Source: Sphingopyxis sp. (GTDB lineage: Bacteria; Pseudomonadota; Alphaproteobacteria; Sphingomonadales; Sphingomonadaceae). From it: DNA of 56,674 bases. The DNA lies in assembly GCF_016793825.1 (NCBI RefSeq), contig NZ_JAEULM010000034.1, positions 1 to 56,674 on the forward strand. The letters are read 5' to 3'. Of this stretch, positions 1-56,674 are shown piece by piece. Under the pieces are notes generated by a model that had not been told where the DNA came from, ran no database searches, and worked only from the letters and a program-made list of their open reading frames with translations. The number at the start of each line of letters is the position of its first letter. Within the stretch, counting starts at the first letter, position 1. Both the position numbers and the translations under genes were made by a program.

Positions 1-3000
1 CCGTCGCCGCCGCTATCGCGTTGTACGACGCATTGCGCGATCCGACCATTTGCACCTCATAGGAGCCGTTGGCCGTCAGTCCGGTCAGCGTCCCGGTCGG
101 ATTGACTTCGCCCGGCGTGTTTTCGCCGGGTTCGCCCGGCATGTCCGCTGTCTTGATCGCGATGCCCGGCCCGGAACTGAAACCGGCATCGATCCATGTC
201 CCACTGCCGACGGCACGATATTGCAGCTTCGCGGTGAGCCGCGCTTCGCCGTTGCCCGAGCAATAGAAGCTGGCGAAGCCGGAAATGGCCAGTTTGCCGG
301 TCGACGAGGCGGGAAGCACCGTGCTGGGGCCGGATGACCCATAGCTGCCGCTGCCCCACCATGACGTCGAACTGAAATTGACCGACACCTGCCCGCCCGA
401 CGCGGGGTCGCGCTGGCGCGAAAAGCTGACCTTGCCGTCGACAACCTGCCCGTCGGTCGCGGTGAACGTCCACGGCACGAAGCCCGAATCGGCGGACACG
501 GTATCGATCGTGAAGCCGCCAGAAATGGCGGTTGCGGTGCATCCCGAAGGCGTGCCGATCGACACGGTCCCGCCGATCGACGCTCCCGCCTTCGTCCCCG
601 AAATCGCAACGTTGAACGGCAACTGCCCGGCTTTCACCGTGCCGTCGCTGTCGGCCGTGAATTGCTTGTTCAGCGGGATCGCCACGGCGCTGACCGGACT
701 GATGCCGTCGTTGCCATCGGTGCCCGCTGTTCCCGCCGCGGTGAAGGAAAGGATGCGGCCGCTTTGACCCGGCGTGTTTAATGAGCTGTCGAAAAAAAGC
801 GTCAGCCCTGACGGCACGCCGGAATTTATGTGAAAGGGTATGCCGTTCTTTGAGTAAACAACTGATTTGTCGTTATATGTGGCCGAAAAAACGTCGCCAG
901 CAGTATAAGGGGTGCCCATGCTCGTAACAAAATTGCCATCCTCGTAGACACCGATGTCAGAGCCTAAATCTGGGAAGAACTGGATTGCGAAATCAATGCT
1001 AGTGTAGCTAGCATCGGTCGTCGGGTCGCTGCTCAGCCCCACCATGAAACTCTTCGTCACATCGTCTACGACAAAGCTGACCGATGCGCCGCCCGTGTAG
1101 CTCTCGGTCGAATGAACCGATGCGTTCCATGACTCGCCACCCGCAACCTTGATCAGCTTGTTCCCTGCCAGCACCGTGTTGCTGTTGAAATTCGCCAGCC
1201 CGAAATTCGGCGGGCCGACATAGGGCGACCAGACATAGTCGGCGGGGTCCGTGCTTTCCGTCGCCGTCGTCTTGCCCGTCGCGATCCCCTGATAGGTTCG
1301 CGAACCGGGCGCCCCCGTCGTGAAGTTGAACGACCCGTCCGGCGCGTCGGCATAGGCGTACCAAGTGTACAACGTGACGCCGTCCGTGCCGGGGGCACCG
1401 GGAGCGCCATTCTCGGCAAGGATTTGCGGCGCCGACCATTCCCCCGTCGGGATCGTATCGGTGGCGGCCGTACTCAGCGCGGTTGCCGTTATGACATAGA
1501 CCGGATTGCCGTCATTCGCCGGGACGCTCTGCGTCCAGCTTCCCAGCGTTCCGGAGAGCGTCGCGGTCGAGAATGTATAGGTCAGCGTTCCGGCTGGCAC
1601 TGAAGGTGCCGAGGCCGCGCGCTGGTATAGAACGACCGGGGCCGTATTGAGCCCGGCGCCATCCTTCAGGACGGGCGAGGCAAACTCGGCTGCGGCAATC
1701 GTGTCGGTCGCTGCCGCAGCCGATGCTGTCGCAGCTATGACCCACAGCGGGTTTCCATCGGCGGCGGGAATGGCCTGGGTCCAGCTATTCAGCGTGCCTC
1801 CGGAGAGGACCCCCGTCGCGAAGGTATATGTGAACGTCCCGGTCGGCACTGCGGGAGACGTCGCGCCTCGGCGATAGAGGTAGACGACAGCGTTACTGAC
1901 CCCGTCCGGACCAGGCGACCCGCTGACCGCTTCACTGAGGCGCGACCAATAGAGGCTCGCATCGCTCGGTAGATTGCCGGACGTCGGCACCGGGTTCGAA
2001 TAGATCCACCGCGAGCCATCAGGCAGGCTGACGATGTTGCCCTCGCGATAAGTCTCGACCGGATCATAGACGCCGAGTTCGAGGGGCGTGGCGTAAAAGG
2101 CGATGTCGTTTGCGAGGTCATGGACCCGCCACGACCGATCCCCCGCCATGATGATGCGCTTGAACGGCGGCGGCGTATCGCTTTCGACGAACGATCCGAC
2201 CACCGGCAGGAACTTGCCCTGCGAATGGATCGTGAAGTCGGGCGTCCCGATGCTGACCCGTGTGACGATCAATTCGCCAAGCAGCGTGAAGCCCGCCTGA
2301 GCGTTGAAACCGCTCGCCAGTCGCCGTGCGAGGTCGAGGAACGTCGTCTGCTCGGTCAGCACCTCGTTGATGTAACCGCCCGCCGGCAGTGTCGCCGCGA
2401 AGGCGTCGAGCGCATCGAGGCTGTCGCTGTTGATCGCGTCGGATGAAATGCTCCGGTACGTCGCGATGCGCTGCAGGATGGCGCCGGGGTGGCGCCGCTG
2501 CACCGACCCGGCATAGTCGCCCCTCACGTCGCCGGTGATGACACCGTATTGCGGCGCGCCCAGCCGGATGAGACCTTCCGCGAGGCAGGTAGCCCATCGA
2601 CCGGCGGGGATCGTCGCCGCGATCAGGAGAGCATAGCTCGCATAATCGGCAGTCGGCGCGCCGAAGTCCGATCCGCGTTCATACAGCGCGTCGACCGCTT
2701 GGATCGGGCCATAGGCGCTGAACTGATAGACGCTGTAGTCTTCGTTGATCAGCACCGGCTCGACGTTTTTCGCGTGGCCGAACACCCACGGCTTCAGCTT
2801 GCCCTTGAGGTCCGCACCGCCTTCAACAGCACCGGTTCCGGCATATTCCAGCGACAGGACGTTCGTCTGTCCCGCTTCGCCGGCAGGATCGAGCGACAGC
2901 TTGATAGCCCCGCCTTCCTGCTCAAACCGCGAGACCTTTCCCTTGGCGACGAGTTCTACCGTGTTCGCGTAGGGATAGGCACCGATGCCCGCCGGCGTCG

Positions 3001-3292
3001 TGAAGTCGCCCGCCCACATGCGGAAGGTGGCGCCTTCCCACCGCACCGTCCGCGCGTCGGGATAGAGCTTGAGCAGATGCTTTTCGGTCAAAATGACCGG
3101 CGCAGTTTGGCTATCGATCTCGGAACCGATGTCGCCATTGAACAGCGAGACCTGAAGCGAGCCGGGATCATGGACCGCAGCGGCCCACTTTGCGCCGTCC
3201 CAAGTCTGCGCGCGCCGATCAGCCGCCGAGCAAGCGCAGATCGGATCAGACGCAATCGGCCACCGCGGGGTGACCTCGAGGAATACGATCAT
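1..3292 (-). CDS. Phage tail tip / host-specificity-type protein, C-terminus off the left edge
   Basis: An open frame without stops runs from the ATG at 3292 to the window edge, giving at least 1,097 residues. The N-terminus begins MIVFLEVTPRW. The first 450 residues or so look globular. The later part is rich in Gly, Ser, Thr and Ala with repeated blocks resembling tail-fibre or collagen-like segments (GAPGAPGTDG and two similar copies of a roughly 65-residue unit at about residues 470-610). The start overlaps the tape-measure stop as ATGA, so the two are translationally coupled. Position after the tape measure, and size, fit a baseplate or tail-tip protein like lambda gpJ or its functional analogue. 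I do not recognise a precise family, and the true C-terminus cannot be seen. Confidence 0.75.
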   Translation of the reverse strand, partial: MIVFLEVTPRWPIASDPICACSAADRRAQTWDGAKWAAAVHDPGSLQVSLFNGDIGSEIDSQTAPVILTEKHLLKLYPDARTVRWEGATFRMWAGDFTTPAGIGAYPYANTVELVAKGKVSRFEQEGGAIKLSLDPAGEAGQTNVLSLEYAGTGAVEGGADLKGKLKPWVFGHAKNVEPVLINEDYSVYQFSAYGPIQAVDALYERGSDFGAPTADYASYALLIAATIPAGRWATCLAEGLIRLGAPQYGVITGDVRGDYAGSVQRRHPGAILQRIATYRSISSDAINSDSLDALDAFAATLPAGGYINEVLTEQTTFLDLARRLASGFNAQAGFTLLGELIVTRVSIGTPDFTIHSQGKFLPVVGSFVESDTPPPFKRIIMAGDRSWRVHDLANDIAFYATPLELGVYDPVETYREGNIVSLPDGSRWIYSNPVPTSGNLPSDASLYWSRLSEAVSGSPGPDGVSNAVVYLYRRGATSPAVPTGTFTYTFATGVLSGGTLNSWTQAIPAADGNPLWVIAATASAAAATDTIAAAEFASPVLKDGAGLNTAPVVLYQRAASAPSVPAGTLTYTFSTATLSGTLGSWTQSVPANDGNPVYVITATALSTAATDTIPTGEWSAPQILAENGAPGAPGTDGVTLYTWYAYADAPDGSFNFTTGAPGSRTYQGIATGKTTATESTDPADYVWSPYVGPPNFGLANFNSNTVLAGNKLIKVAGGESWNASVHSTESYTGGASVSFVVDDVTKSFMVGLSSDPTTDASYTSIDFAIQFFPDLGSDIGVYEDGNFVTSMGTPYTAGDVFSATYNDKSVVYSKNGIPFHINSGVPSGLTLFFDSSLNTPGQSGRILSFTAAGTAGTDGNDGISPVSAVAIPLNKQFTADSDGTVKAGQLPFNVAISGTKAGASIGGTVSIGTPSGCTATAISGGFTIDTVSADSGFVPWTFTATDGQVVDGKVSFSRQRDPASGGQVSVNFSSTSWWGSGSYGSSGPSTVLPASSTGKLAISGFASFYCSGNGEARLTAKLQYRAVGSGTWIDAGFSSGPGIAIKTADMPGEPGENTPGEVNPTGTLTGLTANGSYEVQMVGSRNASYNAIAAAT

Positions 3293-6200
3293 AGGAAGGC
3301 GTTGGTGTAGAAGCCGCGCTCACCGCCGCCCCCGCCGGCCAGAAGCAGGGCGCGGAAGCCGTTGATGAGCGTCTGGTTCATCTCGCCGATCGCCGAGACG
3401 ACGGGGGCATAATTGTCGTTCGATGCGCCGGTCGACGTGAACGGGCTGTCGCGGCCTTCCGAGATCGAAACGATATTTTTCTCGAAGTCGATGCGGTCCT
3501 TGGTGATCTTCGTTATTTCGTCGAGCAGGTTGAAATAGGGCGTCTGGCTACCCGAGAACTGGCGCTGGATGTCGAGCAGGGACTTCGCGGCGTTTGCGAA
3601 ATCGTCATAGGCGGTCTTGTCACCGGCCAGCACGCGCGCCTTTAGCGGGTCATAGGCCGACTGAGCAGCCGAGAGGCGATCGCGCACGCTGCGGCCGTTC
3701 TCGCCGATAGTCAGGTCGTCATAGAGCGATTGCAGGCTCGCGGTGACGCGGGCGGCCGCTTCCTTGATCGCCTTCTCGCGCTCGATTCCGTAGAGCTTTT
3801 CGAGGTCGGCATATTCGGACGTCGACGCGCCGGCTTCCGCGAAAATCTTCTTCAGCCGCGTGAACTCTTTGTTGAGAGCGTCCAGAGCCGCGCCGACCGG
3901 ATCATTAAATTCCTTCAGGCGCGAGAACACGGACTCAAAATCGAGCGCTTTCTGAACGGCGGCGTCGAGATCCTTGCCCTGCTGCAGGATCCGCTGGGTC
4001 GATGCCTTCAGGCCGGTGAGCACGCCATCTTTGATGAGGTCCATAGTGGCGGCGCGAATGGCGGCTTCGGCATCCTCGCCGAAGTCGATCGCCCCCTTCT
4101 TCGTCTTCGTGATACCCTTGCCCGACGTGTCGACGCGATACTTCCCGTCCCTGATGCCGATGCTGACGCTGCCTGCGCTCGCATTGACGTTGGCGCCCAG
4201 CATTTCGGCGATGCGGTTGATGGTCGAGATCGCGCTGTCGGCGCCAGTGCCCGCGGCTTGCTGGAACTTCTTGGAGTTGCCGCCGTAGCTGGCGATGGCG
4301 AGATCACCACCGCTGCCGCCGATCGTCGCGGTGCCCTTCTTCGTCCCCATGATTGCGCTGCCGAGCGCGCTGCCGATCAGGCCGCCCGCAATGCTGCCGA
4401 GCGGACCAGCGATCTTCCCGCCGAGCCCGCCGAGCGTCTTGCCGATCGCTTCGCCGGCGATCTTGCCCAAAGCGCCGCCGATAGCGGACCCCGCTGCGCT
4501 GCCCTTGTTGCCGAACACGAGACTGGAAGCAGTTTGACCGATGAAGGCGCCCTCGGCCGCGTTCTTCAGGAAGCCGCCGAGCTTCTTGGTGAGCGGGGAA
4601 TCCGTGCCCAGACCTTCGCGCGTTACCTTGTTCAGGCGCTTTAACTGATCGACGACTTCGCTGGTATGCCGCTCGCCGGTCACCACGATATCGGTGGGAT
4701 TGTAAGATGCGCCTGCGGCCTTTCCGAAGAGCCTGCCTGCGGTGGGGATGCCGTCGACCATCTTGCCAGAGTTCAGGAGTTTCGAGGCGATATTGTCGTT
4801 GGCCGCGGTCCCCCGCATGATCGACGAGGCATAGAGGAAGCTGTCGGTCAGTTGGTTCAGCGCGCCTGACGCTCGCACGGTGCTGTCGACGTAATTTCCA
4901 GTTGCCATGTCGATCGGGCGCTTGCCGCGGATCTCGCCTTCGAGGCGGGCGAACAGGTTGCCGAACAGGCTGTCTGTGATCCGGCGCGCGATGATCTCGT
5001 TCACCTGCTTCCGCAGATTGCCAGCGATGTCCTTGATTGAGCCGAGCACGTCATCGGGGAGGCCCGCAACTCCCTGAGCGATCGTCTCATAAGCGCGGTC
5101 GAGTTCGCGCAGCTTCGATTGGGTCGAGAGGACGGCGCGGTCGAGGCGGTCCTGCGCGCGCGACATGGCGATCATCTCTTCGCGCTGCTGAAGGAGTATC
5201 TGGTAGCGCTCGAAGGTGATGCCGCGCTTTTCGAGTTCGGTGCGTAGGTCCGCTTCGTTCTCGACGCGAAGCTGCCGCATGACGTCGAACTGAAGCGACA
5301 GGACGTCGGCCTCGTCCTCGCGTCCAGCCAGCACCAGGCGCTGCAATTGAAGCTCGCGCTCGCCCGAGGTGATTCGATCTTCGACCGGGCGCTTCAGGAA
5401 GGCAGGGATAAGCTGGTCGCGCGTCTGTAGCGCCGTGTCGCGGGTCTGCTGGATCACCGCCTTCTGCGCATCGGTGAGGCCGCCAGCCTTCAGTTTGGCA
5501 TCCGCTTCGTCGATCGCGCGGTTCAGGTCGGTGATAGCGGCAGTCGCAACGTCGATATCGCGCGGGGCCTCATCGAAGCGGCCGCGAAGGCGTTCAACGC
5601 TGTCGGCCGCGCGATCAATGCCGTTCTGAAGCTGGTCGGCCGCGCGCTTCGCAGCGTCTTCCGCCCGCTTGATGGCATCATTGACCTGCTCGACACTCTG
5701 CCGACGTTTGGCAAATGCGGCATGGAAATGATCGTCATGGCCCTTGTCGCCGGGGCCGAGCAATTCCTTGAGCTGGATGCCGGCCGCACCGAAGGCTTCG
5801 CGAATATCTGCCTTCGAAAGCGCGCCCATGCCGCCCTTCGGCACGAAGTCGACGGCCTGCCCCGAATAGTGGTAGCTGCCCTTGACGTGCTTCCCGCCGG
5901 TCGTGCTCGTGATACGGCCGCCAAGTTGACTGCTGATGAGGTCGGTGACCTCGCGGAGCGTAACCGGGGGCAGGGCGGTGGATTTCGCCGCGCGTTCGGC
6001 CTTACGCTGCTCGTCGATCGCGGCCTTCTTGCGCTTCTCGACGGCAAGAATGGCCGCGTCGCGGGTGGCCTCTTCCTGGGCCGTCAGTTTCCGCGTGGCG
6101 GCTAGTTCGAGGTAAGCCTGACGGACCTTGCGCACCTGCTCGTCCCATTTTCGCGTAATCGCGATGACGGGATCAATCTGAGCTTCGATTTCTTTCGATC

Positions 6201-7278
6201 CGAGAGCGTCCGATGCGTTGCCGAGCACGCCCCGAAGTCGAGCGATTTCAGCTTCGACCTGGCTGACTTGAAATCCGTATGCCGATCGCAGTTCAAGGCC
6301 GCCCTTTGAGCCGACGTCTTGGTTCTCAAAACGAGCACGCGCCACGGCGAGCTGGGTCTCGGCGAGCCGCAAGTTCTGTTCGGCAAGTTCCTTCGAGCGT
6401 TTGATAGCCTGATAAGACAGTTCCTCGGTCTGGCGCTGGCTTTCGTTATATTCATCGACCGCGCGCTTCAGGACCGTGTAGCTGTTTGCCTGCACGTCGA
6501 GAGCGAGGACAAGCTTGCCACTGGCACTTTCGGTCGCGAAAAGATTGTCGATCAGCCCGCCGAGCGCGCCGGCGGCCAACGCGACGGCAACACCCCATGG
6601 GCCACTCAAGACCGTGGCTACTGCGCCGACCTTGCCGCCCACGCCTTGGAACGCAAATGCCAGCTGGGGCAACTGCTGGGCAAGGACGGTGCTGGCGCGT
6701 TGGCCACCCTGCAACGAGATGACGATGTCCTGAAGCTGCTGGCCGGCTTGGACGGTGGCTTGGCGCACCGCGCGGGTCGACTCGGTGACCCCGCGCTGAG
6801 CGATACGATAAGAACTCGACTCCGCGACAAGCCGCTGGGTGGCCGACGCGGTCTGGTCGATTTCTTTCTGCAGCCGCTCATACGTGAGCGCCTGGGCCAC
6901 GAGTTCGCGGGAGTTTTGCTCGGCGCTGGTCGCGGCCGCTCGGGCAGCCTGCACATAGAGTCTGGTCGATTCTGACGTGTCTTGCGTGGACTTGGCGGCG
7001 ATCTCTGCGGCGCGCGCCACTTCTCGGGTAGCGGTGGCCAGGGCCTGAGCGTCGTCCGCCGCACGCCGCAGGTTGCCGGTGTCGAAGTCCAGCGCGCCAG
7101 CGGCATTGCGAGGCACCGACAGCGCCTTTTGAACGACCGACTGGATTTCGCCAAAGCTCTGCTCGAACTTGTCCTTGGCCTTGTCAGCAGCGAGCGCCGC
7201 GTTGCGTTCGAAATCGCGGAAGCCCTGCGAACTCTGATCGTATTCGGCACGAATGAAAGCAGGCAGGACGGTCGCCAT
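3289..7278 (-). CDS. Tail tape measure protein with internal M15-type peptidase-like domain
   Basis: 1,329 residues. The N-terminal quarter is Ala/Gln-rich coiled coil and contains the prophage tape-measure signature region around residues 165-250, including a hydrophobic stretch (AVALAAGALGGLIDNLF). Around residues 455-525 is a segment with the zinc-ligand pattern of M15 D-Ala-D-Ala peptidases (HYSGQAVDF ... HDDHFHAAF), which could open peptidoglycan during DNA entry. A glycine/alanine-rich membrane-like region lies near residues 900-985. Length sets tail length in this family; at roughly 0.15 nm per residue this would give a tail near 200 nm, which is an inference. An SD-like element precedes the ATG, and the gene is coupled to the tail-tip gene by an ATGA overlap. 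Confidence 0.9.
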   Translation of the reverse strand: MATVLPAFIRAEYDQSSQGFRDFERNAALAADKAKDKFEQSFGEIQSVVQKALSVPRNAAGALDFDTGNLRRAADDAQALATATREVARAAEIAAKSTQDTSESTRLYVQAARAAATSAEQNSRELVAQALTYERLQKEIDQTASATQRLVAESSSYRIAQRGVTESTRAVRQATVQAGQQLQDIVISLQGGQRASTVLAQQLPQLAFAFQGVGGKVGAVATVLSGPWGVAVALAAGALGGLIDNLFATESASGKLVLALDVQANSYTVLKRAVDEYNESQRQTEELSYQAIKRSKELAEQNLRLAETQLAVARARFENQDVGSKGGLELRSAYGFQVSQVEAEIARLRGVLGNASDALGSKEIEAQIDPVIAITRKWDEQVRKVRQAYLELAATRKLTAQEEATRDAAILAVEKRKKAAIDEQRKAERAAKSTALPPVTLREVTDLISSQLGGRITSTTGGKHVKGSYHYSGQAVDFVPKGGMGALSKADIREAFGAAGIQLKELLGPGDKGHDDHFHAAFAKRRQSVEQVNDAIKRAEDAAKRAADQLQNGIDRAADSVERLRGRFDEAPRDIDVATAAITDLNRAIDEADAKLKAGGLTDAQKAVIQQTRDTALQTRDQLIPAFLKRPVEDRITSGERELQLQRLVLAGREDEADVLSLQFDVMRQLRVENEADLRTELEKRGITFERYQILLQQREEMIAMSRAQDRLDRAVLSTQSKLRELDRAYETIAQGVAGLPDDVLGSIKDIAGNLRKQVNEIIARRITDSLFGNLFARLEGEIRGKRPIDMATGNYVDSTVRASGALNQLTDSFLYASSIMRGTAANDNIASKLLNSGKMVDGIPTAGRLFGKAAGASYNPTDIVVTGERHTSEVVDQLKRLNKVTREGLGTDSPLTKKLGGFLKNAAEGAFIGQTASSLVFGNKGSAAGSAIGGALGKIAGEAIGKTLGGLGGKIAGPLGSIAGGLIGSALGSAIMGTKKGTATIGGSGGDLAIASYGGNSKKFQQAAGTGADSAISTINRIAEMLGANVNASAGSVSIGIRDGKYRVDTSGKGITKTKKGAIDFGEDAEAAIRAATMDLIKDGVLTGLKASTQRILQQGKDLDAAVQKALDFESVFSRLKEFNDPVGAALDALNKEFTRLKKIFAEAGASTSEYADLEKLYGIEREKAIKEAAARVTASLQSLYDDLTIGENGRSVRDRLSAAQSAYDPLKARVLAGDKTAYDDFANAAKSLLDIQRQFSGSQTPYFNLLDEITKITKDRIDFEKNIVSISEGRDSPFTSTGASNDNYAPVVSAIGEMNQTLINGFRALLLAGGGGGERGFYTNAFL

Positions 7279-7301
7279 CGTGTCTGATTCCTTTCGCTAC
7301 A

Positions 7302-7327
7302 GAAAAGCCGCCCGTTTCGGGGCGGCT
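7302..7327 (-). terminator. Candidate intrinsic terminator between tail genes
   Basis: An 8-bp perfect stem (AGCCGCCC with GGGCGGCT) with a 6-base loop lies between the tail gene at 7593-8303 and the tape measure. Read leftward it is followed by four T residues. It sits upstream of the tape-measure gene, so late transcription would have to read through it, or it isolates the rightward lipoprotein gene nearby. Confidence 0.5.
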
Positions 7328-7374
7328 CAGGGGGCCAGGTTGTCGAAGTCAGCCGCTGGGGCTATGTCGTCGGC

Positions 7375-7596
7375 ATGAGGACGACGATTCTAATCATTGC
7401 CGCATTCGCGCTCGCTGCATGTGACCGCGCCGCCGAGAAGGCAGAGGACCAATACGAATTTCTCGAAAGCAGCGGTCAATCGTCCCAATCAGAACTTTGC
7501 GCTGCGGCTCGAAAGGCTCGCGACGAATGGCGTGAAAAGCAGAATGAAAACAAATATTCGGAATGGCAGATCAAGGCCTTCAACGCCTGTCGCTAG
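7375..7596 (+). CDS. Small lipoprotein, antisense moron inside the tail operon
   Basis: 73 residues. A basic N-terminus and hydrophobic stretch (TILIIAAFALAAC) end in a lipobox LAAC, so Cys16 is the likely lipidated residue after signal peptidase II cleavage. The mature part is short, charged and helical, with a second and third Cys (CAAARK, FNACR) that could pair. It is transcribed against the surrounding tail genes and its 3' end overlaps the stop region of the 236-residue tail gene by four bases. Nearby hairpin 7302-7327 supports an independent transcription unit. This is the layout of a moron expressed from the prophage, perhaps acting in envelope modification or exclusion. Function is not recognised. 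Confidence 0.65.
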   Translation: MRTTILIIAAFALAACDRAAEKAEDQYEFLESSGQSSQSELCAAARKARDEWREKQNENKYSEWQIKAFNACR

Positions 7597-8303
7597 CGCC
7601 GCTGAAGCTGCTGCTCGATAAGCGCCGGCAGCGCCGCCTGAGCCTCGTTCACGATCGCAACGATATCAACACGCGCCTGCCGTGATGTGCGGGGGATGCC
7701 GACGAACGCGACGATGAACGCCTGCTCGACTTGGCCCTTGCGAGCCCGACCGCGCTTGGTGAGCGACCGCGCCGAGCGAGACTTGCCCGCGGCGTTCACG
7801 CCGACCTTATGAACGATCAGCAGCATGGTCCCGTTTGCGCCGGGGACCTGCACCAGAGGCCCGATCTTCGTCTCGAAGCCCATTCGCCTATAGAGCGTCG
7901 GGGTCATCTTGTAGCGACCGGCGCGGATCGGGATATCGTCGGTTGGAATCCAGAGCCACGGCGATTTGCGCGGCAGGATCTCGGCGCCCTCAGTGTAGGC
8001 TTCGATCGCACCGCGCGTGCGCTCGGACTTGCTGCGGATGAAGATCCAGCCCGATGCGCTCCATCCCGTTCCCGTGCGATGCACCGCACCGCCCTTGGTG
8101 GCGTCACCGCCGGCATCAATCCCGTTCCCAAGGCGCCCAAGGCCTGCGCCCGACATGCTCGTGCGGACCTTGGCCTTGGCGCGCTGGGCCGCGATGAGCG
8201 TCGCATTCAAGGCCGCCGCTTGCAGGCGGGATTCAGTGTCGCGCTGGAAAGCTGTGAAAGCTGAGCGGGGAGGCATCGTGATACCGGCCTTGACGCGGGT
8301 CAC
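7593..8303 (-). CDS. Phage tail protein, DUF6441-like
   Basis: 236 residues starting at GTG. That start is chosen because GTGA overlaps the stop of the frameshifted tail chaperone reading frame, which ends at 8300, a strong sign of coupling. The N-terminal third is Ala-rich and helical, followed by a Gly-rich segment (SGAGLGRLGNG). The C-terminal third has Arg/Lys-rich patches (RSARSLTKRGRARKG). I recall similar proteins in alphaproteobacterial phages as DUF6441, but that match is from memory. Position just after the chaperones and before the tape measure suggests a minor tail or tail-completion role. Confidence 0.7.
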   Translation of the reverse strand: MTRVKAGITMPPRSAFTAFQRDTESRLQAAALNATLIAAQRAKAKVRTSMSGAGLGRLGNGIDAGGDATKGGAVHRTGTGWSASGWIFIRSKSERTRGAIEAYTEGAEILPRKSPWLWIPTDDIPIRAGRYKMTPTLYRRMGFETKIGPLVQVPGANGTMLLIVHKVGVNAAGKSRSARSLTKRGRARKGQVEQAFIVAFVGIPRTSRQARVDIVAIVNEAQAALPALIEQQLQRR

Positions 8304-9273
8304 TGCTCCTCCCCCTCCTTCGCCTTATGCAGCGCGTTCGCCATGACGCCCCAAGCTTCGACCAGCAGGTTCGGCTGATCGAGCAACCCGCCGCCATCAG
8401 GCCAGACGTGGCCCATCATTCCCCGATCACACTGGTGATAAATCCGCAGCAGCTTGAAGCTCTGCGGATCGACTAGGCGGCGGGGGTTTCTTCGGAAGGT
8501 GCCGAGACCGGGGATTTCCCATCGGTCGAGGCCGATCCAGTTTCCTTCGTAGGTTGCGGGGTCTGCTGAGACGCAGGCCCCGATGATGAGTTTTTTTCCG
8601 CTTCCTTGTTCAGAAAGAAGCGGTTGACCGCCGCCGCTGCCAATTCGGTGAACGCCGCTTCCCCGAGTTCCTTGAAACGGCTTTCCAGTTCCTCCTGCAT
8701 CTCGCAGACGGCATCGAACTGCATGATGCCTTCCTCGAAGCGAGGCGTGGCGTAGAGTTCGGTCCAGCCGGTGAGCGCGTGCGCGATCGCGTGGCGGGGA
8801 AATTCTTTCGAGAACCGGACATTGTCGGTCGCGAGAGAGCGTAGGCGCTGCGACGACTTCGTGAGACGAGCAAGCAGTTCGTCGACGATGACGTGATCGG
8901 GATGCGCGAAATCGGGGAACGGGGCAGGTGCGTCTTCTTCGGCATCGAGCGCTGCAGCAACCTCGAGCAGATATTTCTCTGCTTCGCCGTTGTACTCGTC
9001 GACCGCGTCCCAGAAGCGCTTCAACCGCTGGACGTTCTCATCGTCGCCATCGCACGCCCAGAGGCGGCAAAGCTCCTCAACGGTTGCTTCTCGGATGGCC
9101 TCGTCATCGTGACGGCGAAGGCCGGCCTCGTGCAGCGCGTACTGCATTTCCTCGCGCTGCTTGCGGGACGGCGTTTTGAGGGTGAATGTCGGCGGCTTCT
9201 CCATCTCGGAGAAAGCAACCGGGATGAAAATCTTCTTCTCGTCCGCGTGGACGGGTACTCTCTGCATGGCCAT
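8300..9273 (-). CDS. Tail assembly chaperone GT fusion made by -1 ribosomal frameshift
   Basis: The G frame (8473-9273) contains the heptamer A AAA AAC at 8596-8590 in the correct phase (GAA AAA AAC). After a -1 slip the frame stays open for 96 more codons (KK-LIIGACVSADPATYEG ... NALHKAKEGEEQ) and stops at 8302-8300, exactly overlapping the GTG of the next gene. The fusion would be about 324 residues from the ATG at 9273. This is the conserved G/GT arrangement of long-tailed phages, where GT binds both tape measure and tail tube protein. No coding function other than the T extension explains the open -1 frame. Confidence 0.82.
8473..9273 (-). CDS. Tail assembly chaperone G (unshifted product)
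   Basis: 266 residues from the ATG at 9273, chosen because AAAGG sits nine bases upstream. An in-frame TTG at 9294 overlaps the tail-tube stop and is the alternative start, giving 273 residues. The protein is acidic with a helical body and a disordered Ser/Pro/Thr-rich tail after the slippery site (SSSGPASQQTPQPTKE). The short disordered end is what ribosomes make when they do not slip. It lies between the tail tube and tape measure, the invariant place for this chaperone. Family assignment rests on position, size and the frameshift rather than on a clear sequence motif. Confidence 0.8.
   Translation of the reverse strand: MAMQRVPVHADEKKIFIPVAFSEMEKPPTFTLKTPSRKQREEMQYALHEAGLRRHDDEAIREATVEELCRLWACDGDDENVQRLKRFWDAVDEYNGEAEKYLLEVAAALDAEEDAPAPFPDFAHPDHVIVDELLARLTKSSQRLRSLATDNVRFSKEFPRHAIAHALTGWTELYATPRFEEGIMQFDAVCEMQEELESRFKELGEAAFTELAAAAVNRFFLNKEAEKNSSSGPASQQTPQPTKETGSASTDGKSPVSAPSEETPAA
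8590..8596 (-). promoter_or_regulatory. Programmed -1 frameshift slippery heptamer A AAA AAC
   Basis: Seven A residues followed by C on the minus strand place AAA in the P site and AAC in the A site of the G reading frame. The heptamer is the canonical X XXY YYZ form. It lies at codon 228 from the ATG at 9273, about 38 codons before the zero-frame stop. I did not model a downstream stem-loop. Confidence 0.8.
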
Positions 9274-9290
9274 GGGGGACAGCCTTTCGC

Positions 9291-10484
9291 TCAATAGTAC
9301 GGGAAGGCGATGACCACGCCCTTGGTTTTCACGTCGATGAGCATCTGCGGCGCCTGCGTGACGTGCGTTCCGCCCATGTCGTCGCCGGCATGCTTGAACC
9401 GGCCATCAGGCACGATGACGCTGACGATCTGACCCGGCGTTTCGCCCCACAGCGCGAAGTAGGGATGCTGGCTCTGCGCATCGGCCAACGCCATCTGATC
9501 GAAGTCTGCCTTGCGATAGGACAGAAGGTTCGGCGTGAGCGTGATCTGCTTGCCCACCAGCTCGTCGCCTTCGTCGCCGGTCGTTTGGTTCGGGTTCGGC
9601 GCCGCATCGGTCTGAAGACCGAAGTTGAGTTCGAAGCCCGAGCCGCCAAGCGCCTTCTTCGCGACAAATTGCTTGCCGTTCTTGAACTTCGGCGTCGTCC
9701 CGAGCGAGGGGATGGCAGGCGTGTCTTCGTCGGCGGTGTTGTAGATGATCGCCGCCAGCGAGAACCGCAGCACAGGGATGCTGCCCTGCTTGCTGGTCGA
9801 CGTCTGAACCGCCACGATTGCCGAGGTAACCTGGCAGTCCACGAGATCGTAACGCTTGCCGCCGATCCAGACCTTCAGCGACAGCGGCAACGGGTCCGTG
9901 CTGCTGATGCTGTTCACGTAAGCAAGCTGCTTGGGGATTTGATAATTGCCCGTCAGCGTCGACCCGAAGGTTTCGCAAAGCTCCACGACCTTGCTGGCGC
10001 TGTTCGTGCGGATAGCTGAAACGCCGGCCAGACTGGTGCTCACGCCGAGAAGGCGCACGAGCATGCCTTTGTAGAGGTCCAGCGTACCGGTCATGCCTGC
10101 GCCGCCGGTAAAGCCGGTGGTCGACCCTGCGGAAAGGGCCTCGGGCGCTGCCGGAATTGCGGTGGCGGTGATAACCTCGGTCATCTTCGCGTTTACGAGC
10201 AGAATACCGGGTAGATACGCACCAGCACTGGGGACATCAGCGCCGCCGGGGCCGCGCAAATTGACGTCGAAACTGATCGTCACTTGCTTGCCGACGACTT
10301 CGTCACCGTTCTGGTCGATCGAACCGGTGTATTCGGAGTTCTGAACCGTGACGGACTCGATGTTGTCGGTCAGGTTTGAGATCGGCATCAGGTTCGCGGC
10401 GGGGTCGACGAACGTACCGCGCGAAACCTGCGGGATAAGCGCGAGAGCCGTGTTGCGGGTCTTGCGAGTGGGCATCAGTGCCAT
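9291..10484 (-). CDS. Major tail tube protein
   Basis: 397 residues. It is Thr/Val/Gly-rich with alternating beta patterns, as in tube subunits of siphoviruses. The N-terminal block (NTALALIPQVSRGTF ... NIESVTVQNSEYTGSIDQNGDEVVGKQVTISFD is split here only as landmarks) contains a GDEVVGKQ element that recurs as GDELVGKQ near residue 310. This suggests two related beta domains in tandem. The start has GAGGAG eight bases upstream. It is followed directly by chaperone G and preceded by a small acidic protein. Size is larger than the 200-250 residues of simple tubes, consistent with a duplicated fold. Confidence 0.8.
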   Translation of the reverse strand: MALMPTRKTRNTALALIPQVSRGTFVDPAANLMPISNLTDNIESVTVQNSEYTGSIDQNGDEVVGKQVTISFDVNLRGPGGADVPSAGAYLPGILLVNAKMTEVITATAIPAAPEALSAGSTTGFTGGAGMTGTLDLYKGMLVRLLGVSTSLAGVSAIRTNSASKVVELCETFGSTLTGNYQIPKQLAYVNSISSTDPLPLSLKVWIGGKRYDLVDCQVTSAIVAVQTSTSKQGSIPVLRFSLAAIIYNTADEDTPAIPSLGTTPKFKNGKQFVAKKALGGSGFELNFGLQTDAAPNPNQTTGDEGDELVGKQITLTPNLLSYRKADFDQMALADAQSQHPYFALWGETPGQIVSVIVPDGRFKHAGDDMGGTHVTQAPQMLIDVKTKGVVIAFPYY

Positions 10485-10496
10485 TGGTCAGTCTCC

Positions 10497-10775
10497 TCAG
10501 GCTTCGTCTTCGACGACGGGCGGTTCGGGGGAGGGCGCCGGATCTTCAGGCGCGCCATCGGGTTCGGCGGTCTCGTCTGCGTGGGTCACGCCAGCTTCGA
10601 CGGCTTCCTCGGCGGGCGCCGACGAAGCGAGGCTTGCCGCGGCGATGGCCTCCTCGGAAGTCTTCCCGGCGGTGATCGCGTCATGAAGTGCATTGAAGTC
10701 GACGCTGATCGGCGGAAGCGCAGGAGCGACGGCCAGAACTTCGGGCGCGCCGGTGGGATCAGGCTTGCGGGCCAT
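10497..10775 (-). CDS. Small acidic Ala/Pro/Glu-rich phage protein
   Basis: 92 residues with an AAGGA element seven bases before the ATG. The middle is a short helix-prone segment (ISVDFNALHDAITAGKTSEE) and the C-terminal half is almost only Ala, Glu, Pro and Asp, so probably disordered. It lies between the tail-terminator-like gene and the tail tube gene, in the same leftward unit. I do not recognise a family. A role as a tail assembly accessory is possible from position only. Confidence 0.6.
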   Translation of the reverse strand: MARKPDPTGAPEVLAVAPALPPISVDFNALHDAITAGKTSEEAIAAASLASSAPAEEAVEAGVTHADETAEPDGAPEDPAPSPEPPVVEDEA

Positions 10776-10802
10776 GTTGGAATCCTTTCGGTTTCAGGGT
10801 TT

Positions 10803-11291
10803 TCAGAAGGTCGCGCCGCCCCCGCCGATGATCGTGCGGAAGTCGTTGGTCGGCGTGTAGAAGGTGCAGGCAAGGATAAGCAGGGCCTCGCCGACGTCGG
10901 GGGCGCTCTGCTCGGATGCGTCTGCGGAAACGGGAATAAGGTCCTCGACCATACCGCCCAAGTCGTTGCTGGTGGCAAGGGTTTCGACGGCGAAGGCCAT
11001 CATGTCCTGATTGCCGGGATCGATGCTCAGGCCCGTCTCTATGCCGCTCTGGCACGAGATGATGATTTGGGCCTCGTGGCGCATCTGGCCCTGCATCTCG
11101 GAGAATGCGAAGTCGACCTTGGCCACGCCGATGATGCCGCCGGGAATCTCGCCTTCGGCAAGCGGGTCCATGTCGGTGCGGTCCTGCGAGGTGAACCACT
11201 TGAAGGTGCGGCTCTGCGCCGTCGTGGCGGCCACCAAAACCTGCTTGATCTTGGCGGCTACCTTTGTGCCTGCCGTGTCGGTGGCGGCCAT
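10803..11291 (-). CDS. Probable tail terminator-like / head-tail connection protein
   Basis: 162 residues from the ATG at 11291, which overlaps the stop of the preceding gene by one base; the upstream in-frame extension is the other gene read out of frame. It has mixed alpha/beta composition with a Gly-rich C-terminus (IIGGGGATF). Position between the FII-like protein and the tail tube matches the slot of the tail terminator or gpZ/gpU group in lambda-type phages. There is no diagnostic motif, so the function is positional inference. Confidence 0.6.
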   Translation of the reverse strand: MAATDTAGTKVAAKIKQVLVAATTAQSRTFKWFTSQDRTDMDPLAEGEIPGGIIGVAKVDFAFSEMQGQMRHEAQIIISCQSGIETGLSIDPGNQDMMAFAVETLATSNDLGGMVEDLIPVSADASEQSAPDVGEALLILACTFYTPTNDFRTIIGGGGATF

Positions 11292-11638
11292 CAGACAGGG
11301 ACCTTCTTGAGACCGAAGCGCCAGAAGCCTCGATCGACGGCCATCACACCAACGGGCTGGAATAGCTCGCCGGGCCTGCGGGCAATGTCGGAGATGCGGC
11401 ACGTCGCATCAGGGCGCGTCGGGAAAAGCTGCGCGAAGAGTTCAACCGCGATCACCTGCGCAATAGCCCCAGCGCCGGGGGCCTGCGGATTGGCGATGTC
11501 CTCTTCATATTCGACGAAGCCGTTCACTCCGGTGACGGGCGAACCGCCAGCCGGAGTGTAGGTGAAGGTGTCGCCCAGATGCTCGACCGTGGCCGGGTCC
11601 AACAGGCTATCGGTCGCGGATTCGAGCGGGGAGGGCAT
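11291..11638 (-). CDS. Head-tail joining protein, gpFII-like barrel
   Basis: 115 residues from the ATG at 11638 (MPSPLES), which overlaps the preceding stop. The pattern, a short helical N-terminus followed by a compact beta-barrel (TFTYTPAGG ... VNGFVEYEEDI ... VMAVDRGFWRFGL), and the length match the lambda gpFII / Gifsy-2 stopper-type fold, which is about 117 residues. It would seal the portal after packaging and dock the tail. Gene order after the capsid gene is as in lambda. The assignment is by length, predicted fold and position. Confidence 0.62.
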   Translation of the reverse strand: MPSPLESATDSLLDPATVEHLGDTFTYTPAGGSPVTGVNGFVEYEEDIANPQAPGAGAIAQVIAVELFAQLFPTRPDATCRISDIARRPGELFQPVGVMAVDRGFWRFGLKKVPV

Positions 11639-11886
11639 CAGGGGGCCTTGTCCTCGGCAGCGGGGGCGGGTTCTTTCGAAGCAGCTTCCTTCGCGGCATC
11701 GTCGGCTTTGCCGTCGCTGGCAGTCTTCGATGCTTCGCCCTTCTTTTTGATATAGCCGAGACCTTCCCATTCTTCGGTCAGGTGAAGGGGCACTTCAACG
11801 CTTTCGCCGTCATTGCCCACCACGATGCCATGATCCGGCACGAACTGGATGAATGCGGAAGCGACCTTACGCTTTGTGGTTTCCAT
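11638..11886 (-). CDS. Small phage head protein with lysine/alanine-rich tail
   Basis: 82 residues, with AAGGA eight bases upstream of the ATG. The first half is folded-looking (FIQFVPDHGIVV ... VPLHLTEEWEGLGYI). The second half is Lys, Ala, Glu and Asp only. It sits between capsid and gpFII-like genes and may be a capsid-proximal or joining accessory protein. No family is recognised. Confidence 0.6.
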   Translation of the reverse strand: METTKRKVASAFIQFVPDHGIVVGNDGESVEVPLHLTEEWEGLGYIKKKGEASKTASDGKADDAAKEAASKEPAPAAEDKAP

Positions 11887-11940
11887 CAGCGGATTCCTTG
11901 GGCTGGGCAGCGGGCGGCACCGGAGCGCCGCCCGTTACCA

Positions 11941-12969
11941 TCAGGTGTTGCGGCCGCTCAGCAGCACTTCGGGTCGGGTGCAGATATGTAGCGGGTAGCT
12001 GTAGATTTCCGGCTGGACCCACATCTGACGGTCGCGGTCCTGAACCAGCATCGAGTAGATGGGCTTGCCGATCGTATTGACCGTTTCCATCGTTTCGCCG
12101 GGGCCGTTGTAGCGGCGATAGAGGCCGGGCACGCCCTGGACGACCAGCTTCGCCTTCGTCGCGCCGATGGCCACCGTCGAGTTGTCGTCGGTGCCCTGAT
12201 AGTTGTGCCAATCCATCTCGCCGAAGCGGAAGGTCGAGAAGACCTTCGCGTCGCGGAGGGCGGCTGCGGCTTCCCAGTTCTTGTAGGTTTCACGAACCTC
12301 GGGATGGGTCGTGAACTGGTCAGAGAAGGTATCGCCGCAGAGCCAGAGGAAGCGCGTGACGCCCGGCACATAGGACGCACCCAGAGCGCGGATCGCGGCA
12401 CGCTTGGCGGCAGCGATCTTGAGCGAGAGCGCACCCGATGCCGGCGAGGCGTTGTCGAGGTCGAAGTCGATTTCGGTCGGCGCGGCGATGCTGAACTCGG
12501 TGAAGTAGTTGTACAGCGTCGAGCCGTCGCTATCGAGCAGGATGCCCTGGATCGCGCCCAAGCGATGGTATTCCATCGTCAAGGCATGTTCGGTGAGCAG
12601 CTTCTTCTGCTTCTGGACGACCTTCTGGACGACCGTTTCCAGTTCGCTTTCGGTGCCAAATGCGCGGATGCCCTGGATTTCCGCTGCAAAGAGCTGATCG
12701 CCCTTCGCCACACGCGGAAGGTTGAAGTTGCGCAGCGTGCGCTTGTCGGTGGCGCCCATCGGGATCTGCGTGCCGCGACCCGACGTCGGGATGAGCGACA
12801 GGGTCATGCCCTTCTGCTCGATTCCGACGATGTTCGTGTCGACGCCTTCGCCTTCGTCGAACAAGCCGAGACCGCCGAGAAAGGTGGGAACGGTCGGCAT
12901 CTTCTCGATGGCCGCCGTCATGTTGAACAGGCTGAATGCGTCGCTGTTGAAAATGTCCATGGCGACCAT
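11941..12969 (-). CDS. Major capsid protein, lambda gpE family
   Basis: 342 residues, close to the 341 of lambda gpE. Features of the Phage_cap_E family are seen along the length: an N-terminal helix (DAFSLFNMTAAIEKMP), a loop with repeated Thr/Gly, a central helix with QKVVQKQKKLLTEHALTMEYH, the segment RFLWLCGDTFSDQFTTHPEVRETYKNW, and the C-terminal LYRRYNGPGETMETVNTIGKP. AAAGGA precedes the ATG. The gene follows a gpD-like decoration gene exactly as in lambda. It forms the head shell by HK97-fold assembly. Confidence 0.92.
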   Translation of the reverse strand: MVAMDIFNSDAFSLFNMTAAIEKMPTVPTFLGGLGLFDEGEGVDTNIVGIEQKGMTLSLIPTSGRGTQIPMGATDKRTLRNFNLPRVAKGDQLFAAEIQGIRAFGTESELETVVQKVVQKQKKLLTEHALTMEYHRLGAIQGILLDSDGSTLYNYFTEFSIAAPTEIDFDLDNASPASGALSLKIAAAKRAAIRALGASYVPGVTRFLWLCGDTFSDQFTTHPEVRETYKNWEAAAALRDAKVFSTFRFGEMDWHNYQGTDDNSTVAIGATKAKLVVQGVPGLYRRYNGPGETMETVNTIGKPIYSMLVQDRDRQMWVQPEIYSYPLHICTRPEVLLSGRNT

Positions 12970-13050
12970 GGGTGGATTCCTTTCAGGTATGCGGAGCCAT
13001 TGCCGGTCAGCGAGTGCTGCCGGGTGGCTGGCTCAGCGATGTGGTGTGGT

Positions 13051-13431
13051 TCAGGCGGCCTTGATGCCGAGAAGCGAGAGGGCTTCGGCGAGCGCCGCTG
13101 CCTGTTCGCTGGCGTCGATGCCGGCAGCCCAGGTCAGGTCGTTCTTGTTGATCAGCGCGGGGCCGCGGCGCAGGACGCGGGCGGTCGTGACATCGCCGCC
13201 GGATGCGTTGACCGCGCCAACGAGGAAGCCCGCAACGGTGCGGCGGCCATCGTCGGTGCCGGCGTTATCATAGGCGACATATTTGCCGCCCGTGGTCTGC
13301 TTGCCAACCACGGTCCCAGCGACGAGGTTCTGGCCGCTCAGAAGGGTCACAACATCGATATGATAGCCGGGACCCATAGCGAGTTGGCCGATGAACTCGC
13401 CCTCATGCTTGCCTTCGGTGAGAGTCGTCAT
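13051..13431 (-). CDS. Head decoration protein, lambda gpD family
   Basis: 126 residues. The N-terminal region, with GEFIGQLAMGPGYHID and the GTVVGK element, is typical of gpD-like proteins, which trimerise on the expanded capsid and stabilise it. Length is slightly above lambda gpD (110). It lies directly upstream of the gpE-like capsid gene and downstream of the scaffold-like gene, the conserved lambda order. A strong purine-rich SD lies upstream of the ATG. Confidence 0.85.
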   Translation of the reverse strand: MTTLTEGKHEGEFIGQLAMGPGYHIDVVTLLSGQNLVAGTVVGKQTTGGKYVAYDNAGTDDGRRTVAGFLVGAVNASGGDVTTARVLRRGPALINKNDLTWAAGIDASEQAAALAEALSLLGIKAA

Positions 13432-13456
13432 AACTCAGGTTCCTTTCGATCTGGAA

Positions 13457-14014
13457 TTACTTGCGGGCTTCGGGGAAGACGCGGGCGGTGGCCCGGTCCC
13501 AGATGCCCGCGGCTTCGGCCGCCGTGTTCTTGGCGCCGCCGTTGCCGGCATCGGCCTCGATGCTCGAATTGGCGCCCTTCTGGAGCTGCTCCTGCATCTC
13601 CTTGCGCCCGCCGGTTTCCGCAGCCTCGCGCTGCTCTTCTTCCGAAAGTTCGGTCTTTTCGATCTTCGGCATGTCGGCAAGGATGCCGGTGATGTCGTCG
13701 GCGGATGCATTGAACATCGAGGCGTTGGTGAGAAGCTTGCCAGCGGCAGCTTCACGGCCAGCGTAGTGCTCACTCGCCATCACAGCATTGAAGCGATCGG
13801 TCGCGGCCTTGAAGCCGGCGTCGTGATCTTCCTTCTTCGCGGTATCAACCGCCGCATTCTGGTTTTCGTCAGCCATTTCAGGCTCCTTTTTCTTCGACTT
13901 GGCGGGCGGCACTGCACCGTCGCCTTCGTCGTCGGTTTCAACATCTTCGAGCGCTTCCTTCGCCGCGGCGGTCGTCGCTTTGAGGGCAGCGGGAAGTCCG
14001 GCAAAACGGCTCAT
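13457..14014 (-). CDS. Scaffold-like protein, Nu3 position
   Basis: 185 residues from the ATG at 14014, which overlaps the protease stop as ATGA. It is very charged, rich in Ala, Glu, Lys and Asp, and predicted mostly helical with a disordered N-terminal part (DVETDDEGDGAVPPAKSKKK). This is typical of scaffolding proteins. In lambda the scaffold Nu3 is the in-frame C-terminal part of the protease gene C; here it is a separate overlapping gene. The C-terminus IWDRATARVFPEARK is the likely capsid-contact end, by analogy only. Confidence 0.65.
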   Translation of the reverse strand: MSRFAGLPAALKATTAAAKEALEDVETDDEGDGAVPPAKSKKKEPEMADENQNAAVDTAKKEDHDAGFKAATDRFNAVMASEHYAGREAAAGKLLTNASMFNASADDITGILADMPKIEKTELSEEEQREAAETGGRKEMQEQLQKGANSSIEADAGNGGAKNTAAEAAGIWDRATARVFPEARK

Positions 14015-14952
14015 TGTGCCGATCTCCTTTTTCGCTTGCTGGAATCGATCTCTTCTTCGAGGCGGGCCCATGCTTCGCGTTCGTTGGCGACGGCATCCAT
14101 TAGGCCGAGCTGGACGGCTTCTTCGCCTTCGAACCAGTCGGCTTCGGTTTTCATCGCAGCGTCGACGCTGATGCCCCGGCCCATGGAGACGATCTTGGCA
14201 AAGCGGTCGCGCACTGCGTCACAGCTCTTCTGGAACTTCGCGAGGGTGACATCGTCGAGCGATTCGACGCTGGAGCCGCGATACTTGCGTTCGCCGGAGC
14301 GAATGATGGTGACTTTGACCCCTGCTTCATCAAGGGCGCCGGTTATATCGGTGTGCGCCATGCAGCAGCCGATTGAACCGCTCATCGCAGTCTCCGGGCC
14401 ATAGGCCTTGTGGCAGACCGACGCGATGGCGTAGGCCGCGCTGCATGCCTGCTCGTTAATCCAGCCGTAGATCGGCTTGCCGCCGGTGTCCGCGAACTGG
14501 GCCAGCTCAAGAACAAACTGCTCAAGACCGGCAACTGCGCCGCCTGGGCTGTCGATATCGAACCAGATACCGTCAATCTCGGGGTCGCGGATCGCGTCGC
14601 GTACCTTGCGGGTCAGGCCGTCATAGCCGGTCATTCCGCACATCGGGTCAAGCCAGCCGAACTTATGAACCAGCGTGCCCGTGATCGGAATGACGGCAAT
14701 CGGTCCGTCGCTATGGAAACTCTTGCCGCTGTCCCATTCGCGCCTTGCGTCACCACCGAGCGCAGAGCGTTCAAGGATGGCCTTCGCCTCCATCGCCGTT
14801 GCGTCGATATGCGAAATCTGGGTGATGCCGAGCTTGCTCTGCAATGCGAGGAGCATGGCCTCGAGCTGATGCGGCAGAATCGCGAGCGGGCGGTCGAGCA
14901 ACTGGCGCGCGACATTTGTGAAGGGCTGTGGGCCCCCGCCGATCGGCCTCAC
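14011..14952 (-). CDS. Prohead protease, S49 (SppA-like, lambda gpC type)
   Basis: 313 residues from GTG at 14952. The N-terminus (PFTNVARQLLDRPLAILPHQLEAM) is the characteristic start of phage S49 proteases. The ClpP/SppA fold is seen with the GIWFDIDSPGGAVAGLEQF block near 128-145. The nucleophile region is NEQACSAAYAIASVC (Ser171 candidate), and a lysine in SGERKYRGS (Lys223) would act as general base. It would cleave scaffold and portal or joining proteins during head maturation. The GTG overlaps the stop of the upstream HNH gene, so that inserted gene and the protease are coupled. Confidence 0.88.
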   Translation of the reverse strand: MRPIGGGPQPFTNVARQLLDRPLAILPHQLEAMLLALQSKLGITQISHIDATAMEAKAILERSALGGDARREWDSGKSFHSDGPIAVIPITGTLVHKFGWLDPMCGMTGYDGLTRKVRDAIRDPEIDGIWFDIDSPGGAVAGLEQFVLELAQFADTGGKPIYGWINEQACSAAYAIASVCHKAYGPETAMSGSIGCCMAHTDITGALDEAGVKVTIIRSGERKYRGSSVESLDDVTLAKFQKSCDAVRDRFAKIVSMGRGISVDAAMKTEADWFEGEEAVQLGLMDAVANEREAWARLEEEIDSSKRKRRSAQ

Positions 14953-15515
14953 GCCGCGGCCCGCCCGTGATTCGAATGGAAGCCAAACCGGCGGTCGGCG
15001 GCCTTCCGGGCGGCGGCGGCGTCTCCGATACTATCGAACAGACCTAGGTGATGCTTGACGCCATTCACCTTGATTTGTGCGGACCATTTATTGCGGTGCG
15101 AGGCCCATGAAACACCCGTAACACCGCTCGTGCTGGCGCTCGACAGACGCTGATTCTGCATATTGATCTGGGCCGTCACCGACCGAAGATTTTCGATCCG
15201 GTTATCAGCGGGGTCGCCGTTGATGTGGTCGATCTGCAACGAGGGCCACTCGCCGTGATGGAGCGCCCAGGCAACTCGATGGGCCTTATATCGCTTGCCC
15301 ATCATGTCGCCGTGCAAATAGCCGGACTGCTCTACCGCAGTGAGAGCGGGCTTGTTGGCATACCTCGCGTTCCAACGCCCGCACGCCCGAACTCGATCGG
15401 ATGCGAAATGCTCCAAACGGCGCGGCAGCCAAACGAGAACGCCCGTTGCTGGGTCATAAGCGATCAGTTCACGAAGCAGGCCAATCGGCACGCAGTCTTT
15501 GCGGATTTTAGCCAT
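14949..15515 (-). CDS. Free-standing HNH endonuclease with AP2 DNA-binding domain
   Basis: 188 residues. The HNH core is the central HRVAWALHHGEWPSLQIDHINGDPADNRIENLR region, recognised in parts: HRVAWALHHGEW, QIDHINGD and DNRIENLR. The AP2 domain follows (GVTGVSWASHRNKWSAQIKVN ... LGLFDS). This architecture is common in phage homing-type endonucleases. It sits between portal and protease genes, which are adjacent in lambda, and fits tightly: the portal stop overlaps its ATG (TGATG) and its stop overlaps the protease GTG. It may be a homing gene that spread into the head module. Confidence 0.88.
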   Translation of the reverse strand: MAKIRKDCVPIGLLRELIAYDPATGVLVWLPRRLEHFASDRVRACGRWNARYANKPALTAVEQSGYLHGDMMGKRYKAHRVAWALHHGEWPSLQIDHINGDPADNRIENLRSVTAQINMQNQRLSSASTSGVTGVSWASHRNKWSAQIKVNGVKHHLGLFDSIGDAAAARKAADRRFGFHSNHGRAAA

Positions 15516-17167
15516 CAGGTCTGATCCTTCTGCCGGCGGCGAGACTTGTCCTGTTCATTGGGTTCGCCATCGCCGTCCCGGTCGTCCTCGGTGCCGGCGC
15601 CCTCTCCATCGGTGCCCATACCGCCGGCTTTGACGTTGTGATTGACGGGGCCGAGATCCATCGCTGCGCGCGCGGCCTGGTAGAACGCTTCCTCTGCGAG
15701 GACATCGTCAGGGTCACGTCCCCGCTCAAGAATATGTTCAATCGTCGATGTGCGACCGGCCGCCGTGTCCTTGTTCGCGGCATCGCTTTCCTTGTTCGGG
15801 TCCACCGAACCACGTCCGGGGCCGATCCATTCCGACATGCAGATGGCCGTCTTGTTGCGGTAGAAGTTCACCGGGCCACCAGGAATCTTGACGTCGCCGT
15901 TCGCGACCTCCCATTCCAACCAGGCTGCGTAGATCGGCGTGCAGAAGGCTTGCGTGAAATAATGGCGGTCTTCGAGGATAGAGCGCCAAATCTCGTTGAG
16001 CAGAGCGCGCGCCGACGAGTAGTTGATCGATGCCCAATCGCCTGAAAGCTGCTGGTAACTGATGCCCAGCGAGCTGGCGATCTTCTGCAGGACGAAGCGG
16101 ACGAAGTCGGGGTAGTTGCTGTTTGGGCTGTTGCGGTTCGGCTGGACCACATCTTCGCCAGGGAAGAGATGGTGAACCGAAGCATTCTCCACCCAGACCG
16201 GGGATTTCTCCCGGTAGTCGAGGTAATCGGCAATCCATGCGTCGTTGCTCTCAGTGCCACTTCCGGGGGCGAGGGCCTCGGCGACTTCGTCAGTCGTGCC
16301 CGGAGACTTGATGAAGAAGCTGAAGATCGCGGACTTAAGAGCGGCCGCTAGTTCGGCCCGGTCAATCCGGTCGACCATCTTCGACGGAACCATCGCCTCG
16401 GCCAGCCGCGAGATGCCGCGCAATTGTTCGGCGCGGCGAGGCGCAAAGACGTGGATGAACTTCGCTCGCCCGGTTGAGGAACGAAAGGGGATGTAGTCCC
16501 AACGGACGGCGCTTAGGCCAGCGTGCGGATCGTCAGGATGCCCTGAGCGCACCCACGCGCCGATTGCCGCCTTGCCCGCGTTGAAGACGATCCCGTTGCG
16601 GAGCAGGGGCCCTTCGAGATGGACCATCTCCGGCGGGGTCGAGATGCGTTCAGGCTCGACCAGAAGGACGTTGGTCGGGTTGGCAAGACCGCGGTCGTCG
16701 TCGCGAACTTCAGCGCACGCCTCGCCGTCACGCACATATGTCAGGTAAGCGAGTTTGGTCAGCGCCCCGAAGGTGAGGCGTTGCCGCGTATCGCAGCGCC
16801 GTTCGATATCGTTGCCCCATACCTTGAAGCGAGCCTGCACCTTGCGCGACCAGTCCATCCGCCAGTTGATGTCGCGGCTGAGGATCGAGTACACAGGTTG
16901 CGCGCTGAGTTGGATACGACCGCCGATGACCGCCTCAACGCGGCGATCAAGGCCACCATTGATCCAGCCATTGTTTTCGTCGAGGTCACGGGCACGACCA
17001 AGGATCAGGTCGAGGTCTGCTTCCGACACATTGCCCGCAAAGCCGGGACGGCGATTCCAACCGCGCATCTCCGAAATGTCACGACGCGCGGCATCGCGCT
17101 TGTTCGTTCCGAGCAGGGCGGAGCGCGCCGCGGTGAACGCAGCGCCCATGCGGGTTATAACGGTCAT
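15515..17167 (-). CDS. Portal protein, lambda gpB family
   Basis: 550 residues, close to the 533 of lambda gpB. Family landmarks include the N-terminal RARDLDENNGWINGGLDRRVEAV, the central HVFAPRRAEQLRGISRLAEAM, and the conserved SLGISYQQLSGDWASINYSSARAL block around residues 370-395. The C-terminal tail is acidic and disordered. The portal forms the dodecameric ring through which DNA enters. The start ATG follows the gpW stop directly, as expected in the A-W-B order. Confidence 0.93.
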   Translation of the reverse strand: MTVITRMGAAFTAARSALLGTNKRDAARRDISEMRGWNRRPGFAGNVSEADLDLILGRARDLDENNGWINGGLDRRVEAVIGGRIQLSAQPVYSILSRDINWRMDWSRKVQARFKVWGNDIERRCDTRQRLTFGALTKLAYLTYVRDGEACAEVRDDDRGLANPTNVLLVEPERISTPPEMVHLEGPLLRNGIVFNAGKAAIGAWVRSGHPDDPHAGLSAVRWDYIPFRSSTGRAKFIHVFAPRRAEQLRGISRLAEAMVPSKMVDRIDRAELAAALKSAIFSFFIKSPGTTDEVAEALAPGSGTESNDAWIADYLDYREKSPVWVENASVHHLFPGEDVVQPNRNSPNSNYPDFVRFVLQKIASSLGISYQQLSGDWASINYSSARALLNEIWRSILEDRHYFTQAFCTPIYAAWLEWEVANGDVKIPGGPVNFYRNKTAICMSEWIGPGRGSVDPNKESDAANKDTAAGRTSTIEHILERGRDPDDVLAEEAFYQAARAAMDLGPVNHNVKAGGMGTDGEGAGTEDDRDGDGEPNEQDKSRRRQKDQT

Positions 17168-17413
17168 TTAGGTGGGCCAGCCCAACGGAATCGCACGACG
17201 GCGTGGCTTGCCCGCTTCGGCGGCGGTGGCGGCCACTAGGTCGTTCTCCCGCTCTTTGATCAGAGCCTTGAGGTCGTCGAGCGACACGGTCGCATAGACG
17301 AGACGACGGCCCGAACGCCAAACGTCCTCGATCCGCTCGCCCACGGCCAGTTTCGTCCGCGCAGCGCGGAGCAAAACGAGGTCGGCAGCAATGTCGGCGG
17401 CGGTTTCGGCCAT
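17168..17413 (-). CDS. Head-tail joining protein gpW
   Basis: 81 residues (lambda gpW has 68). It is a small alpha-plus-beta protein with an Ala-rich N-terminal helix, the central VYATVSLDDLKALIKERENDL segment (given here as VYATVSLDD and ALIKEREND) and a basic end. It lies between the large terminase gene and the portal gene, where W is always found in lambda-type phages. It plugs the portal after packaging and helps tail docking. Stop and start codons abut its neighbours. Confidence 0.8.
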   Translation of the reverse strand: MAETAADIAADLVLLRAARTKLAVGERIEDVWRSGRRLVYATVSLDDLKALIKERENDLVAATAAEAGKPRRRAIPLGWPT

Positions 17414-19543
17414 TTACTGTCGTCCTCCTTGGTTCAGGTTGTCGAAGCGGTCGAAGATCGATCGCTTGGCGGGTTGGGCAGGGCGGGCAGTCGCTTCGCT
17501 GTCCTCTTCAGGCGGTGACAGGTCGATCGGCCGCGCCCACGCGGGGCGCTTCGCCGGATCGTCCCACACTCGGTTCTTGCGGTCAGGTTCGAGCAGGATG
17601 CGCCCAGCTTCTGCATAGGCGTAGCAGTCCAGGCTCTCGTTCGGCCCGCTGCGGACCCATTTTCCTTCCTGCTCGGTCTCGCCGAAGAACTCGTCATAGG
17701 CATCGCGCGGGGTGTTGAGCGCGAAGTAGCACTGCCCCGGCGAGCCGTCCGAAATTGCGAGGTCAGAGACCGTGTCGCGCTTCAGGTCATCGACCCCCAG
17801 CGTATGAAGCGTGATGACCGGCGAGACGATTTTGCCCTCGCTGTCCTTGCTGATCTTCGTCGGTGAGGTGACGCGCTCGCGCTTCCCGCCTGCGCCCTTG
17901 ATACAGCGGACCTTGCGCCAGTCGCCCCAGCGCTTGCGATCCATTCTGCGAGCAAATTCATAGGCCAACCACGTCGCGTTTCCGTCGCCGGTATCGATCA
18001 TCGTGACCGCGATCGGCATCGCTTTCGACGGATCGTTCTGGAACGGGATCAGCCGGTCAATGACCTGGCTTTCGAGAACCATCCAGTCGTCTGCGACCCG
18101 CGTTGGCCGGATGTCGCGCATGACTCCGTCAGGGTGCATCCGCTGCCGGATCGTGAAGCGGTCGATCAGCCATGACCGACGCTGAAGGTCCCATCCGCGA
18201 ATGACGACGTCGAAGCGGTTGCCGCCCGTGTCGATCGCCGCGGTGCAGAATAGGACGCCATCGGGAATCTCGCCCATGCGGTAGCTGACCGGCTCGTCGC
18301 TGGTCGCCATCGACTTGACGCGATCCCTAAGGCCGGCGGCGTCGACGCTCTCCGAGCCAGCAACCCCTTCGAACACCTCGCCGAAGGTGCGGACCATGAC
18401 CTGACGGACTTTTTCCGCCTTGCCGGTCCGCTCCTGATGTTCGAGCGCGCCTTCGAGTTCCTTCGCCAGCTCGGCCAAAGAAACCTGGCTGACCATCAGG
18501 GCGTGGATCCAGAAGCCCCAAGTGATTGTCGGGTCAGCCTCGCCTTGGATACCCTGATCGACATCGAGCGTCTGACCGGCGTGCATATACTCGCCGGCCG
18601 CCACCATTTCCTCGCGCTGATCTTCGTTCAGCATCGAACCACAATGGGGGCAGAGCATGGACGCTGTCCCTTCTGCCCGCTTCAGGCGGGCGCCAATCGG
18701 GGTGCGCTCAGGCGACCTTTCGTAGTGGAGGCGGAAGCGCGGAACGTCCGGCCAGTGCTTCGTCGGATAGGGGGAGCCATGTCCACCGCAATCCGAGCAC
18801 GCCATGATGAAAATGCCTTGGCTCGACTGAAGCCAAGCCTGCGCGATACCGCCCGACCATCCGATATCGGGGTGGGCGCAGGCGTAAATCTTTCGAAGCG
18901 AGCCGACCATGCGCTGGCGCTGGCGACCCTGCTCCAAGAAGTTGGACGCGAACTTCTTATTGTAGGTGTCCGGCTCGTCGAAGACGATCAGGCGGCCTTG
19001 CCGGTTCGTCGTGGTCGCGGCCGACATTTCCAGCAACTCAATCGTGAAGCCGCCGATCCGTTTCAGGGTCAGCGTGTTGTCGCTCGCGCTCTTACCTATC
19101 TTCGACGCGACGCCTTCATGGTCCTCGAAAAGGGGCTTGAAGACGCGGTTGGCGTAGCTGCCAACTTCCTTCGGGCCCTTGAGGTACCACATGATGTCGC
19201 CGGATGGGCCGTGCTCCATGGTCTTGAGCGCGTAATTCTCTGCGACCACGGTCCCGCCGGAGCGCGCTGGCTTTGGGACCACAATCTCGTGGATGCCGGC
19301 CGTGTCGATCGCCGTCATGATCGGGGCGAGATACGGTGTGAGCGACAGCGTCCACTTAGTCTTGCTGCCGTCGCTCTGGCGAATTTTGCGATATTTAACG
19401 CTGTAATCGAGCGTGGAGATATTCTTTGGCGGGTAGAAATTATGGATACGAGACCGAAGAATTTCGCCTGCATTTGCGCGATAGTGCCCCGAACCGATCA
19501 GATCGCACTGGGTTCTGATCTCATCCGGCGTTAGTACCCGCAC
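17414..19543 (-). CDS. Terminase large subunit, GpA family
   Basis: 709 residues (lambda gpA 641). The GTG start has GGAGG six bases upstream. The ATPase region carries the Walker-A variant PKPARSGGT near residue 92 and a Walker-B LIVFDEPDT near 185-193. Cysteine pairs CSDCGGHG and CPHCGS look like a zinc-binding insertion. The nuclease half includes CTAAIDTGGNRFDVVIRGW and the MIDTGDGNATW acidic segment. The enzyme cuts cos DNA and drives packaging. The start overlaps the end of the small-subunit gene by 23 bases. Confidence 0.92.
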   Translation of the reverse strand: MRVLTPDEIRTQCDLIGSGHYRANAGEILRSRIHNFYPPKNISTLDYSVKYRKIRQSDGSKTKWTLSLTPYLAPIMTAIDTAGIHEIVVPKPARSGGTVVAENYALKTMEHGPSGDIMWYLKGPKEVGSYANRVFKPLFEDHEGVASKIGKSASDNTLTLKRIGGFTIELLEMSAATTTNRQGRLIVFDEPDTYNKKFASNFLEQGRQRQRMVGSLRKIYACAHPDIGWSGGIAQAWLQSSQGIFIMACSDCGGHGSPYPTKHWPDVPRFRLHYERSPERTPIGARLKRAEGTASMLCPHCGSMLNEDQREEMVAAGEYMHAGQTLDVDQGIQGEADPTITWGFWIHALMVSQVSLAELAKELEGALEHQERTGKAEKVRQVMVRTFGEVFEGVAGSESVDAAGLRDRVKSMATSDEPVSYRMGEIPDGVLFCTAAIDTGGNRFDVVIRGWDLQRRSWLIDRFTIRQRMHPDGVMRDIRPTRVADDWMVLESQVIDRLIPFQNDPSKAMPIAVTMIDTGDGNATWLAYEFARRMDRKRWGDWRKVRCIKGAGGKRERVTSPTKISKDSEGKIVSPVITLHTLGVDDLKRDTVSDLAISDGSPGQCYFALNTPRDAYDEFFGETEQEGKWVRSGPNESLDCYAYAEAGRILLEPDRKNRVWDDPAKRPAWARPIDLSPPEEDSEATARPAQPAKRSIFDRFDNLNQGGRQ

Positions 19544-20135
19544 TCAATTCCTCCGCGACCTTTTCGACCGCTTCAGCCCATTCCCACTGCATCTCTTCGC
19601 AGAGCTTGTCAGCTCGGCTGCGCAGGTCCGGATCAAGCTGTCCGGTCGGGTCAAGGCGGGTCATGAACGTTGCGAAAATCCGTCGCCCCGTGGCTGCGGT
19701 TCGGTCGATCGCGTCGATGGCGAGTGCGGTGTCGGTGGTGCGACCCGCGCGCAGTCGGGAATCTTCCATCGTGTTTGTCAGACGAACCAGCCGTTCCACC
19801 TCGACCAGGCTGGTCGATGGCGTCTCGATCCCTTGGGCCTTCAGGGACGGCGCGTTGCGTTCAGCTTCGCTGGCGACCAAGCCACGGAAATGTCGAAGCA
19901 AGGCATCGACTGTTTTCCGTGGGTCAAATTCCCATTTGATGCCATTGTCGCCGCGGACGAAAGCACCGCTAAGCTCTTCAAGGTCGCACCATCCGCGTAG
20001 TGTCGGCCACCTGACCGACAGGGCATCGGACATGGGATTCGATGAAAGCTTCGTGCCTTGCGGAAGCTCGTCGATCCGCAGTTTGGCTGCTTCAAGGCCA
20101 CGGATGCGCGCCGAATAAGAAATCGGCTGCGCCAT
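19521..20135 (-). CDS. Terminase small subunit
   Basis: 204 residues upstream of and overlapping the large subunit gene. The N-terminal region has a plausible winged-helix DNA-binding part (PTLRGWCDLEELSGAFVRGDNG), followed by a coiled coil (ASEAERNAPSLKAQG ... LVEVERLVRLTNTMED) and an acidic C-terminus that would contact the large subunit. Size fits Nu1-type small subunits. The ATG shares its A with the stop of a 36-residue upstream frame, so expression may be coupled to it. Confidence 0.8.
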   Translation of the reverse strand: MAQPISYSARIRGLEAAKLRIDELPQGTKLSSNPMSDALSVRWPTLRGWCDLEELSGAFVRGDNGIKWEFDPRKTVDALLRHFRGLVASEAERNAPSLKAQGIETPSTSLVEVERLVRLTNTMEDSRLRAGRTTDTALAIDAIDRTAATGRRIFATFMTRLDPTGQLDPDLRSRADKLCEEMQWEWAEAVEKVAEELSAGTNAG

Positions 20136-20245
20136 CAGATTTTCGCTTTTTGGAAAGAGGTTTGTGCGTCAGGCGCGCGACCCCGAGTGGCGACGTAATG
20201 AATAAACTGCGCCAAGTTGTCAAGAATTTCGGATAAGTGGGTCAT
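20135..20245 (-). CDS. Tiny 36-residue protein between regulator and terminase
   Basis: The frame MTHLSEILDNLAQFIHY... has its ATG overlapping the stop of the upstream 259-residue gene (ATGA), and its own TGA shares a base with the small-terminase ATG (TGATG). Without it a gap of about 100 bases would separate two otherwise tightly packed genes. It may be a real small protein or a leader that carries ribosomes to terminase. No family is recognised. Confidence 0.45.
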   Translation of the reverse strand: MTHLSEILDNLAQFIHYVATRGRAPDAQTSFQKAKI

Positions 20246-21021
20246 TTTTCGATGCCCACTTCGTCCATGTAGCCTGAGATGGCGTCCGCGCATTGCCGAA
20301 GGGTGACGTAGGGGTGACGCCCACAGCGTGCCACGCGACAAGCCCGATCGACAGGAATCTCGTCGATCATCACCAGATCAAAGAACTTGAGCATGCTCGC
20401 ATCCATCCGCTCGCGCGCGTTGCGAAAATGCCACTGAGCAGCGACCTGATCTTCGGTGAACATGATCCCGCCCGGCAGGCCGCCCGAAACTCTCTGAGCA
20501 AGATTGGCGGTCTTAACTCGTCCTTCTAGGCCGGCAGCGTCGTACTGGTCGCGGTACCATTCGCATGCGACCTTCTGCTCGTCCGTGATTTTTCCGGCTC
20601 GGTAGGCGCGCTTGGCGTGGCTAGTTACCACGCGTCGTGCGGTCCTGACTGAACGGACATGATGCCCCTCACCATCGGCTTGAACCGTCACGGTGATGAC
20701 GTCGCCTTTGGACAACCATTCAGGCGTTGGCGGCACCACGGCGTCTCCGACGTTGACGTAGGTTCGGTCATCGATCTCAAGGATAGCGGCCTGGCGATCA
20801 GCTTCGGCAATGCGGTCCGCTTTGTCGCGCGCGATAATCTCGTCCACACGCGCCTGTTGAGCATCTTTTTGCGCGCCTATTCTCATCATGTTGTCGAGCC
20901 AGCTCACGAAAAACTCCCATGCACCCCGACGACCCGCGAACGCCAAAGCGAACCGTTCGCCGGTCAGTTCATCATCAACGACAGCGTCGAAAATCTCTCG
21001 AAAGCCAACGATCTTCGTCAC
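20242..21021 (-). CDS. Phage protein upstream of terminase, DUF6456-like; possible late regulator
   Basis: 259 residues from a GTG at 21021 that overlaps the preceding stop; the longer upstream frame is a shadow of that gene. The middle contains VRSVRTARRVVTSHAK ... AGKITDEQKVACEWYRDQYDAAGLEG. This resembles the RR...L...GKID..Q..AGE.YR.DYE..G pattern I associate with DUF6456. The C-terminal part (VDRACRVARCGRHPYVTLRQC) could be a helix-turn-helix. Standing last in the early operon and just before terminase, it is well placed to be a late-gene activator or antiterminator, but this is only positional. Confidence 0.6.
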   Translation of the reverse strand: MTKIVGFREIFDAVVDDELTGERFALAFAGRRGAWEFFVSWLDNMMRIGAQKDAQQARVDEIIARDKADRIAEADRQAAILEIDDRTYVNVGDAVVPPTPEWLSKGDVITVTVQADGEGHHVRSVRTARRVVTSHAKRAYRAGKITDEQKVACEWYRDQYDAAGLEGRVKTANLAQRVSGGLPGGIMFTEDQVAAQWHFRNARERMDASMLKFFDLVMIDEIPVDRACRVARCGRHPYVTLRQCADAISGYMDEVGIEK

Positions 21022-21245
21022 GCTTCGTCCTCCCGACGCTTGCCGTAATGCTCTTCGGCCAATTGCTTCATCCGCTCGGCCGACGCCCATCCAAAATGAG
21101 CGGGGTTGAAGACGATGAGCCCATGCGCCAGCCAGACTTCCCGGCAGGCCTGTCGGCCGAGGGTCGGGTCCGCTTCCCGCATCTGCGGCGCATAGGCTTC
21201 CAAGGGTGAGCGGAAGCCGGCGGGGCGGTCGTGATTGCGGCTCAT
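21018..21245 (-). CDS. Small phage protein, unknown
   Basis: 75 residues, coupled on both sides (ATGA with the upstream gene, GTGA with the downstream gene). Contains EVWLAHGLIVFNPAHFGWASAERMKQLAEEHYGKR in pieces: the hydrophobic WLAHGLIVFNP and a helical, basic end. No family recognised. Overlapping codons on both sides support it as a true gene. Confidence 0.65.
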   Translation of the reverse strand: MSRNHDRPAGFRSPLEAYAPQMREADPTLGRQACREVWLAHGLIVFNPAHFGWASAERMKQLAEEHYGKRREDEA

Positions 21246-21409
21246 AGCGGCAGGCCTTCCTGTTTCGTCTCCACGGGAGATTCATTGCGTCCGGTGCGCA
21301 CCGGGCGAAGGTTCCCAGCATCGTCGACGATCCATTTCATGCCGGTCTTACCTTCGGCCGCGCGCTTGGCGTTGTACTTGGCCGCCAGTGCCTTTGCGTC
21401 GTCATGCAT
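21242..21409 (-). CDS. Small phage protein, unknown
   Basis: 55 residues from the ATG at 21409 (MHDDAKALAAKY), chosen because GGGGTG lies just upstream and the overlap with the previous gene is then eight bases. An in-frame ATG at 21451 would give 69 residues and a 50-base overlap. It has a short basic helix and a polar tail ending QEGLPL. The stop overlaps the ATG of the next gene. Function unknown. Confidence 0.55.
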   Translation of the reverse strand: MHDDAKALAAKYNAKRAAEGKTGMKWIVDDAGNLRPVRTGRNESPVETKQEGLPL

Positions 21410-21926
21410 CGGCTTCACCCCGAATGGGGCGGGCGCGATAGGCGCCGTCATCGTGGAGGCGGAGGAACCCGCGTTCGGCGCCGATCTCGCGGACCCTCTG
21501 GGGCAGGGCGTCGATGGCGTCTTGGTTGAGCAACCGGCGATCGAGGGCGTCCATGATGTCGTTCAGCCGTGCCTGTCGCTCCTGCCGGACAGCGCTGGCG
21601 GCAAACACCGTCCGATGCTTGTGCTCGACAAGATCGCGCTCGCTCCAATCCGCGAGGATGGCGAGGCACTGCTTCGGCGTAGGGAACCAGTCGAGCGTCG
21701 TAAGCGCTGTTTCCACGAGATTGCTGATCGCTGCCTTCGAGTATTTCCCAAGCAGTTTTCTGTAAATGGCGAAGCGAAGCTCGCCCCGGATATCATCCTC
21801 GGCTCGGCTCGGCAGAATGGCCAGCGCCCGCATGGACTTCTCGAAATGGTCATCATCACAGCAAGGAATGTTGGGCGGCGACGAGTTGGCGACCGCCTCC
21901 ATCTCCGTCATCTGCTGGTCGCTCAT
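21402..21926 (-). CDS. Phage protein after replication initiator; possible helicase-loader-type protein
   Basis: 174 residues from the ATG at 21926, with AGAGG about 12 bases upstream; the start is uncertain because the frame overlaps the replication gene by about 70 bases. The central part FEKSMRALAILPSRAEDD ... WFPTPKQCLAILADW recalls the scheme of phage P-type replication proteins that sample a W/F-P-T-P element before a helical end. It lies immediately after the O-like initiator, as lambda P lies after O. The sequence alone does not prove loader function. Confidence 0.6.
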   Translation of the reverse strand: MSDQQMTEMEAVANSSPPNIPCCDDDHFEKSMRALAILPSRAEDDIRGELRFAIYRKLLGKYSKAAISNLVETALTTLDWFPTPKQCLAILADWSERDLVEHKHRTVFAASAVRQERQARLNDIMDALDRRLLNQDAIDALPQRVREIGAERGFLRLHDDGAYRARPIRGEADA

Positions 21927-22620
21927 CCGCAATGCGCGCCTCTCGTCGGCGGTCGATAGCTCGCTCGAATCCGCTTCGGTTGTCACGTTCGCGATAATTG
22001 CCGGAACCGTTGCCCCGATTTGACCCGCCGAACTTTCGTCCATTGATGACCCATGTTTTCCAAGCATCCTGCCAGTCCTTGAATTTGTTGCCGCGCGATC
22101 GATGGTGAGCGGTGAAGTGCTCGATCTGGATTTCGAGTTCTCCGGGTGGCCATCCGTCGATGATCTTCCGACATTGAGACTTGGGTCCGAACTCGGCGGG
22201 CACCCAGCCGTGAGGAAGTTCGTGATCTCGCGCCTGCGTTTTTTTGGGTTGATCGGTTCTTGGTTGTTTCTTGATAGGTTTGGGTGCGAGATTTGCGGGG
22301 GTAGGCGCAGATTCTGCGGGGGGGCCCCGCAATTTCTGCGGGGGGGCAATATCTGCGGGGGTGCAGAACTTGCGGAGGTTTAGGGTATAGATAGGGCTGG
22401 TGCCGGGACGCTGTTGATCGTCGAAATATTCGTTATCTTTCAGCCATTTGAGAGCGGATTGCACGGTGCGCTCGGACTTGCTCGTCTTCCGGCAAATCAG
22501 CGACACAGACGGCCAGCACTTACCATCCTCGTCGGCGTGATCCGACAGGCACATTAAGACCATTTTCTCCGTGCTCGGAATCTCCATGTCCCAGACTGCG
22601 CTCATCAGCCGAAAGCTCAC
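21856..22620 (-). CDS. O-like replication initiator with winged-helix N-terminus
   Basis: 254 residues from a GTG that overlaps the preceding stop; an ATG six codons in (MSAVWDMEIPSTEK) is the alternative start. Residues 1-85 form a winged-helix domain of the kind in phage initiators (STEKMVLMCLSDHADEDGKCWPSV ... SERTVQSALKWLKDNEYF, cited in parts). A Pro/Ala-rich linker follows, encoded by G-rich iteron-like repeats. The C-terminal domain has HFTAHHRSRGNKFKDW and AWKTWVINGRKFG, typical of phage replication proteins. It would bind the origin inside its own gene, as lambda O does. Confidence 0.8.
   Translation of the reverse strand: MSFRLMSAVWDMEIPSTEKMVLMCLSDHADEDGKCWPSVSLICRKTSKSERTVQSALKWLKDNEYFDDQQRPGTSPIYTLNLRKFCTPADIAPPQKLRGPPAESAPTPANLAPKPIKKQPRTDQPKKTQARDHELPHGWVPAEFGPKSQCRKIIDGWPPGELEIQIEHFTAHHRSRGNKFKDWQDAWKTWVINGRKFGGSNRGNGSGNYRERDNRSGFERAIDRRREARIADERPADDGDGGGRQLVAAQHSLL
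22227..22378. repeat. Iteron-like repeats and T-rich stretch inside the initiator gene (candidate phage origin)
   Basis: The core TGCGGGGG occurs at 22294, 22315, 22337 and 22354, with a fifth degenerate copy at 22371, spaced 17-22 bp; most copies are preceded by ATTTC or ATATC. Beside them, 22227-22285 is a T/G-rich, A/C-poor stretch unlike surrounding DNA. This matches the lambda ori layout (iterons inside O, next to a strand-biased AT-rich segment). The repeats encode the Pro/Ala linker, so peptide repetition alone could explain part of the pattern. Confidence 0.55.
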
Positions 22621-22871
22621 CCAGCCCTCCGCAGTCCGTGCATCACAGAAGAGTGATCTCGATTGAGCAGGCGCCCGATGCGCGGGTTGGAGAGGCCTTT
22701 GGCGCGCAGTTCGCGCATTACCTGCCAGCGGGCCTCGCAGTGCAGTCGGGCACGCGAAGAACCAGTGATGTCCTCTGGTTCAATGTCGTGCAGCTTCGCC
22801 ACGCGGGCGATGATCTCGCGCCCGGTGTAGCGCGTCAGTGCGGGCGGCGTATACCAGCGGGGGAACATCAT
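22617..22871 (-). CDS. Stand-alone DnaA domain IV protein
   Basis: 84 residues. Residues 13-84 match the DnaA C-terminal DNA-binding domain: RYTGREIIARVAKLHDI for the first helices and the signature RDHSSVMHG at 71-79 (DnaA signature: basic-D-H-S/T-x-V-x-x-A/G). There is no AAA+ part. The ATG overlaps the previous stop as ATGA and the stop overlaps the GTG of the initiator gene, so it is translated with the replication module. It could bind DnaA boxes in phage or host DNA and compete with or assist host DnaA. The family call is strong; the role is inference. Confidence 0.85.
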   Translation of the reverse strand: MMFPRWYTPPALTRYTGREIIARVAKLHDIEPEDITGSSRARLHCEARWQVMRELRAKGLSNPRIGRLLNRDHSSVMHGLRRAG

Positions 22872-23398
22872 CCGACCAGTTCCCGCCACGAATCCGCAGA
22901 CCAACCCTTCCGCTCCGCCTTCGCGATCAGTTCGGCCTCGGTAAGCACGGCATTCCCGTACCGCCAGCACTTGCCCTTGGGGTTCGCGGCGCCATTCACA
23001 TCGCAGCGAAAGACCGGCGCATCCCGGCGAAGGTGCTGCGCGGCCATGTCGGCAACGCCCTTTGCGCGCTGGCCGTGGAACGATGTTCGGCTGTCCCGCG
23101 CGAAATTTCCCTGAGCCTTGCGGAGGCCCATACTGTTCGCCTTGGCCTTGATGGCCGGAGCCGTTCGGCCAAGCAGCTCGCAAAGCTGGCCGTAGGTCAT
23201 GGAATTGAAGTTGGTGCGCAGGATGTAGACGTCGCGGTCGCTCCACGCGCTAACGGTGCCACCGGGTCCGGCATAACCAACTTCCCGTCGCCAGCGGTGA
23301 GCCGTGGTCTTGGACGTGTGATAGCGATCGACCATCACGCGCAGCGGCAGCGAAGGGTCGAAGTTGTCAGGGACTGGCCGAGGTATCGGACTGGCCAT
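22868..23398 (-). CDS. DNA-binding protein with Myb/GcrA-like helix-turn-helix
   Basis: 176 residues. An N-terminal segment (LRVMVDRYHTSKTTAHRWRREVG in parts: VDRYHTSKTTAHRW) looks like one helix-turn-helix. A second follows at about residues 50-95 (AWSDRDVYILRTNF, TYGQLCELLGRTAPAIKAKA), similar to Myb/SANT or GcrA-type domains with conserved W and the AIKAKA recognition helix. Two Cys near residues 130-145 (FRCDVNG, GKCWRYG) are unexplained. Likely a phage regulator acting in the replication unit. Starts and stops overlap its neighbours. Confidence 0.7.
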   Translation of the reverse strand: MASPIPRPVPDNFDPSLPLRVMVDRYHTSKTTAHRWRREVGYAGPGGTVSAWSDRDVYILRTNFNSMTYGQLCELLGRTAPAIKAKANSMGLRKAQGNFARDSRTSFHGQRAKGVADMAAQHLRRDAPVFRCDVNGAANPKGKCWRYGNAVLTEAELIAKAERKGWSADSWRELVG

Positions 23399-23694
23399 CA
23401 GACAGGCTCCACGACGGGAGCACTCTTCATCTGCTCGATGACTTCGCGGTCGAACTCGTCAGGGACGTGATCGTCGATCTTGCGGAAAAGGCCGTGATGG
23501 AAGCCGTCGAACTTTACGCCCCGGACACCGACCAGAACCAGCGCAAGGACGCCTTTGTATTTGCCCTCGGCTCTGCTGATATAGAGGCCTTCGACCTGAT
23601 AGATGCGGCCGACCGAAACCCGCGTCGTGGACCCGAAACCGGGAAGATATTCCGTCACGCAAATCGCGCGATCCCCAACCTGCCAATCAGACAT
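23398..23694 (-). CDS. Small beta-rich phage protein
   Basis: 98 residues from the ATG at 23694 (MSDWQVGDRAICVTEY); upstream residues of the longer frame belong to the neighbour. The DWQVGDRAICV start and VGRIYQVEGLYIS segment suggest a small SH3-like barrel, a pattern seen in many phage hypothetical proteins. The ATG lies eight bases inside the upstream gene and the TGA shares a base with the next ATG. Function unknown. Confidence 0.65.
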   Translation of the reverse strand: MSDWQVGDRAICVTEYLPGFGSTTRVSVGRIYQVEGLYISRAEGKYKGVLALVLVGVRGVKFDGFHHGLFRKIDDHVPDEFDREVIEQMKSAPVVEPV

Positions 23695-23869
23695 TTCCCG
23701 CTCCCTTCCACCACTTGAGGACATCAGCCGCCGGAGCATCGACGTACCCACCGACCGCCGCGGCAATGCGCTGGTCGGACATCCGGTCGCCTGCTCGTTC
23801 GGAGTTCTGCTTGATTTCGCGGAAGCGGCGGACGGCGGTGTCGCGCTTCCATTGTTTGAGGTCGGTCAT
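23687..23869 (-). CDS. Small basic phage protein
   Basis: 60 residues from the ATG at 23869, which overlaps the resolvase stop (ATGA). It is basic and helical at the N-terminus (LKQWKRDTAVRRFREIK) and ends WWKGAGNV. Possibly a nucleic-acid-binding accessory of the resolvase, but no family is recognised. Confidence 0.6.
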   Translation of the reverse strand: MTDLKQWKRDTAVRRFREIKQNSERAGDRMSDQRIAAAVGGYVDAPAADVLKWWKGAGNV

Positions 23870-24417
23870 GCGTGCATTCCAAGAGGAGGGCGGAGGATCT
23901 CGTTGGCGGTCCACGGCGGCGGCATCCCAATCGATTCCGCGCCATGGGTGAGAAGGCCGATCGCGTCGGCTTCGTCGTCGTTGCCGGGCTTCATGCCGAG
24001 CTGGCGGCAGCGTTCCATCGTGAGGTCTTTCAGCGTCTCGCGCTTCGTTCCCCGCTTCTGGCTGCCGATAAAGGAGACGCGCCACGTCGACGGGGGTACA
24101 CCCCGGACAATTCGGCACCCCAGTTCGTCACCAAGGCATTCAGCGGTGGCCGCGAGACCAGCGAGTATCTTGAGCGTTTCGATGTTCGTATGGCCCTGCA
24201 GGACTTCGGGGCGCAGTGGCTCTTCGAAGAAAATGTAGTCGATCGTCACGAGTGACGAGAGGTCGGCAACGCATTGGCGCAGCTTTTTGTATGTGCGGCC
24301 GCGCGAGGTGAACTCGCTACCGAGCACCCAAGTCCCGAACCGGGCGCTGTCGGAGCTTTTCTCCCACAGCGCCCAGCCGGTTGACCGCTTGGACAGATCG
24401 AGCCCAAGGATCGCCAT
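23866..24417 (-). CDS. RuvC-like Holliday-junction resolvase
   Basis: 183 residues with the RNase H-like fold of RuvC. The first acidic residue is Asp7 in ILGLDLSKRSTGWA, the second acidic site is FFEEPL (Glu65/66), and the third is the C-terminal NDDEADAIGLL (Asp147-Asp151 cluster). These would bind two metal ions. Phage RuvC-type enzymes resolve branched replication intermediates before packaging. The ATG overlaps the upstream TAA by one base, and the stop overlaps the next ATG. Family call is strong. Confidence 0.88.
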   Translation of the reverse strand: MAILGLDLSKRSTGWALWEKSSDSARFGTWVLGSEFTSRGRTYKKLRQCVADLSSLVTIDYIFFEEPLRPEVLQGHTNIETLKILAGLAATAECLGDELGCRIVRGVPPSTWRVSFIGSQKRGTKRETLKDLTMERCRQLGMKPGNDDEADAIGLLTHGAESIGMPPPWTANEILRPPLGMHA

Positions 24418-24860
24418 TATTCGGCGGCTTCCCGATGAGCATCGGGATCAGCGTCTTCCTGATCCTCGTCTTCCGGGTCCGCCTTCTGGCCGACCGCGAC
24501 GAGCTGCGGCTTCGGGCGTTCCGCTTCGGGGACGATCGATTCCGCCGGCTTGCCTTCCGCGATGTCGACCATGTCGCGCGGCATGACGATGTTCAGCTCT
24601 TTGCAGAGCCCGTTGAAGCAGCGCAGGAAGTCGTCGCGCTTCGCCTCTTCCATGCCGTCCAGCTTGAACGCGAGCTTCGCGGCGCCCGGCTGGATATGGC
24701 AGTTCTTTTTGATGTGTTTGTACGCCGTCGAGACTTCCTGGCTGTATTCGCCGACTTTTGAGATCGCCGGCTTCACATCATTTCGGTAGGCGCGCACGGC
24801 TCCCGTGAAATCCTTCTGGGGGACTTCATGGGAGACGGGCTTGGTGGCAGCTTTTGCCAT
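24417..24860 (-). CDS. Conserved phage protein, helical, upstream of resolvase
   Basis: 147 residues from the ATG at 24860, which has AAGGAG seven bases upstream; an ATG at 24866 overlaps the previous stop. The middle has a GAAKLAFKLDGMEEAKRDDFLRCFNGLCKEL-type segment (seen as LDGMEEAKRDDFLR and CFNGLCKEL), which I have seen in other phage proteins near replication genes. The C-terminus is acidic and disordered. Its position between the membrane-anchored protein and RuvC suggests a replication or recombination accessory. No named family. Confidence 0.65.
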   Translation of the reverse strand: MAKAATKPVSHEVPQKDFTGAVRAYRNDVKPAISKVGEYSQEVSTAYKHIKKNCHIQPGAAKLAFKLDGMEEAKRDDFLRCFNGLCKELNIVMPRDMVDIAEGKPAESIVPEAERPKPQLVAVGQKADPEDEDQEDADPDAHREAAE

Positions 24861-24862
24861 GC

Positions 24863-25399
24863 TCATACTCCTTTCATGGTGGTTTCAGCGGGAGCAGGAT
24901 GTCCGGCACGGTTTCGGCGGCAGGTATCGACAGGCGCATTCCTGTCGCTTGCCCGCGGCGTCACGTCGGGGAGGATGCCCGCGCCCGCGTCCTGTCCGGA
25001 ATGAGGCGCAACCTGCCGCCTCCTGCTCTCTTTCCGACCCGCTGAAAGGTCGGCAGGAAAGCCCGTCGCCGGTTCTGGGAAAGCGGCGGGCAGGGTATTC
25101 AGTTGGCGCGCTGCATTGGCCTCGCGCAGGAGTTCGGTCCGGCGATCACGAGCGGCGAACCATGTTTCATGAGACTTGCGACCGGCGTCGACGTGCTGTT
25201 GATGGATGAGGTCAAGCTGGGCCTGCGCGATCAGCATCTTCCCGCTGTCCCGTTCCCACAGTGCCCTGTAGCGAGCCTCCGATGCTGTCGCCTCGTTCAG
25301 ACGGGACCGGAAGTGGAGGGCGGTCAGCTTCCATGCTGCGGCGGCGCCAGCTCCGCACCAAAGAGCGGATAGCGACATGAGATAGGCCGTCGTCGTCAT
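24863..25399 (-). CDS. Putative N-terminally membrane-anchored phage protein
   Basis: 178 residues from the ATG at 25399, overlapping the methyltransferase stop. A single hydrophobic segment at residues 5-24 (YLMSLSALWCGAGAAAAW) is followed by a charged helical region (FRSRLNEATASEARYRALWERD) and a basic, Pro/Arg-rich disordered tail. Such small anchored coiled-coil proteins occur in phage early regions without known function. It might act at the membrane (exclusion, replication anchoring), but nothing specific supports this. Confidence 0.6.
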   Translation of the reverse strand: MTTTAYLMSLSALWCGAGAAAAWKLTALHFRSRLNEATASEARYRALWERDSGKMLIAQAQLDLIHQQHVDAGRKSHETWFAARDRRTELLREANAARQLNTLPAAFPEPATGFPADLSAGRKESRRRQVAPHSGQDAGAGILPDVTPRASDRNAPVDTCRRNRAGHPAPAETTMKGV

Positions 25400-26052
25400 G
25401 CTGCCTCCGCATCGAATTTCGTGGTTTCGTTGCCCCACGATTCCCAGCTTGGGGCCGGTGAGCGCGCGAAGAGTTCGCAATAGGGGCCGTCGCAAAGGGC
25501 CTCGATGTCCGAGCGGATGCGGTCAGGCTTGCGGCTGTGTTCGCGGCGAGGTTCCGTCACCAACTTGCGGACGGAAGCGGAAAGGCGCTTCGGATTGCCT
25601 CGCGTGAAGAGTAGGCAGAGTTCCGGATTGGCCCGCGTCCAATAGCCCGTCCCCATCGGGAAGAGCTTGTGCATCGGATCGTCCATGTCCTTGGCGCGAT
25701 TTGACGTCTCGCGACGCATCTTCGCCCAGTAGAAGGCGACCGTCTTGTACTCGAATCCCCAATGGCGGCCGATTTCGATTGCCTCAGGAAGCAGCGGATC
25801 GATCGCCCACATGAAGAGAACGCAATCTTCGGCGGCCAGATGGTTGACTGGCAGCGCGCGGATGTCATCGATCGACATCGTCTCGTAATGGCGGGCGGGG
25901 TTGTTTGTGCGGGATTGAGCGCGGGTCATCGGGCCGTCAGGGCAGCGGCCCATGCCCTTCTCGCTGTACATCTTCATCCGCCACGGCGGATCGGCATAGA
26001 TCGCACCATAGCGGAAGGGCATCAGTGTGCCGAATGGCCACCCCTCCGACAT
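25396..26052 (-). CDS. MT-A70 family adenine N6 DNA methyltransferase
   Basis: 218 residues. The catalytic DPPW motif is at residues 21-24 (AIYADPPWRM). The SAM-binding/hydrophobic strand is CVLFMWAIDPLLPEAIEI, and WGFEYKTVAFYWAK and YWTRANPELCLLFTRG are further MT-A70 landmarks. Phage enzymes of this group methylate adenine in short DNA motifs, protecting against host restriction or marking replication DNA. No cognate endonuclease gene is present, so it is an orphan methyltransferase. Target sequence cannot be predicted here. Confidence 0.9.
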   Translation of the reverse strand: MSEGWPFGTLMPFRYGAIYADPPWRMKMYSEKGMGRCPDGPMTRAQSRTNNPARHYETMSIDDIRALPVNHLAAEDCVLFMWAIDPLLPEAIEIGRHWGFEYKTVAFYWAKMRRETSNRAKDMDDPMHKLFPMGTGYWTRANPELCLLFTRGNPKRLSASVRKLVTEPRREHSRKPDRIRSDIEALCDGPYCELFARSPAPSWESWGNETTKFDAEAA

Positions 26053-26054
26053 CG

Positions 26055-26489
26055 TCAGCGGCCCGCCGACTGGATCTTGGCAATCTTCTCGTCGAGAAGA
26101 GCATCCTCTTCGGCAACAATCTTAACGCCGCCGGGGCTGTCGGCACGGTGGGCAGCATGCTTCGCCTGCAGATAGTCGCTCACAAGGTCGGCCATCTCGT
26201 CGTGGTCGACCTCTTCGGGGGCGCGAACGACAAGGAATCCGGTCGGCAACAGGAGCGACATGAGGTCGTCGGGGATCGCGCCAGCGAGGGCGAAAACCGC
26301 GGAGCCGGGTATTTGAGCCGAGGTCTTCGCTTCGTCTGCCGGGAAATAGGTGAGCAAGGTCGAATAGCCGATCTTGCTGTCTTGGCTGACGACCTTCATC
26401 GAAATTAGACGCCGGTCGAGTTCCCGCCGGATTGCCCTCTGCCGGTCGCGGATCACTTCCACGATCGTGGATTCGTCATTCGGGATCAT
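26055..26489 (-). CDS. Putative CII-like phage regulator
   Basis: 144 residues from the ATG at 26489, which has GGAG six bases upstream; an ATG at 26525 is weaker. A possible helix-turn-helix spans about residues 30-60 (DRRLISMKVVSQDSKIGYSTLLTYFP), followed by ALAGAIPDDLMSLLLPTGF and a long helical C-terminus, as in proteins often seen in the cII slot of sphingomonad prophages. It is a few genes downstream of cro, where cII would be. DNA-binding is predicted from pattern only. Confidence 0.55.
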   Translation of the reverse strand: MIPNDESTIVEVIRDRQRAIRRELDRRLISMKVVSQDSKIGYSTLLTYFPADEAKTSAQIPGSAVFALAGAIPDDLMSLLLPTGFLVVRAPEEVDHDEMADLVSDYLQAKHAAHRADSPGGVKIVAEEDALLDEKIAKIQSAGR

Positions 26490-26763
26490 GTTTGGCTCCG
26501 GCTGTATTGAGGGATGCATGGACACGAGAGACCTTCACGCCACCGGCAGCGCGGTAGACGCGATGGAAATGCAGCGGCTCGACGAGCAGCGCGCAGCCTT
26601 CTTCTTCGTCGATCGGGATGACACGGACGGCCTGGTTGAGGGCGCGGGCGATCGAAGCCGCTACACCCCCGCCGATCGTGTGGGGCACGACCGACGAGGG
26701 CTGCTCGCTGGGCGACCCAGAGGCGAGCGGGGGGGTGGGATTTGCGCCGCCGGGGCCAGTCAT
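26476..26763 (-). CDS. Small phage hypothetical protein
   Basis: 95 residues, with GGGAG seven bases before the ATG. The N-terminal third is Gly/Pro/Ser-rich. The rest contains ASIARALNQAVRVIPIDEEEG and a His-rich HFHRVYR stretch. It overlaps the next gene by 14 bases. No family recognised. Reality is supported by the ribosome-binding site and by filling the only gap in this part of the operon. Confidence 0.5.
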   Translation of the reverse strand: MTGPGGANPTPPLASGSPSEQPSSVVPHTIGGGVAASIARALNQAVRVIPIDEEEGCALLVEPLHFHRVYRAAGGVKVSRVHASLNTAGAKHDPE

Positions 26764-26825
26764 AGACTCGCTCCCGGCGACGGCTTATTCGTGCAGTTGT
26801 TCAGACAAGCACGAAAGGAATGGGG

Positions 26826-27131
26826 ATGGACCCGATCACCGACTTGCAGACGGAAAACCTCATGCTCCGGCACGTGCTGGAACATCTCTGGGCCAACTAC
26901 ATTTGGGACCGATCCGACACGCCGGTTGAGGCGGCAGACGTCATCGGCGAGCAGATGCTTCAAGACATCGAGCGGATTTACTCCAGCTCGGTCGTCACAC
27001 ACCGCGAAGAGTTGCACATCACCCTTCAAGGCATCCTCCATCACGAGGAGGATTTTTGGAAATCCGTTTCCGAGCGGGTGCGCCAAAGGCAGATTCGAGA
27101 ACTCTCGCGGAGAAGCGACGAGACGGAATGA
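26826..27131 (+). CDS. Rightward small acidic gene inside the leftward early operon
   Basis: 101 residues from the ATG at 26826, with AAAGGA seven bases upstream. Predicted helical (LQTENLMLRHVLEHLWANYIW; LHITLQGILHHEEDFWKSV), with a slightly acidic, His-containing middle. It is encoded against the surrounding operon with short spacers on both sides and no overlaps, which looks like a moron insertion. Function unknown; small helical proteins of this kind may be toxin, antitoxin or exclusion factors, but nothing here proves it. Confidence 0.6.
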   Translation: MDPITDLQTENLMLRHVLEHLWANYIWDRSDTPVEAADVIGEQMLQDIERIYSSSVVTHREELHITLQGILHHEEDFWKSVSERVRQRQIRELSRRSDETE

Positions 27132-27155
27132 CCGCGATCGGGGTGCTGGGCGGGT

Positions 27156-27584
27156 TCATGCGGCCTGTCCGGCGCGGGCGGCGACATACTCACGGATTTC
27201 GCGAGCATGAGCGCGACAGCCCTTGGCCATTTCTTCGTACTCGCTGGCGCGCGCGAGCAATTCGATGTCGGTACACTGGTCAACCGGAACGAGCAGGTTG
27301 CGTCGGCCGCGACGGACGAAATACGCCTTTTGCAGATGGTCGAAACCGGGAAGCGTAAGCTGCAAATCGGGATCGAGGTCAGCCACCTTTGCTTTCTTGA
27401 TGCAGGAACGCGCAACGTCGCGGGCATGTTCGAATGCGAAGAGGCGATAAAATTCCGCGTCGTTGCCGCGGATATCGGGGCGCGCACTGATAATCGCTGC
27501 AGCGATTTCGTCCTGATCGACGATCAGCCCTTTATCGAGCGTGTCGTGGATTTCCTTGCGAACCTGTTTCGTGATGTCGCTCAT
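27156..27584 (-). CDS. Phage hypothetical protein, helical
   Basis: 142 residues, with GAAAGG nine bases upstream of the ATG and overlapping the tail of the ParB-like gene region. Contains VRKEIHDTLDKGLIVDQDEIAAAI at the start, a short beta-like part (LQLTLPGFDHLQKAYFVRRG in pieces) and a helical C-terminus with ELLARASEYEEMAKGCRAHA. Proteins of this appearance occur in early regions of alphaproteobacterial phages. No function recognised. Confidence 0.65.
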   Translation of the reverse strand: MSDITKQVRKEIHDTLDKGLIVDQDEIAAAIISARPDIRGNDAEFYRLFAFEHARDVARSCIKKAKVADLDPDLQLTLPGFDHLQKAYFVRRGRRNLLVPVDQCTDIELLARASEYEEMAKGCRAHAREIREYVAARAGQAA

Positions 27585-27587
27585 CGG

Positions 27588-28466
27588 TCAGAGCCTTTCG
27601 AGGATGGAAGAGTGCGCCGCGTCGAGCTTGGAGATCAGTTCCCGCACCACGGCGCGGTCATCGTCGATCAGTCGAGGCAAGAGGTCGTCGATGTCCCATC
27701 CAGCAAGTTCGCGGGCGTAATCGCGGAGCATGCCGGTGAAGTGCATGGCGCGGTTGAAATCGAGCGGGTCTCGGTCTTTGTGGTCGATCACCGGGCGCGG
27801 CGTGACGCCATGCTCCCGGACTTCGCGGGCGGCCTGTTTCACAGCAACGGGGCCTTTATCGACGAGGGCTTGAACCTCTTCGACCGGCAGCTTCGCGACT
27901 TCGGCTGCGGCGGACACGGACACAACGCCCGTTTCGACAGCGGCGACCAATGCAGGGACGGCGATCTCGCGTACCTTCCGCGCCGCTTTGACACTGCGCT
28001 CAGAGACGTTGAGCATCTTCGCCGCGTCGGCATTGCTGACTATCGCGGGAGGATTATCAGGCGCTTCCGGCAAAAGGGGCAAATTTGCCCCTTTTTCGGA
28101 TGGGCGGCCTTGGGTCTGATTTGCCAGCTTGGAAGCGGCCATCGCCCGCTGGCTTTCGGTCAAATGCCGCCTGCGAAGGTTGAGGCTGATAACATAACCG
28201 AGAGGGTCATGCCCCTCATACTCAACTCGCGGATATTCAATGCCGAGTTCGCGCGCGGCGGAATAGCGGTTGCGGCCATCAAGGATGTAGCCGTCGTGAA
28301 AGACGATCGGCTCGATCACGCCGTTCTTGGCGATGTCCGCTTTCAGCGCCTCATAAGCTTCGCCCTCCATCCAAGGGAAGACATCAGCATAGGGATGCCA
28401 TTTCACGCCGACCGGTGGCACGCGCTCCAAAGTCGCTTCCGGCTCGATGTGAGCGACGGCGTTCAT
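27588..28466 (-). CDS. Lone ParB/Srx-type nuclease-domain protein
   Basis: 292 residues from the ATG at 28466, overlapping the Cro-like stop (ATGA). The ParB N-terminal domain is seen at about residues 20-105: LKADIAKNGVIEPIVFHDGY, then ILDGRNRYSAARELGI (the GRNRY element) and NLRRRHLTESQRAMAASKLA. A helix-turn-helix follows (AKMLNVSERSVKAARKVREI). There is no ParA next to it, so plasmid-like partitioning is unlikely. Members in prophages often sit right after cro and may act as regulators or CTP-dependent DNA clamps. It is the second gene of the leftward operon. Confidence 0.85.
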   Translation of the reverse strand: MNAVAHIEPEATLERVPPVGVKWHPYADVFPWMEGEAYEALKADIAKNGVIEPIVFHDGYILDGRNRYSAARELGIEYPRVEYEGHDPLGYVISLNLRRRHLTESQRAMAASKLANQTQGRPSEKGANLPLLPEAPDNPPAIVSNADAAKMLNVSERSVKAARKVREIAVPALVAAVETGVVSVSAAAEVAKLPVEEVQALVDKGPVAVKQAAREVREHGVTPRPVIDHKDRDPLDFNRAMHFTGMLRDYARELAGWDIDDLLPRLIDDDRAVVRELISKLDAAHSSILERL

Positions 28467-28681
28467 GCTGCGTCGTCCTTGGCAGGGGTGAGGCGCGCTT
28501 CTAATGCCCGGACGGCAGTTTCCACCTTTTTGATGCTTGCGAGGGTCATGCCACCCTTTCCCTGCTTCCAATTCGAGAAGTTTGGAGCGTGGACGCCAGC
28601 CTCGGCACGAACGTCTGCAAGGGTCAGCCCGATCGCCTTTGCGCGAGCCTCCCAGTCGGCGAAGAGTTCATCTTGTTCCAT
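28463..28681 (-). CDS. Cro-like helix-turn-helix repressor
   Basis: 72 residues from the ATG at 28681 (MEQDELFADWEARAKAIGL); an in-frame TTG three codons upstream is less likely. The XRE-type helix-turn-helix is LTLADVRAEAGVHAPNFSNWKQGKGGMTLASIKKVE, recognised as TLADVRAEAGV and NFSNWKQGKGG. It is divergent from the S24 repressor gene, with only 89 bp between starts, and the operators lie between. This is the classical Cro position. It should favour lytic growth by blocking repressor transcription. Confidence 0.83.
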   Translation of the reverse strand: MEQDELFADWEARAKAIGLTLADVRAEAGVHAPNFSNWKQGKGGMTLASIKKVETAVRALEARLTPAKDDAA

Positions 28682-28697
28682 GGGCTGCAATGCATAA

Positions 28698-28761
28698 TAG
28701 CATCATTGCTAATCGTAAAGAGCAATCTTGCTACGGGATTGCTAATCGTATTTTTGCTAAT
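28698..28761. promoter_or_regulatory. Lysogeny-switch operators between cro-like and repressor genes
   Basis: Palindromic sites TAGCA-TCAT-TGCTA (28698-28711) and GAGCA-ATCT-TGCTA (28720-28733) are followed by TTGCTAAT half sites at 28739 and 28754. The 13-bp sequence ATTGCTAATCGTA is repeated exactly at 28705 and 28738, 33 bp apart. Leftward, TTTACG and TATGCA with 17 bp between may form the cro promoter overlapping the first operator, so a repressor bound there would block it. Confidence 0.75.
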
Positions 28762-28770
28762 TCCGAATCT

Positions 28771-29418
28771 ATGTCAGATGAAAACGAAGACAGGGCGCTG
28801 ATCCAAGCACTTGTGGACTGGAGCGGCATGTCGGCCTCGAAGCTAGCCGTCGAGGCGCGCCTTGCTGTCTCGACCCTCACGAGGCCGCTCAATCATGATG
28901 TGAGCTTTGCACTTTCGAAGCCGACGCTAAACAAGTTGAAAGCACGTTTTCCAGACTTTCCAGGATGGAAGAACCAAGAAGCGGACATTCCCGATCCCGA
29001 ACCCGCGCTGGCTTACGTGGCTGTCGAAGTCCTTCCAACTTACGCTGGCGCCGGCGGTGGCGGAACCGGGGATGATGACCGGAAAACTGCGCTCGTTTCG
29101 CGGGCGTTAGTCGAGGGGGAGTTGCGCGGCCATGCTGGCGATTTTGTGCTCGTACCGATCCGTGGAGACAGCATGGAACCGGACTTTTTCCAAGGCGACC
29201 AAGTTCTGTGCGACAAGCGGGATCGATCGCCGGCGCAGCCAGGACCTTTCGCAATATGGGATGGAGAATGGGGGGAATACGTCATCAAGAACGTGGAGCG
29301 AATCGAGGGCGGTCGGGTGCGGATGTTCTCTTCGAACCCAAAATATTCTCCCACGGAAATTCAGCACGACGAAACGCGTATAATCGGGAGGCCGGTTTGG
29401 TTTGGTAGGCGCTGTTAA
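28771..29418 (+). CDS. CI-like phage repressor, S24 self-cleaving family
   Basis: 215 residues. The N-terminal part (about 1-65) has a helix-turn-helix (MSASKLAVEARLAVSTLTR). The linker has the cleavage-site type YAGAGGGG (Ala-Gly at 92-95). The C-terminal LexA/S24 peptidase has Ser134 in PIRGDSMEPDFFQGDQVL and the catalytic Lys173 in YVIKNVERIEGG. So RecA-stimulated autocleavage and induction by DNA damage are expected. The ATG is only 10 bp from the last half-operator, so the mRNA may be nearly leaderless. It faces the cro-like gene. Confidence 0.9.
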   Translation: MSDENEDRALIQALVDWSGMSASKLAVEARLAVSTLTRPLNHDVSFALSKPTLNKLKARFPDFPGWKNQEADIPDPEPALAYVAVEVLPTYAGAGGGGTGDDDRKTALVSRALVEGELRGHAGDFVLVPIRGDSMEPDFFQGDQVLCDKRDRSPAQPGPFAIWDGEWGEYVIKNVERIEGGRVRMFSSNPKYSPTEIQHDETRIIGRPVWFGRRC

Positions 29419-29432
29419 GCGGGGGAGTGGCA

Positions 29433-30170
29433 ATGAGATATCTGGTTTTCTGCGGGGCTGCAGTCGGGATAGTCGCGCCAGCTTTCGGGCAGTCGGCTAT
29501 GATGGCTCATGCTCAGATATGTCCAGGCACGCCCGAACCCGTTCCGGGTTCGGCCTTGGCTGCCAAGTTGAAGCGGAGCACACTGTCCGATCAAAAAAAG
29601 GACGAGTTCGAAACTACCGCTCAATTTCAGGCTAGGATCCGGCAACAGGCTGATCGCGAGTTTCCCGGTTCAACCGTGAGCGTGGCGGTGAAGGTGTCAC
29701 CTTACAAGATTTCCTATAATGCGGACGCTGGGACTCTGACGCTCGAAATGGCGAGGTCAGACTACGCCGTAAAACGTAGCGGCCTGTCGGTAACGGAGAT
29801 CGAGAGTTCGTCTCGCGTTACGGGGCGCTATGCGGCGCAAAACAGCTATGGCGCTGAAATTGAAGTCGAAGAGCGCTCCGACTCCGAGTTTGTCATAGCA
29901 TGGCCTGGCCTTCCTTCGTACGGTGTCAAAGTTGATTTGCACGTTTCGTCGGATGACGCCCGCATTCTGAAGCAGAATGCTGAGATGGTAATCGTTGGAT
30001 CAATCGCCGAGCCCTTCCTTCAGCGCAGATACGATTTGGACCTGCCCACAATGGATTCTCCGACGCGCCGTACAACGGAGAGTTACGCCCTGACCTTGTC
30101 ACCATCCTGCCTCTATTTGCGAGACATCAATGGCAAGGCTTTTGGGCTTCGGCTGTCGAAAGCTCGATAA
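29433..30170 (+). CDS. Secreted moron protein downstream of the repressor
   Basis: 245 residues from the ATG at 29433, with GGGGGAG five bases upstream. A signal peptide (YLVFCGAAVGIVAPAFGQS) is likely cleaved near AFG-QS. The mature protein has KKDEFETTAQFQARI, a motif that recurs in periplasmic/secreted proteobacterial proteins, then alternating beta strands (TVSVAVKVSPYKISY, GTLTLEMARSD). It begins 15 bp after the repressor stop in the same direction, so it is probably expressed in the lysogen, a typical lysogenic-conversion gene. Its effect on the host envelope is unknown. Confidence 0.75.
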   Translation: MRYLVFCGAAVGIVAPAFGQSAMMAHAQICPGTPEPVPGSALAAKLKRSTLSDQKKDEFETTAQFQARIRQQADREFPGSTVSVAVKVSPYKISYNADAGTLTLEMARSDYAVKRSGLSVTEIESSSRVTGRYAAQNSYGAEIEVEERSDSEFVIAWPGLPSYGVKVDLHVSSDDARILKQNAEMVIVGSIAEPFLQRRYDLDLPTMDSPTRRTTESYALTLSPSCLYLRDINGKAFGLRLSKAR

Positions 30171-30171
30171 T

Positions 30172-30217
30172 TAGCATTAATGCAAATTTATAGTTGCACG
30201 AATTAGCAATCGTGCTA
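30172..30217. promoter_or_regulatory. Second operator pair in front of the rightward recombination unit
   Basis: TAGCA-TTAA-TGCAA (30172-30185) and the perfect TAGCA-ATCG-TGCTA (30204-30217) have the same half sites and spacing as the switch operators 1.5 kb to the left. They lie between the secreted-protein stop and the first gene of the recombination/integration unit. A repressor bound here would silence that unit in the lysogen. TATAGT at 30190-30195 is a possible -10. Confidence 0.72.
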
Positions 30218-30248
30218 CAAGCGGCCCCGTCACCACGACGGAGCCTTT

Positions 30249-30545
30249 ATGCCCTACTTCCCCCAAGACCGCAGCCACCGGGAGCGCGAAGAGCGCCTCG
30301 AACAGCTCGCATCGCAGGAAATCCCAAGCCCGACGGTCCGCGCGATCAATGCGCGTGAAGATGCGCTGAGGGCAATCAACGAGGCCGAGCGCATCCGTGC
30401 ACGCGGATGGATGACGGCAATCGAGCATTATCAGGTTTCCGCAGCGCTCAATGGCAGGACGCCGGAAGAGGCGAGGGCGGTCGTGCGTGCGCGGTTTGCA
30501 CGGGATTATGCGGCGGCGGTTGCAGTCGAGAGGGTTGCCGCATGA
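30249..30545 (+). CDS. First gene of the rightward early unit, helical, unknown
   Basis: 98 residues with many Arg, Glu and Ala; predicted helical (HREREERLEQLASQE; AREDALRAINEAERIRARGW; EEARAVVRARFARDYAAAV). It is the first gene after the second operators and its stop overlaps the next start. Such basic helical proteins occur in early phage units; no function recognised. Confidence 0.65.
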   Translation: MPYFPQDRSHREREERLEQLASQEIPSPTVRAINAREDALRAINEAERIRARGWMTAIEHYQVSAALNGRTPEEARAVVRARFARDYAAAVAVERVAA

Positions 30546-30631
30546 AGCGCACCCTTGTCTGGTTCGCGATCGGTGGTGCCGCAGCCATCCTGTTCGGCAT
30601 TGCCGCTGGTCTTGTCACGGGGGGATTTTGA
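30542..30631 (+). CDS. 29-residue single-span membrane peptide
   Basis: The frame MKRTLVWFAIGGAAAILFGIA... is almost entirely one transmembrane helix with a short basic start. The ATG overlaps the upstream stop region (GCATGA), and its TGA overlaps the next ATG (TGATG). The coupling argues for a real peptide, perhaps with the next, also membrane-spanning protein. Too short for family recognition. Confidence 0.55.
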   Translation: MKRTLVWFAIGGAAAILFGIAAGLVTGGF

Positions 30632-30825
30632 TGACGCCCCCGATCATCATCCCGGCTGAAACTCTGCAAGCCGATGAAAGCCCGGCGCCCGCCTCGCGCC
30701 ATCCCCTCATCTGGGCGCTCTGGGTCGTGACCATCGCCCTTGTCGGCGCGCATCCCCTGTGGGTGCACGCCGGCATGCCCGTCCCCTCGTTTCTGGCCCC
30801 CATCTTGGAGAATATCAATGTCTGA
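30631..30825 (+). CDS. 64-residue single-span membrane protein
   Basis: Residues about 24-45 (PLIWALWVVTIALVGAHPLW) form one membrane span after a polar, Pro/Ala-rich N-terminus. Start and stop overlap both neighbours. It is paired with the 29-residue membrane peptide upstream. The two resemble accessory membrane peptides of phage early regions, possible exclusion or inner-membrane regulators, without proof. Confidence 0.6.
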   Translation: MTPPIIIPAETLQADESPAPASRHPLIWALWVVTIALVGAHPLWVHAGMPVPSFLAPILENINV

Positions 30826-31960
30826 CGCCGCTGCCGAAGTGATCCACGGTGAAGTTATGCTGGTGGAGCCGGGGACGGATATCATCGAAGCGGTTTCGGC
30901 GCAGCCGGGTCTTGTGCTGCTCGACAGCGTCAAATTTGACGAGTTCTACGAGCGGCTGAAGGCCAAGGCGCCGAGCGATGTCGATGCGTCGACTGGCGCG
31001 GGCCGTGACAAGCTCCGGTCGTTCGCAGCCGAAGTCCGCCGCGAGAAGGCGGCCATCGACAAGGCGAGGCTCAACCTGACTGCCGGCTGGCGGGATATGA
31101 CCAAGCAAGCCAACGAGGCGGGCAAGGTCATCAACGAACGCCTCGAACAGCTTGCGATCGACGTTCGCAAGCCTCTGACCGAATGGGAGGAGGCGGAGAA
31201 GGCGCGCGAGGCGGAAGTTGACCGCATCATCACCGCGCTCCGGTCAGCCCGCTTTGTCCCGATGGGCGAAATCTCCGAGACCATCCGCGCTCGCGGCACC
31301 GCGGCGCATGAGGTCGAAATCACGCGCGAGCAGTTCCAGGATCGCTTCGAGGAAGCCGAGCGCGAGAAGAAGGACACCGTAGCACATCTCTTCACCGCGT
31401 TGCAGGCGGCGGAGAAGGGTGAAGCCGACCGTGCTGAACTCGAACGCTTGAAGGCCGAAGCGGCAGAGCGCGAGCGCGCCGAACAGGAAAAGCGGGAAGC
31501 TGAAGAAGCTGAGGCGCGCCGAGCCGAGGAAGATCGTCTGGCCGAAGAGCGCCGCGTCGCCGCCGAGCAGGCCGAGAAGGAGCGCGTGGAAGCCGCTGCT
31601 CGCGAAGCAGAGGATCGCGCACGCCGTGAAGCCGAAGAAGCGGCCGAAGCCGAGCGCCAGCGCGTCCAGCGCGAGCATGAAGAAGCCTTGGCCGCCGAAC
31701 GTGCGCGCGCCGAGGAATCCGAGCGGGTCGCTCAGGCCGAGCGCGATCGCGTCGCTGCCGAAGAGCAAGCCCGCAAAGATGCGGAAGCTCGCGAGGCCGA
31801 AGAAAAGGCGAAGCGCGAGGCCAATCAGGCGCACCTTGCCAAGGTCATGGGCGCGGCAAAAACTGCCATCATGTCGTGCGGCGTCGATGAGGAGACCGCG
31901 AAGAAGGTCGTTCTCGCCATCAAGGCCGGACTGGTTCCCGCCGTGACGATCGCGTTCTGA
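30818..31960 (+). CDS. Long coiled-coil phage protein, DUF1351-like, upstream of recombination nuclease
   Basis: 380 residues from the ATG at 30818, eight bases inside the previous gene. Residues 1-190 are a structured part (LLDSVKFDEFYERLKAKAPS ... DKLRSFAAEVRREKAAIDKA), recalling DUF1351-type proteins near phage recombinases. Residues about 200-345 are an uninterrupted Glu/Ala/Arg coiled coil. The C-terminal 35 residues (AKTAIMSCGVDEETAKKVVLAIKAG in parts) form a small helical domain. It precedes the RecE-like nuclease by two bases. Probably part of the recombination or single-strand-annealing module. Confidence 0.7.
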   Translation: MSDAAAEVIHGEVMLVEPGTDIIEAVSAQPGLVLLDSVKFDEFYERLKAKAPSDVDASTGAGRDKLRSFAAEVRREKAAIDKARLNLTAGWRDMTKQANEAGKVINERLEQLAIDVRKPLTEWEEAEKAREAEVDRIITALRSARFVPMGEISETIRARGTAAHEVEITREQFQDRFEEAEREKKDTVAHLFTALQAAEKGEADRAELERLKAEAAERERAEQEKREAEEAEARRAEEDRLAEERRVAAEQAEKERVEAAAREAEDRARREAEEAAEAERQRVQREHEEALAAERARAEESERVAQAERDRVAAEEQARKDAEAREAEEKAKREANQAHLAKVMGAAKTAIMSCGVDEETAKKVVLAIKAGLVPAVTIAF

Positions 31961-31962
31961 CG

Positions 31963-32967
31963 ATGGACGCTAATCCCTTCTCAGTCGGCTATTCCGGCCC
32001 GCCGCCCGGCGAGGGCGCATCGGACGCTCCGGCCAGCAAGCCGAAGGCGGATGAAACGCTCATCACCGAACCAGGCGCCTATCCCGACATCGACGGCGAC
32101 CTCTATCACGCCGTGGAAATTTGTGCTTCGCCGTCGATCAGCTCGACGGGCCTCAAGACGATCGAGAACGAAACGCCCTTCCACTACTGGTATCAGTCGC
32201 CGCTCAACCCGGATCGGCCGCAGCGCGAGCAGAAGCCGCATTTCAACATCGGCAAGGGGGTCCACGACCTTCTGCTGCTGCAGGGCCTGTTCCCGAAAAA
32301 CTATTTCATCCTGCCCGAAGGCTTCGACGGGCGGCTGAAAAAGTGGGCCGACGCCAAGGACGAGAAGGCTGAAGCCGAAGCCAGTGGCGTCCCCGTCCTG
32401 ACCTTCCCGCAATATCGCATGGTCGAGGCGATGGCCGAACAGGTCGAGAAGAACGAACTGGCAAAGGCGCTGCTTATCAGCGGCACGCCCGAAATGACCG
32501 TGATCGCGAAAGACCCGGCGACCGGCGTTTTCATGCGCGCGCGGCCCGACGTGCTGCCCGAGACGATGGATATTCTGCCTGACATCAAGACCACGCTGTC
32601 GGCGCATCCGATGGCCTTCGAGAAGCAGGCAACGAACCTCGGCTATTTCATGTCGGCCGCCCATTACATCGATTGCGTCGACCTCGTTTTCGGCGAGCCC
32701 GCAAAGAAGCGCCGGTTTGTCCTGATCGCGGTCGAGAAAGAGCCGCCGCATCTGGTCCAGATTTACCAGCTCGACGACGAGGCGATCCAGATGGGGCGGA
32801 TGCTCAACCGTCGGGCGCTCAACACCTTCGCCGAGTGCCTGAAATCCGGCGTCTGGCCTGCCTATTCGCGGCCCGAAAACCCCGTCCTTCACCTTCACAT
32901 GAGCCGCTGGAAACACGCTCAGATCAACCAGCGCGTCGATTCCGGCGAGCTTTCTTGGGAGAATTGA
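31963..32967 (+). CDS. RecE/exodeoxyribonuclease VIII-like PD-(D/E)XK nuclease
   Basis: 334 residues. The DUF3799/RecE-type core begins with DGDLYHAVEICASPSISSTGLK (given as landmark parts), then FNIGKGVHDLLL. The nuclease motif elements are MRARPDVLP, LPDIKTTLSA (D-x-K), and AVEKEPPHLVQIYQLDDE. It would resect DNA ends 5' to 3' to give single strands for annealing. Neighbours (DnaQ-like exonuclease and a possible annealing protein) support a phage homologous recombination operon. Start and stop are closely spaced to both neighbours. Confidence 0.87.
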   Translation: MDANPFSVGYSGPPPGEGASDAPASKPKADETLITEPGAYPDIDGDLYHAVEICASPSISSTGLKTIENETPFHYWYQSPLNPDRPQREQKPHFNIGKGVHDLLLLQGLFPKNYFILPEGFDGRLKKWADAKDEKAEAEASGVPVLTFPQYRMVEAMAEQVEKNELAKALLISGTPEMTVIAKDPATGVFMRARPDVLPETMDILPDIKTTLSAHPMAFEKQATNLGYFMSAAHYIDCVDLVFGEPAKKRRFVLIAVEKEPPHLVQIYQLDDEAIQMGRMLNRRALNTFAECLKSGVWPAYSRPENPVLHLHMSRWKHAQINQRVDSGELSWEN

Positions 32968-32968
32968 C

Positions 32969-33586
32969 ATGATCCTCGGCTTTGACACCGAAACCAGCGG
33001 CTTGCCGAATTTTCACGAGCCTTCGGATGATCCGGGGCAGCCTCACTTGCTGCAGATCGCAGCCGCCCTCTACGACCTTGCGGGGCGGGAGGTTCACCGC
33101 CTCTCGACGATCGTCAAGCCCGGTGAAGGTTGCGTCATTCATCCGAAGGCCCTGGAAGCACACGGGATCACCCTCGAACGCGCGCATGCCGAAGGTGCCG
33201 ATCCGGTGCAGGTCGCCCGCGACTTCATCGAGATGGCGCGACAGGCAACGCTGATCGTCGGCCACAATGTCTCGTTCGACGTTCGCATCAAGCGCATTCA
33301 CGCCGCGAGGCACCTCGGGTTCAAGTGGGATAAGCCCGCACCGACCTTCTGCACCATGTACAAGTCTACCGGCTTCACTCGCATCCCGGCGACCGAGGCG
33401 ATGCGCGCGTCAGGCCGCTTCGGCTTCAAGGTGCCGAGCCTGATGGAAGCGCATCAGCATTTCTTCGGTGAGGGATTCGACGGCGCGCACGATGCCGTAG
33501 CCGACGTCGAAGCCTCGATGCGCATCTTCTGGCATCTCGTCCGTGAAAAGGGCGTCCCGATGTTCAAGGCGGAGGCAGCCGCGTGA
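32969..33586 (+). CDS. DnaQ-like 3'-5' exonuclease
   Basis: 205 residues with all DEDDh motifs: FDTETSG (Asp6, Glu8), GHNVSFDVR (Asp104), and AHDAVADV (His174, Asp179). It is of the size of DNA polymerase III epsilon-type exonuclease domains and lacks the C-terminal polymerase-binding part of DnaQ. In this operon it lies between a RecE-like nuclease and the possible annealing protein, so it may trim 3' overhangs during recombination. The stop overlaps the GTG of the next gene (GTGA). Confidence 0.9.
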   Translation: MILGFDTETSGLPNFHEPSDDPGQPHLLQIAAALYDLAGREVHRLSTIVKPGEGCVIHPKALEAHGITLERAHAEGADPVQVARDFIEMARQATLIVGHNVSFDVRIKRIHAARHLGFKWDKPAPTFCTMYKSTGFTRIPATEAMRASGRFGFKVPSLMEAHQHFFGEGFDGAHDAVADVEASMRIFWHLVREKGVPMFKAEAAA

Positions 33587-34686
33587 ACGACGTCGTCACC
33601 CCCGACCAGATTCGCCAGCAGGCGAACCGGGTACCCGGCGCCAGCCAGGCTACCAATATCGAACAGTCACGCGCGATCGCCGAAGTTCAGGCAATGGTGC
33701 TTGTCGCCCAGCGCGCACCGCGCGACGAAGCGCGGGCGATGTCGCAGGCTATGTCGTCCTGCGGCCAGCGAGCGGTTGCTGACAGGGCGTTCTTCAGCTT
33801 CTCGCGCGGCGGATCGAGCGTGAACGGCGAATCGATCCACCTCGCAACCGAACTCGCGCGATGCTGGGGCAACATCGACTACGGCATCATGGAATTGGCG
33901 CGCGATGATGTCGCCGGCCACACCGAGATGCTCGCTTTCGCATGGGATCTCGAAACGAACGCGAAGTCGCGCCAGACCTTTATCGTCCCCCACGTGCGCG
34001 ACACCCGGCAGGGCAAAAAGCCGCTGACCGACATGCGCGACATTTACGAGAACAACGCGAACAATGGCGCGCGCCGCCTCCGCGAATGCATCTTCCGGGT
34101 TCTGCCGCCCTATCTCAAGGTGGCGGCAGCGCAGCGGTGCCGCGAGGTGCTGGAAAAGGGCGAGGGCGACCAGCCGCTTCCCGCACGCATCGCGACGGCA
34201 ATCGAGCGCTTCTCGAAGATCGGCATCAGTCTTGATCGCATCGAGGCCAAGCATGGGCCGAACAGTCGCTGGACGCCGGTCGAGCTGGCGAACCTACAGA
34301 TCACCTATCAGTCGATCCGGCAGGGGGAGACGACGGCCGACGAAGCCTTCCCGAAGCCGGGCACCGACGATGTTACCAGCGACCTCAAGAAGATCGCGGA
34401 AGCGCAGAAGCGCGTCGATACGGTGACGGATGACAACCCGACCGCCGCAGAAGGCCTGTCCGACTTAGATCGGGGCGAGGATCACAACGACGAGCCGCAT
34501 CCCGCCCAAGCCGCAGTCGACGCCCACCTGAAGCGCATCATGAACGCCGAACTCAAGGCTGATGTCGACCTCGCGATCAGCGACTTCTCGGCGAACAAGG
34601 AAGCGCTGCCGGATCACCTTCGCCAAGAGGTCGATGACGCCGAGCACAATCGTCTGATGAAGTTCTCGACGGCAGGGGCGGGCTGA
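33583..34686 (+). CDS. Conserved phage protein, candidate single-strand annealing partner
   Basis: 367 residues from GTG. A phage-conserved block at about 60-180 contains FFSFSRGGSSVNGESIHLATELARCWGN (seen as RGGSSVNGESIHLA), EMLAFAWDLETNAKS, and YENNANNGARRLRECIFRVLP. Homologues of this kind are widespread near phage exonucleases but are usually left unnamed. By position with a RecE-like nuclease it is the best candidate for the annealing protein of the module, although it shows no clear RecT or Erf signature. The C-terminal third is acidic and helical. Confidence 0.7.
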   Translation: MNDVVTPDQIRQQANRVPGASQATNIEQSRAIAEVQAMVLVAQRAPRDEARAMSQAMSSCGQRAVADRAFFSFSRGGSSVNGESIHLATELARCWGNIDYGIMELARDDVAGHTEMLAFAWDLETNAKSRQTFIVPHVRDTRQGKKPLTDMRDIYENNANNGARRLRECIFRVLPPYLKVAAAQRCREVLEKGEGDQPLPARIATAIERFSKIGISLDRIEAKHGPNSRWTPVELANLQITYQSIRQGETTADEAFPKPGTDDVTSDLKKIAEAQKRVDTVTDDNPTAAEGLSDLDRGEDHNDEPHPAQAAVDAHLKRIMNAELKADVDLAISDFSANKEALPDHLRQEVDDAEHNRLMKFSTAGAG

Positions 34687-34687
34687 T

Positions 34688-34930
34688 ATGAGTGTTTCCG
34701 CCCCCTCGCATCCTCGCATCGGTGAGCCGCCGGTGATCGACACCCGGCATCTGTCGACCACGACGGCAAATCTGCCGCTGCGCGATCACTATGCCGCCGT
34801 CGTGCTCCCCGCCATTGCCGAGCGCTACCTGAAACTCAACGGCTTTGGCGACACTTGGGCGATGAACGTCGCCGGGCATGCTTACAAGCTGGCCGACGCT
34901 ATGATGGCCGAACGGCGGGCGCGTCTCTGA
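34688..34930 (+). CDS. Small phage protein, unknown
   Basis: 80 residues beginning two bases after the previous stop region. Contains LPLRDHYAAVVLPAIAERYL and WAMNVAGHAYKLADAMMAERRA, a small helical protein seen in phage recombination clusters. The final base of its stop is shared with the next ATG. Function unknown. Confidence 0.65.
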   Translation: MSVSAPSHPRIGEPPVIDTRHLSTTTANLPLRDHYAAVVLPAIAERYLKLNGFGDTWAMNVAGHAYKLADAMMAERRARL

Positions 34931-35283
34931 TGGGCTTCCCGATCCGCCACGGCCGCATCAAGCCGAAGTATAATCCCATCCCGAACGCGGGCGAGCGCCG
35001 GCACCGTGACCGCATCCGGACGCTGCCCTGCTACGGATGCGGCAAGCGGGGCCGGTCGGAATCGCATCACATTCTGCTTGGCGCACCCGGCAAGCGCTGG
35101 CGCCGCGATCACCGCTTCCAAGTCCCCGTCTGCGCCGACTGCCACCGTGGGCCGAATGGCATCCACGGCATCGGCTGCGAGGCGACCTGGTGCGAGCGCA
35201 ACGGGAAGGACACCCCTGCCGAGGCCTCCCGCCTCCAACTCGAAAGCATCGAACTCGGCATTTTGCCGCCTGAAGGAGCATGA
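34930..35283 (+). CDS. Putative HNH-type nuclease (DUF968/Ref-like)
   Basis: 117 residues from the ATG at 34930. Zinc-finger HNH features: CYGCGKRG, SESHHILLG, and VPVCADCHRG, then GIHGIGCEATWC. The arrangement C..C...HH...C..CH is as in the DUF968 / P1 Ref superfamily of recombination-associated nucleases. It sits in the recombination unit, which fits. A free-standing HNH of this size may nick DNA at branched structures; the exact activity is not predictable. Confidence 0.75.
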   Translation: MGFPIRHGRIKPKYNPIPNAGERRHRDRIRTLPCYGCGKRGRSESHHILLGAPGKRWRRDHRFQVPVCADCHRGPNGIHGIGCEATWCERNGKDTPAEASRLQLESIELGILPPEGA

Positions 35284-35285
35284 AC

Positions 35286-35645
35286 ATGGGATTTTTACGG
35301 ATGATAGGCCTCGTGTCGGCCGAAGAGCATGCGAAGCTCAACCTCAAGCTGCGGGCGGCGACCGATCAGTTGAACGCGGCCGACGTTGAAAATATCGAGA
35401 AGGGCAAGACGATCTTCGCCCTCGAAGCAGATGTCGAACAGCGAGACCGGACCATTTCCGGTCTCCGCGCCCAACTCGAAGCGGCGGAACAGGTGATCGC
35501 CGCCCTCAAGCCCGACGCCGAAGCCATGCGCGCCAAGCGAAAGCGCGACCGGGAACAGCAGGCCGCAAAGAAGGAAGGCAAGAAACCCGCTTTGCCGACC
35601 GCAACGAAGGCGAAGGTGACGGCGAAGAAGGGGGTGGGAAAGTGA
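35286..35645 (+). CDS. Coiled-coil phage protein with lysine-rich tail
   Basis: 119 residues from the ATG at 35286, which has AAGGAG seven bases upstream; an ATG six bases earlier is too close. A long helix (KLNLKLRAATDQLNAADV ... LEADVEQRDRTISGLRAQLE in parts) is followed by a Lys/Ala-rich basic tail (KKEGKKPALPTATKAK). The stop overlaps the next GTG. Probable DNA-associated accessory; no family recognised. Confidence 0.65.
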   Translation: MGFLRMIGLVSAEEHAKLNLKLRAATDQLNAADVENIEKGKTIFALEADVEQRDRTISGLRAQLEAAEQVIAALKPDAEAMRAKRKRDREQQAAKKEGKKPALPTATKAKVTAKKGVGK

Positions 35646-36448
35646 CCGCGACCCTCGAAGACCTTCTCGCCCGCTGGGATTCCGGCGACGGCAAACCGTA
35701 CAAGGGATCGCTGATAGATTGGGACGCCTATGACGGCGACGGATCGGAGCCGCCCGAAGATATGGGGTGCATGTGCGCACAGGGTCAGGTGCTGCACCTC
35801 ATCGGCGGATGGACACCAAAGCAGCTCCGTGTCGAACAGGACAGGGCTGATCGCGAGGTGGCCAAACTTCTCAATATCAGCGTCGGCCACGCCATCCTGC
35901 TCCGCAACATCAACGACAGCATTGATGGTGCGCCGTCGATCGTCCTGACCAACCCAGAAAAGGTTCTCGGCGATCAAGCGAAGATCGTTCTGGCCTTCTG
36001 GCTGCACATGGACCGTATGACCGATGAAGAATGGTCGGCAGCACGGTCGGCAGCACGGTCGGCAGCAGTGTCGGCAGCACGGTCGGCAGCAGTGTCGGCA
36101 GCACGGTCGGCAGCAGTGTCGGCAGCAGGGTCGGCAGCACGGTCGGCAGCAGTGTCGGCAGCACGGTCGGCAGCAGGGTCGGCAGCACGGTCGGCAGCAG
36201 TGTCGGCAGCACGGTCGGCAGCACGGTCGGCAGCAGGGTCGGCAGCACGGTCGGCAGCAGTGTCGGCAGCACGGTCGGCAGCAGGGTCGGCAGCACGGTC
36301 GGCAGCAGAATATGCCTGCTCCGAGATCCAAGGCGCCCACCTTCTGCGCGAGCAAGGAAAGCCGTTCTACTTCCTCCCATTCTTCGGCTTCGACAGCCCG
36401 GAAGCAATTCCGGCACTGCCCGACAATTACGGAAAGGTCTCGATCTGA
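35642..36448 (+). CDS. Phage protein with 23 copies of an SAAx tetrapeptide encoded by 12-bp repeats
   Basis: 268 residues from GTG. Residues 1-130 are non-repetitive (DLLARWDSGDGKPYKGS; CMCAQGQVLHLIGGWTP). Residues 132-223 are 23 tandem tetrapeptides SAAR, SAAV or SAAG. The C-terminal 46 residues are unique (YACSEIQGAHLLREQGKPFY). The repeat would form one long Ala-rich helix. Proteins with similar xAAx arrays, often with Trp, occur in phages and bacteria without known function. Near-identical DNA units suggest recent slippage, so copy number is probably variable. Confidence 0.75.
   Translation: MTATLEDLLARWDSGDGKPYKGSLIDWDAYDGDGSEPPEDMGCMCAQGQVLHLIGGWTPKQLRVEQDRADREVAKLLNISVGHAILLRNINDSIDGAPSIVLTNPEKVLGDQAKIVLAFWLHMDRMTDEEWSAARSAARSAAVSAARSAAVSAARSAAVSAAGSAARSAAVSAARSAAGSAARSAAVSAARSAARSAAGSAARSAAVSAARSAAGSAARSAAEYACSEIQGAHLLREQGKPFYFLPFFGFDSPEAIPALPDNYGKVSI
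36035..36310 (+). repeat. 12-bp tandem repeat array, 23 units
   Basis: Units are TCGGCAGCACGG, TCGGCAGCAGTG or TCGGCAGCAGGG, in frame with the host gene, with a final TCGGCAGCAGAA. Only the last two or three bases vary, changing the fourth residue (Arg, Val, Gly). No stops arise in any frame, so all shadow frames here look open. Such perfect short repeats expand and contract by slippage. Confidence 0.95.
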
Positions 36449-36663
36449 TGGCACTCTATGCAGTCCGCAATAAGACGACCGACAAGATCCGTCTCGTCGA
36501 TGCGCCGACCAATTCCGCAGCCCTTCGCCATGTCGCCGGTGACGAGTTCGCCGTGACGATCCCGAAGCCCCGCGAGGTCGCCAAGCTGGTAGCCGATGGG
36601 GTGAAGGTCGAGGACTATGGCGCCGAGCCGGAAGCCCAGGTCGCCGAGGAAGGGGAGGGCTGA
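36448..36663 (+). CDS. Small phage protein, unknown
   Basis: 71 residues from the ATG at 36448, sharing a base with the stop of the repeat protein. Begins ALYAVRNKTTDKIRLVDAPTNS and includes FAVTIPKPREVAKLVADGVKVEDY; a compact alpha/beta protein with an acidic tail. This resembles small phage proteins often seen in early regions. No function recognised. Confidence 0.65.
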   Translation: MALYAVRNKTTDKIRLVDAPTNSAALRHVAGDEFAVTIPKPREVAKLVADGVKVEDYGAEPEAQVAEEGEG

Positions 36664-36666
36664 GCG

Positions 36667-36921
36667 ATGTGCATCAAGAAAGTCGAAGCCTACGAGCACG
36701 CCGGCCAGCTTTTCGCGACCGAACGGCAGGCCCTCGATGCCGCCCTGAAAGACATCGGGAAGAAACTGGTCGCTGACTTCCACGCGAACCCGGCGGAAGG
36801 GATGATCCAGCAGCGCGAGGCGATTTTGCGCGTGCTGGGGCGGATTGCGGAGATCGAGGCTGCGTTGCCAGACGTCGAGCCTGCCGCGCGGTACGACGAT
36901 ACGCTGGCGAGGGCGGCATGA
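36667..36921 (+). CDS. Small phage protein, helical
   Basis: 84 residues. It contains HAGQLFATERQALDAALKD and REAILRVLGRIAEIEAALP helices. Its stop overlaps the next ATG (ATGA). Such proteins are frequent in phage accessory strings. Function unknown. Confidence 0.62.
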   Translation: MCIKKVEAYEHAGQLFATERQALDAALKDIGKKLVADFHANPAEGMIQQREAILRVLGRIAEIEAALPDVEPAARYDDTLARAA

Positions 36922-37076
36922 GCAGGAAGGCTGAAATCGCGGTCCTCAAGATGGACTGGAAGCGCCTGATCGACCGCATTGAAGGCAAGGACGTTCAGGT
37001 CAGCGCACTCGCGGTCGCCATGTGGGCCAGCCTCAATGTCGATCGCCTGATTGCGCTGGCGGAGGAGGGGCAGTGA
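36918..37076 (+). CDS. 52-residue phage protein
   Basis: Starts at ATG 36918 overlapping the previous stop, and ends with TGA overlapping the next GTG. Contains IAVLKMDWKRLIDRIEG and SALAVAMWASLNVDRLIALAEE; helical and Trp-containing. The double overlap is the main evidence that it is real. Function unknown. Confidence 0.55.
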   Translation: MSRKAEIAVLKMDWKRLIDRIEGKDVQVSALAVAMWASLNVDRLIALAEEGQ

Positions 37077-37642
37077 CCGAAGCGCTCGATCTTCTTGGCC
37101 AGCCGGTAATGCAGCGGAGCGCCCATTTCGCGTCCCCCGACGAGCGCATCGTCCTTTCACGTCGCTGGTCGGACGGTCCCATAGCGATCGTTGTCGGCCA
37201 CAACCCCTCAGTGGGCGATGCAGAGAAGGATGATCCGACCGTCAAATGGTGGATCCGCTGGTTTCAGCATTACGGCTTCGGCGGTTTCCGCGCGCTCAAC
37301 CTCTATCCGTTCGTCACCTCCAGCCCTGTCGAGTGCCGCCGGAAGGCCGATTGGGTCGCCACCAACGATTGGAGCGCGCGCGACTCCCTCCTGTTCGTGA
37401 ACCTCCCGATCTTGGTCAAGGAGGCGAAGGGCGCGCATCAGCTATTCGCTTGCTGGGGCAACATCGCCACCGATTGGGATTGGGTCGATCACGTCGTCGA
37501 GGAAATCCAGTCGGGCGAAGCGCCTTATCCGGACATTTGGTGCTGGGGAAAGACGAAGAGCGGTGCGCCGACGCATCCGATGGCGCGCGGCAAGCATCGC
37601 ATCGACCCGCTCGCTGAACCGATCCTGTGGAGGGCCGCATGA
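37073..37642 (+). CDS. DUF1643 family protein
   Basis: 189 residues from GTG at 37073. DUF1643 landmarks: LSRRWSDGPIAIVVGHNPS (cited in part), DPTVKWWIRWFQHYGF, RALNLYPFVTSSP, LFACWGNIA. This family is widespread in bacteria and phages and is structurally unassigned in function; it has been suggested to relate to nucleotide or glycosylase-like folds, which I cannot confirm. It sits among tiny accessory genes between recombination and integration functions. Confidence 0.8.
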   Translation: MTEALDLLGQPVMQRSAHFASPDERIVLSRRWSDGPIAIVVGHNPSVGDAEKDDPTVKWWIRWFQHYGFGGFRALNLYPFVTSSPVECRRKADWVATNDWSARDSLLFVNLPILVKEAKGAHQLFACWGNIATDWDWVDHVVEEIQSGEAPYPDIWCWGKTKSGAPTHPMARGKHRIDPLAEPILWRAA

Positions 37643-37746
37643 TCGCGAACCTGAAAGAAAACTTGGTCCCGATCCTTTTCGCCATCGGGAGTGCGCTGTT
37701 TCTGGCGGGCAACCTGATCGCCATCTGGCGGGGGTGGCGCTCATGA
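37639..37746 (+). CDS. 35-residue membrane peptide
   Basis: MIANLKENLVPILFAIGS... has one hydrophobic span (VPILFAIGSALFLAGNLIAI) and a basic end (WRGWRS). ATG overlaps the previous stop and TGA overlaps the next ATG, supporting translation. Third very small membrane peptide in this unit. Function unknown. Confidence 0.55.
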   Translation: MIANLKENLVPILFAIGSALFLAGNLIAIWRGWRS

Positions 37747-38018
37747 GCACCTTCCACGCCAACGGCAAGCAAATCCTCCGCTGCAACGGAGAAACGACCG
37801 AGCACGTTGCCGATGTCGTCTCGAACGCTTGGGCAAGCCGGATCGCGGCGCTGCTCAACCTCCCGGCGTGGCTCGATGCGCGGGCGGAGAAGATCAGGCC
37901 GGTGTCGCGATGGGCCGCTCGCCAATACGAGATCCTGGCGAGCAGTATCCGGGCACAGCTTCACGAAGAGGACAAAGCTGATGACGCGCCCGGTGAGCGG
38001 GACGGGGGGCGGGGATGA
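37743..38018 (+). CDS. Phage hypothetical protein upstream of excisionase
   Basis: 91 residues from the ATG at 37743. Contains HVADVVSNAWASRIAALLNLP and WLDARAEKIRPVSRWAARQYEIL, and ends in an acidic-then-basic tail. The stop overlaps the excisionase ATG. No function recognised. Confidence 0.6.
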   Translation: MSTFHANGKQILRCNGETTEHVADVVSNAWASRIAALLNLPAWLDARAEKIRPVSRWAARQYEILASSIRAQLHEEDKADDAPGERDGGRG

Positions 38019-38404
38019 CGTTTCACAGCCACATTCTGCCCGAGCATGACGTCCGGCCCTATTCCATCGCTCAGCTTGCCGACCGCTGGGGTTGCAGCGA
38101 CAGCATGATCCGCAAGCTGATCAATCAGGGCCAGTTGCAAACATTTCGCATCGGTGCGCTTATTCGCGTCAGTGCAGCCGAAGTGGAGAGGTATGAGAAA
38201 TGTCCAGTGAACCCGGTCCCTATACAGTCCAGCGATTCCGAGGCGGATTCGCCATCGTCCATTGGGTCCAAGAGGAAGGGGACGACAAGCCGAAGCGCCA
38301 TCGTACACAGCTCTCCGCGAAAGATCGGGCGAGCGCCGAGGCGGAAGCCCGCAAACGCTGGGAAAGCGGAGACGATAGTCCGTGGACCGTGGAACGGGTC
38401 ATGA
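38015..38404 (+). CDS. xis: Excisionase-like MerR/HTH_17 protein
   Basis: 129 residues. The winged-helix of the excisionase/HTH_17 family covers residues about 14-62: RPYSIAQLADRWGCSDSMIRK, QGQLQTFRIGALIRVS, AAEVERYEK. The remaining 65 residues are basic and Ser/Arg-rich and are encoded where the integrase N-terminus is also encoded, in a different frame, over 205 bp. This long overlap is unusual. The protein would bend att DNA and bias integrase to excision. Symbol is used by function. Confidence 0.78.
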   Translation: MTFHSHILPEHDVRPYSIAQLADRWGCSDSMIRKLINQGQLQTFRIGALIRVSAAEVERYEKCPVNPVPIQSSDSEADSPSSIGSKRKGTTSRSAIVHSSPRKIGRAPRRKPANAGKAETIVRGPWNGS

Positions 38405-39213
38405 CAGCCTATATGGCGTCGATCGCGCACAAGCCTTCGCACGGCCGAACGCAGGACGCTTGGAAGGCGATGAAGACATTCTGGCGGTCGATCGACCCTG
38501 CGGCGATCGATGAGACGATGTGCCGCTCGTATCGCGCGACACGAAAGGTCGAAGATGCGACCGCCCGCCTCGAGCTGATGAAACTGTCGACCGCGCTGAA
38601 TTGGGCGATGAAGGCGACGAAGATCACCGTCCGCGGCAATGTCTGGCTGCCGGCGAAAGGCGAGCGCAAAACCCGGCACCTGACCCGGCCCGAGTTCGAC
38701 CGCTTCCTCGCCGGCATGGTCGCGCCGCACGCGCGGCTGTATGCGCTGATCGGCCTCTATACCTGCGCGCGACCTGGCGCGATTCTCGATTTGACGTGGG
38801 ACCGCGTCGATTTCATGCGCGGGCAACTCGACCTCAATCCCGCAGGCCGGGCCCAGACATCTAAGCGCCGGCCAGTCGTGCCGATCGGCAACCGGCTCAT
38901 GGAAGCGATGCAAGACGCATACGCCGCCCGCACGTCGGTGTTCGTGGTCGAGCGCGCCGGCAAGCAGGTCGGAAATATCAAGAAAGCGTTCCAGGCGGCC
39001 AGTGAAAGGAGCAATGTCCATGCGACGCCCTATACGCTGCGCCACACCGGCGCCGTCTGGGCGGCCGAGGCTGGCGTCCCGATGCCCGAATTGGCCCAAA
39101 TGCTGGGCCATGACGACGACCGCACGACGCAGCAATTTTATGCAAGATACAGCCCCGGATACCTTAAAAAGGTAGCCGACGCTATCGAGGGGAAAGCCTA
39201 TGCCAGCGGCTAA
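38200..39213 (+). CDS. int: Tyrosine recombinase (phage integrase)
   Basis: 337 residues. The N-terminal arm-type part (YTVQRFRGGFAIVHW) is followed by a SAM-like core-binding domain and the catalytic domain. Catalytic residues: Arg191 in YTCARPGAILDLTW, Lys222 in TSKRRPVV, Arg281 in PYTLRHTGAVW, His304 in LGHDD, and the nucleophile Tyr314 in QQFYARYSP. The box-II first position is Tyr278 rather than the more usual His, a tolerated variation. It lies against tRNA-Pro, its presumed attachment site. Confidence 0.92.
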   Translation: MSSEPGPYTVQRFRGGFAIVHWVQEEGDDKPKRHRTQLSAKDRASAEAEARKRWESGDDSPWTVERVMTAYMASIAHKPSHGRTQDAWKAMKTFWRSIDPAAIDETMCRSYRATRKVEDATARLELMKLSTALNWAMKATKITVRGNVWLPAKGERKTRHLTRPEFDRFLAGMVAPHARLYALIGLYTCARPGAILDLTWDRVDFMRGQLDLNPAGRAQTSKRRPVVPIGNRLMEAMQDAYAARTSVFVVERAGKQVGNIKKAFQAASERSNVHATPYTLRHTGAVWAAEAGVPMPELAQMLGHDDDRTTQQFYARYSPGYLKKVADAIEGKAYASG

Positions 39214-39733
39214 ATGCTCCGCTCCGGACTGCGATAAAATCGCCAAGCTGACGAAGGGGCTGTGCCCCACCCACTATCAGCGTCTGCTTCGTCATGGGCG
39301 AATCGATGCGGGGCGCGGATGGGATTCGAAAGCTCATCTTCATTCGAAGCACGAACTCTATCCTACTTGGCAGCAAATGATTCTCCGATGCCATGACAAC
39401 AAAAACAGTTCGTTCGCTCGCTATGGTGCGGTCGGAATTTCCGTCTGCGAAAGATGGCGCGCAAACTTCCAAAACTTCTTGGCGGACATGGGCGAGCGCC
39501 CCAAGGGCCTTACGTTGGACCGCATCGATCCGACCGGAAATTACGAACCTGGCAACTGCCGCTGGGCCGATGCCAAGACGCAGCGTAACAATTTGTCGGA
39601 AGAGGGCGACAAGCGCGCACGCGCGAAGATCAGCGCATCTAAAACCGAGTATTGGAAACGATGGCGAACTAGTCGCGGCTTGCCTGCCGAAGCGCCAACG
39701 CGGGCCGAGTATCGAGCAAGAAGCAAGGGATGA
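39200..39733 (+). CDS. Phage HNH-like DNA-binding protein between integrase and attachment site
   Basis: 177 residues overlapping the integrase end by 14 bases. N-terminal zinc-type CSAPDCDKIAKLTKGLCPTHYQRL. The conserved phage block follows: YPTWQQMILRCHDNKNSS, GISVCERWRANFQNFLADMGE, LTLDRIDPTGNYEPGNCRW, TQRNN. These are the hallmarks of the phage HNH-like family (lambda p41-type). The catalytic HNH is degenerate, so it may bind rather than cut DNA. Last prophage gene. Confidence 0.78.
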   Translation: MPAAKCSAPDCDKIAKLTKGLCPTHYQRLLRHGRIDAGRGWDSKAHLHSKHELYPTWQQMILRCHDNKNSSFARYGAVGISVCERWRANFQNFLADMGERPKGLTLDRIDPTGNYEPGNCRWADAKTQRNNLSEEGDKRARAKISASKTEYWKRWRTSRGLPAEAPTRAEYRARSKG

Positions 39734-39788
39734 GGTTCAATGAGAACCTAGGGGAAATGTCTCTATGAAAGCTAAGTCATTGATAAAA

Positions 39789-39865
39789 TGGTCGGGGAGA
39801 GAGGATTCGAACCTCCGGCCCCTGCCTCCCGAAGACAGTGCTCTACCAGGCTGAGCTACTCCCCG
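39789..39865 (-). tRNA. tRNA-Pro (anticodon CGG); prophage attachment site
   Basis: Read leftward, acceptor CGGGGAG, D-arm GCTC...GAGC, anticodon stem CTGTC/GGCAG with loop TTCGGGA (anticodon CGG), T-arm with GGTTCGAATCC, and encoded 3' CCA are all present. The 3' end of the gene faces the prophage, so the right attachment site most likely overlaps the T-arm/acceptor half, and the tRNA remains intact after integration. Confidence 0.97.
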
Positions 39866-39906
39866 ACCGATCCAGCACCGGCGGACCGGTGCGTAGGCAG
39901 GGCGGT

Positions 39907-39935
39907 CCTCTAGACGGGCAATTTGCGAACATCAA
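39907..39935 (-). promoter_or_regulatory. Candidate promoter of tRNA-Pro
   Basis: On the minus strand TTGATG (39935-39930) and TAGAGG (39912-39907) are separated by 17 bp, placing transcription start about 35 bases before the tRNA 5' end. Two of the positions deviate from consensus. No other gene reads leftward here except the RadC-type gene upstream. Confidence 0.4.
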
Positions 39936-39969
39936 GCGCCAATCGGCATAGCGGAGACGATTGTCCCGA

Positions 39970-40398
39970 CTAGATCAGGCCTGCATTGCGAAAGCTGAAA
40001 TGCCCACTTTCGACGAAAATCAGATGATCCGACAAATCGATGCCGACCAGCCGCAGGAACTGACCGGCGTCGCGGGTGCAAGAGATGTCGGCGTCGCTGG
40101 CGCGCGCGATTCCCGAGGGATGGTTGTGCGCCATAATCACGGTTGCGACGCGGCGCCCGAGCAGGCGGTTCCAGCACTGCGGCGTGATGATCGAACGCCC
40201 CGCCGCATCACCCTCTGCGCATTCGAGGCCGACAAGCCGCGAATAGGCGTCGAACCCGGCCAGCAGCATGATTTCGTGGTCGTCGAAAAGCAGCGGTCGC
40301 AGCAAATGCTGCGCGATCGAATCTTCGGCTTCGCGCGGCACGAAACCGGCGCTCGCGGCAAGAGAGGGCAGCGTGTCGATGGGCTCGAAGACAGTCAT
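39970..40398 (-). CDS. RadC-type JAB-domain protein
   Basis: 142 residues from the ATG at 40398; in-frame ATGs at 40476 and 40581 are alternatives, the last running into the thyA ribosome-binding region. The JAMM/MPN+ motif is MAHNHPSGIARASDAD (H-x-H-P-x-G then Ser and Asp). The segment HEIMLLAGFDAYSRLVGLE is typical of RadC-like proteins. The N-terminal helix-hairpin-helix of full-length RadC is missing, as in short sphingomonad homologues. The cellular role of this family is unsettled. It is divergent from thyA. Confidence 0.78.
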   Translation of the reverse strand: MTVFEPIDTLPSLAASAGFVPREAEDSIAQHLLRPLLFDDHEIMLLAGFDAYSRLVGLECAEGDAAGRSIITPQCWNRLLGRRVATVIMAHNHPSGIARASDADISCTRDAGQFLRLVGIDLSDHLIFVESGHFSFRNAGLI

Positions 40399-40551
40399 CG
40401 CATCGATGATGCGCCCATTGAGGCGCGGGCAAAAGCGGGGACCGACCCATATCGGACGATTGCCGCCCGGTGCCATCTGCCTATGCAGCCGCACCTCTTG
40501 TCGCGCCGCGGCGCGAAGCCTAGCAAAGAGTGTCCCAGCCAGGAGCGAGTC

Positions 40552-41487
40552 TTGTCCGATTCCATCCATTATGAACTGCAATATCTTGACCTGATGCGCC
40601 GTATCTGGGTCGAGGGCGATGAGCGTATCGATCGTACCGGCGTCGGAACGCGCTCGCTGTTCGGCGAGACGATGCGGTTTTCGCTGAAGGACGATGCCAT
40701 TCCGTTGCTGACGACAAAGCGCGTCTATTGGAAGACCGCCTTGCGCGAGCTTTTATGGTTCCTGACGGGCGACACCAACATCCGGACGCTCGTCGCCCAG
40801 GGCGTGAAGATCTGGACCGACTGGCCGCTCGACAAATATCGTCGCGCGACGGGCGATCAGATCAGCGCATCGGATTTCGAGGCGCGCATCGTCGCCGATG
40901 ATGATTTCGCAGCACAGTGGGGCGACCTTGGCCCGGTTTACGGCCATCAATGGGTGAACTGGCCGCGCTACGAACAGGCGGGTGACGGGCTTTTTCGCCG
41001 AGCGGAGCAGGGACACAACCAGATCGCGACGCTGATCGACTCGCTGCGTAACAATCCGGGGTCGCGGCGACATATCTTCACCGGATGGAATGTCGCCGAC
41101 ATCGATCGCATGGCGCTTCCGCCTTGCCACATGACCTATCAATTCCATGTGCGCAGTGATGGCGGTCTGTCCTGTCTGCTCTTCCAGCGTTCGTGCGATC
41201 TGGGTTTGGGCTTTGCCTTCAACATTTTCGAGGCGGCGCTGCTGACGCGAATGATCGCCGATCAATGCGGCCTGCACGCGCATGAAGTCGTCTGGACCGG
41301 CGGAGACGTTCATTTGTATCTGAACCACGCCGAACTCGTCGAACAGCAGATGCGGCGCATTCCCGAAGGAGCTCCGAAACTTCGCATCCTTCGCCGGCCC
41401 TCAAGCATTTTCGACTATCGGTTCGATGATTTCGCGGTCGAGGCCTATGCGCCGCAAGCGCATATTTCCGCCCCGGTCGCGGTGTGA
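40552..41487 (+). CDS. thyA: Thymidylate synthase
   Basis: 311 residues from a TTG at 40552, chosen because AGGAG lies six bases upstream and because the upstream in-frame codons are antisense to the RadC-type gene. Catalytic Cys192 lies in ALPPCHMTYQF. Folate/dUMP contacts include RSLFGETMRF, TKRVYWKTALRELLWFLTGDTN (partial), FQRSCDLGLGFAFNI and GDVHLYLNH. The insertion near residues 95-125 gives a length nearer the L. casei enzyme (316) than E. coli (264). It makes dTMP from dUMP with 5,10-methylene-THF. Confidence 0.95.
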   Translation: MSDSIHYELQYLDLMRRIWVEGDERIDRTGVGTRSLFGETMRFSLKDDAIPLLTTKRVYWKTALRELLWFLTGDTNIRTLVAQGVKIWTDWPLDKYRRATGDQISASDFEARIVADDDFAAQWGDLGPVYGHQWVNWPRYEQAGDGLFRRAEQGHNQIATLIDSLRNNPGSRRHIFTGWNVADIDRMALPPCHMTYQFHVRSDGGLSCLLFQRSCDLGLGFAFNIFEAALLTRMIADQCGLHAHEVVWTGGDVHLYLNHAELVEQQMRRIPEGAPKLRILRRPSSIFDYRFDDFAVEAYAPQAHISAPVAV

Positions 41488-41496
41488 TCGCTGCCG

Positions 41497-41525
41497 TTGC
41501 ATTCTCATGGCGTCCGTAATAATAT
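41497..41525 (+). promoter_or_regulatory. Promoter of the branched-chain oxoacid dehydrogenase operon
   Basis: TTGCAT (41497-41502), a 17-bp spacer and TAATAT (41520-41525) form a good sigma-70-type promoter just after thyA and about 55 bp before the E1-alpha start. Confidence 0.6.
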
Positions 41526-41579
41526 GTCGCCAAGTTGAAATATAACTAGGCGCTGATTCGCGCTCGAAGGGAAGAAGAT

Positions 41580-42875
41580 ATGCCTGAGTCGCATCGGCGA
41601 CCGGCGAGCAATTTGCCGCCGTTGTCGCTCCATATTCCCGAACCCCGCTACCGCCCCGGCGACACGCCCGATTTCGGCGACGTCGCGGTGCCGGCGGTTG
41701 ATGCGACCCCCCGCCCAAGCGAAGCGACCAAGCCCGATGCAATGCGCGACCTGTGCTATGGACTGGTTCGTGTGCTGGACTTCGACGGCATCGCGAAGGG
41801 GCCTTGGGATCCGAAACTTTCGGCCGAGCGGCTGCGTGCGATGCTGCGCTACATGATGCTCGTGCGCGCGTTCGACGGCCGAATGTTCCGCGCCCAGCGA
41901 CAGGGCAAGACGAGTTTCTACATGAAGTGCACCGGCGAGGAAGCGACTTCGGTCGCCTCGACGATGGCGCTCGATCGTGGCGACATGTGCTTCCCGAGCT
42001 ATCGCCAGCAGGGCATCCTGATCACGCGCGACTATCCGCTGATTCAGATGATGAACCAGATCTATTCGAACCGCGGCGATCATCTGCTCGGCCGCCAGTT
42101 GCCGATCATGTATTCGGCGCCGGAGCATGGTTTTTTCAGCGTTTCGGGCAATCTGGCGACGCAATACCCGCAGGCGGTGGGCTGGGCCATGGCTTCGGCT
42201 TCGAAGGGCGATAGCCGCATCGCGACGGTGTGGTGCGGGGAAGGGTCGTCGGCCGAGGGCGACTTCCATTCGGCGCTTACCTTTGCGACCGTCTATAACG
42301 CGCCGGTCATCTTCAACGTCGTCAACAACCAGTGGGCGATTTCCAGCTTCTCGGGATTTGCCGGTGGCGAACGTACGACCTTTGCGGCGCGGGCGGTCGG
42401 TTACGGGATCGCGGGGCTTCGCGTCGATGGCAACGACCCGCTTGCGGTCTATGCAGCGACGCAGTGGGCGGCGGACCGCGCCCGGACGAACAATGGCCCG
42501 ACGCTGATCGAGCATTTCACCTATCGCAGCGAGGGACACAGCACGTCCGACGATCCCAGCGCCTATCGCCCCGCCGATGAAGCGACCGCCTGGCCGTTCG
42601 GCGACCCGATCGCGCGGCTTCGCCAGCACCTCGAAACGCTCGGCGAATGGGATGCCGATCGCCATGACGCGCAGGCGATCGAGCTCGAAGAATTGATCAA
42701 GACGACCCAGAAACAATCGGAAAAGCTGGGTATCTTGGGCCACGGCATGCACCAGCCGTTCGAAACCATGTTTCAGGACGTGTTTGAGGAGATGCCCTGG
42801 CATCTCAAGGAACAATGCGATCAGATGCTTGCCGAACAGGAAGCGAAGTTCGGCCCGAACTGGAAGCCCGAATAA
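41580..42875 (+). CDS. bkdA1: Branched-chain 2-oxoacid dehydrogenase E1 subunit alpha
   Basis: 431 residues, as in bacterial BCKDH E1-alpha (about 410-430), longer than PDH E1-alpha. The TPP-binding motif is at about 216-250: VWCGEGSSAEGDFHSALTF ending NNQWAIS. YMMLVRAFDGRMFRAQRQGK and FYMKCTGEEATSVASTMAL are family landmarks, as is the phosphorylation-loop-like YRSEGHSTSDDPSAYR. With E1-beta it decarboxylates the 2-oxo acids of Val, Leu and Ile and passes the acyl group to E2. It is first in a three-gene operon. Confidence 0.94.
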   Translation: MPESHRRPASNLPPLSLHIPEPRYRPGDTPDFGDVAVPAVDATPRPSEATKPDAMRDLCYGLVRVLDFDGIAKGPWDPKLSAERLRAMLRYMMLVRAFDGRMFRAQRQGKTSFYMKCTGEEATSVASTMALDRGDMCFPSYRQQGILITRDYPLIQMMNQIYSNRGDHLLGRQLPIMYSAPEHGFFSVSGNLATQYPQAVGWAMASASKGDSRIATVWCGEGSSAEGDFHSALTFATVYNAPVIFNVVNNQWAISSFSGFAGGERTTFAARAVGYGIAGLRVDGNDPLAVYAATQWAADRARTNNGPTLIEHFTYRSEGHSTSDDPSAYRPADEATAWPFGDPIARLRQHLETLGEWDADRHDAQAIELEELIKTTQKQSEKLGILGHGMHQPFETMFQDVFEEMPWHLKEQCDQMLAEQEAKFGPNWKPE

Positions 42876-43912
42876 TGCCCGAATCTCCTAGCGCCGACAC
42901 GAAAACCATGAACATGATCGAGGCGATCAACAGCGCCATGGACATCATGCTCGGCCGCGATCCGAACACTGTCGTGATGGGCGAGGACGTCGGCTATTTC
43001 GGCGGGGTCTTTCGCGCCACCGCCGGCCTGCAGAAAAAGCATGGCAAGACGCGCGTCTTCGACACACCGATCAACGAATGCGGCATCATCGGCGTCGCGG
43101 TCGGCATGGGGGCTTATGGCCTTCGCCCGGTCCCCGAAATCCAGTTCGCCGACTATATTTACCCGGGCCTCGATCAGCTCGTCAGCGAGGCGGCGCGCCT
43201 GCGCTATCGCTCGGCAAATGATTTCATCTGCCCGATGACGGTGCGCACGCCCTTCGGCGGGGGGATCTTCGGCGGGCAAACGCACAGCCAGTCGCCCGAA
43301 AGTATCATGACGCACATTTGCGGCGTGAAGACGGTGATTCCGTCGAACCCCTATGATGCAAAGGGTCTTTTGATCGCGGCGATTGAGGATAATGACCCGG
43401 TCGTCTTCCTCGAACCCAAGCGCATCTACAATGGCCCGTTCAGCGGCTATTATGACCGACCGGTCGAACCCTGGTCGAAGCATGACGCAAGCGCGGTTCC
43501 CGAAGGTTATTATCGCATCGATCTCGGTAAGGCGGCAAGAGTTCGCGAGGGCGAAGCGGTGACGGTGCTTGCCTACGGCACGATGGTTCATGTCGCGAAG
43601 ACGATCGTCGAGGAACGCGGGATCGACGCCGAAATCCTCGATCTGCGGACGCTCCTGCCGCTCGATATCGATGCGATCGAAACGTCGGTGAAGAAGACCG
43701 GCCGATGCCTGATCATCCACGAAGCGACCCGCACTTCGGGCTTCGGTGCCGAACTGGCCGCGCTCGTGCAGGAACGCTGTTTCTATCACCTCGAGGCGCC
43801 CGTAGAGCGCGTAACAGGCTTTGACACGCCCTATCCGCACAGCCTCGAATGGGCCTATTTTCCTGGACCGGTGCGCATCACGACCGCGCTCGAAAAGATC
43901 TTGAAGGACTGA
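42875..43912 (+). CDS. bkdA2: Branched-chain 2-oxoacid dehydrogenase E1 subunit beta
   Basis: 345 residues from an ATG that shares one base with the E1-alpha stop (TAATG). Landmarks: MIEAINSAMDIMLGRDPNTVVMGEDVGYFGGVFRAT (in parts: VVMGEDVGYFGGVFR), INECGIIGVAVGMGAYGLRPV, GGGIFGGQTHSQSPE and ILDLRTLLPLDIDAI. It forms the alpha2beta2 heterotetramer with E1-alpha and contributes to the TPP site and to E2 binding. Confidence 0.95.
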   Translation: MPESPSADTKTMNMIEAINSAMDIMLGRDPNTVVMGEDVGYFGGVFRATAGLQKKHGKTRVFDTPINECGIIGVAVGMGAYGLRPVPEIQFADYIYPGLDQLVSEAARLRYRSANDFICPMTVRTPFGGGIFGGQTHSQSPESIMTHICGVKTVIPSNPYDAKGLLIAAIEDNDPVVFLEPKRIYNGPFSGYYDRPVEPWSKHDASAVPEGYYRIDLGKAARVREGEAVTVLAYGTMVHVAKTIVEERGIDAEILDLRTLLPLDIDAIETSVKKTGRCLIIHEATRTSGFGAELAALVQERCFYHLEAPVERVTGFDTPYPHSLEWAYFPGPVRITTALEKILKD

Positions 43913-43917
43913 TCGCC

Positions 43918-45186
43918 ATGGCTCGCTATTCGTTCCGCCTGCCCGACATCGGCGAAGGTATCGCCGAGGCCGAGATCGTCGCCTGGCATGTGAAGATCGG
44001 CGATCGCATCGAGGAAGATGCGCAGCTTGCCGATATGATGACCGACAAGGCGACCGTGGAAATGGAGTCGCCGGTGACGGGCGTCGTTGTCGAACTGGCC
44101 GGCGATGTCGGCGACATGGTTTCGATCGGTGCAACCCTCGCGGTGATCGAGACTGAAGGCGAGGAGACCGGCGACGCACCGCCCGTCGATACGCCGGTCG
44201 AACAGGAAATTGTCGCGGAAACGCCAGGTGTCGAGGAAATTTCGGTTGCCGAACCCGCTCCGGTGCCGGCACCTGCCGCAGCGCCCGAGCCCGTTCCGGC
44301 GCCAGTGGCATCCGCCGCGCACAGCCGCGCCGTTCTTGCCTCACCCGCCGTCCGCGCCCGCGCCAAGGATCTTGGCGTCGATCTCGGTCAGGTTCATGCC
44401 GAGGGCGATCGCGTTCGCCATTCGGACCTCGATGCATTCCTGCGCTATAGCGGCGGGCAGGGCTATCACGCGCCCGGTGCGTCCCGTGCGCGAGCCGACG
44501 AGCCGATCAAGGTCATCGGCATGCGCCGCAAGATCGCCGAGAATATGGCGGCGTCGAAGCGCGCAATCCCGCATTTCACCTATGTCGAGGAAATGGACGT
44601 CACCGCGCTTGAAGACATGCGTGCCGACCTCAATGCCAATCGCGGCAGTCGTCCCAAGCTGACGATGTTGCCCTTTCTGATTGTGGCGATCTGCCGGACC
44701 ATCCCGCAATTTCCAATGATCAATGCGCGCTATGATGACGAGGGCGGAGTTGTGACGCGCCATGGAGCCGTGCACCTGGGCATGGCGACGCAGACCGACG
44801 CGGGCCTTATGGTTCCCGTCATCCGCGATGCACAGGACATGAATGTCTGGCAACTCGCGAGTGAAATCAGCCGTTTGGCGGAGGCTGCGCGCACCGGAAA
44901 GGCCAAGGTCGAGGAACTGACGGGCGGTACGCTGACCGTAACATCGCTCGGCCCGCTCGGCGGCATTGCGACGACACCGGTGATCAACCGGCCTGAGGTT
45001 GCGATCATCGGTCCGAACAAGATTGTCGAACGTCCTGTCTTCGATGGGGATGATATCCGCCGTGCGAAGCTGATGAACCTGTCGATCAGTTGCGATCACC
45101 GTGTCGTCGACGGATGGGATGCCGCAAGCTATGTGCAGGCGCTCAAGAAGCTGATCGAAACGCCGGTCCTGCTGTTCGCGGACTGA
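43918..45186 (+). CDS. bkdB: Branched-chain 2-oxoacid dehydrogenase E2 (dihydrolipoyl acyltransferase)
   Basis: 422 residues. The lipoyl domain has Lys44 in MMTDKATVEMES. A Pro/Ala/Glu-rich linker is followed by the E3/E1-binding domain (LASPAVRARAKDLGVDL ... VRHSDLDAFL), then the catalytic domain with active-site HRVVDGWDAA near residues 394-403. One lipoyl domain is present. It begins five bases after E1-beta. No E3 gene follows within the window; E3 is presumably encoded elsewhere. Confidence 0.95.
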   Translation: MARYSFRLPDIGEGIAEAEIVAWHVKIGDRIEEDAQLADMMTDKATVEMESPVTGVVVELAGDVGDMVSIGATLAVIETEGEETGDAPPVDTPVEQEIVAETPGVEEISVAEPAPVPAPAAAPEPVPAPVASAAHSRAVLASPAVRARAKDLGVDLGQVHAEGDRVRHSDLDAFLRYSGGQGYHAPGASRARADEPIKVIGMRRKIAENMAASKRAIPHFTYVEEMDVTALEDMRADLNANRGSRPKLTMLPFLIVAICRTIPQFPMINARYDDEGGVVTRHGAVHLGMATQTDAGLMVPVIRDAQDMNVWQLASEISRLAEAARTGKAKVEELTGGTLTVTSLGPLGGIATTPVINRPEVAIIGPNKIVERPVFDGDDIRRAKLMNLSISCDHRVVDGWDAASYVQALKKLIETPVLLFAD

Positions 45187-45193
45187 CTGACCT

Positions 45194-45287
45194 CGTCGTT
45201 GCGAGGAGCGAAGCGACGAAGCAATCTCCAGAGGGCGGTCTGTCTGGACGCTAGCTGGAGATCGCTTCGCTTCGCTCGCAATGACGG
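45194..45287. repeat. Intergenic inverted repeat of sphingomonad type
   Basis: The arm CGTCGTTGCGAGGAGCGAAG...GCAATCTCCAG is repeated inverted as CTGGAGATCGCTTCGCTTCGC...CAATGACGG. It forms a long imperfect hairpin between two convergent genes. I recall such CATTGCGAGCGAAGCGAAG elements scattered in sphingomonad genomes. It may serve as bidirectional terminator. Confidence 0.75.
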
Positions 45288-45293
45288 ATTGGC

Positions 45294-48200
45294 TTACAGC
45301 CCCAACCCCGCGAAGCTCGTCTGGTCGAACTTCAGCTTGAAGGTGACGTAGGCACCCGACCGCGAGAAGCGCGCGTCCTCGAAGTCGCGGTCGTGGAAGC
45401 CCGCGAAATTATAGCCGAACGTGATGTTGGCGTTCTTCATCGGCGCCAGCGTCACGGTCGGGCCGCCGGCCCACGCAACCGTATCGCCGCCGGTGCCGAT
45501 CCGCGCGGTGCCCGAGGCGCCGACATCGACATTTTCGCTCAGGTTGAAGCGGAAGTCGGCGCCGAGCAGGTTCGACCAGCCCTTCACATCATCCGCGCCA
45601 AAGCGATCGAAATTGTACCGGGTGCCCCAGAAAAAGCCGATCTCGGCGCGTTCGTACCAATTGTCGCCCCCGCCGATCCCGCGGTCGCCGAGCGGCGTCC
45701 AGTTGATCGACAGGCTATTGAGCAGGCGGCGGCTTGTTGCGTCACCATCGATCGTCAGCGCTATGTCGCCAACGGGACCGGCTTGACCCGCGATGGCGTC
45801 GCGAACCTTGTCCGAACGGAACTCGCTCTTGTTGAGCCAGGCGACCCGTGAGTCGGCGGGACGGTGCGCCCAGCTTGCCTCGAAGGTGATGACTTCGGTC
45901 GTCGGCGTCGCACCGGCGCCGCTTGCCTTTGCATAAGTGAATAGTGCGCCAACCGCCTGTCCCTCGCCAAGCTGGCGGAGGCCGCCGAGCGTCAGACCAT
46001 AGCGATTGGCGAGTTCGCCATCACGATATTCGGCGCGCCCGGTCAGCGTCCACCGGTCGCTGCGATAGGTCGCGCCGGCGCTGATCGCGGTGAAATCTTC
46101 GGTCAACGTGCCGTTGCTGCCCAGGAAGCCACCCGATGCGACCGGTTGATCAACATTGAGGACGTCCTGGGCGCGGATGCCGCCGAGTGTGCGGTTGCCG
46201 TCGAGCGACAGGTCGATCGACCAATGCTCGTCGAGCTTCAGCGACTGCGACAGGCCGTAGGCGGCGAAGGCGCGGGGGCCATATTCGCCAATGTCCTGTT
46301 GGTTCGCGGTGGCGAGAAGGCGTGCGCCCGCCCACGGGGCGAGGTCGAAGCCGATCCGCGCTGTGCGCGCGCGGACCGTATCGCCGTCCGCGATTTCATA
46401 GCTGCCGACCAGATTGACATCGCGGGTCACGGCATAACGCGCGCCGATGCGGTGACGGGTCGGGAAATCGACGCTGCCATCCTTGCCGCCGAGCGCGAAT
46501 TCGGTCTGGGCGTCGAGTTCGAGTTTCTTGTCGAACATCCGCTGCGTCGCGCCAAGCTGAACGATGTTCGACGTGTTGCGCGAGCTGTCGGACAGCCGGT
46601 CGTCGGCATGCGTCAAGCCCGCGCGGAACACCGTCGTTCCGTTGTCATATTCGACCAGTGCACGGGCGGCGCGGCGGCGGGCGTCGATATCGAGATAATC
46701 CTCCTGCCAGGCGCTGCCGGTGATCGACAACGCCCGGCTTGCCTTCAGGCGGGCATCGAACCCGAACTTGCGCGTGCCGTCCTCGCCGCGATTGAGCTGA
46801 CCGGTGCCGAAGCCCGCCTCGCGTTCGCGGACATAGGCCAGGAAATCGGCGTTGCTGCTGTGATGCTCCGCCTCGACCAGCCACGCTTTGGCGGTGCCAG
46901 CGGCAACACCGCCATTCCTGGCCTTGGCATCGCTGACCGCATATTCGGCGCGCACTTCGGTATCGATGCTGGGCCGATAGCGGGCGTCGACACCGCCAAG
47001 ATTGGTTTTCGCGTCGTTGTCCTCGTCGTGAATAAAAGTCGCACCGACGCGAAGCTTTTCGTCGTTCGACTGGTAGCTGACGCGGCCGCCGGCGTTCAGC
47101 ACGCGCTCGCCGATCCCGTCGACCTCATATTCGGCGACGATGAACTGCGGATCGAGACTGGACGAGCGGCTGAGAACGGGCGAGCGGAAGCGGATCGTGC
47201 CTGCCAGATAGTCGATGTCATAGTCGATGTTCCGCGTCAGGCTGACGCTTTCGACGATCCGCTCGCTATGCAGCCGGTCGCGCGTTTCGATGACGATCCG
47301 TTCGCTGTTCGGCAGAATGTCGCGCGCGCCAAGCTGGTACGGACCGGTCAGGCCGTTCCCCTGGATCTCGTCGCGACGGAACCGATATGGCGTGTCGGCG
47401 ACGAAAGCCGTCGCGGCAAGATTGCGGCCACGATACTCGGCCTTGCCGCCGTTCAGCGCACGCTGATAGCGAGCAAGCTGCGGTTCCGAGATTCCCGTCT
47501 CGATATCGCCGAACATCGCATAGAATTGCGGCCGCTCGAGGCGGAGATAGAGCTTGCGGACCGAAGCGGCGTCATAGCGCGTTTCGTTGCGGTCGGCATA
47601 GATGGTGTAATAGGCGCGCGGATCGATCACGCCGCCGAAACGGGCGTCGTCCTTGTCCTTGTCGCTGTCGTACGCCAGCGTCATCAGCCATTTGCCCTGT
47701 ACGCGGCCCTTCGCATAGAGGGCGAGGCGTGCATCGGCGTTCAGATCGTCGAGCGTGTCGGCGACCGGCTCCATGCGGTCGTCGAGGGTGTTGTAGCCGA
47801 GCGTTCCGGCCGCGAAACCGACCACGGTCCACGGACGATCGCCCGGATCGAGCCAGGTTTCGATCGTCTGTCGGCGTTCGATCTTGTCGTCGCGGAAGTT
47901 GAAATCCATCGACAGCGTGCCGGATGCGGTCGTCGGTTCCAGTTCGATATAGGCGATGCCGTCGTCGCCATCGATGCGCCATACCGGTTGCGCGCGTTCG
48001 AGCCCGGCAAGCTGGAGGGCCTGCTGCGCGTCGGCCTCCACAGCGGGATAATAAGGCGCGGGAACGCTGAAATCACCGGTGAGGCCGGCACGGATCGGCT
48101 TGCCGTCGCGATCGGTCAGGCGAACCGCGATCACCGGCCGCGTCACGCCGTCGGCGATCAACACCGACTTTTCGCGGATCAGCGTCGCGCGCATCGGGGT

Positions 48201-50423
48201 GATCGAATAATGGACGCTGCGCTCGATCGTTTCGATCACGCCGCCATTTTCGTCCTTCACCACAGCAACGAGCCTGTTTTCGCCTTCGCGGATTTCGAGG
48301 CCGCGCCACAGGCTGACCGCGAGGAGACCATCGCCCGACTTCGTGGTTCCTTCAAACGTCAGGTCGTCGGCAGGCTTGCCGTTGACCGTCAGCGCGACCT
48401 TCTGGCTGGGCGCATGCTTGATCGCGGCGCGGATCGCCTTGGTGCGCGGGTTATGGTCGATTTCCGGGAAGAGCCAGCCGATGCCCGGCGTTTGCCCGGC
48501 GAGCCAGTCGCGGTTCGCGCCGGCGGCATCGGGATCGCTGATCGGCGTGGGTGCCATGAAGCTGTGGCTGTTCGGCGCCGCGCGCGGGGCGGCGACGGCG
48601 GCCCGGAAGTCGGCGCGCTTCAGCGAGCCGCCGCGCCCCTCGACAAAGCGCGAGATGGGGCTGCCCGCGCTCGCGGTGGAGCGGGCGCAGTCGATCGGCT
48701 CCCGATCGAGCGGCATCGTTGACGGGTCGATCTGGACGACATGGAGGCCGGGACGGACGCCTTCGAAATGATAGCGGCCGTCTTCGTCGGTGACGGTATA
48801 GCTGCCGTCCTGCAACATGACGCGCACACCCGCGATACCGGGTGCCTTGCCCGGGTCGACGGCGCAGCCGCCGTCGGTCACACGGCCGATGATCGTCATG
48901 CGGTCGCCAAGCTGGTCGCGTTTGATCGAGATCGTCGCTTCGGCGATATTGCTTTCGGTCCCGCGATTGTCGGCCGCCGACGCGCGGTTCAGGGCATTGC
49001 CCGGCTGTGCCGAGACGATGACTTCGGCGACATAGGTCAGCAGCACGGTGCCTGACGGCGCAACCGGAGGCAGAAGGACGGTGAAGTCGCGGCCGTTGGC
49101 ATCGACATTGGCGTCGATGCGCAAGCCGTTCGCGCGCACGGTATCGGCGCGAAGGCGCATCCCGGCGGGCAGGGTATCGCTGACCGTCACCGAGCCCGTC
49201 GAGCGTCGCGCGTCGCGGTTTGCTACCTCGATGCGGTATTGCACGACATCGCCCGGGACGGCTGTCTGTGTCGACGTTGTCTTGCGCAGCGTCAGCGGCA
49301 GGCCGGGCTGATCGACAGGGATATCGACGCGGACGGGCGCCGGGCTGTCGAGCGTGAATTCCAGCGCATAGCTTGCGTCGGTAATGGTGAACGGCAGGCC
49401 GTCATCGGGTCGGCGGAGACCCGCAAGATCCGCAGCGCTCGACTTCGAGGGCGCGGTATAAGGCGCGGGCGGCTCGACCACCAATCGGTAGGAGCCGGGC
49501 GCGACGAAGGGGAAGCGATAGTCGCCGGGGGGAAAGGTATAGACCTTTCCGCCTGCATCGGTGACATTCTGCCCCGTGATGACCGTCGAGGGATAGGCGC
49601 TGACGCCATCATCGCCGAATACCTGCGCGGGCTGGCCGGTCGCGGTGTTGATCAGCGTGACACGGCTGCCCGGAACGGCCGCGCCGTCGCCGCTGTCGAA
49701 AACGATGCCGAAGGGATCGACGAGGAAGTCGATCGTCGCGATCGCGACAAGACTGGCATTCGCCTGGTCGGTGACGCGCAGTTGGATCGGCGTTCCCGGA
49801 TTGACCGACAGGCGGCAATCGCCCGGAACGACCGCGGGCGGAACGCCGATCGTATTGATAAATCCGACAAACTCGCCGCTGTTCGCGGCGGTTTCGGTGA
49901 GCGTGATTCGTTCGCTGTCGCCATTGGCAAGATCGAGAATGACCGGGAGCGTATCGATCGCGTTCGGGTTGACGTTCGCCGAGGCAAGCGTGACGCCGAC
50001 CACCAGCACTTCTCCGGCGCGAAACGCATCGCTGCTCTGAAGGGAAGCGGGTGAGGTCGACATGCCCGCGTAGACGCCGGTCAGTTGAATCAATTCGCCG
50101 CCGCCATTCGATGCGGCAAGGCTTTGCGCGGCGATGATCGATCCGCCGCACAGGGTCGGGCGAAGCGGAACTGACTTGTTCCCACCTTCGTTCAGGATGC
50201 GGTACGTCTTGATGACGGGCTGGTCGGGCGGACGCGACGTCACCGTCACATCGACGCGGTTCGACAGCGTCTGGCCGGGCTGGCCGCCAATCTGGCTATT
50301 GTCGGTCCACTGCGCCGACGCGGTGTTGGAAATGACCTGGGCATACGCAGCCGGCGTCACGGGCAGCGAAGCTGCCGCGATCAGCGCGGTCACGAAGGAC
50401 AGATATTTCCGGTGGAATGTCAT
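45294..50423 (-). CDS. Giant surface protein: DUF11 and CarboxypepD_reg-like domains plus outer-membrane barrel
   Basis: 1,709 residues from the ATG at 50423 (MTFHRKYLSF). A signal peptide ends near AAYAQ (29). Secreted region 30-370 is beta-rich. A DUF11-like repeat at about 378-480 (PLTLRKTTSTQTAVPGDVV; VTVSDTLPAGMRLRAD) is followed by a SdrD/CarboxypepD_reg-like domain at about 508-565 (VMLQDGSYTVTDEDGRYHF). A segment at about 965-1100 carries the YDIDYLAGTIRF and GPYQLGARDILPNSERIVIE motifs, reminiscent of large outer-membrane secretion/gliding proteins such as SprA. The C-terminal 600 residues alternate polar and hydrophobic in barrel style. Last gene of a four-gene secreted locus; function unknown. 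Confidence 0.8.
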   Translation of the reverse strand: MTFHRKYLSFVTALIAAASLPVTPAAYAQVISNTASAQWTDNSQIGGQPGQTLSNRVDVTVTSRPPDQPVIKTYRILNEGGNKSVPLRPTLCGGSIIAAQSLAASNGGGELIQLTGVYAGMSTSPASLQSSDAFRAGEVLVVGVTLASANVNPNAIDTLPVILDLANGDSERITLTETAANSGEFVGFINTIGVPPAVVPGDCRLSVNPGTPIQLRVTDQANASLVAIATIDFLVDPFGIVFDSGDGAAVPGSRVTLINTATGQPAQVFGDDGVSAYPSTVITGQNVTDAGGKVYTFPPGDYRFPFVAPGSYRLVVEPPAPYTAPSKSSAADLAGLRRPDDGLPFTITDASYALEFTLDSPAPVRVDIPVDQPGLPLTLRKTTSTQTAVPGDVVQYRIEVANRDARRSTGSVTVSDTLPAGMRLRADTVRANGLRIDANVDANGRDFTVLLPPVAPSGTVLLTYVAEVIVSAQPGNALNRASAADNRGTESNIAEATISIKRDQLGDRMTIIGRVTDGGCAVDPGKAPGIAGVRVMLQDGSYTVTDEDGRYHFEGVRPGLHVVQIDPSTMPLDREPIDCARSTASAGSPISRFVEGRGGSLKRADFRAAVAAPRAAPNSHSFMAPTPISDPDAAGANRDWLAGQTPGIGWLFPEIDHNPRTKAIRAAIKHAPSQKVALTVNGKPADDLTFEGTTKSGDGLLAVSLWRGLEIREGENRLVAVVKDENGGVIETIERSVHYSITPMRATLIREKSVLIADGVTRPVIAVRLTDRDGKPIRAGLTGDFSVPAPYYPAVEADAQQALQLAGLERAQPVWRIDGDDGIAYIELEPTTASGTLSMDFNFRDDKIERRQTIETWLDPGDRPWTVVGFAAGTLGYNTLDDRMEPVADTLDDLNADARLALYAKGRVQGKWLMTLAYDSDKDKDDARFGGVIDPRAYYTIYADRNETRYDAASVRKLYLRLERPQFYAMFGDIETGISEPQLARYQRALNGGKAEYRGRNLAATAFVADTPYRFRRDEIQGNGLTGPYQLGARDILPNSERIVIETRDRLHSERIVESVSLTRNIDYDIDYLAGTIRFRSPVLSRSSSLDPQFIVAEYEVDGIGERVLNAGGRVSYQSNDEKLRVGATFIHDEDNDAKTNLGGVDARYRPSIDTEVRAEYAVSDAKARNGGVAAGTAKAWLVEAEHHSSNADFLAYVREREAGFGTGQLNRGEDGTRKFGFDARLKASRALSITGSAWQEDYLDIDARRRAARALVEYDNGTTVFRAGLTHADDRLSDSSRNTSNIVQLGATQRMFDKKLELDAQTEFALGGKDGSVDFPTRHRIGARYAVTRDVNLVGSYEIADGDTVRARTARIGFDLAPWAGARLLATANQQDIGEYGPRAFAAYGLSQSLKLDEHWSIDLSLDGNRTLGGIRAQDVLNVDQPVASGGFLGSNGTLTEDFTAISAGATYRSDRWTLTGRAEYRDGELANRYGLTLGGLRQLGEGQAVGALFTYAKASGAGATPTTEVITFEASWAHRPADSRVAWLNKSEFRSDKVRDAIAGQAGPVGDIALTIDGDATSRRLLNSLSINWTPLGDRGIGGGDNWYERAEIGFFWGTRYNFDRFGADDVKGWSNLLGADFRFNLSENVDVGASGTARIGTGGDTVAWAGGPTVTLAPMKNANITFGYNFAGFHDRDFEDARFSRSGAYVTFKLKFDQTSFAGLGL

Positions 50424-50440
50424 CGCTGGTCCCGAAGAGG

Positions 50441-50477
50441 GCAGCGGGAGCGCGCTTTCCGGCGCCACTCCCGCTGT
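50441..50477 (-). other. Intergenic hairpin between two surface-locus genes
   Basis: GCAGCGGGAG (50441-50450) pairs with CTCCCGCTGT (50468-50477), nine to ten base pairs with a 17-base loop. No T tract follows on the minus strand. It may stabilise the upstream mRNA, or lower expression of the giant protein relative to the small DUF11 proteins. Confidence 0.5.
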
Positions 50478-50494
50478 CCCGTCCTTCCGTCAGG

Positions 50495-51556
50495 TCAGTT
50501 GACCGTCGCGCGGAAAACGAGCGTGCTCGCCGCGCCGGCCGCGACCGATGCGATCGTGCCCGACACGTTCGGCGCGGTGTAACTGCCGCCTGCACTCCCA
50601 TTGAAGTTGCAGGTGGTGCCGGTCAGGGTGCCGCCGAGCAGGATCGAGCTTGTCACGAAGGTGAGCTGGCTCGGGACCGGGTCGGTGATCAGCACCGATG
50701 TAGCCGGCACGCTGCCGCTGTTGGACACTGCGATGCAATATTCGACGACCGCACCCGGGATCAGCTTTGGATTCGTCGTTCCGTTGATCGGGTCCGAAAT
50801 GACGCGGCTGCTCTTGGCGACCGCCAGCGTTGCCGTCTGCACCGTATAGTCGTCCGCCGCGCTGTGCGCGGCATCGCGCACCGCGTCGTTCACCCCGGCG
50901 ATGGTATCGGCGAATACCGTATCCTTGCCGGCGGTGTTGGCGCTGGTCGTTTCGGTGATCGCGGCGCCCTGGCTACCCACCGTGCCGCCTTCGCGGGCAG
51001 TAGCACGCAACTGGACCCCGGCGACGGCGTTGTTGGCAAGGCCGGCCGGAATATCGGCGACGATGAACAGGCGGATCGGCGTATCGACCGCCAGTTCGTC
51101 GATATAGGTCACGAGCGTATCGCCCGTATCCCAGCTTCCGACAGTGCCGGACGAGGTATTGTCGCGATAAATCCGGACGCTGCCGACATTGAACGTGTCG
51201 GTACCCCCATGCGCGGCGGTTCCGCCGGCGATCTGGGTCGCGGCAAGTTCAAAGTCGAGCACTTCGTTCGAGCTGTTGGTGAGCTGGAACGTCGTGACGG
51301 CGTTGGTCTGTCCCGGCACGACATTGGTCGTGACCGTACCCACTTCTTCGACAAGCAGGTTGATCTTGCGGTCGACCGTAAAGGTATCGGACGCCGTCTG
51401 CGAACCCTGCGCGACGCCACCGACCTGATAGGTGACGGTGGCGGTATTTGTAATCGAGGCGCCTGCGGTCGTCCCGGCTGCGAATGCCGGGTTGGCAACG
51501 ACGACGGACGCCGCTGCCAGACCGATGGAGCCCCAGTAAGTCAGCTTGCTGGTCAT
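50495..51556 (-). CDS. Secreted DUF11-type repeat protein
   Basis: 353 residues with a signal peptide (GSIGLAAASVVVANPAFAA) and AGGAG seven bases before the ATG. The mature part is Thr/Ser/Ala-rich beta sheet: ASITNTATVTYQVGGVAQG (partly shared with the start of the giant protein), and a C-terminal DUF11 unit (PGAVVEYCIAVSNSGSVPATSVLITDPVPSQLTF in pieces). DUF11 domains are Ig-like repeats of bacterial surface proteins. It lies between a 155-residue secreted protein and the giant barrel protein in the same direction. Confidence 0.82.
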   Translation of the reverse strand: MTSKLTYWGSIGLAAASVVVANPAFAAGTTAGASITNTATVTYQVGGVAQGSQTASDTFTVDRKINLLVEEVGTVTTNVVPGQTNAVTTFQLTNSSNEVLDFELAATQIAGGTAAHGGTDTFNVGSVRIYRDNTSSGTVGSWDTGDTLVTYIDELAVDTPIRLFIVADIPAGLANNAVAGVQLRATAREGGTVGSQGAAITETTSANTAGKDTVFADTIAGVNDAVRDAAHSAADDYTVQTATLAVAKSSRVISDPINGTTNPKLIPGAVVEYCIAVSNSGSVPATSVLITDPVPSQLTFVTSSILLGGTLTGTTCNFNGSAGGSYTAPNVSGTIASVAAGAASTLVFRATVN

Positions 51557-51630
51557 AGCTGATCTCCTAGGCTTGGGTCGGCTGCCTGATCCCCACCGCT
51601 GGCAACCGTTAAGCGGCTTTATTCAAACAC

Positions 51631-52098
51631 TTATTTGACAACCCCCCGAAACATCAGTTTGCCGGTCGCGCCCGCCGGGATCGGCTTTTGAAAGGCCCAG
51701 CGGATGTGCGTGACATCGGCCGGCTGTGCCGCGCGTCGGGTTCCGTCGGGCTGCATGACGCTCAGCGTTTCGAGCGTACCCCACGCCTTGCCGCCATCGA
51801 CCGAGACGAGCGGGCTGTTATTGCCGGCGCCAGCAAAGCGTACGGCCGACGGCATCGGGTTCGTGATCACGAACCGGTCGGCAGGCTGTGCACCCGCGTT
51901 GCGATAATTGAGTACGAAGACGAGCCGGTCGCCGGGAACGACGATCTTCGGCTCTTCGAGCAGAACCCGCTCCTTGCCGGCGGCATCGGTGGTCACGCGC
52001 TCCACGAACACGCTGTTGTCGAGCGCGACCTGGTTGGCGGCATAGGCCGGGGCGGGAACAACGGCGGCCAGAAATATCAGGAATGCCTTGATATTCAT
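51631..52098 (-). CDS. Small secreted DUF11-like protein
   Basis: 155 residues. Signal peptide IKAFLIFLAAVVPAPAYAA. The rest is one DUF11-like Ig domain: VVPGDRLVFVLNYRNAGAQPADRFVITNPMPSAVRFAG (in parts: VLNYRNAGAQPADRFVI). The ATG shares a base with the stop of the upstream 335-residue gene (TGATG). The single-domain form may be a subunit or cap of a surface polymer built with the two larger DUF11 proteins. Confidence 0.8.
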   Translation of the reverse strand: MNIKAFLIFLAAVVPAPAYAANQVALDNSVFVERVTTDAAGKERVLLEEPKIVVPGDRLVFVLNYRNAGAQPADRFVITNPMPSAVRFAGAGNNSPLVSVDGGKAWGTLETLSVMQPDGTRRAAQPADVTHIRWAFQKPIPAGATGKLMFRGVVK

Positions 52099-53105
52099 CA
52101 GTTTATCCTCGTCTGGAAGGTGACGGCGCGGGTTTGGCCACCGGCAACGGTGCCAAGGCCGACACGGATGCGCGTGCCATTGTAATCACCGGCATCGGTG
52201 TCGGCGGCGTCGGTCAGGCCGCTGCCGCCCAGTGTGATGGACCCGGCGACGTAAGCGGTGTTCGCCGGGATATTGTCGGTGATCGCGAGCCCGTTCACCG
52301 AACCCGATCCGGCGACTGTCGCGGTGATGGTGTAGGTGATCGTTGCGCCGGGAAGCGGCTCGCTGCCGCCGAACGGATCGACGACGGTTGCCGACTTGAC
52401 GAGCGTCACGGTCGCGGCCGCGACGCGGAATGCGCCATTGTCCTGGCCGTCGGCGCCGGTCGAGCCGACGATCGCATCGCCGCCGCCTTCGCCCTGGCCG
52501 GCAAAGCTCGTTCCCGGTGCCCCGGTGCCTGTTTTCGCGGCCGCGACCAGGGTCACGATACCGCGATTGCCGTCGACGACGGCGCCCGGGGTCGTTGCGA
52601 TCACGAAGACGCGGACGCTTTGGTCGGGATTCAGCACCGGATCGTTCGTGCCCGGTGCATACAGCGTGTCGGTGCTGGAATCGAAAATGCCGTCGCCGTT
52701 GTCGATATAGATCTGCGTGACGACGGGATCGTAGTTGTCGCCGCCGACATTGGCGATCGTGCTGAGGCCGAACGCTTCCTGCCCGTTTCCGGTATTGGTC
52801 ACCGAAAAGGTCAGCACCTGGCCCGTTGCGCCCGGTACGGTCGGCACGTCGGACGGGTTGCCGGACGCCACCGTGACGTCAAGCCGCTCGTCCACCCGCA
52901 GGTCGACGCGGTTCGAATCGATGGTCTGCGTGCCCGAACCATTGTCGAAGCTCGCGGTGGCGGTGTTGCTGATCGTGGTGCCTGCGCGGGTACCGGCGGC
53001 AAAGGCCGGCGTTGGCGACGTGAGCGTCGTGGCGAGCGCAAGGGCAATGGCAGAGGGAAATAGAAGCTTATGATGCTTCGCGCCCCCCACAGGCGCTTTC
53101 ATCAT
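52098..53105 (-). CDS. Secreted DUF11-type protein, first gene of the surface locus
   Basis: 335 residues from the ATG at 53105, with GGAG eight bases upstream; the longer upstream frame is not needed. Signal peptide LLFPSAIALALATTLTSPTPAFAA. The mature N-terminus repeats the ISNTATASFDNGSGTQTIDSNRVDLRV pattern (partial) found in the other locus members. The C-terminal DUF11 unit is GATITYTITATVAGSGSVNGLAITDNIPANTAY (in parts). A calcium-like DNGDGIFD loop is present. It starts the operon. Confidence 0.82.
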   Translation of the reverse strand: MMKAPVGGAKHHKLLFPSAIALALATTLTSPTPAFAAGTRAGTTISNTATASFDNGSGTQTIDSNRVDLRVDERLDVTVASGNPSDVPTVPGATGQVLTFSVTNTGNGQEAFGLSTIANVGGDNYDPVVTQIYIDNGDGIFDSSTDTLYAPGTNDPVLNPDQSVRVFVIATTPGAVVDGNRGIVTLVAAAKTGTGAPGTSFAGQGEGGGDAIVGSTGADGQDNGAFRVAAATVTLVKSATVVDPFGGSEPLPGATITYTITATVAGSGSVNGLAITDNIPANTAYVAGSITLGGSGLTDAADTDAGDYNGTRIRVGLGTVAGGQTRAVTFQTRIN

Positions 53106-53302
53106 GTTTTTGACTCCAAATGCTGGTCTGTTGCCGCCGTCATCGGAGAAAAAGGGTAATTTCTGGTTAAAATACCGATTGAAAACGGGGTTTTGCTCCA
53201 AATGGAGACATGTCCCTCGCTCGGTTCGCCGCAAATCCCGCGGGCTGGCGCGACAGGTAAAGGTCGCGTAAGACGAAGAGGTTAACCGGGGAGGGACGCC
53301 AC

Positions 53303-54502
53303 GTGGCCGAAGACAGGGGAAGAAAGGACGCACATCAGGCGCCCGTCGATCCCCTGCGCCAGATCGAAATCGATGATTTTCGGCGCGACCGGTTGCTGGC
53401 GGCGCTTTCGCTCATCGTCGGGGCGAGTTTCTGCCTTGCGCTACCCTTCGCGTTGAAGGCGGGGGCCGAGTTCTTCCTGCCGCTGACCGCGGCGATCGTC
53501 ATCTCCATCGCTCTGGTGCCGCCGCTTGAATGGCTCGAACGGCGGCGCGTGCCTTCGGGGCTTGCGGCGTTCCTATCGCTTGCGGGTTTCGTTGCGATCG
53601 TCAACGCGGCGCTGGCGATCATCGTGCTTCCTGCAACCGGCTGGTTTGCAAGAATCCCCGAATCGATCCCGCGGATCCAGAGCAACCTTGCCCCGCTCAT
53701 CGATTTTTACTCGAGTTTGCAGAAATTTGTCGATCGCACCCTGACCTCGGTCGCGACCGGTACCGAGGCAACGGCCCAGGCTGTTGCCGCACAGGCGCCG
53801 TCATCGGTCATCGACTATTTCATATCGGCTGCGCCAGCAGCGGCGATTCAGCTCTTTTTCGCCGTACTCGTCATCTTCTTTTTCCTCGCCGGCTGGACGC
53901 GCCTTCGTCGCGGCACGATCCGCCGTCGCGGCAGCTTCGACGGCGCTCTGCAGACCGCGCGGGTGATCCAGAATGTCGTCGATGCGACGGCCGACTATCT
54001 GGCGACGATCACGATGATCAACGCGATCCTGGGGCTCGTCGTTGCCCTGCTGCTATGGGCGCTGGGTATGCCGTCCCCTTTCATGTGGGGCGGGATCGTC
54101 AGTATCTGCAATTTCGTGCCTTATCTGGGGCCGATCGTCGCCGCCACGCTTCTCGGGCTTGGCGGGTTGATGACATTCGACGCAGTCGGATTTGCGCTGT
54201 TGCCGGCGCTGATCTTCATCGGAGTTCATCTGGTCGAGGCGAATCTCGTCACGCCGCTGGTGCTCGGCAAGCGGCTGACGATCAATCCGCTGCTGATTCT
54301 GGTGTCGCTGAGCTTCTGGGGGTGGGTGTGGGGAACACCCGGTGCGCTGCTGGCTGTCCCCTTACTGTTGATCCTCCAGACGATCCTTGCTTCGACGGGA
54401 ACACCGGATTTGGCCGGTTTTCTCTTCGAACATGGCACGCTGACCACGGCCGAGGAAGTGCGCGATCGCTTAAATCGCACGAAGGAGGAAAGCGACGGTT
54501 GA
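53303..54502 (+). CDS. AI-2E/PerM family membrane transporter
   Basis: 399 residues from GTG with GGGAGGG seven bases upstream. About eight membrane spans, including LSLIVGASFCLALPFAL and PAAAIQLFFAVLVIFFFLAG. The C-terminal family signature is LGMPSPFMWGGIVSICNFVPYLGPIVAATLLGLGG and VEANLVTPLVLGKRLTINPL (both in parts). Members include possible AI-2 exporters, Na+(Li+)/H+ antiporters and permeases; the substrate is not predictable. Divergent from the surface locus, sharing a 197-bp upstream region. Confidence 0.9.
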   Translation: MAEDRGRKDAHQAPVDPLRQIEIDDFRRDRLLAALSLIVGASFCLALPFALKAGAEFFLPLTAAIVISIALVPPLEWLERRRVPSGLAAFLSLAGFVAIVNAALAIIVLPATGWFARIPESIPRIQSNLAPLIDFYSSLQKFVDRTLTSVATGTEATAQAVAAQAPSSVIDYFISAAPAAAIQLFFAVLVIFFFLAGWTRLRRGTIRRRGSFDGALQTARVIQNVVDATADYLATITMINAILGLVVALLLWALGMPSPFMWGGIVSICNFVPYLGPIVAATLLGLGGLMTFDAVGFALLPALIFIGVHLVEANLVTPLVLGKRLTINPLLILVSLSFWGWVWGTPGALLAVPLLLILQTILASTGTPDLAGFLFEHGTLTTAEEVRDRLNRTKEESDG

Positions 54503-54545
54503 CAGGCCGGAGCGCGGCGCATATTGGCGCTGCTCCCAAGCACAC

Positions 54546-54622
54546 GCGGGTGTAGCTCAGTTGGTTAGAGTGCCGGCCTGTCACGCCGGAGGTCGCGGGT
54601 TCGAGCCCCGTCACTCGCGCCA
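54546..54622 (+). tRNA. tRNA-Asp (anticodon GTC)
   Basis: Acceptor GCGGGTG/CACTCGC, D-arm AGCTCAGTTGGTTAGAGT, anticodon stem CCGGC/GCCGG with loop CTGTCAC (anticodon GTC), T-arm with GGTTCGAGCC and encoded CCA give a complete cloverleaf of 77 nt. Confidence 0.97.
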
Positions 54623-54702
54623 TTTCCTGTCCGTTAGGACGAAATGGCCACCGCGGCTTGGGGTTTTCCTTGATCCGAAATTGCTGGAACGGCGCAGGCT
54701 TG

Positions 54703-54933
54703 TCAGCCGCGCCATTTCCCCAGTTCCATCCAGCGCAAGAGCGGTTTCAGCGGCAATACCCAGACGATCCCGGCGGCCAGATAGAATAGCGCCTGCACAA
54801 GCACCGGCCAGGCGCCGACCCACGGCGAAAGCGCGACCACGATCGCCGCCCAGACAATGATCAGCGCGAGGATCATGAATATGCCGGCAGGCTTTCGCCA
54901 GCTTGGCGGCGGGTCGGCGGGAAGCTGGCTCAC
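54703..54933 (-). CDS. DUF2842 small membrane protein
   Basis: 76 residues with two membrane spans (IFMILALIIVWAAIVVAL and VLVQALFYLAAGIVWVLP) and WRKPAGIFM / ELGKWRG at the ends, matching DUF2842 of alphaproteobacteria. It overlaps the start of the cyclo-ligase gene stop region by four bases. Function unknown. Confidence 0.85.
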   Translation of the reverse strand: MSQLPADPPPSWRKPAGIFMILALIIVWAAIVVALSPWVGAWPVLVQALFYLAAGIVWVLPLKPLLRWMELGKWRG

Positions 54934-55508
54934 AGGCGGTCTCCGGTAATGATGAATTCCTGTTCGGTCAAAATCGCGTCGAGCACGATATCGGTCGGCT
55001 CGGCGGGCACGGCGTCAATTTCCTGCACCGACCAGCCTATGCCGATTCGGCGAATTGCGGGATAGCGCGCAAAATAGCGGTCGTAATGACCACCGCCCTG
55101 GCCGAGGCGCCCGCCCCGGCGATCGAAACCAACAAGCGGGCAGAAGATCAGTCCCGGCACAACGGCTTCGGCCGCGTCGGCAGGCTGCTGAGTGCTCCAG
55201 GGGCCCTTGATCAAGGTCTCACCCGGCGCCCAGCGTCGAAAATCCATCGTATCGACGCGCGCGGCGTGATGGGGCAGGGCAAGCGGGGGGTGGTCGGCGA
55301 GCATCGACAGGATGTCGGGTTCGTCACCCCAGGCCACATATCCCCCTACCGGCGGGCGATCGTCGAGGATCGCGGCGAGCGGTGCAGGAAGCGCGCGAAA
55401 GGCCCCCAGCCGCGACAGCACATCGAGATTGGCCGCAAAATGCTTCCGGCGAAAGCGCAGCTTTTCGCGCAAATTTCGCTTGTTCCGGGCGAGGTCTTCG
55501 GAAAGCAT
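54930..55508 (-). CDS. 5-formyltetrahydrofolate cyclo-ligase
   Basis: 192 residues. The substrate/ATP-binding loop is the glycine-rich FDRRGGRLGQGGGHYDRYF near residues 130-150, diagnostic of the family. The N-terminal RFRRKHF basic helix and WAPGETLIKGPW are also typical. It converts 5-formyl-THF to 5,10-methenyl-THF with ATP. Conserved next to zapA and 6S RNA, as in many proteobacteria (ygfA/fau position). Confidence 0.93.
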   Translation of the reverse strand: MLSEDLARNKRNLREKLRFRRKHFAANLDVLSRLGAFRALPAPLAAILDDRPPVGGYVAWGDEPDILSMLADHPPLALPHHAARVDTMDFRRWAPGETLIKGPWSTQQPADAAEAVVPGLIFCPLVGFDRRGGRLGQGGGHYDRYFARYPAIRRIGIGWSVQEIDAVPAEPTDIVLDAILTEQEFIITGDRL

Positions 55509-55511
55509 CTC

Positions 55512-55672
55512 TTTTCCGGCTCCTCGGAACCATAGATGGCGGGTGGCGGGACCACCATGGGTCGTTTGCTGGAAGATCCTCTGACGCCAGTAACGTCAGG
55601 TGGGGACCATATACGTCGGACCAGGGTCCGGGCAGGGACAGCCCCCTAGGATGATGTATCGCCTCAGGGATT
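55512..55672 (-). ncRNA. ssrS: Putative 6S RNA
   Basis: The zapA - gap - 5-formyl-THF cyclo-ligase arrangement is the usual site of 6S RNA. On the minus strand the gap begins near TCCCTGAGGCGATAC and contains a long imperfect hairpin with GGGGCTGTCCCTGCC, ACCCTGGTCC and GACGTTACTGGCGTCAG, giving the double-stranded rod with central bulge expected. Ends are approximate; closing pairs of the terminal stem were not fully verified. Confidence 0.5.
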
Positions 55673-55735
55673 TTCGCAAAAGCTCGTACCGGGCAGTGCC
55701 CGCCGTCCCCTATGTAGGGGTGGTGGCGCCGCGTC

Positions 55736-56158
55736 TCAAGGGATTTGCTCGACCTTGGTCGCAAGAGTTTCGATCCGGTCGGCGATCTCGATAAGCGCGC
55801 GGTCATGGGACGGGCGTGGCGCACCATCGGTGCGCGGAGCCTTCCTGATGGCGTCAAGTTCGGCCCGTGTGGCTTTGAGTTCATCGCGCGCCTGTGCTTC
55901 GCGGCTCTCGGCAAGCGCTACAGCGGCCCGAAGCGAATCCGACTGCGGCTCCGCCTTGTCGGCCTTTCCTCTGGCCTCCTGCGCTTCATCGGCGAGCATC
56001 AGCGCAGCGAAAAGCAATTGACGAGTTTCCGTGCCGCCCGGAATGCCCCGCACTTTTTCATCGACGGCGGTCGCGAGCTGGATAAGCTGCGATTCCTGCC
56101 CGTCGGCGCAGTGCACATCATAGATCCTGCCCGCGATGTTGAGTTTGACGTCAGCCAT
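55736..56158 (-). CDS. zapA: Cell division protein ZapA
   Basis: 140 residues. N-terminal ZapA domain: VKLNIAGRIYDVHCADGQESQ (partial), LIQLATAVDEKVR, TETRQLLFAALMLADE. A C-terminal coiled coil follows (SREAQARDELKATRAELDA). ZapA tetramers bundle FtsZ filaments. It overlaps the upstream small coiled-coil gene by eight bases. Confidence 0.93.
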   Translation of the reverse strand: MADVKLNIAGRIYDVHCADGQESQLIQLATAVDEKVRGIPGGTETRQLLFAALMLADEAQEARGKADKAEPQSDSLRAAVALAESREAQARDELKATRAELDAIRKAPRTDGAPRPSHDRALIEIADRIETLATKVEQIP

Positions 56159-56351
56159 TCTTTGCCTCCGTAATCAACCGGTCGAGCTCGCCAATAACGG
56201 CGGCAACCTCGGCCTTCAGCGCCGACTGGTCATTCGTCGCGGGTGCGGGGGCAGGGCGGGTCGCCCGTTCGGTCAGCGCTTTTTCGAGACGGCTCAGCGC
56301 CCGTTCGATACGGCCGATGGCCAGGCTGGATTCGTCGAGATCGAGTTCCAT
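56151..56351 (-). CDS. Small coiled-coil protein upstream of zapA
   Basis: 66 residues from the ATG at 56351 (MELDLDESSLAIGRIERAL). It is a single long helix with RALSRLEKALTER and LKAEVAAVIGELDRLITEA. It overlaps zapA and is conserved in this position in alphaproteobacteria. It may partner ZapA. Confidence 0.72.
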   Translation of the reverse strand: MELDLDESSLAIGRIERALSRLEKALTERATRPAPAPATNDQSALKAEVAAVIGELDRLITEAKNG

Positions 56352-56508
56352 GTCCAACGGGTAGCAGCGCCGGGGAGGGCGTGCAATCGCCTCTCAGTGC
56401 CGAAATGCGTGCTAATTTGTGCCGCGGGCGGTTGACTCCTGACCGTACGGCCGCGAAGGGCTGTCCCCACCGAATCCGGTCATCTTCATATCCTTTTCCG
56501 GGGAACTC

Positions 56509-56674
56509 ATGACACAGCCCGAACGCCAGCTCGCCAACGCGATCCGAGCTTTAGCGATGGATGCGGTTGAGGCCGCGAACAGCGGTCATCCTGGGATGCC
56601 GATGGGGATGGCGGATGTTGCGACGGTGCTTTATTCGGATTATCTGAAGTTCGATCCATCGGCGCCGGGGTGGT
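56509..56674 (+). CDS. tkt: Transketolase, N-terminal part (runs off right edge)
   Basis: The first 55 codons read [20 protein letters not shown], then [20 protein letters not shown], which is the N-terminal signature of transketolase (GHPGMPMG near residue 26). GGGGAA lies just upstream of the ATG. The remainder is outside the window. Enzyme of the pentose phosphate pathway using thiamine diphosphate. Confidence 0.93.

Follow-up and report, generated by a model that had tools for sequence, protein, structure and literature searches.

Judging from sequence, an operon of four genes in Sphingopyxis sp., here named A, B, C and D, probably builds a surface fibre whose subunits are joined by donor strands, possibly covalently, through split DUF11 (CLIPPER) domains. 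In the proposed mechanism, the C-terminal DUF11 domain of A, B, C and E (a fifth gene, often linked to the A-B-C-D operon), which stops after strand F, would be the acceptor, and the donor would be the N-terminal stretch of ~35 residues in mature A, C and D, which supplies the absent G-strand hairpin. Insertion of the donor into the acceptor would produce a whole domain spanning two chains, as is the case with chaperone-usher pilins. As D has a donor only and a barrel, it would be the base; A and C, having both donor and acceptor, would be the links; and B and E, having an acceptor only, would end the chain as caps, which would lead to the chain order D-C-A...-B/E. E, which often has extra N-terminal domains, would be the likely tip adhesin. 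With acceptors of the A, C and E types, Lys and Asp belong to one subunit and the Asn is contributed by the donor strand of the following one, so that covalent locking of the joints is possible, and a joint locked in this way would resemble a natural tag-and-catcher pair. The truncated ends, the donor motif with its distribution, the residues and the gene order were read from the genes themselves; from them we infer that the chains pair with one another, that they form a fibre in this order with possibly covalent joints, and that D may also export the subunits. The fuller picture of a covalent, chaperone-free Gram-negative fibre with self-locking split-domain joints, in which a barrel of ~35 strands acts as exit channel, base and first donor, is put forward more tentatively.

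The positions in Table 1 follow the forward-strand numbering of contig NZ_JAEULM010000034.1 of Sphingopyxis sp., whose 56,674 nt make up the window, i.e., the whole stretch of DNA that was analysed. The four co-directional genes form one operon on the minus strand, and their sizes and common direction are as given in an earlier note on this DNA. The same note claimed a signal peptide for each product and an NTA(S/T)(A/V) start of the mature part for three of them. Reading by eye revealed a hydrophobic signal-like N-terminal stretch ending in A.A in all four proteins, and the NTA(S/T)(A/V) start was found in mature A, C and D, where it is conserved.

Table 1. Positions of the genes and of their proposed parts in the window.
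Feature	Description	Positions	Strand
Gene A, 335 aa	Donor hairpin, middle domain and truncated C-terminal DUF11 (proposed link subunit)	52098..53105	-
A donor hairpin	Mature residues 8-34, ISNTATASF...SNRVDLR; model strands 8-18 and 23-34	52896..52976	-
A acceptor	DUF11 domain stopping after strand F; Lys201 and Asp241 of mature A	52101..52415	-
Gene B, 155 aa	Proposed cap, with an acceptor (truncated and weak DUF11) but without donor motif	51631..52098	-
Gene C, 353 aa	Donor hairpin, middle domain and truncated C-terminal DUF11 (proposed link subunit)	50495..51556	-
C donor hairpin	Mature residues 8-36, SITNTATVTY...	51371..51457	-
C acceptor	DUF11 domain stopping after strand F; Lys222 and Asp266 of mature C	50498..50833	-
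Gene D, 1,709 aa	Proposed base, with a donor hairpin, domains of the Ig-like and DUF11 types and a C-terminal half that is barrel-like	45294..50423	-
D donor hairpin	Residues 29-62, QVISNTASAQW...SNRVDVTV	50238..50339	-
D complete internal DUF11 domain	K381, D416, N479	48906..49304	-
D CarboxypepD_reg / SdrD_B-like match		48726..48860	-
D segment with weak SprA match	TIGR04189 positions 613-689	47016..47255	-
D barrel-like part	Residue 848 onward	45297..47882	-

Regarding the acceptors, the chain terminates directly behind strand F of the DUF11 domain in A, B, C and E, and this end falls in one alignment column in 57 of 63 A and 52 of 55 C sequences (ORFs of 250-479 aa, coverage of at least 70%, duplicates removed) and in 109 of 109 B sequences (rows of at least 210 aa excluded, genomes in both locus sets counted twice). 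DUF11-like units had previously been ascribed to all four proteins. Against Pfam DUF11, with a cut-off of 24.6 bits, D (39.1 bits) and C (33.4 bits) both scored above, A reached 20.2 bits over its full length and 27.6 bits when only its last 104 residues were used, and B remained below with 16.6 bits; the cut-off of TIGR01451 was passed by A, C and D and not by B (18.0 versus 24). The ascription therefore holds for C, D and, at the level of the domain, A, and is weak for B, which lies under both cut-offs. In the complete DUF11 copy of D, the isopeptide Lys, Asp and Asn are each present in 57 of 57 sequences. In A and C, the acceptor has a nearly invariant Lys and Asp and the donor a nearly invariant Asn, and B is devoid of the Asp and mostly of the Lys. 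The donor Asn is N11 of mature A or C and N33 of D. Alignment A2 covers 61 of the 63 A sequences (without L112 and L135), alignment A1 covers 56 of the 57 D sequences (without L083), and one analysis of E was performed without proteins of 500 aa or less.

As for the giant protein, D matches CarboxypepD_reg with 45.9 bits, in agreement with the domain of this kind that had been proposed for it. A model of residues 640-1709 (pLDDT 79.1) contains 35 strands of at least 10 residues from residue 848 on, as counted by eye; the C-terminal half of D appears barrel-like, as suggested earlier, and may form an outer-membrane barrel of very large size. The 12 best Foldseek matches of the D model were outer-membrane proteins with TM-scores of 0.29 or lower, a PDB sequence search with D gave no match at E <= 5, and a PDB search with a profile of D 640-1709 gave one weak glycoside hydrolase match. 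TIGR04189 (SprA) matches D 1057-1136 with an E-value of 0.006, and comparison of the region D 860-1180 with this profile revealed matches at E <= 1 in 26 of 57 homologues, the best being 5.2e-4. D is the sole TIGR04189 match in the genome, with 17.5 bits against a cut-off of 200. Both strings quoted in the earlier note for a SprA-like motif are present in D, and the motif is, at the level of sequence, a real but weak and local likeness.

If D were a SprA-like translocon, A, B, C and E would have their secretion signals in the C-terminal DUF11 domains, as in the type IX system, and the conserved chain ends would be the ends of signals instead of acceptor grooves. The local match in these homologues, the 35 long strands of the barrel-like part of D compared with 36 in SprA according to PMC7463736, and the one type of C-terminal end common to all subunits are consistent with such a translocon. 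It is nevertheless unlikely, considering that the score of D is so far under the TIGR04189 cut-off, that Por_Secre_tail, the type A C-terminal domain (TIGR04183), is without a genome match at E <= 0.001, and that it would be left unexplained why only A, C and D begin with the absent strand. Identification of D as SprA was rejected on the first two of these grounds.

In the donor-strand model, the start of mature A, C and D would be the partner of the truncated ends, and it corresponds to the G-strand hairpin that is absent from them. The donor motif is located near the N-terminus in 36 of 39 A, 38 of 39 C and 39 of 39 D sequences, in 0 of 39 B and in 0 of 25 E sequences, the E set including ORFs not adjoining D and at least one overlong call (L045). 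When acceptor and donor sequences were joined, the DUF11 match extended from profile position 84 to 98-99 with increased bits in three of four pairs, and the bits against Pfam DUF11 decreased in both joined-sequence controls; B joined to the donor of A gave no extension of the match. With a profile of the complete domain of D, no control window reached the score of the true N-terminus in 53 of 61 A sequences and in 32 of 55 C sequences, whereas a mixed DUF11 profile was far weaker in the same test (only 9 of 61 A and 7 of 55 C). A two-block matrix of the last DUF11 strands of D placed its best site in the N-terminal 30% of 60 of 63 A sequences versus 18 of 63 shuffled ones, with several best sites falling inside signal peptides, and was negative for C (29 of 55 versus 20 of 55 shuffled, scores 6.5 versus 7.0). 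In a covariation analysis of the donor strand against the remaining chain (A, 61 rows, effective 50; C, 55 rows, effective 49), no preference for the C-terminal domain was seen. The first 168 residues of A alone matched no Pfam family, the fused-unit domain in P0006 gave no match to DUF11 itself, and PDB sequence searches gave one weak match for A and one antibody match for one E domain. The HMMER alignment placed the bonded Asn of 9IFR two columns off the NTA Asn.

The hairpin might instead close the C-terminal domain of its own chain, in which case A and C would be monomers with a circularly arranged DUF11 domain and no fibre would be formed. A single-chain model of A that is confident throughout, N-terminal strands included, agrees with such closure as well as with the donor-strand model, and the ability of FimA monomers to self-complement (PMC6615685) is in line with closure. 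In FimA, however, self-closure and the polymer can exist side by side; moreover, D carries the hairpin on a chain with a barrel-like C-terminus, and no hairpin accompanies the truncated domain of B and E. The inventory of donors and acceptors therefore balances only between chains, and closure within the chain as the whole explanation is improbable.

The distribution of A, C and D was identical among 199 sampled genomes of the family, the three being present in the same 64, all of which also have B. The count for D was reached from 70 genomes by removing five with the distant barrel family only (G052, G098, G102, G107 and G189) and G148 (decayed gene), some of the counted D genes being cut by contig ends; that for C was reached from 65 by removing G107 (weak match, 2.2e-4), and A was taken from a larger sample. 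B without A, C and D was found in 45 genomes of the sample and full-length D without A, B and C in none, which speaks against the refuting case named in the earlier note, a giant gene that always stands without the small DUF11 genes. Likewise, the predicted conservation of the four-gene order among sphingomonads was confirmed. The order A-B-C-D is kept, with differing flanks, in 38 of 38 regions from 37 genomes, which remained from 40 regions chosen by hand among search matches after removal of L069 and L070 (distant barrel family). It is also kept in 53 of 56 judged named loci from the best 80 of 517, the other 24 of the 80, with less than 4 kb upstream or no full D, being unjudged for order. 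Natural fusions were found at one locus (L222), where a subunit-like unit is fused to D and two units are fused to each other. Although DUF11 is common in fibrillar adhesins (PMC12617251), it is very unlikely that A, B and C are ordinary surface adhesins merely co-transcribed with an unrelated porin-like D, in view of the identical distribution, the gene order fixed while flanks differ, and the fusions. The surface display of small DUF11 proteins together with the barrel, as conceived in the earlier note, is supported by gene order and co-occurrence, but the donor-strand split had been missed; as the shared NTA start is the piece absent from the truncated DUF11 ends, the display idea becomes a specific donor-strand model.

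Sphingomonads are common in water, soil and biofilms. No description of a sphingomonad fibre system of the A-D type was found in the literature searched, and as a bacterial fibre it would be of a kind not described before. If the model is true, sphingomonads carry a fibre system with a natural counterpart of engineered split isopeptide pairs, donor-strand assembly was reached from another domain family, and a function would be provided for truncated DUF11 proteins and for one class of very large barrels. The model predicts SDS-resistant ladders that would be gone once one lysine is changed.

In chaperone-usher pili, the tip subunits are acceptor-only. The N-terminal strand of a subunit is donated to an incomplete C-terminal Ig-like domain (PMC6615685). 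Type 1, P and Saf pili share with the A-D system subunits without the last Ig-like strand, an N-terminal donor (read here from the sequence only) and an outer-membrane barrel (predicted for D). The A-D system differs in that it uses DUF11 instead of a pilin family, that its hairpin bears isopeptide residues, and that a donor strand is present on the barrel protein itself. The genome gave no match to the chaperone domain PapD_N at E <= 0.001 (the E. coli control was positive), no dedicated chaperone for the fibre was found, and no usher (PF00577) was found in the operon or, by Pfam, in D, the sole genome match lying on contig C18; without PapD_N in the genome and an usher in the operon, assignment to the chaperone-usher class was rejected. 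The archaeal threads (Saci_0406) are head-to-tail donor-strand filaments with a proposed inter-subunit isopeptide bond and a proposed cap protein, the bond linking an N-terminal Asp to an Asn two subunits away (PMC9715654). In contrast, the bond of the A-D system is expected between Lys and Asn within one split domain, and the system belongs to a Gram-negative host and would have a barrel as its base. Type XI secretion of DUF11 cargo was rejected, as PMC12282271 refers to DUF11 as a possible companion of DUF1194 only, and F-ENA fibres were rejected, as DUF11 is described only in their anchor protein (PMC11952670).

DUF11 (CLIPPER) is a proven Lys-Asp-Asn isopeptide domain (PMC12617251), and CLIPPER (9IFR) and the complete copy in D have the same domain family and the same Lys, Asp and Asn in common. 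The domain of A and C would be divided between chains and its bond would be intermolecular, whereas PMC12617251 describes intramolecular bonds, and the words "split" and "SpyTag" are absent from that article. SprA resembles D in its very large barrel, which is predicted for D, and in one weakly similar segment of ~80 residues, and D stands apart from it by low TM-scores, a TIGR04189 score far below the cut-off and Por_Secre_tail being unmatched in the genome. In SpyTag/SpyCatcher, one residue of the bond is borne by a strand and the other by the domain into which this strand locks, and the same applies to DogTag/DogCatcher. In both pairs a whole domain was divided by engineering, whereas the division in the A-D system would be natural and repeated along the chain.

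The operon A-B-C-D of the window points to a DUF11 fold that is divided between neighbouring proteins, with an incomplete domain at the C-terminus of one subunit (the acceptor, ending after strand F) and the missing strand in a G-strand hairpin at the start of mature A, C and D (the donor). In the C-terminal ~90 residues of A and C, the Pfam DUF11 match halts at position 84/114, at the protein end, and the DUF11 of D and the internal DUF11 of E, a fifth gene type often linked to D, are nearly complete, reaching profile position 106-109. In the complete domain of E, the segment past strand F reads (V/I)..(A/S)(A/S)GA.(I/V)TN.AEV, and the mature starts of A, C and D (AGTRAGTTISNTATASF, AGTTAGASITNTATVTY and QVISNTASAQW, respectively) resemble it. 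The motif I.N.(A/V).(A/V/I/L).(Y/F/W) lies within the first 140 residues of 36/39 A, 38/39 C and 39/39 D proteins and of no B (0/39) or E (0/25) protein; beyond residue 140, it was found in one C, two D and no A, B or E proteins. The chain ends are in one column in 57/63 A proteins (five more are one residue longer), 52/55 C proteins and 109/109 B proteins.

When acceptors were joined to donors, three of the four joins raised the bit score and extended the DUF11 match to position 98-99 (A alone 27.6, A+A 29.9 and A+C 32.7 bits; C alone 39.9 and C+D 42.3 bits); the B+A join gave no extension. Joining a control segment instead lowered the scores (A 25.9, C 38.3). A profile from the complete domain of D, with A and C left out of its construction, scored the true N-terminus above every control window (43-residue windows of the same protein) in 53/61 A and 32/55 C proteins, the mean gains being 8.2 and 6.3 bits versus 0.7 and 0.9 for the controls. 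A mixed D and E domain profile gave a weak result in the same direction (9/61 A, 7/55 C), a simpler, matrix-based test was negative for C, and covariation analysis was uninformative on donor-acceptor pairing. Against 21 E proteins of >500 aa, the A-donor profile had its best match on the G strand past F in 12 (any match in 17) and the C-donor profile in 11 (any match in 18), in tallies counted by eye from individually weak scores.

Natural fusions occur in G454, a genome of another family in the same class, which has a B-like gene and proteins of 978, 2,205 and 1,162 aa. The 978-aa protein has two A-like units, and in the 2,205-aa protein a subunit-like stretch precedes the D-like part; in both, the first unit's domain has an Asn-bearing G-type strand after it within one chain. 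When fused, intact and joined split domains were aligned, the K, D and N columns coincided, except that the Asn of D itself was a neighbouring Asn. Pfam made no DUF11 call for the fused unit ahead of the D-like part and found only a partial related family (DUF7507) in the internal unit of the 978-aa protein, the C-terminus of which is again a truncated DUF11 (to 85/114). The fusion suggests an A/C-type subunit as the chain neighbour of D.

DUF11 has recently been shown to be a Lys-Asp-Asn isopeptide domain, named CLIPPER (PMC12617251). The whole copy in D has K381, D416 and N479 in 57/57 proteins. The acceptors retain Lys and Asp (A, K201 and D241, each in 61/61; C, K222 in 55/55 and D266 in 54/55; E, both in all 15 inspected by eye), and the donors carry the Asn (A, 59/61; C, 54/55 with one gap; D, 56/57 with one gap); therefore, the isopeptide residues are divided in the same way as the fold. 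In B, the Lys place holds Arg in 77 and Lys in 22 of 109 proteins and the Asp place holds Asn in 104/109, so no bond is expected. The best PDB match to the complete domain of E is a solved CLIPPER, 9IFR (E-value 0.026), whose Lys is in register; in the HMMER alignment, its bonded Asn is two columns off the NTA Asn. Counting from Lys, the Asn position given in the paper corresponds to an Asn in the chain, and the Asp position given there lies one residue ahead of an Asp.

The operon is compact, with intergenic gaps of -1 (A/B), 74 (B/C) and 71 bases (C/D, measured to the ATG of D; 26 bases if measured to an upstream GTG). The genes flanking it resemble unrelated housekeeping genes. The four-gene order, whose conservation in sphingomonads the earlier note had proposed to check, is kept. 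Of 40 fetched 20-kb regions, two belong to a distant family, and the other 38, from 37 genomes, all have A-B-C-D with variable flanking genes; among named loci, 56 of 80 had the 4 kb upstream and full D needed for judgement, and 53 keep the order. Of the three exceptions, one has two copies of C, one has no called B, and one has an overlong ORF in the place of B. In 20/38 regions, D is followed by an E-type gene no more than 80 bases away, with a 4-base overlap in 15 of these; in the locus L060, three E-type genes follow D on the opposite strand.

Features and their coordinates
Feature	Location	Strand
Genes A (335 aa), B (155 aa), C (353 aa) and D (1,709 aa), in this order	window 53105-45294	-
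ATG of D	window 50423	-
tRNA-Pro (cgg)	window 39789-39865	
tRNA-Asp (gtc)	window 54546-54622	
Unlinked E-type gene of own genome (659 aa)	L071:7965-9944 (contig C1)	
Second B-type gene of own genome	L072:10117-10602 (contig C24)	
Usher-like gene of own genome (53.9 bits; the only one)	G000 contig C18:24518-25822	
C gene duplicated ahead of D	L193:1868-4074	
Decayed remnant, short E- and D-matching pieces in several frames	L082:186-1146 (G148)	

D matched in 70 of 199 family genomes, comprising 64 with D proper (some genes cut by contig ends), five with the distant barrel family only and one with a decayed gene. The same 64 carry A and C, and B was found in all of them and in 45 further genomes, where B-type genes stand without A, C and D; in two such loci (L080 and L081, among the B-type loci L079-L081), the gene lies a few kb from what is presumably a transketolase gene. 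Among the best 80 of 517 named loci, the closest relatives of D are from Sphingopyxis, with at most 92% identity over D 640-1709, and the window itself is most likely from this genus. Beyond the family, D is rare, matching in 7/190 genomes of the class, including the window's own; among the six others, D is full-length in G343 and represented by a long D-like protein in G454, and the remaining four have a match covering the barrel part, some with a DUF11 part as well. A distant two-gene arrangement (L069, L070, L073, L075, L076 and L078) pairs a protein of ~1,200-1,500 aa matching the D barrel part (~25-32% identity) with an adjoining DUF11-rich protein of 1,460-2,840 aa, which in L073 has a C-terminal OmpA domain. 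The unlinked E of the own genome has a P_proprotein match (proprotein-convertase P domain) and two DUF11 matches, and ends like the other acceptors.

The single-chain model of mature A (pLDDT 95.4) has confident strands at 8-18, 23-34 and 288-298. Its top Foldseek matches are multi-domain Ig-type proteins, mainly integrins; further matches are to the Saf pilin complex 5y9h, a donor-strand assembly, and to Cnm and C-terminal domains of antigen I/II, all with low TM. The model of D 640-1709 (pLDDT 79.1) has 35 strands of at least 10 residues from D 848 on, with SlpA, BtuB, MtrB, FimD and SprA as top matches (TM at most 0.29). The SprA barrel has 36 strands and is broad enough for folded cargo (PMC7463736). 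A barrel of the size of D could either export the other subunits or merely hold the fibre. In the proposed assembly, A, B, C and D would pass the inner membrane via their signal peptides and D would insert into the outer membrane as the base; the acceptor of the next subunit would be filled by a donor strand, the domain closing over the joint, and a Lys-Asn bond may form in A-, C- and E-type acceptors. With A and C as links, B would terminate the chain, as would E, where present, with an adhesive head; some E genes encode the acceptor domain alone (163-180 aa).

No PapD_N match was found in the own genome despite its usher-like gene. No account of this system was found in the literature covered, which took in a minority of subscription papers and no bioRxiv preprints. 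We rate the system as a new variant among donor-strand fibres; in its covalent, barrel-based reading, it is possibly a new class.
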